Shown piece by piece: positions 1-27,094 of a stretch of 27,094 nucleotides of DNA. The notes below the pieces were generated by a model. That model was not told the DNA's origin and did not search any database. It was given only the letters and a program-made list of their open reading frames with translations. The number at the start of each line of letters is the position of its first letter. Within the stretch, counting starts at the first letter, position 1. The position numbers and the translations under genes were made by a program. The DNA is taken from positions 1 to 27,094 of IMG/VR virus record IMGVR_UViG_3300030110_004752. One strand, 5' to 3'. Source of the stretch: a virus.

Positions 1-438
1 ACTGATGGATTCTCAGTTGGTGTTCCTTATTTGTTACCAAACAAACTTTGTTATCCTGAAATGACAAGTGTTGCTAAAAATCCATATCCTTATTTATACG
101 ATGATAGAAATGATTTTATTAAAAGGTTTAATGAGATGTTGGATAATCCAATCACATATGACACAAGTGATTTAGCAGACAATATGATTTGGGAAGAAAG
201 AATATCTAATTGGTTTGGTGGTTGGAAAAATGTTTTTGAATTAGATTCAATTAGTGAAACAGAAAGTGTTTTAAAAATACGAGACTTTATTAAAGACAAA
301 GGTTTTGTAACCAAGAAAAATATATTAGATTATCTTGGTTGGGGTGTTAGGATTAAATTCAGTCCTTATAGAAATGCTTTAAGAAAATATAAAGAAATTA
401 AATTTACCAAATATGGTTATGAATGGATAGGAGAATAA
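1..438 (+). CDS. Glycosyltransferase, C-terminal part (5' end outside window), with extra C-terminal domain
   Basis: The frame is open from base 1 with no stop, so this is the 3' end of a longer gene and the TTG at 31 is not a real start. The visible N-terminal part (TDGFSVGVPYLLP, then CYPEM and YPYLYDD..DFIKRFNEML) looks like the nucleotide-sugar-binding half of GT-B family glycosyltransferases, where a G-V-P segment and a downstream acidic residue lie next to the donor site. After the GT part, from about base 250, there is a basic segment (IRDFIKDKGFVTKKNILDYL, then a GWGVRIKFSPYRNALRK stretch) that reads like a small winged-helix unit. That is an inference from helix pattern and basic charge. 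The gene ends in TAATG, overlapping the HD gene by one base. Substrate unknown: it could modify DNA bases, host envelope or phage glycans. Confidence 0.6.
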   Translation, partial: TDGFSVGVPYLLPNKLCYPEMTSVAKNPYPYLYDDRNDFIKRFNEMLDNPITYDTSDLADNMIWEERISNWFGGWKNVFELDSISETESVLKIRDFIKDKGFVTKKNILDYLGWGVRIKFSPYRNALRKYKEIKFTKYGYEWIGE

Positions 439-1181
439 TGAAAAAATTATCAGCAGACCAAATACAACAAAATTGGAATACATTAATAGATATTATCAAT
501 GCACATATTGGTGATGATAGACGAGATAATCTTTTAAAGTTTTACGATGACTTCCAAGATAGAATGATGTTCGCACCAGCGAGTGCTAAAGGACATTATC
601 ACAATGCAATGCCGGGTGGATATGTAGAACACATCCTTCATATTGTAAGTCACTCACTTGAAATAAAACAATTGTGGGAGAAGAACGGAGCAGAGATTAA
701 CTTCACGGATGAGGAGTTAGTATTCGCTGCTTTACATCACGACTTAGGTAAGGTTGGTGATTTGGAAAATGATTATTACATTCCACAAACATCAGACTGG
801 CATAGAAAAAATCGTGACGAGATTTACACTCACAATCCAGCACTTCAATATATGAAAGTGCCTGATAGAGGATTATGGTTACTTCAACACTATGGTGTTA
901 AGGTTACGGATAAAGAATACATTGGAATAAAATTAACTGATGGTTTATATGATGAAGCTAACAAAGCATATTTGATGTCTTACAATCCTGACTTTGGATT
1001 ACGAACCAATATGGCTTATATTCTTCATCAAGCCGATATGATGGCTACACATATTGAATCCGACCAATGGAAAAGGGGTGAAGAATCCAGTGAACCAATC
1101 AATACAAAAGTTCCAAAAACAAAAGATGAACAAAAACAAGTAGACAATCTCAAATCTAAATTTGATGAGTTGTTTAATTAG
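438..1181 (+). CDS. HD-domain phosphohydrolase
   Basis: A 247-residue protein, counting from the ATG at 438. This start has AGGAG at 429-433 and overlaps the previous stop by one base; an in-frame ATG at 423 would add five residues but lies before the ribosome binding site. An HD metal-binding signature is visible: a K-G-H-Y-H-N..PGGYVEH stretch (residues 51-65), H100-H101-D102-L-G-K and H198-Q-A-D200. HD proteins hydrolyse nucleotides, cyclic nucleotides or RNA with divalent metal. The KxHYHN..PGGYxEH pattern is reminiscent of the HD domain of YhaM-type 3'-5' exoribonucleases, but no OB-fold domain precedes it here. The C-terminus is charged and helical (residues 226-247). Its GC content is visibly higher (about 40% in the 661-720 stretch) than that of the sigma gene downstream (about 17% in 1921-1980). 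Exact substrate unknown. Confidence 0.75.
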   Translation: MKKLSADQIQQNWNTLIDIINAHIGDDRRDNLLKFYDDFQDRMMFAPASAKGHYHNAMPGGYVEHILHIVSHSLEIKQLWEKNGAEINFTDEELVFAALHHDLGKVGDLENDYYIPQTSDWHRKNRDEIYTHNPALQYMKVPDRGLWLLQHYGVKVTDKEYIGIKLTDGLYDEANKAYLMSYNPDFGLRTNMAYILHQADMMATHIESDQWKRGEESSEPINTKVPKTKDEQKQVDNLKSKFDELFN

Positions 1182-1189
1182 GGGATAAT

Positions 1190-1468
1190 ATGTGGATAAC
1201 AATTTCAATAATATTTTTTTTAATTAGTGTAGTTTCTTCTACATTATTATTTTATTCATTAAGAAGAATAACACAATATGAAGAATTGATTTTAGAAATA
1301 CAACAAGTGATAAAATTCTCAACAGAGAAAATGAAACTTGTAGATTCTAAAGGACATTATGAGTCCGATGATGAGACTGGTTTTTTCTTCAAGCAATTAA
1401 AACAAATTCAATTATCTCTTGATGGGATATTTGAAGAGGAGAATGTAAATGCCAAAAAAGAAAATTAA
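1190..1468 (+). CDS. Small membrane-anchored hypothetical protein
   Basis: A 92-residue protein. Residues 2-24 form one strongly hydrophobic helix (MWITISIIFFLISVVSSTLL) followed by R-R, which fits a single N-terminal membrane anchor with the remainder in the cytoplasm. The rest is a charged helical segment (QYEELILEIQQVIKF, then FFKQLKQIQLSLDGIF) that could form a coiled coil. The ATG at 1190 follows AGGGG at 1180-1184. The 3' end overlaps the sigma factor gene by 20 bases, so the two are probably translationally coupled. No family recognised. It is too long for a leader peptide and has no lysis motif that would identify a holin or spanin, although a role in the envelope is possible. Confidence 0.65.
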   Translation: MWITISIIFFLISVVSSTLLFYSLRRITQYEELILEIQQVIKFSTEKMKLVDSKGHYESDDETGFFFKQLKQIQLSLDGIFEEENVNAKKEN

Positions 1469-2192
1469 TGATGTAAAAAAAGAAATTAAAAAAATAACTA
1501 AAAAGAAAAAAAGAAAAGTATATTTTGGGCAAGAAGTTCAAGACGCGGTTGTTGAATATAATTCATCGAATAGTTCAAGTGAAAGAAATCATATTTATGG
1601 AACGAGAATACATGCTGCTTTTGATAAGTTGGCTGAAAACATAATCAATACTTTTAAATTTACTTATTTTAATGATCCATTCAACGATGTAAAACATGAA
1701 GTAGTTGCTTTTATGGTGGTGAATATGCATAAATATGACCACTCAAAGGGTTCAAAAGCATTTAGTTATTTTTCAGTAGTGGCTAAAAACTATTTAATTC
1801 TACATAATAATAACAATTATAAAAAATTAAAATCTCATGATGAGATAAATGTATTGGATAAGTATAGAAATATAAATTCAATATCAGAGTCTGATTATAA
1901 AACACTAACTAATGAAATTATAGAATATTTTGATAACAATATGAATACTATATTTAAAAAAGATAGAGATTTAAAAATCGGATATGCTATCATTGACTTA
2001 ATGAAACAAAGAGAAGACATTGAAAACTTTAATAAAAAAGCTATTTATATTCTAATCAGAGAAATGACAGATGTTGAGACAGCACATATTACATCTGTAG
2101 TTAATGTATTAAAGAAGCATTATAAAAAATTAACAAATATGTATCATAAAACTGGTTCAATAATCCGTAATTATTCAGGCTCATTCTTTTAA
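1449..2192 (+). CDS. 55: T4 gp55-type late sigma factor
   Basis: A 247-residue protein with a highly basic N-terminus (KKKINDVKKEIKKITKKKKRK). A sigma region 2-like core follows at about residues 55-125 (FNDPFNDVKHEVVAFMVVN, M93-H-K-Y-D97-H-S-K-G, F-S-Y-F-S-V-V-A-K-N-Y). This matches the gp55 family, which binds host core RNA polymerase and recognises the short late promoter. A C-terminal helix-turn-helix-like stretch is present (IREMTDVETAHITSVVNVLK). T4 gp55 is about 185 residues and lacks canonical region 4; this one is longer, mainly at the N-terminus. It ends in G-S-F-F, a hydrophobic tail like those used by T4 proteins to hold the sliding clamp (inference). Ribosome binding site GAGGAGA at 1435-1441. 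The gene is followed directly by a terminator and then a putative late promoter. Confidence 0.8.
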   Translation: MPKKKINDVKKEIKKITKKKKRKVYFGQEVQDAVVEYNSSNSSSERNHIYGTRIHAAFDKLAENIINTFKFTYFNDPFNDVKHEVVAFMVVNMHKYDHSKGSKAFSYFSVVAKNYLILHNNNNYKKLKSHDEINVLDKYRNINSISESDYKTLTNEIIEYFDNNMNTIFKKDRDLKIGYAIIDLMKQREDIENFNKKAIYILIREMTDVETAHITSVVNVLKKHYKKLTNMYHKTGSIIRNYSGSFF

Positions 2193-2197
2193 ATACT

Positions 2198-2222
2198 AAA
2201 CCCTCTTAAATGAGGGTTTTTT
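2198..2222 (+). terminator. Intrinsic terminator after the late sigma factor gene
   Basis: A perfect 8-bp stem, AAACCCTC (2198-2205) with GAGGGTTT (2212-2219), encloses the 6-base loop TTAAAT. It is followed by a T run reaching 2222. It lies six bases after the sigma stop codon and separates the upstream operon from the structural operon. Confidence 0.88.
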
Positions 2223-2248
2223 ATTTCAATCAATTTCTTACAAATTTA

Positions 2249-2269
2249 ATATTTATATATGAATAAGTA
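2249..2269 (+). promoter_or_regulatory. Putative phage late promoter 1 (box TATATATG)
   Basis: ATATTTATATATGAAT (2249-2264) is identical to 22071-22086, the only other sizeable intergenic gap inside the structural block. Both copies lie 23-28 bases upstream of an ATG with a strong AGGAGA site, and both are followed by a T/A-rich stretch with AAGTA. In T4, late promoters consist of one TATAAATA box about 6-13 bases upstream of the start site and no -35 element. A similar layout here would place the transcript start near 2267. Recognition by the gp55-like protein encoded just upstream is an inference. Confidence 0.6.
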
Positions 2270-2286
2270 CATTCAGAGGAGATTGT

Positions 2287-2691
2287 ATGTCAGACAATAA
2301 TGAAATATTTGAAGGAAAAACCTTCCAAGATTTAACAAAGGACATTTATGAGAACACTACAAAACGTAAAGTTCAGATAGATTTGTTAATATCAGAAATA
2401 CATGGATTCATTACAACCATAGATGATGTGGTTATGGTAGCTCCAATCATAAAAGAATATATGGATACAGCAGTTAGAAACGATGAACATTTGGTTAAAT
2501 TGGCTGGTGTATTACAAAGAATTATATCTAAATCACAAGGTGATTCTGATGAATCAATGTTATTAAGTGATGAGGAAAAAGAAGAATTAATGGGAACACT
2601 TCAAGATACTGTTGATGATTTACAAAAAGAAAGTCAAAGACTTGAAGATATGAAAGATAAAACAATTTCAAAAGGGTATTCGGAGGGTTAA
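2287..2691 (+). CDS. Small helical hypothetical protein, first gene of late operon
   Basis: A 134-residue acidic, almost wholly helical protein. The central part (residues 30-80) holds amphipathic helices with hydrophobic patches (IDLLISEIHGFITTIDDVV). Residues 95-127 (EEKEELMGTLQDTVDDLQKE, then SQRLEDMKDK) are coiled-coil-like. The start ATG at 2287 has AGGAGA at 2277-2282. Its stop at 2689-2691 abuts the ATG of the next gene. No family recognised. Position directly before the gp5-like candidate suggests a small virion or assembly (chaperone-like) protein, which is inference from context only. Confidence 0.7.
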   Translation: MSDNNEIFEGKTFQDLTKDIYENTTKRKVQIDLLISEIHGFITTIDDVVMVAPIIKEYMDTAVRNDEHLVKLAGVLQRIISKSQGDSDESMLLSDEEKEELMGTLQDTVDDLQKESQRLEDMKDKTISKGYSEG

Positions 2692-3918
2692 ATGGGTTCA
2701 GTATTTGTAACACAAGAGGATAGAACAGTAAAAGGATTTTTAGGTAAAGAATATTCTGTTCCATTTTATTTACAATTTGTACCTGGTTATTGTGTCGATG
2801 TTGTGCACAGTGAAGCTTCATCAAGATTTAATACTGATAAAAGTATAAATAGTATAATAGCTATCCCACATATATCAGATAAGTTATATAAAAAAAGAGC
2901 TAGTGCTGGTGAAGACTCTCGATATTTTCCATTATTTAGAACATTTAATGATGTACCTACAAAAGGAGATCCTGTTTTACTATGTACTATTGGTAATATT
3001 AATTATTATTTAGGACCTTTAAATACAATTAATAATTCACCAACTTGGAATGATGATCCATCTTATAGTGAAGAATTTGCAGTTAATAATAATGATATGA
3101 TAGATGCATCTAATGTAGGTGAGCGCGGTGAAAGTACAAATTTTGTAAAAACAAATCATTCAAGAATACAAAAAAGATTTAATGAAACATTAGAAATTGG
3201 CCAAGCTATTAATGAAACAAATGGTGATACTATTTTAGAGGGTAGACATGGTAATAGTTTAAGAGTAGGTAGTGCTGGAGCTAAACCTTATATTTTTATT
3301 TCAAATAATAGAGACTTTGATAATAAATTTGAGTCTTTAGGTGACGGCTCTTTAATTAGTATAACTGCAAATTCAACACTCTCTCAGCATTTTCCTGTTT
3401 TTGCAGATATTTTAAATAATGAAAATAAATTTGGATTTCAATTATCATCAGATGGTGTTGAAAACAACACTTATCCAATTGGTGATATTTATTCTGACTT
3501 AAATAATAATGGTAATGTAGAAGAATTAATTTATGGATATAATAAAAATCAAATTTTATTTCACTCAGATAGAATAACTTTAAATTCAAAACTTGATGAT
3601 ATTTTTGTATCATCAATTAAAGATATACACATTGGTGCTGGAAGACATATATCAATTGGGGCATTTGAAAGTTTAAACATTTTATCATCTAATGTTAATA
3701 TTGGTAATTCGGAAAGAGCTTTTGAAATGCAACCAATGGTTTTAGGTGAATCATTAAAAGAAGTATTGAATGATATTGTTGCTTTGTTTTCAAAAATTCA
3801 AGTTATGACTCAACTTGGACCGCAAAACATTTTACCAACAACTCAAATTGATATACAAGAAATTACAAATAAAATTGATACAATTACAAGTGCTTATCAT
3901 AACATTGAAGGAAACTAA
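2692..3918 (+). CDS. gp5-like baseplate hub/spike candidate (OB-fold plus beta-structured C-terminus)
   Basis: A 408-residue protein with a GGAGGG ribosome site overlapping the preceding stop region. The N-terminal part (about residues 10-115) contains FPLFRTFNDVPTKGDPVLLC and INYYLGPLNT, a beta-rich pattern like the OB-fold found in T4 gp5, gpV and VgrG spikes. ILEGRHGNSLRVGS (residues 181-194) is a signature I associate with conserved tail proteins of marine T4-like phages. The rest is beta-rich and Asn/Gly-rich, with a VNIGNSERAFEMQPMVLGES segment near the end that resembles trimeric spike C-termini. A D-x-N-x-N-G-x-x-E loop (residues 269-277) may bind calcium. No lysozyme domain is visible, unlike T4 gp5. 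The identification rests on motifs and on proximity to gp25 and gp6; it could be another OB-fold baseplate protein. Confidence 0.5.
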   Translation: MGSVFVTQEDRTVKGFLGKEYSVPFYLQFVPGYCVDVVHSEASSRFNTDKSINSIIAIPHISDKLYKKRASAGEDSRYFPLFRTFNDVPTKGDPVLLCTIGNINYYLGPLNTINNSPTWNDDPSYSEEFAVNNNDMIDASNVGERGESTNFVKTNHSRIQKRFNETLEIGQAINETNGDTILEGRHGNSLRVGSAGAKPYIFISNNRDFDNKFESLGDGSLISITANSTLSQHFPVFADILNNENKFGFQLSSDGVENNTYPIGDIYSDLNNNGNVEELIYGYNKNQILFHSDRITLNSKLDDIFVSSIKDIHIGAGRHISIGAFESLNILSSNVNIGNSERAFEMQPMVLGESLKEVLNDIVALFSKIQVMTQLGPQNILPTTQIDIQEITNKIDTITSAYHNIEGN

Positions 3919-3928
3919 AGAGGTAATT

Positions 3929-4327
3929 ATGAAAAAGAAAAAAACAAATATAAAAACTATAATCAGACAAATCGTTAGGGAAGAAGTTGCGATGGCTATT
4001 AAAGAAGTAATAACGGAATTAAAACAACCAACTCAATCTAAACCACAACCAAAAAAAATAGTTGAGAAAAAATCATTCACAAAAAATTCAGTATTGAATG
4101 ATGTATTGAATGAAACAGCTCAAGATGAAGAGTGGAAAACATTAGGTGGTAGTGAGTTTACTTCTGATAGAATGAATGAATTAGTTGGTAGCCAATATGG
4201 GGATATGATGAATGGGACATCACAGCAAGTTCCATCAAGTGACCCAATGTCACAATTTTTAAATAAAAATTATAGTGAAGTGTTAAAGAAAAGTGAAGAA
4301 AAATCTAAAGGAAAAATCGGAAGATAA
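3929..4327 (+). CDS. Basic-N-terminus hypothetical protein of the baseplate operon
   Basis: A 132-residue protein from the ATG at 3929, which has AAGAGG at 3918-3923. A longer in-frame opening from 3815 lies inside the preceding gene and lacks a ribosome site. The N-terminus is strongly basic and helical (MKKKKTNIKTIIRQIVREEV), of the kind often seen as an I-R-x-I-V-R-E-E motif in small proteins of marine phages. A proline/lysine-rich linker follows (residues 36-50), then a polar, disordered-looking C-terminal half rich in Ser, Met and Asp (GSQYGDMMNGTSQQVPSS). No catalytic motif. Function unknown; it may be a minor virion or assembly protein. Confidence 0.65.
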   Translation: MKKKKTNIKTIIRQIVREEVAMAIKEVITELKQPTQSKPQPKKIVEKKSFTKNSVLNDVLNETAQDEEWKTLGGSEFTSDRMNELVGSQYGDMMNGTSQQVPSSDPMSQFLNKNYSEVLKKSEEKSKGKIGR

Positions 4328-4329
4328 TA

Positions 4330-4872
4330 ATGGGATTAAAAGCAGATTTATTAGATGCAATTTTATTGGCCTCATCAGATGCGGGTATATCAGAGCCACC
4401 TGATTTATCAGATGGAACTTTCGCAGAAAGACTAGCTCATTATCAGACAGAAGCTATTGTTAATTTTTTAACTCAATGTGAATTTAGAGTTACAAAATTA
4501 AATGCTCCTGTTGTTGTTGAAAAAATGAAAACACCCGATCAGCCTGTAAACATTGAATTAGACACGATGTTAGGTGAATATGGACCTATCTTGAAAACAC
4601 TAAAACAAATTGGAAGTCCACTTGGTTTAGGAGAGTTAATAGATTCATTAGAAGGTGAAATAGAAAAAGCTGTAACACCTCTCTTAGAGGGTGGTGCTAA
4701 ATTAGCAGGATTAGATTTGGGTAAAGATGATGGTGGGTTAGAATCAACAGGTTATGTTTTTATTGGAGAAGATCCAGATTCAGAGGATGAATTTAATGTT
4801 GAAGATGAGGATGGCCAAAAAGAATTTACAAGAGTTGAATTATTTAGAGATGATATTGAGGACTTATTATAA
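4330..4872 (+). CDS. Acidic hypothetical protein upstream of gp25
   Basis: A 180-residue protein, start ATG 4330 two bases after the preceding stop. The N-terminal half is helical (residues 1-50, with TFAERLAHYQTEAIVNFLTQ) and runs into a beta-like segment (FRVTKLNAPVVVEKM). The middle has two Gly/Leu-rich helices (PILKTLKQIGSPLGLGELID, then EKAVTPLLEGGAKLAGLDLG). The C-terminal 45 residues are very acidic (EDPDSEDEFNVEDEDGQ). The stop overlaps the gp25 start by one base (TAATG). I do not recognise the family. Its place between the hub candidate and gp25 makes a baseplate role likely; T4 gp53 occupies a comparable slot in T4, but no LysM-like motif was recognised here. Confidence 0.65.
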   Translation: MGLKADLLDAILLASSDAGISEPPDLSDGTFAERLAHYQTEAIVNFLTQCEFRVTKLNAPVVVEKMKTPDQPVNIELDTMLGEYGPILKTLKQIGSPLGLGELIDSLEGEIEKAVTPLLEGGAKLAGLDLGKDDGGLESTGYVFIGEDPDSEDEFNVEDEDGQKEFTRVELFRDDIEDLL

Positions 4873-5339
4873 TGGCTATAAGAGATAAATCAAGAAAACC
4901 ATTTACTCAAGACAATAATACTAATGTTAAGATTGGTATTGATTTACCTATTAGAAGAGGTGATGATAAAGATGGATTTTTTGCAACTACTTCAACAACA
5001 ATTGAGGCTGTAAAAAATAACATAAGAAACTTATTACAAACCAATGAAGGTGAAAGATTTTTTCAACCTGATTTGGGTATGAATTTAAGAAAACTTTTAT
5101 TTGAACATATTACGAATGAAAATTTACTTGGTGTTCAAGATGCTATATTAGATAAAATAGAATTATGGTTACCTTTTGTAGAGGTGAGAGATATAAGAGT
5201 TTTAAGTAGAAGTAATAAAACAGATATTGGAGTAAATGAAATTAGAGTAAAAATATTATTTAACATCATACGAGACCCAAACACTTTAGATTCTATAACT
5301 TTAGATTTTAGTAGTGATATATCAGAGGGAGATAGATAA
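4872..5339 (+). CDS. 25: gp25-like baseplate wedge protein
   Basis: A 155-residue protein of the GPW/gp25 family, a core wedge component of T4-like baseplates, P2 (gpW) and contractile injection systems. The hallmark segment is clear at residues 42-77: VKNNIRNLLQTNEGERFFQP, then D-L-G-M-N-L-R-K-L-L-F-E. The N-terminal IGIDLPIRRGDDKDGFFATT matches the usual strand that leads into the domain. It is slightly longer than T4 gp25 (132 residues). The gene overlaps its neighbours by one base on both sides (TAATG at 4870-4874 and 5337-5341), consistent with coupled translation with gp6, its structural partner. Confidence 0.88.
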   Translation: MAIRDKSRKPFTQDNNTNVKIGIDLPIRRGDDKDGFFATTSTTIEAVKNNIRNLLQTNEGERFFQPDLGMNLRKLLFEHITNENLLGVQDAILDKIELWLPFVEVRDIRVLSRSNKTDIGVNEIRVKILFNIIRDPNTLDSITLDFSSDISEGDR

Positions 5340-7576
5340 TGCCAACATATGGTAAAGACAATTTTAAAGAATCAAATGTAAATTATTTAAATAAAGATTT
5401 TAGAGCATTGAAATCATCATTGATGAATTATGCTAAATCTTATTTTCCAAATACTTATCGTGATTTTAATGAAACATCACCTGGTATGATGTTATTGGAG
5501 ATGAATGCATATGTTGGTGATGTGTTATCATTTTATGTAGATAAACAATATCAAGAAATGTTATTACCATTAGCTGAAGAAAGAAGAAACATAATCACAA
5601 TGGCTAAAATGTTTGGATACAAAGTAAAACCAATTGTACCCTCATATGTTGACTTAACATTTACATCTGAAGTAAACGCTTCGAGTGGAGATGTTTCTAA
5701 AGTAGATTATTCAAATGCCGGTACATTTGATGCTGGTATTGAAATATCTTCTAACACAGATTCGGATATTATTTTTACGACATTAGAACCAATTGATTTT
5801 AGAATATCAGGCTCAAATGATACTGAAACAATAGGTACAACAGCTGATAGTGGTTTAGCTTCAACTTATACATTGTCAAGAAATGTAAAAGCTGTAAGTG
5901 CAACTCAGAAAACACTAACATTTCAAGTTGGAATACCAGAAAAATTTAAAACCATCACCATACCAGATACAAATGTAGTTGACATTATTTCTTGTGTCGA
6001 TTCAAACGGAAACAATTGGTATGAGGTAGATTTTTTAGCACAAGATAAAGTTGTAATTCAAACTCATTATACTGATGATATAAATAGAGACTCAGCTTAT
6101 TCATCTGAAACTGGTGGTTTAACATCAACTTCAGCTGTTCCTTTTTCTTTAAGTTATATCGCAACAACAAAAAGATTTACTCGTGAAACAAATTTAGATA
6201 ATACAACTTCACTTGTATTTGGTAATGGAGTATTGAAAGATGGACAACTTGTTGATGATGGATTTATTGATATGGAACAAGTTGGAATTGTAATACCTGG
6301 ACAAACTAATGATTTAAATTCATCAATAAATCCCTTATTGGGAGATGAATATTCAACACTCGGTGAAACTCCAAATAATATAACTTTAACAATTACTTAT
6401 CGTGTTGGGGGAGGAATTAATTCAAATGTTCCAAGTGGTGATATATCCACTACACCAGATACACTTGCTCAAAGTGGAAACACATCCGCAACTTTAACAA
6501 GTGTAACAAACAATAATCCAGCTCGTGGTGGTAAGGATGAAGAAGATACAATTGAAATTAAAGAAAAAGCTAAAGCATTTTTCTCAACACAAAACAGATG
6601 TGTAACAAAAGAAGATTATGAAGCTAGGGTTTTGAATGTTCCAAGTAAGTTTGGAAATATTGCAAAAGCTTATGTTACAAGGGGACAATCTTCAAATATT
6701 CTTGAAGCTCAAATAGATTTAGCTAGTCAACAACTTAGTAATTTACGAAATATACTTGAAACTAAAATTACAGATATAATTAATACAGTATCTACAGATA
6801 CTGATGTACAAACTACAATAAAATTAACTGACTTTTATAACAATGATTTATCACAAATGTCTGGAATTACTTTTAATATGGATGAGCTCTCGGATACAGA
6901 TACACTATCAACTATAAACATTTATTTGTTAGGATATGATAATAGAAAAAAATTAGTTGGTAATCCACATACGAATACAACTTTAACAAATGATAATTTA
7001 CCAAATACTTTAATGACAAATATAAAAAAATATTTAGAAAACTTTAAATTGATGACAGATGTTATTACACTTCGTGATGGATACATTGTAAACTTTGGTG
7101 TTATATTTGATGTAATAGCTGAAAAATATGCTGATAAACAACAAGTCAAATTAAGATGTATTCAAAAAATTAAAGATTATTTTAGAGTTGAAAAAATGCA
7201 ATTTAATCAACCAATTTACAAAAGTAATTTAGAATATGAATTAATGGGTGTAGAGGGTGTTCGTTCCATTGGACATATAACAATTACTCAAAATGTTGAT
7301 TATTTTTATGATGATGGTGAAACATTAAACTCACCAACTTACACTTATTCATACGATAACTCAGTTCAATTGGTAGATATCGATGGTGATGGTGTACTTG
7401 ATGGTAGTTTTGTTAATCAATCTGATGGTGAAGGAAGTATTGGTTATGGGTATAAATATAATTTCCAAAATGCACTTTCAGATGATGGTACAATTATCTT
7501 ACCACCAAATACTGCAACACCAACGGTTTTCGAATTAAAGAATCCAAACCAAAACATACAAGGGAGAGTTAGATAA
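5339..7576 (+). CDS. 6: gp6-like baseplate wedge protein (baseplate J family)
   Basis: A 745-residue protein, somewhat longer than T4 gp6 (660). The N-terminus has the conserved wedge-dimer helix region (D42-FNETSPGMMLLEMNAYVGD, then a VLSFYVDKQYQEMLLPLAEE stretch). The centre shows the typical baseplate J block (GGKDEEDTIEIKEKAKAFFS from about residue 397, CVTKEDYEARVLNVP from 421). The C-terminal domain (QPIYKSNLEYELMGVEGVRS) fits the segment that precedes the ring-forming tail of gp6-type proteins. Gp6 dimers form the inner ring around the hub and control sheath contraction. An unusual feature is an insertion near the C-terminus with a perfect D680-I-D-G-D-G-V-L-D688 calcium-type loop. One-base overlap with the upstream and downstream genes. 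Confidence 0.88.
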   Translation: MPTYGKDNFKESNVNYLNKDFRALKSSLMNYAKSYFPNTYRDFNETSPGMMLLEMNAYVGDVLSFYVDKQYQEMLLPLAEERRNIITMAKMFGYKVKPIVPSYVDLTFTSEVNASSGDVSKVDYSNAGTFDAGIEISSNTDSDIIFTTLEPIDFRISGSNDTETIGTTADSGLASTYTLSRNVKAVSATQKTLTFQVGIPEKFKTITIPDTNVVDIISCVDSNGNNWYEVDFLAQDKVVIQTHYTDDINRDSAYSSETGGLTSTSAVPFSLSYIATTKRFTRETNLDNTTSLVFGNGVLKDGQLVDDGFIDMEQVGIVIPGQTNDLNSSINPLLGDEYSTLGETPNNITLTITYRVGGGINSNVPSGDISTTPDTLAQSGNTSATLTSVTNNNPARGGKDEEDTIEIKEKAKAFFSTQNRCVTKEDYEARVLNVPSKFGNIAKAYVTRGQSSNILEAQIDLASQQLSNLRNILETKITDIINTVSTDTDVQTTIKLTDFYNNDLSQMSGITFNMDELSDTDTLSTINIYLLGYDNRKKLVGNPHTNTTLTNDNLPNTLMTNIKKYLENFKLMTDVITLRDGYIVNFGVIFDVIAEKYADKQQVKLRCIQKIKDYFRVEKMQFNQPIYKSNLEYELMGVEGVRSIGHITITQNVDYFYDDGETLNSPTYTYSYDNSVQLVDIDGDGVLDGSFVNQSDGEGSIGYGYKYNFQNALSDDGTIILPPNTATPTVFELKNPNQNIQGRVR

Positions 7577-8694
7577 TGCATCATTTTATTTTTCCAACAC
7601 AAGACACTTGGATTTCAAGTGGTTCATCAACAGTAGATGGTGAGTCTTTCAAAGACCAAAACTTTGGAAGAGACCAAATACTTGAAGTCAAAAAAGAATT
7701 TTACAATAGTTCATTTAATTATCCCACAAGAGCATTGGTAAACTTTAGTGGAACAGAATTTACTGAAATGTCAAAATCAATTCAAGATGGTTCAATAAGT
7801 TCAAACGCAAAATTCTATTTAAGACTTTATGAAGCTGAAGGTAATGCTGAATTAAATGATACATCTTACAGATTAGCTATTCAACCAATATCACAATCTT
7901 GGAAAGAGGGTAGTGGTAAGTTTGGTGATAATCCTAAAAATACAGATGGGTGTAGTTGGGAGAATCGTACAAACCCAGTTGGTGGAGCTGCGACAACATG
8001 GGATACACCTGGTGTTTCAGTATTAAGTGTAAGTGCTTCAGGACAAACTTTTGAAAATGAATCACCTGATGTTAATGTGGAAGTAACCAATATGGTGAAT
8101 ATGTGGTTACAAGGACAATCTACAAAAGGTAATCAAGGTATGTTGATTAGATTTAATTCAACACAAGAAACTGATTCAACTCATTTCGGTCATTTAAAAT
8201 TCTTTTCAAGAAACACACATACAATTTTTTCACCACGACTTGAAGTTCGTTGGGACGACTCGTCATTTTCTACTGGCTCATTAAATGAATTAACAATGAG
8301 TGGATTAACTGATAACTTTTTATATATGAAAGGATTAAGAGAAGAATACAAAGTAGGTGAAAGAGTTAAGTTTAGGGTAGGTGCAAGGAAACGATATATT
8401 CAAAAAACTTTTTCTAATTCAGTTCAAACTGTAACTGGTTCTTATATAACTCAGGGTAGTGGTTCATATGCAATTAAAGATGTTGCAACTGATGAGTTCA
8501 TTGTTCCATTTGAAGACTTTCAAGGAACAAGTTATACGAAACTTAGTTGTGATAGTGATTCAAATTATTTTATTCAATACTTAGATGGATTTTATCCTGA
8601 TAGAGTTTATAAAATTTTATTAAAATTAAAATATGATGATGGACAAGAACAAATATTTGATAATGATTTTGAATTTATAGTTAAAAGGAAATAG
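7576..8694 (+). CDS. DNRLRE-type beta-sandwich structural protein
   Basis: A 372-residue protein whose first 220 residues follow the DNRLRE / disaggregatase-like pattern. They show DTWISS at residues 10-15, then NFGRDQILEVKK, a TRALVNF strand, F-Y-L-R-L-Y, YRLAIQPISQSWKEGSG, a W-x-T/D-x-P segment, V-N-V-E-V-T-N-M-V-N-M-W-L-Q-G and GMLIRF. Such domains are usually extracellular beta-sandwiches that bind carbohydrate. The C-terminal 120 residues (MKGLREEYKVGERVKFRVGA, then YTKLSCDSDSNYFIQYLDGF and FPDRVYKILLKLKYDDGQEQ-like strands) look like a separate beta domain, perhaps for docking on the baseplate. It lies directly after gp6, where T4 has gp7/gp8. Likely a baseplate-attached adsorption or fibre-anchoring protein. 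Confidence 0.6.
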   Translation: MHHFIFPTQDTWISSGSSTVDGESFKDQNFGRDQILEVKKEFYNSSFNYPTRALVNFSGTEFTEMSKSIQDGSISSNAKFYLRLYEAEGNAELNDTSYRLAIQPISQSWKEGSGKFGDNPKNTDGCSWENRTNPVGGAATTWDTPGVSVLSVSASGQTFENESPDVNVEVTNMVNMWLQGQSTKGNQGMLIRFNSTQETDSTHFGHLKFFSRNTHTIFSPRLEVRWDDSSFSTGSLNELTMSGLTDNFLYMKGLREEYKVGERVKFRVGARKRYIQKTFSNSVQTVTGSYITQGSGSYAIKDVATDEFIVPFEDFQGTSYTKLSCDSDSNYFIQYLDGFYPDRVYKILLKLKYDDGQEQIFDNDFEFIVKRK

Positions 8695-8696
8695 TT

Positions 8697-10355
8697 ATGG
8701 CATATAGTCAAGGTGACAATCAAGAATTTAATGTAGAAGCTACACTTCAAACAGGTGATTTAGAGGGATTGTTAGATGCAATAGCTAACGCTTTGATTCA
8801 AAGTCCTTTAATCAACCCATCTGATGTTGAAAATAATCAAAAATTTATTCGTAATGGTCAAATACAAATTGGACAAGGTGAGGGGTTTCTAGCACTTTAT
8901 CAAAAAGATGTTGAGGCTAATGTAGAGGATGACTTACAATCAGTAGCCGACTCTATTAGTGGACTTTTCCAAATAAATATTCAAGAAGGTGTTGATAGTA
9001 CTGTTAGTGTAAATGTTAGTGGTGGTGGTTTACCAGCTGGTGGACAGGATATTACTAATTTAGTTTTTGGTGAAAATAATCCATTAAACGTAAGTCAATT
9101 TATTCCATTACAACTATCATCATCATTAGTAGATATTGAAAAGGCTGAGGAATTTCTCGATACAAACATTTTTGAATTATTACCAAGTGGTGATGCTAGA
9201 CAAGCTAGAATTGTAAGATTTTTTCAAGAATTAAATGCATTACTTCCACCAACACCACCTCAATTTGATTTAGATGGTAATGGTAAGGTTGATAGGGGAA
9301 TGGATAACAGTTGGACTGGTTCACTTCAATATAGTAAAGACAATAGTATTTCATATGCTCAAGATAACACGGATGGAAATATTGATGAAGAAGATGCATT
9401 TATTCATAGATTAAAATCAACATCTAATGATACAAATTCATCTCGAACAATTGAAGATATTTATAATAGAGTTCTACCTTACCTAACTGATAGATTAGAG
9501 GACTCTGGTATAGATGAAGACGGAAGACCTGTTTATGAAAATCAATCAAGTGGATATTTGAAATTTAGAAATTTAAATCAAGGTATTATAATTCGTAATA
9601 CAAATCAAGATTTTATAGAAGGATTAAATCCTAATAATTTAAATTATTTAAATACAGATGGAACTGGTGGTTTTACTATAACAATGTGGGTAAGATTTTT
9701 AGATAAAGTATCAGAGGGTACGTTGTTTAATTTTGGCAATCCAACAAGAGATGAAAATCCATTTGGTTTTAAATTAGAAACATTTGTATTGAATAAAAAT
9801 GATAATACACTATATCCTCCAGATTATGACCCAAATGGTTCGTTTACAACTTGGGGAAGTACTGTTGAGAATACTACTGATTTAAAAAATCAAGGTATTT
9901 TTAGTAATTCAAACACAGCGAGATTTGTAAGACTGCAAGTTAGAGATGGTGATGAGGGATTTCGTAGAGATGTTAGAGATTCTCATGTTGGTAATAATAG
10001 TATAAGAAAAATTTCTTGGAGTTATCCAGACTTTCGATATAGAGATGGTATAGAAAATTCAATGAGTTTAAGATTAATAAATTCAACTTTCATTCCAGAA
10101 AATTTTAATGAATGGTATTTCATATGTGCATCATATAATCCAAATGTTATTGAACCAAGAAGATATGGTGATGGGACTAATGATATTGAACCTGATATCT
10201 ATAATGATTATAAATCAAATCAAAACTTTTGGTTAAATCATGTCGACCCCCTAAATAATGGTAGTTTTACAAACTTTTCTAACTATGGAAACAAATGTAA
10301 AGTAGAAATTATTTCCAAATCACAATTACTACGAGCTCGTGGTTTTAAGGTGTAG
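8697..10355 (+). CDS. Structural protein with dockerin-like loops and a LamG domain
   Basis: A 552-residue protein. Residues 1-185 are a helical and Gly-rich N-terminal part, probably the virion anchor. A proline linker (LLPPTPPQ) leads to a pair of calcium-type loops: D191-L-D-G-N-G-K-V-D199 and Q222-D-N-T-D-G-N-I-D230-E-E-D233. Their spacing resembles a dockerin or EF-hand pair. A concanavalin/LamG-like domain follows at about residues 285-500: SGYLKFRNLNQGIIIRN, FTITMWVRFLDK with W331, and NEWYFICASYNP with W473. LamG domains usually bind glycans or other surface ligands. The C-terminal CKVEIISKSQLLRARGFK is basic. Probably a baseplate-attached receptor-binding or fibre protein. Starts three bases after the previous stop with AAGGAAA as ribosome site. 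Confidence 0.65.
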   Translation: MAYSQGDNQEFNVEATLQTGDLEGLLDAIANALIQSPLINPSDVENNQKFIRNGQIQIGQGEGFLALYQKDVEANVEDDLQSVADSISGLFQINIQEGVDSTVSVNVSGGGLPAGGQDITNLVFGENNPLNVSQFIPLQLSSSLVDIEKAEEFLDTNIFELLPSGDARQARIVRFFQELNALLPPTPPQFDLDGNGKVDRGMDNSWTGSLQYSKDNSISYAQDNTDGNIDEEDAFIHRLKSTSNDTNSSRTIEDIYNRVLPYLTDRLEDSGIDEDGRPVYENQSSGYLKFRNLNQGIIIRNTNQDFIEGLNPNNLNYLNTDGTGGFTITMWVRFLDKVSEGTLFNFGNPTRDENPFGFKLETFVLNKNDNTLYPPDYDPNGSFTTWGSTVENTTDLKNQGIFSNSNTARFVRLQVRDGDEGFRRDVRDSHVGNNSIRKISWSYPDFRYRDGIENSMSLRLINSTFIPENFNEWYFICASYNPNVIEPRRYGDGTNDIEPDIYNDYKSNQNFWLNHVDPLNNGSFTNFSNYGNKCKVEIISKSQLLRARGFKV

Positions 10356-10359
10356 TTAA

Positions 10360-13300
10360 ATGAGTTTTACTATGGAAGAAATATCAAATGATTTTGGTGT
10401 TACTGGTGTTGATATAGAACAAACATTTTTATTACCATTCGACCCATTTAGGGGGTTGAATATAAACACTTCTATTTTTCAAAATACAAATCAAGGACTT
10501 CAAGATTCAAACAAAGATGGTAGAATTGAATTAGGTATGTTTTCATTTGATGATAATAATATAGCTTCTGATAATTTCCCATCTGTTCTATCACCACCAT
10601 TTATAGGAATATCAAAAACAAATTTAATAAAAAATGGAGATTGTAAATCTGTACAAAAAGCTTTTGTTAGAATAGATGAAGTTCCAATTGTTATTCAACC
10701 TGATGGTGGATGGAAATTTTTATCTTTTTATGAACAGACAGATGGACGTTTTAATAATCCTGATTCTCAAGATTTTCAAGGATATGGTGGTAAATATAAT
10801 TATGTTCCCTTATCATTAGAATTAGATAATGGTGAAAGTGGTTTTAATTATTGGGGTAGAATTGAAACTGCAATTGAAGATGGTGACGCTAACGAAAGTA
10901 GAATAGCTCAGTATTTTGCTTCTAATTTAGGTAGATATAATACAGGCTATGACTTTGGTCAATATCGTATTATACAGTCAATTGGTGATTTAAGTGACAT
11001 TAGAGAACAAACAAGTTATTATGGTAATCCTGGACTTGAAAAAAATTCAAATACAGGAGTAAAACCAATACCACATATAGCGATGTGGATAACAACGCCT
11101 GAAGCTTATTCCAATAATAGGTGTTTATGTTTTATGAATTATGAAGGTTGGAGTCCAGCTAAAGTATGTGATTATGTATACACGGATGGTGGTAAATATA
11201 TTTTCAATTGGTTATTAAAACAAAATTTACATGTTAATGGTGAACCTGACGATGGGTTGACTTATAATACGAACAATGTTCATCAACATCATCAAGAAAG
11301 AGTATTAAATCAAGTACAACAAATTTATAATAAATTTAACGATGAACCAATTAATCCATATAGTTCATTAAAGATAAGATTTAAAATGAAAACAACTAGT
11401 GTCTTACCAGGCTCTGCTAATAGTTGTGCTAATACTGAGGAGCGACTAAAATTTATAGATAATCCATTAGATGATAGTTTAGGATATGCACCTCAAGTTG
11501 AGGTTGGTATTTTAGAGGCTCAATGGAATGAAGTTCCAAAGGCAGGTAAAAATTCTGTTGATAAATATAGATTGGAAGATGAAGACCATACTTTCAGGTC
11601 TTCTGGTGGTTTTAATTCAAATAGATATTTTAAAGTTGATGAATTATCTAATCAAGCATCTTCAAGATTTGGTGGAATGGGTAGATTTAAAAATTCAATT
11701 ATGAATGAATGGGAGACATTCGAACTTAATTTTAATTTAACAGGTAAACATATGAATCGTGGTTTAATATATGGAGTTCCATATGGTGGTACTTTTGATG
11801 ATGCGGCTAATAATGGTCCAGTTGAAATACAATTAAATACAAATTCTGATAAAGATGACCAAACTGGTGACCAACCTGGTGAAATATTTTTTCATGTTCC
11901 AGGTTATGATAGAAACAACCCAAATATAGATGAATTTTTCATAATACATCCTGATGGAACTCAAAGGAGAGTAAAACACGCTAAACTTAATTATGATAAT
12001 GAAGTTGATATACTTACCGTTTTAACGGGTTTAGGTGATACTGGTGGAGACGCTGATGACCAACGAACTGGACTACAAGATAATGGTAGATTCCTTGAAG
12101 CATATTTAATGTACGTTGGTACAATTTCAGAAGAAGCAGAAATGTATATGAGGGCTCATGCGGATTATGGTGATAATCCTGATGAAGGGGCTGATAAATC
12201 AGCTGATGAAAACAATAGTGGACCAAATGGAACTGCTCCAATGGATTTAGTTGTCGCGTATTGGAATGGGGAACGGTGGAGTTATGATAACAATGATGGT
12301 TACTCCTCAGGTAGACAATTTAGTCCTGATGAAACTTGTTTCATACTTGGTAGATTATATGCTAATCCTGTTAGTCAGGGTGGAGATGATTCTACCAATC
12401 AAGGTATTAATCAATTTGATAAATACATTAGTAATGAAGTTGACTATCCGACTGGTGGTATTGGTAATTTACATTTGTTTTTACAGACAGGTAATAATTT
12501 TCAAGGTAGAGTATTGATTGACGATATTGAATGTTTTGAATCATATGAGTTTACACCTGATGTTGATGTTAGAAAAAAAATATCTGTTGGTAATTATGGA
12601 ATCGGAGACTTAACAAAATATTATGATAAAGAACTACAACCTGAAGAATACAAAGATACAACTGCTCCGTTAGAAGCACAATTTTATTTTTACCCACAAT
12701 ATCCAGCTGATGAAGTATTTGTAGAAAGAACACCAATTTATCAAGATTTTAAAATGGGTAGATTTTATATTTATGATGTGGATTGGGGTGATGGTTCATC
12801 AAAAGAATTTACATCAACACCTGAACAGATTGGTGATAACATTGCATTATATCACACATATAAAACTAATGGTGTATTTGAAGTTACCGGAACAATGATT
12901 AGGGTAAAGGCTAATGAGAATGATGAAATAACAGGTGTTATGTACAGCAAAAAATTTAAATTAAATATAAACGTAAATGAAGGTATGGACGAAGATTTTA
13001 AATATTTTGGTTCAGATGGTTTTTCATTCATACCATATAAAAACACAACACCAATTATTGGTGGAATTTCACAACAAAGTTCTTACTATAAAACCATAAA
13101 AAGACAAATTGGTTTTCTTGATACTGAAAAAATAAGTATAGAATTTAAAAACAAAAGTGATAAATTAAAAACTGAATTAGCTCTTTTAAAAATAGAAAAT
13201 CAAAATTTAAGTGATTTAGAGGTATTACCAAGTTATATGATTGAAAGAACTGGTTCAAGTGGTGATATTATATATAATGGTATTTCACCAATCAAAGAAG

Positions 13301-14052
13301 AATTAGGAAAAGGAATTGGTGATTGTGATATAACAACTGTAAAATATTACAATAAACCAAAATCAATTTGGGAAATTATTGGTTTTAATGATAGAAATAG
13401 TAATGTAGATTTGGTAGCTAAAGAAGGTGAATTTTTAAACAGAAGAACTGGAGAATTAGTTCCAGCTGGAACTTTATATCACATTCATCCTGATGGTGGT
13501 CCAATGGAAGGTGGAGTTCATAATCCTGATATAGAAGGTGGAACTGCTGGTCATGATTTTTTTGATAACACTGCGGCTCTTCCATTAAGTACTAGATATT
13601 GGAAAAACATTATTAATAAAAATACTTCAGTCTTTGATAGAGAGGGAATAAACTTAAATGCTAATATAGAAGAGGGTACATTAGTTATAGACACTTATTC
13701 GGAACAAGATTGGTTAGATAATTCATATTATCCTGTACTTCCAAAACTTGCTCAAGATGGTAAATTTATTGGTGAAATAGGGTCTGACGATTTAAGTATT
13801 TATCCAAATAACAAAATACCATTTCCAATGCAAGGTGGTATAACAGATGAAATGGAATCTAATGAAACTTTATTAATAAATACAAGTAATGAAAAAGTAG
13901 ATGTTGATGTATTAAGTGATAATAGTGGTAACAAAAACTATTCATTTTTTATTCAAGACTTCAGTTCTAAATTTGATAGTAAAACATTAAGAGTAGAGAA
14001 AATAAAACAAAGAAGTACATTTAAAACATCCAAACAAAATGGAGCATTTTAG
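10360..14052 (+). CDS. Large structural protein with PKD-type domain (paralogue of the next gene)
   Basis: A 1230-residue protein. Near its N-terminus is a calcium-type loop D49-S-N-K-D-G-R-I-E57, then a segment like carbohydrate-binding-module starts (NLIKNGDCKSV). A long beta-rich region follows (residues 90-780) that I cannot assign. At about residues 785-880 a PKD-like domain is visible: VDWGDGSS at 807-814 and H832-T-Y-K-T-N-G-V-F-E-V. Then come I899-I-G-G, a linker with EKISIEFKN, and VKYYNKPKSIWEIIGF at 994-1009. It ends in a basic tail with N-G-A-F. The same order of elements occurs in the next gene, implying duplication. PKD domains typically serve as extracellular spacer or binding modules. 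Likely a tail fibre or baseplate-decorating protein. The last codons GGAGCATTTTAG also supply the ribosome site of the next gene. Confidence 0.6.
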   Translation: MSFTMEEISNDFGVTGVDIEQTFLLPFDPFRGLNINTSIFQNTNQGLQDSNKDGRIELGMFSFDDNNIASDNFPSVLSPPFIGISKTNLIKNGDCKSVQKAFVRIDEVPIVIQPDGGWKFLSFYEQTDGRFNNPDSQDFQGYGGKYNYVPLSLELDNGESGFNYWGRIETAIEDGDANESRIAQYFASNLGRYNTGYDFGQYRIIQSIGDLSDIREQTSYYGNPGLEKNSNTGVKPIPHIAMWITTPEAYSNNRCLCFMNYEGWSPAKVCDYVYTDGGKYIFNWLLKQNLHVNGEPDDGLTYNTNNVHQHHQERVLNQVQQIYNKFNDEPINPYSSLKIRFKMKTTSVLPGSANSCANTEERLKFIDNPLDDSLGYAPQVEVGILEAQWNEVPKAGKNSVDKYRLEDEDHTFRSSGGFNSNRYFKVDELSNQASSRFGGMGRFKNSIMNEWETFELNFNLTGKHMNRGLIYGVPYGGTFDDAANNGPVEIQLNTNSDKDDQTGDQPGEIFFHVPGYDRNNPNIDEFFIIHPDGTQRRVKHAKLNYDNEVDILTVLTGLGDTGGDADDQRTGLQDNGRFLEAYLMYVGTISEEAEMYMRAHADYGDNPDEGADKSADENNSGPNGTAPMDLVVAYWNGERWSYDNNDGYSSGRQFSPDETCFILGRLYANPVSQGGDDSTNQGINQFDKYISNEVDYPTGGIGNLHLFLQTGNNFQGRVLIDDIECFESYEFTPDVDVRKKISVGNYGIGDLTKYYDKELQPEEYKDTTAPLEAQFYFYPQYPADEVFVERTPIYQDFKMGRFYIYDVDWGDGSSKEFTSTPEQIGDNIALYHTYKTNGVFEVTGTMIRVKANENDEITGVMYSKKFKLNINVNEGMDEDFKYFGSDGFSFIPYKNTTPIIGGISQQSSYYKTIKRQIGFLDTEKISIEFKNKSDKLKTELALLKIENQNLSDLEVLPSYMIERTGSSGDIIYNGISPIKEELGKGIGDCDITTVKYYNKPKSIWEIIGFNDRNSNVDLVAKEGEFLNRRTGELVPAGTLYHIHPDGGPMEGGVHNPDIEGGTAGHDFFDNTAALPLSTRYWKNIINKNTSVFDREGINLNANIEEGTLVIDTYSEQDWLDNSYYPVLPKLAQDGKFIGEIGSDDLSIYPNNKIPFPMQGGITDEMESNETLLINTSNEKVDVDVLSDNSGNKNYSFFIQDFSSKFDSKTLRVEKIKQRSTFKTSKQNGAF

Positions 14053-16316
14053 TGGCTCAAATAAAAAAAATATTATTTGATAAACCAAACCAAAGTGATA
14101 TAAGTCAATATAATTTTGATGAAAATACAGACAATTTTAATTATAACAATTCTACAAGTTTACCTGAAAATAATGATAAGTTTCAAAACAAAGATTTATT
14201 TACTAATTGTGTAGGTAACATAATAAACGAAGGTATTATTGAAAAAAATTTAGCATTTGAAGGTAATTCTTTTATACAAATTGATAATTTATTTATTAAA
14301 AATACAGGTGTATCAGGTACCACAATAAATAACAAAGTTAATATATGGATATTTTCAGAAAAAGCGTATGGTGGTGACCCAACTCAAGATGGGTATAGTA
14401 CAGTAAAAGATAATATGAAAGACGAGTGGAAATTCTATTATGAAAAATTTGATAGTCAAGATGAAAATTCAGAGATAGGTAACGTAACTGCTGTAGAAGG
14501 TATTCCTATAGTTAGTAATTTTGGAGTTGTATCACCATCTCCTGCACTAGGAGATTTTCCTGGAATAAAATGGGACATAGATGATGTAACAGATGATAAT
14601 GGTCCTTTTACTCTTTCATCTATTAGTGAACCTGATTTATTAACGACTATATTTAATCAAGGGGAATATAATCCTATATATATTGTTATTAAAACGCAGG
14701 GTGATAAAGACCAATGGTGGCCTATAAATTCAGATGAAAGAAAAAGAAAATATTCAATTTTTAAAATTAACAATGAAGATTTATTTCAAAAAAGTGAAAA
14801 CGATTATCAAGGTTCAACTTTTCAAACAACTTTTACTTCACCAACTGCAACAAAAACTGGTGAAGGTGGAAGTGGTGCTACAAAATCTCCCTGGTCAGTA
14901 TCTTCACTTAAATTAACCATAAACACATCGGCTGGTGGTAAAAATAGTTTTTCAGATTCTTCAGAATATCAAAATATTATACCTTCAGTTTTACCAAAAC
15001 TTACTGTTAATGAAAATATTTTTAATAGTTTTGATTGGTTACTATTTTTAAATCCGACTCTTCAACTTGATAATACCCAAGATCCTGATTATCCAAATAC
15101 AATTCTCAGTAAGGGTTTTTATAGACATCCTGATTTTATACCAATAACAACATTTGGATTTAGTCAAAACAATCAACTTGGTAATACTTATGTGGATTTA
15201 CAAAGTTATTATAATGATTTAAATTCTATTGCAAAATCATCAAGTCCATTAAATGTTACTTTTAATATTGATTTTAAAGGAATAGATGGAGATGATTTAA
15301 AACATTACTATTCTTATGATAGTTATTCAGAACTTATTGATGAAGAGGACGATAGTGATTTTCCAATCGGTGTCGTAGGTGACCAATTATTCTACTATTT
15401 TGTAATTGATTGGGATGATGTAGAGGATAAATTTAAAACACTTGATGATTGGTTGGATTCAAGACCCAATAATGAATTTGATTATTTAGAAAAACAAAAT
15501 CAAAATTTATATAAAGTAAAAAGAATAAATTATACTCAAGGTACAAATAATGGTTTATTATCAAATGTCTATACCACTCCTGGAATCAAAAATGTAAAAT
15601 TTATAATGATTAGTATATTTGATGGGAATGGACAAAACAATTGGAGTCCTGATTTTGAAGTGGGGAGATGGAAACTATGTACATCAAGAATTTATTTAGA
15701 TATACCATCAAATCAATATCCTGATTTTTCTGTTGTTGGTGGGAGTGATTACACAACACTTCCTTGGCCATACACAACACTAATAATTGGTGGTGTTGAT
15801 AAAAATTCAAAATATAAAATAAGTGTTCAAGATACATTAAGTGGGGGTAAAATTGGTAACTTAGATATAATCGATGAAAAACTTTTAATCAATGATATTG
15901 AAAATGATGAAATGGGAAAAAGTGTAGAATCAATGGATTTAGAACAGATAAGATATTTTAACACAAGTTACGGTATGTATGATTTACTTGGTATTGATGC
16001 TGTCATTAATAGTGAATTAATACAATACAATGGTTTTTACTATGATGGTGAAGTTAATAAATTTTCAGAGGAAAGTTCAGTCGGGCAGATATTTATAAGT
16101 GATAATATGGATTTAAATTTAAAACAAAGTTGTAAATTAGAATTAAACGTGGGGGAAGTAACTGCTAAATCAATAGTAGATTCAAGTGGTAATTCAAATA
16201 AAGGATTATTGATGGGTGATTATAAAGTTAAAAAAATTAGAAAAGGTGAACCTATGAGAAGAGATTCGTTTATAAAAGTTCCTAAAAAAACAAGCAATAG
16301 AAAAGGAGCATTATAA
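14052..16316 (+). CDS. Structural protein, GTG start, paralogue of the preceding PKD protein
   Basis: A 754-residue protein that starts at GTG 14052, overlapping the preceding TAG by one base, with GGAG at 14041-14044 seven bases upstream. The N-terminal half (about residues 1-440) is Asn/Asp-rich and unassigned. From about residue 440 it repeats the order seen in the upstream protein: a degenerate PKD-like core (FVIDWDDVEDK with D453-W454, then YTTPGIKNVKFIM), PYTTLIIGG (I578-I-G-G) and IRYFNTSYGMYDLLGI (633-648). It closes with a strongly basic tail (KKIRKGEPMRRDSFIKVPKK) ending N-R-K-G-A-L. The PKD hallmark GDG is lost (W-D-D). The stop codon overlaps the next ATG by one base. Probably virion-associated, with the basic C-terminal tail as a docking peptide (inference). 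Confidence 0.6.
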   Translation: MAQIKKILFDKPNQSDISQYNFDENTDNFNYNNSTSLPENNDKFQNKDLFTNCVGNIINEGIIEKNLAFEGNSFIQIDNLFIKNTGVSGTTINNKVNIWIFSEKAYGGDPTQDGYSTVKDNMKDEWKFYYEKFDSQDENSEIGNVTAVEGIPIVSNFGVVSPSPALGDFPGIKWDIDDVTDDNGPFTLSSISEPDLLTTIFNQGEYNPIYIVIKTQGDKDQWWPINSDERKRKYSIFKINNEDLFQKSENDYQGSTFQTTFTSPTATKTGEGGSGATKSPWSVSSLKLTINTSAGGKNSFSDSSEYQNIIPSVLPKLTVNENIFNSFDWLLFLNPTLQLDNTQDPDYPNTILSKGFYRHPDFIPITTFGFSQNNQLGNTYVDLQSYYNDLNSIAKSSSPLNVTFNIDFKGIDGDDLKHYYSYDSYSELIDEEDDSDFPIGVVGDQLFYYFVIDWDDVEDKFKTLDDWLDSRPNNEFDYLEKQNQNLYKVKRINYTQGTNNGLLSNVYTTPGIKNVKFIMISIFDGNGQNNWSPDFEVGRWKLCTSRIYLDIPSNQYPDFSVVGGSDYTTLPWPYTTLIIGGVDKNSKYKISVQDTLSGGKIGNLDIIDEKLLINDIENDEMGKSVESMDLEQIRYFNTSYGMYDLLGIDAVINSELIQYNGFYYDGEVNKFSEESSVGQIFISDNMDLNLKQSCKLELNVGEVTAKSIVDSSGNSNKGLLMGDYKVKKIRKGEPMRRDSFIKVPKKTSNRKGAL

Positions 16317-19300
16317 TGCCAGATTTTGAATTTGAATTTAATCAACAAGATAGAGATTTAATTTTGAGTCAAAATTCTGCGACATTTGGTGGAATGAATT
16401 ATATTCGTTTAACCATTTATCCAACAGAAGCAATTAACAATATTGTTGATTTACCTGACAGTACACAAGGTATTGATGGTAAAGCTATATTCTTTTCTTC
16501 ATTAAATTTAACACCATTTACTATTAATATATCACCTTTCAAAGAAAACAATGAAGTTAATACCAAAATAATAGGTGGTTCAGAGAATGATTTTATAATA
16601 CATAAAAATTTAGGTGATAATAGTATTTACATTAAACCAAATGAAATATTTAATACATTTGAATTACCTCAAGGTAATTATAAAATACAAATTGATTTTT
16701 TAAATCAAGTTTTACCTACTTTTGGTGGAGAACAATACTATAAATTTATTATAAAACAAATATCAACTTCGAGAAAAGAAGTTAGATTAAAAATAATTGA
16801 TGAAACTATTCTTAATAATTCGGATATTATTACAAGTTTAACTAATGAATTTAATAATAATATAGGAGAAAGTAATCCTGAATTTCTTGAAGATACAGAT
16901 GATTCATCTGATACTTTTGGACAATTTGTAATACCAAATTCAAATTATAAATATCAATTTAAACATGTGTTAAATATTGGAACTGGTGACCATATTCCAA
17001 TAATGAATTATGCATTTGATAGAGTAACGGATGGAAAAAATAATCAATCTTTAATTTTAAAACTTTATGAGGCGTTACCAAGTAATATTCTTAATTTAAA
17101 GTTAATATCAATTGAACGTGAGGTATTAACTACACAACTTCAAGATATATTTTATTTCTCTGATGTACCTGATATATTTTTTGGTGATGGTTTAATTCCA
17201 GATACACAAGAGAATTGGGTTACTTCTAATAACAGTGATATTGGATTTCAAAATTTAAATCAATTAGCTAATTCAGCTTCTATTGGTGATATAGAAATTG
17301 ATTTTTTAATATCAGGTAGTGAATATGGTTATCCAAATTTAAATACAGATTTTAATGAATTTGAAAATCATACATTTTTTGGTTCTGCTAAAAAGAAATT
17401 ACAAAATTTTAAAACAAAAGTTGAAACTATTCAAGGACATTATACAGAAATATCAAAATCACTTGTGGTTTCAAGTTCAATTCAAGGTGATTCAAGTTTT
17501 ATAATAAGAAAGAGGAAAGATTTATTTAATAATATTAATAAAGAATTTAAAACATTTACACCTTATGAAAGATTTTTATATTTTGATGGTCAAACGGATT
17601 CAACAGCCTCAGCTCCAAGTTTAAAAAATTATGCTGATACAATTCCTGTTAAAGACGATAAGAAAAATATTTTTGTCGGTGAATTAAATCAACACAATGG
17701 ATTTAATGTTGTTTACAAACATTCTTCTCAAAACGCTGGAAGTGATAAGTATATAGGTTTATTTAGTGATAAATACAAAGTAGAAAACAAACCATTTTTT
17801 AATTACAGTGGTTCAATTTATTTATCATTTTTAATGCAAGGTGATAGTGGTAGTTCATTAATTTGGGAAAATAGAAATAAAAATTCAAACCCGCCAATGC
17901 CCGTAGATGCTTTACATCAAAACAATATTTTAAATCCTGATAGGACAGGAAGTGCTTATCAAAGATATGTGTTTGAAGCTTCTCAATCATATTTTGTTCC
18001 AAATACTGATAATAATGATATGGCAGATTTGTCAAAAGATAATGGTGACTTTAATACCAACTCTACAAAAATTATAATTTTAAGTGGTAGTGTTAAAACA
18101 GGTTCAAGTAAAATAAAAGATTCAACAAATTTATATCCAACGACTGTTGTTTCTCAATCTGGAGTTCCATTTTTTGGCTCAGTAATGCCTAAGGGTGAAT
18201 TGTTTAGAATTTATTACATAAACAATTTATCATCAAGTTTACAAGGTTATTGGAATATTGATGATGTGGAATCGGGTAGTGCTTTAACTCTTGCTAATGT
18301 TGTAAATGATGCAGGGCCTACATTTGGTGATGCTGAAAATATATTAGGGGTTACTGCTTCAGCTGGTGTTGAAGTTCATGGAAGACAATATGGTTCATCT
18401 TACTTTATGATAAGTGAAAGTACTGCCCAAACTGGTGTTCATGTCGATACATCTAATTATAATTTCAATAAAGATGATAACTTCTCTTTATCCATATGGG
18501 CAAAAAGATTTCATCCAAACACTGGAAGTGCAGATGCGGCATCTGGTACTGTTCAAGGTATATTTGTCAGAGGAGACAATGAGGATTCTTATGGAATAGA
18601 TTATGCTATGGGAGGTAATGAATTAAGAGCTAGAGTAAGACCAGGTATTTCATCTACTGCTAGAGATGTTAGAAAAACAATGTCGGATGATTTATTGGAT
18701 TGGCATCATATTGTAATGACTTATGAAAGTGCTTCTGCTACTGGTATAAAACTTTATGTTGATGGTGTGTTGGAAGGTAGTGAAACAAGTATAACAGATG
18801 GGACTGGCGCTACAATGGGTGATTTCTCATCATCTGCTGTTACTAGTGTTAATGAACAACTAACCATTGGTGGTAATGATAAAACAGCAGGAAGTGGTGC
18901 AGTTTATAATGGATTTCTACAATACCCAAGAATTTATAATAGAACCATAACTGCTGAAGAAGTTAATTTATTATATCAAAATCCACCAGGAATTACTGAA
19001 ACAAAAATCACAGATGTAAAAGTAACATTAAAAGACCCAACTGATGTGTTACCATTTGATAATGTATTTAAAACAACATCAACTGAATGGACTAATTGGT
19101 ACAATAATGCGTTAACAACAGCTGAAACATTTGATACCGATAATATACATTCATTTGAAAATAATCTACCTCTTTATATTCAAGAAAGTTCTCAATTTAA
19201 TGATATGAAAACTTTCTTAAATCTACAAGGTGAACAATATGATTTAATTAGAAACCATATTGATTCAATGGGAACACTACATAAAAGAGGATATAAGAAA

Positions 19301-22036
19301 ACCAATTCACCACCTAACAACACATTACCAATGTTATTAAACAATATGGGTTGGGAAGCTATTAATCCATTTAGTGGAAGTTTAACCGATACATTAGGAA
19401 GTTATTTAAGTGGTGTTACTTCAATTGATGATATTAAAAACAACACTTGGAGAAAAACTCTAAACAATTTATTATACATTTATAAATCAAAAGGAACAAA
19501 AAATTCAGTTAGGGCATTATTGAATACATATGGTTATCCACCTGATGTATTACAATTTCAAGAATTTGGTGGAGCTACATCTAATGGGGATATGAGTGCT
19601 TTATTGGATGATTCAGTTCCATCTGAAGAAAATACCGATTTAAATTTAAAACTAAAAAGTGGAAGTTTTTCATTTACTACAAATAAACAAAAACTTTATA
19701 ATTATAATTTTAATGGAAATATAGATAGAACTTTAAATCTTGATTGGTGGATGGATGATGCAAATATTAATACAATTGAATTTGTGTATAAGCATGTTAA
19801 TACAACAAATACACAAACAATTTTAGAATCAAGTGGTAGTGGAACACAAACTTTATGGGATTTAAGATTAGTTCCAAGTTCAGATGGTGCTAGTTCATCT
19901 TTTGAATTTAGATTAAATAATTCTCAAAATGGTGGGACAGCAATTGGTGAAAGAGGTTTCTCAATGTCATTAGCATATAACAAAATGAAAGATGGACAAT
20001 TGTGGAATGTGATGTTACAGAGAATGACTGCCTCAAGTGATGGACCAGGTACAGCTGAATATAGATTACATTCAGCTTTTCAAAATGAAGAATCAATAGC
20101 ACCATATAGTTATGTAACAATGTCAATTAGTGGTGGAATGGCAGGTGATTCTTCAACTCTTGGTGGTAAAGGATTTTTTGCTAACCAAAATTGGCAATCA
20201 AGTGGTAGTAGGGGAACTGATATTATAAGTTCATCTGGTTTATATGTTGGTGAAACACATAGTGGTTCATTAGCTGAAATAAAAGCTTGGGCTACTCAAT
20301 TAAGTATTTCAAAATTTAGACAACATACATTAAATAAATTTTCAACTGTTGGTAATACAATTAATTCTCATAAAGACGAGTTAATTTATCATTTTAAATT
20401 AAATGAAAATTACACAACATCATCAGTTTCAGCATCAAATCAAATGGTAAAAATTGTAGATTCAGCACCAACTACAACTTATTCTGATTATTCAATTCCA
20501 ACAAGTGGTAGTTTTTTTACAAGTTCAATAATTTATGGTTTTGATATAATAGATGTTGTTAAATTAACATTACAGGACAATGGTAGTAATCCAAATGATA
20601 ATACTATTTTAATAAATCCAAATCAATCTATTATTGGTAATTTAGATTCTAACGACTCAGCTATAGATTCGTTAACATCTCCATTAGGTAAAAAACCACA
20701 ATTTAATACATCACCTAAATTAGAATTATATCGTTCACCACAAACATATGTAGATAATTTTATTTTAGATAAATTAGGTGGTTTTAATTTAGAAACATTA
20801 TATGGTAGTCCAACAAACTATTATTCACAATCATATCAAGAATTTGATACATTTAGAGAGAATTTTTTTGATGCCCATCCAATAAATGTTGATGTAAATA
20901 AATTTATTAGAGCTCATGAAAATATGTTTAATGATTCAATTACAGAGGGAATGAAAAAAATAATTCCAGCTCGTTCAACATTTAGTGATAAAAATGCTAA
21001 TGTTGGTGTGGAAATAAAACCAACTGTATTAGAAAAACAAAAATATGAAAATGAAGAACATAGTATTGAAGCTAATCCAAATACTGGTTTAGGTACTATT
21101 GGAATTGTTTCAACTAAAGAACATTTGAAAAGTGGTAGTTCTGGAGAATTTGGTAGTAGTATAATTCGTAATACTGTTGGTGTTAGTTTATCTGAAACAA
21201 TTTATGATTCAATAAAAGAAGGTACGGTTCAAAGTGCTCCATCTTTAATTGAGTCATCTTTTGTTCAACCATTGAGTGCGTCAATAAAAGTATCTGACTC
21301 TGGTAGTGTTGGAAATCCTTATTTAGGAGTTGCTTATACTTCTGTAAGTAGTTCGGTTGTAAATCCATTCACGGGCTCAATATCACCATTACCATCAACA
21401 AATAATTCATCAGTTCCAACTTCAAAAAATGGAACTATTGATTATGCTTTAATAGCAAATAAATCTTTTGAAGATGTTCATAAGAATTGGGGAACAAGTT
21501 CTGCTGATGTTCAACACATTAATTTTGCAGGTGGTACAGGCTCATATGGAACATTTAATACTTATGATATAGAAACAAGATTTGTATTTCATACTGTTGG
21601 TGATAATGAATACTATTCAGCTTCAACAGGATATTCAGCTGATTTTACAAACATTGATAGATTTTACAATAGATTAATTATTGATGATAACTTTAATTCT
21701 AATGTTAGTTATCAATCCTTAATAGGTGGAAGTGGTAGTGATTCAAATCAGACTGGTAAAATAATGGGTAAAACAAGATATTTTATTACAAGCTCGGATG
21801 GCTTAACAATTATATTACCACCAAACCATGTAACTAAATTCAGTCAACCATTTAACGATAGAATGAATCAAGGAACACAAAATACCAATCCAGGAACTTT
21901 AAATGTTCGAGAGGAAGATTATTCAACAGCTTCATTTTATAGTGTTAAAGTAACTGGTGGTGAAAATCAAATTTATGTAAAAGGTTCAAATAATCCATCT
22001 AAGGGTGGTGATGGTAAAATATTATATGGTCCTTAA
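16316..22036 (+). CDS. Giant gp7/P2 gpI-like baseplate protein with two LamG-type domains
   Basis: A 1906-residue protein, the largest gene here. Residues 1-630 are an N-terminal beta-rich region (PDFEFEFNQQDRDLIL, NYIRLTIYPTEAINNIVDLP). A complete LamG-type domain sits at about 640-890 (FSLSIWAKRF with W728, LLDWHHIVMTYE with W796, YPRIYNRTITAEEVNLLYQN). At about 950-1085 comes a P2 gpI / T4 gp7-type tail domain: LPLYIQESSQFNDMKTFLNL, I-D-S-M-G, LPMLLNNMGWEAINPF, Y1056-K-S-K-G-T-K-N-S-V-R-A-L-L-N-T-Y-G. A second LamG-like beta-sandwich follows at about 1140-1340 (INTIEFVYKHV, LAEIKAWATQLS). The remainder is Ser/Asn-rich. Gp7-type proteins complete the wedge with gp25 and gp6 and carry peripheral attachments. 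Ribosome site AAAAGGAG at 16301-16308. The stop is followed by a 78-base gap with a second late-promoter candidate. Confidence 0.65.
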   Translation: MPDFEFEFNQQDRDLILSQNSATFGGMNYIRLTIYPTEAINNIVDLPDSTQGIDGKAIFFSSLNLTPFTINISPFKENNEVNTKIIGGSENDFIIHKNLGDNSIYIKPNEIFNTFELPQGNYKIQIDFLNQVLPTFGGEQYYKFIIKQISTSRKEVRLKIIDETILNNSDIITSLTNEFNNNIGESNPEFLEDTDDSSDTFGQFVIPNSNYKYQFKHVLNIGTGDHIPIMNYAFDRVTDGKNNQSLILKLYEALPSNILNLKLISIEREVLTTQLQDIFYFSDVPDIFFGDGLIPDTQENWVTSNNSDIGFQNLNQLANSASIGDIEIDFLISGSEYGYPNLNTDFNEFENHTFFGSAKKKLQNFKTKVETIQGHYTEISKSLVVSSSIQGDSSFIIRKRKDLFNNINKEFKTFTPYERFLYFDGQTDSTASAPSLKNYADTIPVKDDKKNIFVGELNQHNGFNVVYKHSSQNAGSDKYIGLFSDKYKVENKPFFNYSGSIYLSFLMQGDSGSSLIWENRNKNSNPPMPVDALHQNNILNPDRTGSAYQRYVFEASQSYFVPNTDNNDMADLSKDNGDFNTNSTKIIILSGSVKTGSSKIKDSTNLYPTTVVSQSGVPFFGSVMPKGELFRIYYINNLSSSLQGYWNIDDVESGSALTLANVVNDAGPTFGDAENILGVTASAGVEVHGRQYGSSYFMISESTAQTGVHVDTSNYNFNKDDNFSLSIWAKRFHPNTGSADAASGTVQGIFVRGDNEDSYGIDYAMGGNELRARVRPGISSTARDVRKTMSDDLLDWHHIVMTYESASATGIKLYVDGVLEGSETSITDGTGATMGDFSSSAVTSVNEQLTIGGNDKTAGSGAVYNGFLQYPRIYNRTITAEEVNLLYQNPPGITETKITDVKVTLKDPTDVLPFDNVFKTTSTEWTNWYNNALTTAETFDTDNIHSFENNLPLYIQESSQFNDMKTFLNLQGEQYDLIRNHIDSMGTLHKRGYKKTNSPPNNTLPMLLNNMGWEAINPFSGSLTDTLGSYLSGVTSIDDIKNNTWRKTLNNLLYIYKSKGTKNSVRALLNTYGYPPDVLQFQEFGGATSNGDMSALLDDSVPSEENTDLNLKLKSGSFSFTTNKQKLYNYNFNGNIDRTLNLDWWMDDANINTIEFVYKHVNTTNTQTILESSGSGTQTLWDLRLVPSSDGASSSFEFRLNNSQNGGTAIGERGFSMSLAYNKMKDGQLWNVMLQRMTASSDGPGTAEYRLHSAFQNEESIAPYSYVTMSISGGMAGDSSTLGGKGFFANQNWQSSGSRGTDIISSSGLYVGETHSGSLAEIKAWATQLSISKFRQHTLNKFSTVGNTINSHKDELIYHFKLNENYTTSSVSASNQMVKIVDSAPTTTYSDYSIPTSGSFFTSSIIYGFDIIDVVKLTLQDNGSNPNDNTILINPNQSIIGNLDSNDSAIDSLTSPLGKKPQFNTSPKLELYRSPQTYVDNFILDKLGGFNLETLYGSPTNYYSQSYQEFDTFRENFFDAHPINVDVNKFIRAHENMFNDSITEGMKKIIPARSTFSDKNANVGVEIKPTVLEKQKYENEEHSIEANPNTGLGTIGIVSTKEHLKSGSSGEFGSSIIRNTVGVSLSETIYDSIKEGTVQSAPSLIESSFVQPLSASIKVSDSGSVGNPYLGVAYTSVSSSVVNPFTGSISPLPSTNNSSVPTSKNGTIDYALIANKSFEDVHKNWGTSSADVQHINFAGGTGSYGTFNTYDIETRFVFHTVGDNEYYSASTGYSADFTNIDRFYNRLIIDDNFNSNVSYQSLIGGSGSDSNQTGKIMGKTRYFITSSDGLTIILPPNHVTKFSQPFNDRMNQGTQNTNPGTLNVREEDYSTASFYSVKVTGGENQIYVKGSNNPSKGGDGKILYGP
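18230..18995 (+). other. LamG-coding insertion of higher GC content inside the gp7-like gene
   Basis: This stretch encodes residues of about 640-895, the complete first LamG domain. Hand counts of 60-base blocks inside it give 38-43% GC (18301-18360, 18601-18660, 18781-18840), against 22-23% in flanking blocks (17401-17460, 19201-19260). Amino-acid use also changes: the domain is rich in Ala and Gly, whereas the flanks are rich in Asn, Lys and Ile. The flanking segments (MPKGELFRIYYIN before, TDVKVTLKDPTDVLPF after) read as though they would join without it. The boundaries are approximate. Confidence 0.55.
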
Positions 22037-22044
22037 TAATTTAA

Positions 22045-22066
22045 AAATTGAGTATTTTTTCAATTT
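22045..22066 (+). terminator. Weak AT-rich hairpin, possible terminator after the gp7-like gene
   Basis: A 7-bp stem, AAATTGA (22045-22051) with TCAATTT (22060-22066), encloses an 8-base T-rich loop. It lies nine bases after the stop of the gp7-like gene. With only one G-C pair and no proper T tail, it would be a weak terminator and may be chance in this AT-rich DNA. Confidence 0.25.
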
Positions 22067-22070
22067 ATTT

Positions 22071-22095
22071 ATATTTATATATGAATTAAAGTATT
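22071..22095 (+). promoter_or_regulatory. Putative phage late promoter 2 (box TATATATG)
   Basis: ATATTTATATATGAAT (22071-22086) is identical to 2249-2264. It is followed, like the first copy, by an AAGTA stretch and then an AGGAG ribosome site (22104-22108) before the ATG at 22115. If the box TATATATG (22076-22083) is used as in T4 late promoters, transcription would start near 22089. That would give the three downstream structural genes their own strong transcript in addition to read-through from the long operon. Confidence 0.6.
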
Positions 22096-22114
22096 TCGAA
22101 ATTAGGAGAAAACA

Positions 22115-22819
22115 ATGGGATATTTAGATAATTCATCAATTACGGTTGATGCAGTCTTAACAAAAAAAGGTCGAGAAATTTTAAAAAATGGTGGTAATTT
22201 AAACATTACATCATTTACAATGTCAGACACAGGAGTGGATTACACTTTATGGAATCCAGATCATCCAAGTGGTTCAGCTTTTTATGGTGAAGCTATTGAA
22301 AACTTACCACAATTAGAAGCTAGTGTTCACGCTGAATTTAATTTAAGAAATAGATTAATATCATTAAATCAAAACACAGTTGCTGTTCCTGCTTTAGTAT
22401 TAGGAAATTTAGATGTTGCTGGTGGTACTGTTTTAACATTTAATGAGGGTGATGAAAACAAAGGAACAATATCTGTTGACTTAGTTGGTTACACACCAAA
22501 CACTCAAATTAATGATGGTGGGTTTGGGTATTATTTTGTAATTCAAGATCCATCAATTATTTCAACAAACGCTACTAATATGGGTGGATTGAGTGGAACA
22601 AGTCATATGTTTTTACAAGAGCAAGATATCCCACACGCTCAACAATATGGATTTAATGGTAATTCATTTACAATAAATCCAATTCAACAAGATACTAAAG
22701 GTAAATCAACAAATGTTTATGTAGTTAATATTGAAACTGGTGCATATAATGAATTTACTGTAACGAACAATATTACTAAAAACCAAAGAGCAATACTATC
22801 AACTGGTGGTGCAGGATAA
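22115..22819 (+). CDS. Conserved T4-like structural protein
   Basis: A 234-residue protein. The opening (MGYLDNSSITVDAVLTKKGR, E-I-L-K-N-G-G-N, ITSFTMSDTGVDYTLWNP, then H-P-S-G-S-A-F-Y-G-E-A-I-E-N) matches a conserved structural protein I recall from marine T4-like phages; its exact role is not known to me. The central part (AVPALVLGNLDVAGGTVLTF) is beta-rich, and a C-terminal beta domain ends in GAYNEFTVTNNITKNQRAIL. No signal peptide or catalytic motif is seen. The AGGAGAA site at 22104-22110 is strong, and the gene has its own late-promoter candidate, suggesting high expression. Followed by two further virion proteins that share a C-terminal module with each other. Confidence 0.7.
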   Translation: MGYLDNSSITVDAVLTKKGREILKNGGNLNITSFTMSDTGVDYTLWNPDHPSGSAFYGEAIENLPQLEASVHAEFNLRNRLISLNQNTVAVPALVLGNLDVAGGTVLTFNEGDENKGTISVDLVGYTPNTQINDGGFGYYFVIQDPSIISTNATNMGGLSGTSHMFLQEQDIPHAQQYGFNGNSFTINPIQQDTKGKSTNVYVVNIETGAYNEFTVTNNITKNQRAILSTGGAG

Positions 22820-22841
22820 TAATAAATTAGGAGATTTATAA

Positions 22842-23954
22842 ATGGCTATAGCTGGAGGAAACATATCATTAGATTCAACGGAGGGGATGGATAGAATCAC
22901 CCAAACAGAAAAGGTAACTTCACCTTATTTTTCAAATGGTCAAGCGACATTAGCAGCTGCTAATATTGTTTCATCATCACAAACAGGACAAGCTACTAAT
23001 GAAACATATTTTTTTGGAATAGCACATTCGTCAACACCAACAGTTCAAGAGTTTGATGTAACTTTTGGTAGTACAAATGGATATGGTTCAAAAGTTGAAA
23101 CAAACACAAAACCAGAAACAGAAGCTATTTATAAACAATATGCTAGTTTACTTTTGGCTCCTACTGAAGTAACTGGTGGATTCTTTATTTCATCTCCTGC
23201 TAGTAATTCTACTGTTGCTAGTGGAAAGGATACAGAAATATTTGTCCTTGCTGCTAGACGTTCTAATATGAAAGATAGAATTAATAAAGGAACTTGGACT
23301 GTTGCATTAAGTGGTTCAAATTCTGCTGCTGATGCTGCTGCGCCAATACTTGAATTAACAGATGATAGTGTAAATAGTAATCCAACGGCTACACCTGTTG
23401 GTGATAGATATAATATTGTTAGTGGTGCGGCTGGTACTGTTCATAGTGAATCAACTGCTAGAAACTATGGTTTCTTTTATCCTGATATGGGTATTTTAGT
23501 ATTTAGTGCAGCTGAGTTATCAGCTTCAATACCTGGTAAAGGTGCTAATGCTATGGACACTGTAAATTTCGGTAATACAAATCATACAGGTTTTGGTTTT
23601 GCAACTGCATCTAATGATACTGTAAATAGAAAAACAGCTTTAAGATTTATAAATTGCTTATCATCTGGTTCTGGAGCTCTGTTAACATTTAGAGATGAAG
23701 AAGACCAAGTAAGTTCTCAATATTTTTGTAGAGCTAGAAGTGGTCAAATGAATTTTTCAAACAATCCAACATTTGTATCAGGCTCATTAAATGAATTAAG
23801 ACAAAAAACTATGAAAGGTAATCCAACTTCATTTATATCATCGGTTCAATTATATAATGATGCTGGTGAAATGGTTGCTATTGGTAATCTTTCAACACCA
23901 CTAAAGAAAAACTTTAGTTCAGAAGCTACAATAAAAGTTAAACTAACTTATTAA
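22842..23954 (+). CDS. T4-like structural protein with shared LYN-type C-terminal module
   Basis: A 370-residue protein, ATG at 22842 with AGGAGA at 22829-22834. Recognisable segments are FSNGQATLAAANIVSSSQTG, TNETYFFGIAHS (about residues 50-65), NYGFFYPDMGILVFSA (208-223), SSQYFCRARSGQMNFSNNPT (about 285-305) and, at the C-terminus, FISSVQLYNDAGEMVAIGNL followed by STPLKKNF and a final K-V-K-L-T-Y. I recall this combination from conserved structural proteins of marine T4-like phages. The Ala/Ser/Gly-rich composition and higher GC (about 38% in 23281-23340) fit an abundant virion protein. The NYGFFY and LYN segments recur in the next gene, indicating a related fold. Molecular role not established from sequence. 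Confidence 0.65.
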   Translation: MAIAGGNISLDSTEGMDRITQTEKVTSPYFSNGQATLAAANIVSSSQTGQATNETYFFGIAHSSTPTVQEFDVTFGSTNGYGSKVETNTKPETEAIYKQYASLLLAPTEVTGGFFISSPASNSTVASGKDTEIFVLAARRSNMKDRINKGTWTVALSGSNSAADAAAPILELTDDSVNSNPTATPVGDRYNIVSGAAGTVHSESTARNYGFFYPDMGILVFSAAELSASIPGKGANAMDTVNFGNTNHTGFGFATASNDTVNRKTALRFINCLSSGSGALLTFRDEEDQVSSQYFCRARSGQMNFSNNPTFVSGSLNELRQKTMKGNPTSFISSVQLYNDAGEMVAIGNLSTPLKKNFSSEATIKVKLTY

Positions 23955-23965
23955 GATGGGTTGTT

Positions 23966-24853
23966 ATGCATGTATTCAAGGAGATTGATAAATCATCAAC
24001 CATAATTGAAAGTAATGTTGTAAACTATACTCAGAATCTTACAACTGCTTCTTCTGGTATTCAATCTATAAAAATAATATCAGGTTCAACAAATAATAAT
24101 TATTGGCAATCACTTAATGTTCTGTTTTATACAAGTGGTTCACCTGAGTATGTTACTGAAGCAAATAAATTTTCAAAATCGTCAAATAATTTATCTTTAA
24201 ATTCAAGAATAGGAACACAATTTCTAACAAAATATCATGGGTATCTGAGTAGCTCTATAATTCAAATTCCATCTCAATACTATGGTGAAAAAATAAAAGA
24301 AGGTTCATTTCAATTTACAGATTTAAACAATCCTGATAACGCTGGTGTTAATCCAATCATTAAAGATGATGGTTTTGGTAATTTGTATTCAACAAATGCT
24401 CATCATTCACAAAGTAATGCAGCAGCTTCATCATCAGATAATTATGTTGGTAATATATTTTATGATAAAGGTTTAGCAATAATTACTGAAACTGGTTCTT
24501 GGAGTGGTAGTGTGGATTATTCAGATTTAGCTACAAATTTTAATTTAAAATTTGATTCATTTAATACAATAACAACACATGAATATAATGTTACAATGTT
24601 ACCAACTGAATATAATTTAACAACAAATTATACAATTAGAAATGTTTTAACCACAGATACAGAACCACTTAAATTATCAACACCATATCTAGCCTCAACA
24701 TTTACAGGTAGTGATTTTCAACCATACATTACAACGATTAATTTATATCAAGAAGGTGATTATGATACACCTATTATTACAGCTAAATTACCAAAACCAA
24801 TAAGAAAGAGTGATAAAATAAATACAAGATTTAAAATAAAATTAGATTTATAG
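23966..24853 (+). CDS. Structural protein related to its upstream neighbour
   Basis: A 295-residue protein that starts at ATG 23966, 11 bases after the previous stop. The ribosome site is weak (GATGGG at 23955-23960), so translation may depend on coupling. VGNIFYDKGLAIITETG (from about 161) corresponds to NYGFFYPDMGILVF of the preceding protein. The C-terminus (YITTINLYQEGDYDTPIITA, then K-L-P-K-P-I-R-K-S and a final K-I-K-L-D-L) corresponds to its FISSVQLYNDAGEMVAIGNL and STPLKKNF. The N-terminal 150 residues (SIKIISGSTNNNYWQSLNVL, IQIPSQYYGEKIKEGSFQFT) are beta-rich and distinct. Likely a virion protein; it is the last gene of the late structural block before the replication genes. Confidence 0.6.
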   Translation: MHVFKEIDKSSTIIESNVVNYTQNLTTASSGIQSIKIISGSTNNNYWQSLNVLFYTSGSPEYVTEANKFSKSSNNLSLNSRIGTQFLTKYHGYLSSSIIQIPSQYYGEKIKEGSFQFTDLNNPDNAGVNPIIKDDGFGNLYSTNAHHSQSNAAASSSDNYVGNIFYDKGLAIITETGSWSGSVDYSDLATNFNLKFDSFNTITTHEYNVTMLPTEYNLTTNYTIRNVLTTDTEPLKLSTPYLASTFTGSDFQPYITTINLYQEGDYDTPIITAKLPKPIRKSDKINTRFKIKLDL

Positions 24854-24860
24854 GAGATAA

Positions 24861-25370
24861 ATGGTTACATTAGGATTAGATGCATCAACGACTTGTGTCG
24901 GATATGCATTCACAGAAGATAAGAAGATTCTCGATATGGGATTCATCGACATCAAAAAAGAAAAAACACCCAAAGACAAAGTTCAAAAAGTGCTTGACTT
25001 TTTACATAATAGTTCGTATATTGATAATGTTACAGATATTAACATTGAAGATAATCTATCAGGTTTTGCTGGTGGAAGAACATCTCAACAAGTTATTATC
25101 AAGTTAGCTAAATTTAATGCTATACTTTGTTTCATGTTAGAACATTTTGAATATAAAGTTCATAACATAAATCCAATGACTGCTAGAAAAAATGTATTTG
25201 GAAAAGCAAGAATTAAAGGTAAAAAAGCAAAAGAATTTGTACAAGAAGAAATAGAAAAAATGTACAACACATCTAAATGGTGTAAAGAAACCTCAAGAGG
25301 AAATTGGGATAAAAGAAATATCGATATGTATGATGGATTGGTTATGTCACTTTTTGAAAAAAAAGCTTGA
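24861..25370 (+). CDS. RuvC-like Holliday junction resolvase
   Basis: A 169-residue RNase H-fold nuclease. Visible acidic motifs are D7 in TLGLDASTTCVGYAF, E63 in DINIEDNLSGFAGG and the closing D155-M-Y-D158 in NIDMYDGLVMSL. These correspond to the four metal-binding acids of RuvC. The length is close to RuvC (about 170). A basic stretch (ARKNVFGKARIKGKKAKEF, residues 108-126) probably contacts junction DNA. In T4 the resolving nuclease is gp49, an unrelated fold, so this phage appears to use a RuvC-type enzyme for branched DNA before packaging and in recombination. ATG 24861 has AGGAGA at 24852-24857 overlapping the previous stop. It is the first gene of the replication/recombination cluster. 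Confidence 0.8.
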   Translation: MVTLGLDASTTCVGYAFTEDKKILDMGFIDIKKEKTPKDKVQKVLDFLHNSSYIDNVTDINIEDNLSGFAGGRTSQQVIIKLAKFNAILCFMLEHFEYKVHNINPMTARKNVFGKARIKGKKAKEFVQEEIEKMYNTSKWCKETSRGNWDKRNIDMYDGLVMSLFEKKA

Positions 25371-25395
25371 TTTATTCCTAAATCTTTCGTATATT
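25367..25395 (+). promoter_or_regulatory. Sigma70-like promoter before the primase gene
   Basis: TTGATT (25367-25372) and TATATT (25390-25395) are separated by exactly 17 bases. They match the sigma70 consensus at 4/6 and 5/6 positions. The -35 box overlaps the resolvase stop codon. The expected start site, 6-8 bases after the -10 box, falls at about 25402, practically on the ATG at 25403. Host RNA polymerase could use it early in infection. Confidence 0.5.
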
Positions 25396-25402
25396 GTATT
25401 AA

Positions 25403-26323
25403 ATGTATAAATACGAATTAGTTAAATTATTAGAAAAAGTTTTATATCCAAGTTATGAAATGAAAGGTGGGGAACATGCTTTCCATTGTCCATTTTGTAA
25501 TCATCACAAGAAAAAACTACAAGTAAACTTTGAAACACAAAAGTGGCATTGTTGGGTTTGTAATCAAGGTGGACATAAGATAGGAATACTCCTACGGAAG
25601 ATAAACGCTCCAAAAAACATCATTTCAGAGGTTTTAAGGATACTTGGTGATTATAAAGGCGTTAAACACGAAAAAGATGAAAAGACAGAATATAATGTTT
25701 CATTACCACAATGTTATCAACCACTTTGGAAACCATCAACTGACCCATTGTATAAAAATGCAATTAGTTATTTGAAGAAAAGAGGAATAGGTGGAATAGA
25801 TATTTTGAGGTATTCGATAGGGTATTGTTCATCTAATGGGTATGCTAATCGTATCATTATACCAAGTTATGATGCTGATGGGAAATTAAATTATTTTATA
25901 GCTAGAGATATGTTTCCTAATTCAAATTTTAAATACAAGAATCCACCTATGTCAAAAGATACGGTATGTTTTGAAATGTTTATAAATTGGAATGAACCAA
26001 TTGTTTTATGTGAAGGTGTATTTGATGCTATATCAATTAGAAGAAATGTAATACCTTTATTAGGAAAATTCCCTTCGAAAACATTGGTAAAAAGATTAGT
26101 AGAAAAACAAGTAAAAACAATATATGTAGCATTGGATGAAGATGCTAGACAAGATGCAATTAAGTTAAGTAAGTTTTTAATGGATTATGGAATTTCTACA
26201 TACTTATTAAATATGAAAGACAAAGACCCTTCAGAATTAGGTTTTACAAAGTTTTGGGAATTACTCAACACAACTCAACAATCAAAATTTTCAGATATAA
26301 TAAAAGGTAGGTTATATGGATAG
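25403..26323 (+). CDS. DNA primase, T4 gp61-type (zinc finger plus Toprim)
   Basis: A 306-residue primase. An N-terminal zinc-binding domain is clear: C29-P-F-C32-N-H-H and W48-H-C50-W-V-C53 (CHC2/DnaG-type). A Toprim domain follows, with NRIIIPSYDADGKLNYFIAR at 149-168, E204-G-V-F-D208, A-L-D245-E-D247 and K-D-K-D275-P-S-E-L-G. The enzyme makes RNA primers for lagging-strand synthesis with a DnaB-type helicase (gp41 in T4). The length is close to T4 gp61 (342). The ATG at 25403 is kept because the LVKLLEKVL helix just before the zinc finger is typical of phage primases. The next in-frame ATG (25460) would remove it. No Shine-Dalgarno sequence lies upstream of either. The 3' end overlaps the next gene by 8 bases. 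Confidence 0.85.
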   Translation: MYKYELVKLLEKVLYPSYEMKGGEHAFHCPFCNHHKKKLQVNFETQKWHCWVCNQGGHKIGILLRKINAPKNIISEVLRILGDYKGVKHEKDEKTEYNVSLPQCYQPLWKPSTDPLYKNAISYLKKRGIGGIDILRYSIGYCSSNGYANRIIIPSYDADGKLNYFIARDMFPNSNFKYKNPPMSKDTVCFEMFINWNEPIVLCEGVFDAISIRRNVIPLLGKFPSKTLVKRLVEKQVKTIYVALDEDARQDAIKLSKFLMDYGISTYLLNMKDKDPSELGFTKFWELLNTTQQSKFSDIIKGRLYG

Positions 26324-27068
26324 AATATTTATATTCGATGTAGATGGAACACTAACACCATCAAGATTAAGAATGACAAAAGAATTTGCTAAATTCTTTG
26401 ATAAGTGGAGTGAGAAAAATAAATACTATTTAGTTACAGGTAGTGATTTACCAAAAATGGAAGAACAAGTACCTCTAGCTTATCTTGAAAGAGCTGAAGG
26501 ATTATTTACTTGTTGTGGAAATCAGTTTTGGAGAGAAGGAAATACAAAACAATGGAAAACAGATTGGAAATTAATTTACAATAATAAATTTAATCCTCCA
26601 AAAGATTTAATCAAATATTTAGAAAGAAAAGTATTGAAAAGTGAATATCCAAATCGTTGTGGTAATCATATTGAAGATAGAGGTTCAATGGTAAATTTTA
26701 GTGTTGTGGGTAGAGATTGTACACAAGAACAAAGAGAAGACTATTTTGAATGGGACAAAGCAATGGGTGAAAGAAATATAATGTGTATGGAAATAAAAGG
26801 AACTTATCCTGGTGTAGATGCAGTAGTTGGTGGACAAATATCAATTGACATCTACCCTAAAGGAAATGATAAATCACAAGTACTTAATGTAATAGAACAA
26901 GAGAGATTAATACCACCTAGTGAATATATTTTTATAGGTGATGGTATTGAAAATGGTGGTAATGATTACCCATTAGCAGAATTGATGGATAATACGGAAA
27001 TATGTGATTGGTATCACACAAAAGGTTGGGAACATACAAAAGAAATATTGGAGTCATTGAATGATTAA
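26316..27068 (+). CDS. Phosphomannomutase-type HAD-superfamily enzyme
   Basis: A 250-residue HAD IIB protein closest in appearance to eukaryotic-type phosphomannomutase, which interconverts mannose 6- and 1-phosphate for GDP-mannose synthesis. The nucleophile and acid are D8 and D10 in FIFDVDGTLTPSR. Other motifs are TGSD (41-44), a cap domain with DRGSMVNFSVVGRDCTQEQR (121-140), GGQISIDIYPKGNDKSQ (172-188) and the metal site GDGIENGGNDYPL (208-220). The cap arginines (R122, R133) match positions that bind the sugar phosphate in PMM2-type enzymes. The total length matches PMM (about 245). The gene starts inside the end of the primase gene and its own end overlaps the gp47-like gene by 8 bases. 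A related phosphatase function is the main alternative. Confidence 0.75.
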   Translation: MDRIFIFDVDGTLTPSRLRMTKEFAKFFDKWSEKNKYYLVTGSDLPKMEEQVPLAYLERAEGLFTCCGNQFWREGNTKQWKTDWKLIYNNKFNPPKDLIKYLERKVLKSEYPNRCGNHIEDRGSMVNFSVVGRDCTQEQREDYFEWDKAMGERNIMCMEIKGTYPGVDAVVGGQISIDIYPKGNDKSQVLNVIEQERLIPPSEYIFIGDGIENGGNDYPLAELMDNTEICDWYHTKGWEHTKEILESLND

Positions 27069-27094
27069 AACAATTGCACATTTAGCAGATATAC
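27061..27094 (+). CDS. Start of gp47/SbcD-like recombination nuclease (truncated by window end)
   Basis: Only 11 codons are visible: MIKTIAHLADI. The H-L-A-D-I start is the first metal-binding motif (usually followed by H) of SbcD/Mre11-type calcineurin-like nucleases, of which T4 gp47 is the phage form. GGAG at 27050-27053 lies seven bases upstream of the ATG, and the start overlaps the preceding gene by 8 bases. In T4, gp47 partners with gp46 to resect DNA ends, which fits the replication genes upstream. The call rests on a short peptide plus context. Confidence 0.6.
   Translation, partial: MIKTIAHLADI

Follow-up and report, generated by a model that had tools for sequence, protein, structure and literature searches.

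The stretch of viral DNA analyzed here (27,094 nucleotides, referred to as the window) contains a single open frame for a protein of 1906 residues, the carrier, in which one LamG domain occupies a socket between conserved segments. The features of the carrier, and of two upstream genes that give its context, are as follows; residue numbers are those of the carrier.

4872–5339, + strand: gp25-like baseplate wedge subunit (context; phrog_261, E 2.4e-19)
5339–7576, + strand: gp6-like baseplate wedge subunit (context; phrog_219, E 7.5e-21)
16316–22036, + strand: large baseplate-cluster protein, the carrier of the cassette, 1906 residues in a single open frame
16709–16738, + strand: second socket, residues 132–141, short in the window
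17588–18220, + strand: β-rich domain, residues 425–635, immediately N-terminal of the LamG socket
18188–18229, + strand: left conserved edge, PKGELFRIYYINNL, conserved in DNA and protein in filled alleles of all three types
18230–18994, + strand: exchangeable LamG cassette of type I, residues 639–893, with exact boundaries taken from homologues
18437–18967, + strand: match to PF13385 (Laminin_G_3), residues 708–884, 61.8 bits
18995–19030, + strand: right conserved edge, TETKITDVKVTL, conserved in DNA and protein in filled alleles of all three types
18995–19660, + strand: most conserved core segment, residues 894–1115, predicted to be helical
19667–20572, + strand: second, fixed ConA-like jelly roll, residues ∼1118–1419, invisible to Pfam

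By gene content, the carrier is set in a baseplate cluster of the contractile-tail kind: homologues of gp25 and gp6 begin at 4872 and 5339, and the carrier lies further downstream. Judged by gp6, the closest relatives that have a name are Microcystis phage Mel-JY01 and Flavobacterium phage immuto, which at 31%–33% identity are too distant for a host to be transferred from them. The carrier had been called gp7-like in the first-pass annotation; its position downstream of gp25 and gp6 agrees with that name, and comparison by sequence gave no match to T4 gp7. This place in the baseplate cluster is what the carrier has in common with the wedge proteins T4 gp7 and P2 gpI (Tail_P2_I), whereas it shows no significant sequence similarity to them and the gene order is broken by four large ORFs between gp6 and the carrier (two in immuto and two in Mel-JY01). 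Comparison with T4 gp7 by hhalign gave a probability of 0.2%–1.2%, with a single sequence on the T4 side. A match to Tail_P2_I (PF09684) at residues ∼1041–1079 reaches 12.9 bits in the window, below the cut-off of 20.6 bits; weak matches occur in 28 of 29 members, the best with an E value of 0.003, and an unrelated family, SNaCT11, scores as well. Homology of the carrier to gp7 is established neither by profile nor by fold.

Two further observations concern the neighboring tail genes. The ORF that follows gp6 (7576–8694) resembles CBM96 with an E value of 6e-5, just below the curated cut-off, and is another candidate carbohydrate-binding tail protein. EF-hand-like loops (FDLDGNGKVDRG, QDSNKDGRIELG, and DIDGDGVLDG) recur in the products of 8697–10355, 10360–14052, and 5339–7576, and the tail might thus be calcium dependent.

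Within the carrier, the β-rich domain preceding the socket is found in filled and empty alleles of the group and is missing in Mel-JY01 and immuto. The helical core is poorly modeled (pLDDT 30–45). The second ConA-like domain is fixed within the group; its fold resembles pentraxin, CBM40, and neurexin LNS domains, and a counterpart region is present in Mel-JY01 and absent from immuto.

Relatives were collected by searching IMG/VR with the C flank, the N flank, the domain, and a flank profile. Including the window, 38 proteins have both flanks, the other 37 being encoded on other contigs. The socket, bounded by GELFRI.. and ..ITDVKVTL, is empty in 14 of them and filled at one junction by a LamG domain of ∼234–279 residues in the remaining 24. 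Three types of domain are found, type I in 13 alleles (the window among them), type II in 9, and type III in 2; identity between types is ∼30%, and the medians within types are 49%–69%. The reading frame is open across the socket in all alleles. The first-pass impression that the flanks are continuous without the domain is borne out by the empty alleles, in which a linker of just 3–28 residues takes its place; alignment of homologues, which had been proposed as a check, thus finds the domain absent at this very site in 14 of 38 and does not find it in all. Two remote homologues, those of Mel-JY01 and immuto, are also without the LamG domain, the counterpart of residues 425–913 being missing or reduced to tens of residues. 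Conservation of the edges extends to both protein and DNA, with the pattern GELFRI..NxL-SSSL at the left edge and NQLYLxPDG-TETKITDVKVTL at the right; in empty alleles the right edge differs, reading TQSF or TSSF. As judged from these alleles, LamG at the socket is widespread in the phage group, and it is exchange between relatives that is recent. Uncultured phages provide a natural series of this tail protein, with its socket empty or filled by type I, II, or III, in which a candidate module for host recognition can readily be found and tested.

One complete LamG domain had been proposed for positions 18,230 to 18,995, and the replaceable unit, residues 639–893, coincides with it nearly exactly. 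It is the only LamG domain of the 1906-residue ORF that is visible to Pfam. The cassette alone matches PF13385 with an E value of 1.1e-16, and each of the three types scores above the curated 27.6-bit cut-off (window, 61.8; type II, 49.6; type III, 90.0). The model of the domain is a ConA-like jelly roll (pLDDT ∼85), which Foldseek matches in the PDB to LamG-like lectin domains with an E value of 4e-9 at 11%–17% identity; a relative in the PDB was not found by sequence. Foldseek matches to clostridial neurotoxin binding domains and sialidases, at the same identity, reflect the common jelly roll and give no hint of a toxin. In annotated phages, IMG/VR, and prokaryote genomes, close relatives of types I and II were not found outside the socket (best ∼34%, partial), and only type III has numerous distant relatives, at ∼24%–33%. 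No donor outside the phage group was found in these collections.

The LamG domain is probably an exchangeable accessory-adhesin cassette, a module that the baseplate protein may carry or lack in a socket of fixed position between domains. Since the edges are conserved in protein and DNA, they would provide the homology by which recombination can swap what lies between them in frame and leave the baseplate core undisturbed. Homologous recombination between coinfecting phages would carry out the replacement, the domain, presumably exposed at the surface, would bind a glycan of the host surface and help adsorption, and swapping of the cassette would track changing hosts. Judged from the fold, from how the site behaves, and from evolved Dit proteins as a precedent, the likeliest role is that of an accessory adhesin with a host glycan as its ligand; given the lectin-like fold and this precedent, receptor binding is plausible. 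LamG domains can be structural too. If so, the domain could stiffen or decorate the baseplate, or bind a tail protein, and be replaced neutrally, with no selection for host recognition. Such a role seems rather unlikely, although several properties agree with it: LamG varies freely in presence with no break of the frame and is therefore dispensable, the second ConA-like domain of the carrier is fixed and may be structural, and the LamG domain is conserved, with pN/pS of ∼0.5. A lectin-like domain that is replaced repeatedly at one spot while the core is conserved fits the pattern of an adhesin, however, and the inserts of Dit proteins provide a precedent. The pN/pS values within the domain (0.43–0.63) are mostly somewhat above that of the C flank and well under 1, which gives no sign of strong positive selection on the domain. 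A diversity-generating retroelement behind the variation was discarded, as no PF00078 reverse transcriptase was found in the window's record or in seven related records, with fragments of up to 69 kb.

The exchangeable cassette is further indicated by the decoupling of the domain from its flanks. Identity of the domain is uncorrelated with that of either flank (Spearman 0.005 and −0.08, 190 pairs), whereas the flanks correlate with each other (0.56). Mapped on the flank tree, the socket's four states require at least 13 changes, and empty versus filled needs at least 7, of which 4 are forced by well-supported branches; such counts do not distinguish gain from loss. In the tree of type I domains, L011 groups with L019 and L053 (100/98) and L024 with L026, L030, and L023, against the flank tree, which joins L024 and L011 (100/99), and the domain and flank data sets each reject the grouping of the other. 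Synonymous divergence (pS) of the domain falls well below that of the flanks in six pairs (L016/L040, L025/L099, L033/L101, L033/L047, L024/L026, and the window with L052) and exceeds it in three (L024/L011, L028/L029, and the window with L024, 0.52 versus 0.36). The values are 0.03 and 0.43 for the domain and flanks of L016/L040 and 0.30 and 0.48 for the window and L052, the difference in the latter pair having a 95% interval of 0.07–0.27. Synonymous contrasts are independent of selection on the protein and show that LamG domains have been exchanged between lineages, the window's own included. Between L016 and L040, DNA identity rises at the first residues of the domain and does not drop again before the contig ends, indicating that the shared tract is longer than the domain. 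In L024 and L011, which have nearly identical flanks and different domain subtypes, the lowered identity starts ∼130 residues upstream of the cassette. We infer that the moving unit would often be the cassette with some flank, as ordinary homologous recombination would give.

Descent from one ancestral LamG domain, with the types arising vertically and the domain lost several times, is very improbable as an alternative to the exchangeable cassette. A single clade for types I–III is not rejected (AU test, 0.59), the edges are common to all types, and the counts of changes on the flank tree are blind to the direction of change. Vertical descent, however, cannot yield the contrast in pS between L016 and L040, the different domains of L024 and L011 within near-identical flanks, or trees that reject each other. 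On the pS contrasts, it is refuted as a full account and survives only as an origin story: types I–III may go back to one ancestral domain rather than to separate captures, independent origins being indistinguishable from a single one by the same AU test.

Base composition had been one ground for regarding the domain as a recent arrival, with a claimed GC content of 40% against 22% in the flanks. The measured values are 35.8% for the domain and 27.8% and 27.9% for the 766 bases on each side, a local rise of 8 points. In GC content the domain ranks among the highest 255-codon stretches of the window, with those at 22842 (36.1%) and 11710 (35.7%) comparable. The change in amino acid composition that had been noted is real: the domain has 11.4% Gly, 8.2% Ala, and 2.0% Lys, against 6%–8%, 2.5%–3.7%, and 5%–6% in the rest. 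When codons were drawn at the window's own usage for the identical amino acids, the expected GC was 35.9% ± 0.7% (z = −0.09) and the expected GC3 13.2%, against 13.3% observed (z = 0.07). Synonymous codon choice in the domain is also typical of the window's genes (z = −0.6), and all 20 LamG carriers profiled, of the three types, have an equal rise in GC with flank-like GC3. The raised GC is a property of the LamG sequence, explained by its amino acid content; since this content alone predicts the GC, the composition argument for foreign origin fails. A GC-richer donor whose composition is still visible in a newly arrived domain is thus most improbable: the local rise and the altered amino acid content fit it, whereas GC3 and codon choice are native and contradict it, the 20 carriers share the rise, and the searches of phage records, IMG/VR, and prokaryote genomes gave no close relative outside the socket. 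Of the first-pass proposal of a recently acquired cassette in a conserved structural protein, the cassette stands on the empty alleles, the three types, the conflict of trees, and the decoupling of pS, and recent acquisition by GC falls, composition being ruled out as a mark of foreign origin. In an AT-rich phage, the protein fold by itself can raise GC locally, and such a rise is not to be taken as horizontal transfer. Chimeric assembly of metagenomic contigs, from which all close relatives come and in which assemblers could switch at the conserved edges, can be given almost no credence as the source of the swaps and empty sites, because near-identical alleles occur in separate metagenomes (L035/L034, empty; L003/L016, type II), frames are open across the socket throughout, and the intermediate synonymous divergence of domain alleles is beyond what mis-joining alone would produce.

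The exchangeable LamG cassette does not fill the only insertion site of the carrier. At the second socket, 13 of 36 relatives (L003, L005, L016, L033, L037, L040, L042, L047, L054, L098, L099, L101, and L104) have an insert of ∼80–175 residues with DxNxDGxxNxxD..W motifs like dockerin or EF-hand loops, which L033 contains in two copies; the match to Dockerin_1 (E 0.006) is below the cut-off. The insert occurs in eight of nine type II carriers and five of 27 others (Fisher, 3e-4), a pairing that rests on ∼3 informative independent pairs, all agreeing and too few for significance. Inserts are also seen in the second jelly-roll region, one of 149 residues in L030 and L036 near window residues 1150–1180 (∼1165) and one of 126 residues in L023 near 1260–1300 (∼1280); they have a common style (SSDGTxKTYIFDDDNDG.., SADGTTKTYMALSS..) and no match in Pfam. 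With several insertion sites along its length, the carrier looks like a core with multiple sockets, among which the LamG socket is, in the alleles compared, the largest and most variable. Tentatively, the carrier could be a multi-socket display scaffold in which a calcium-binding insert is coupled to one LamG type 500 residues away and host recognition comes from interacting exchangeable modules.

Among the closest precedents in principle is the evolved distal tail protein, Dit (evoDit), known from lactococcal and other siphophages. This conserved protein of the tail tip occurs both with an internal insert that binds carbohydrate and in a form that lacks it; the inserts promote adsorption, and 16 groups of them have been reported (PMC10688798; review, PMC9863714). 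In both systems the flanks align with an insert-free form, represented here by the 14 empty alleles. The siphophage Dit, however, is a small hexameric ring protein with BppA-like CBMs, whereas the carrier has 1906 residues, belongs to a contractile-tail baseplate cluster, and bears LamG. No match of the carrier to Dit was found in Pfam or PHROGs, and the carrier lies in a gp25/gp6 cluster; the similarity is one of principle and not of membership. LamG domains of the same family (PF13385, ConA-like) occur in structural proteins of cyanophages S-SKS1, S-H9-2, and Syn1 and of Bacillus phage G, in proteins other than the carrier. GP075, a putative baseplate wedge protein of Pseudomonas phage K8, can take part in host binding (PMC9887876); there the change in host binding comes from mutation of the protein, and the abstract describes no domain insertion. 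For the LamG slot described here, no earlier account was found in the open-licence literature. Shuffling of domains in tail and receptor-binding proteins is a general principle of phage mosaicism (Nat Commun 2023, PMC10684548); LamG or ConA domains are not named in the main text of that study, and for the present cassette, exchange has in addition been traced at the synonymous level, together with the slot and its empty form. Phages are known to tinker with host recognition in this style, and the present case would extend it to a new protein.
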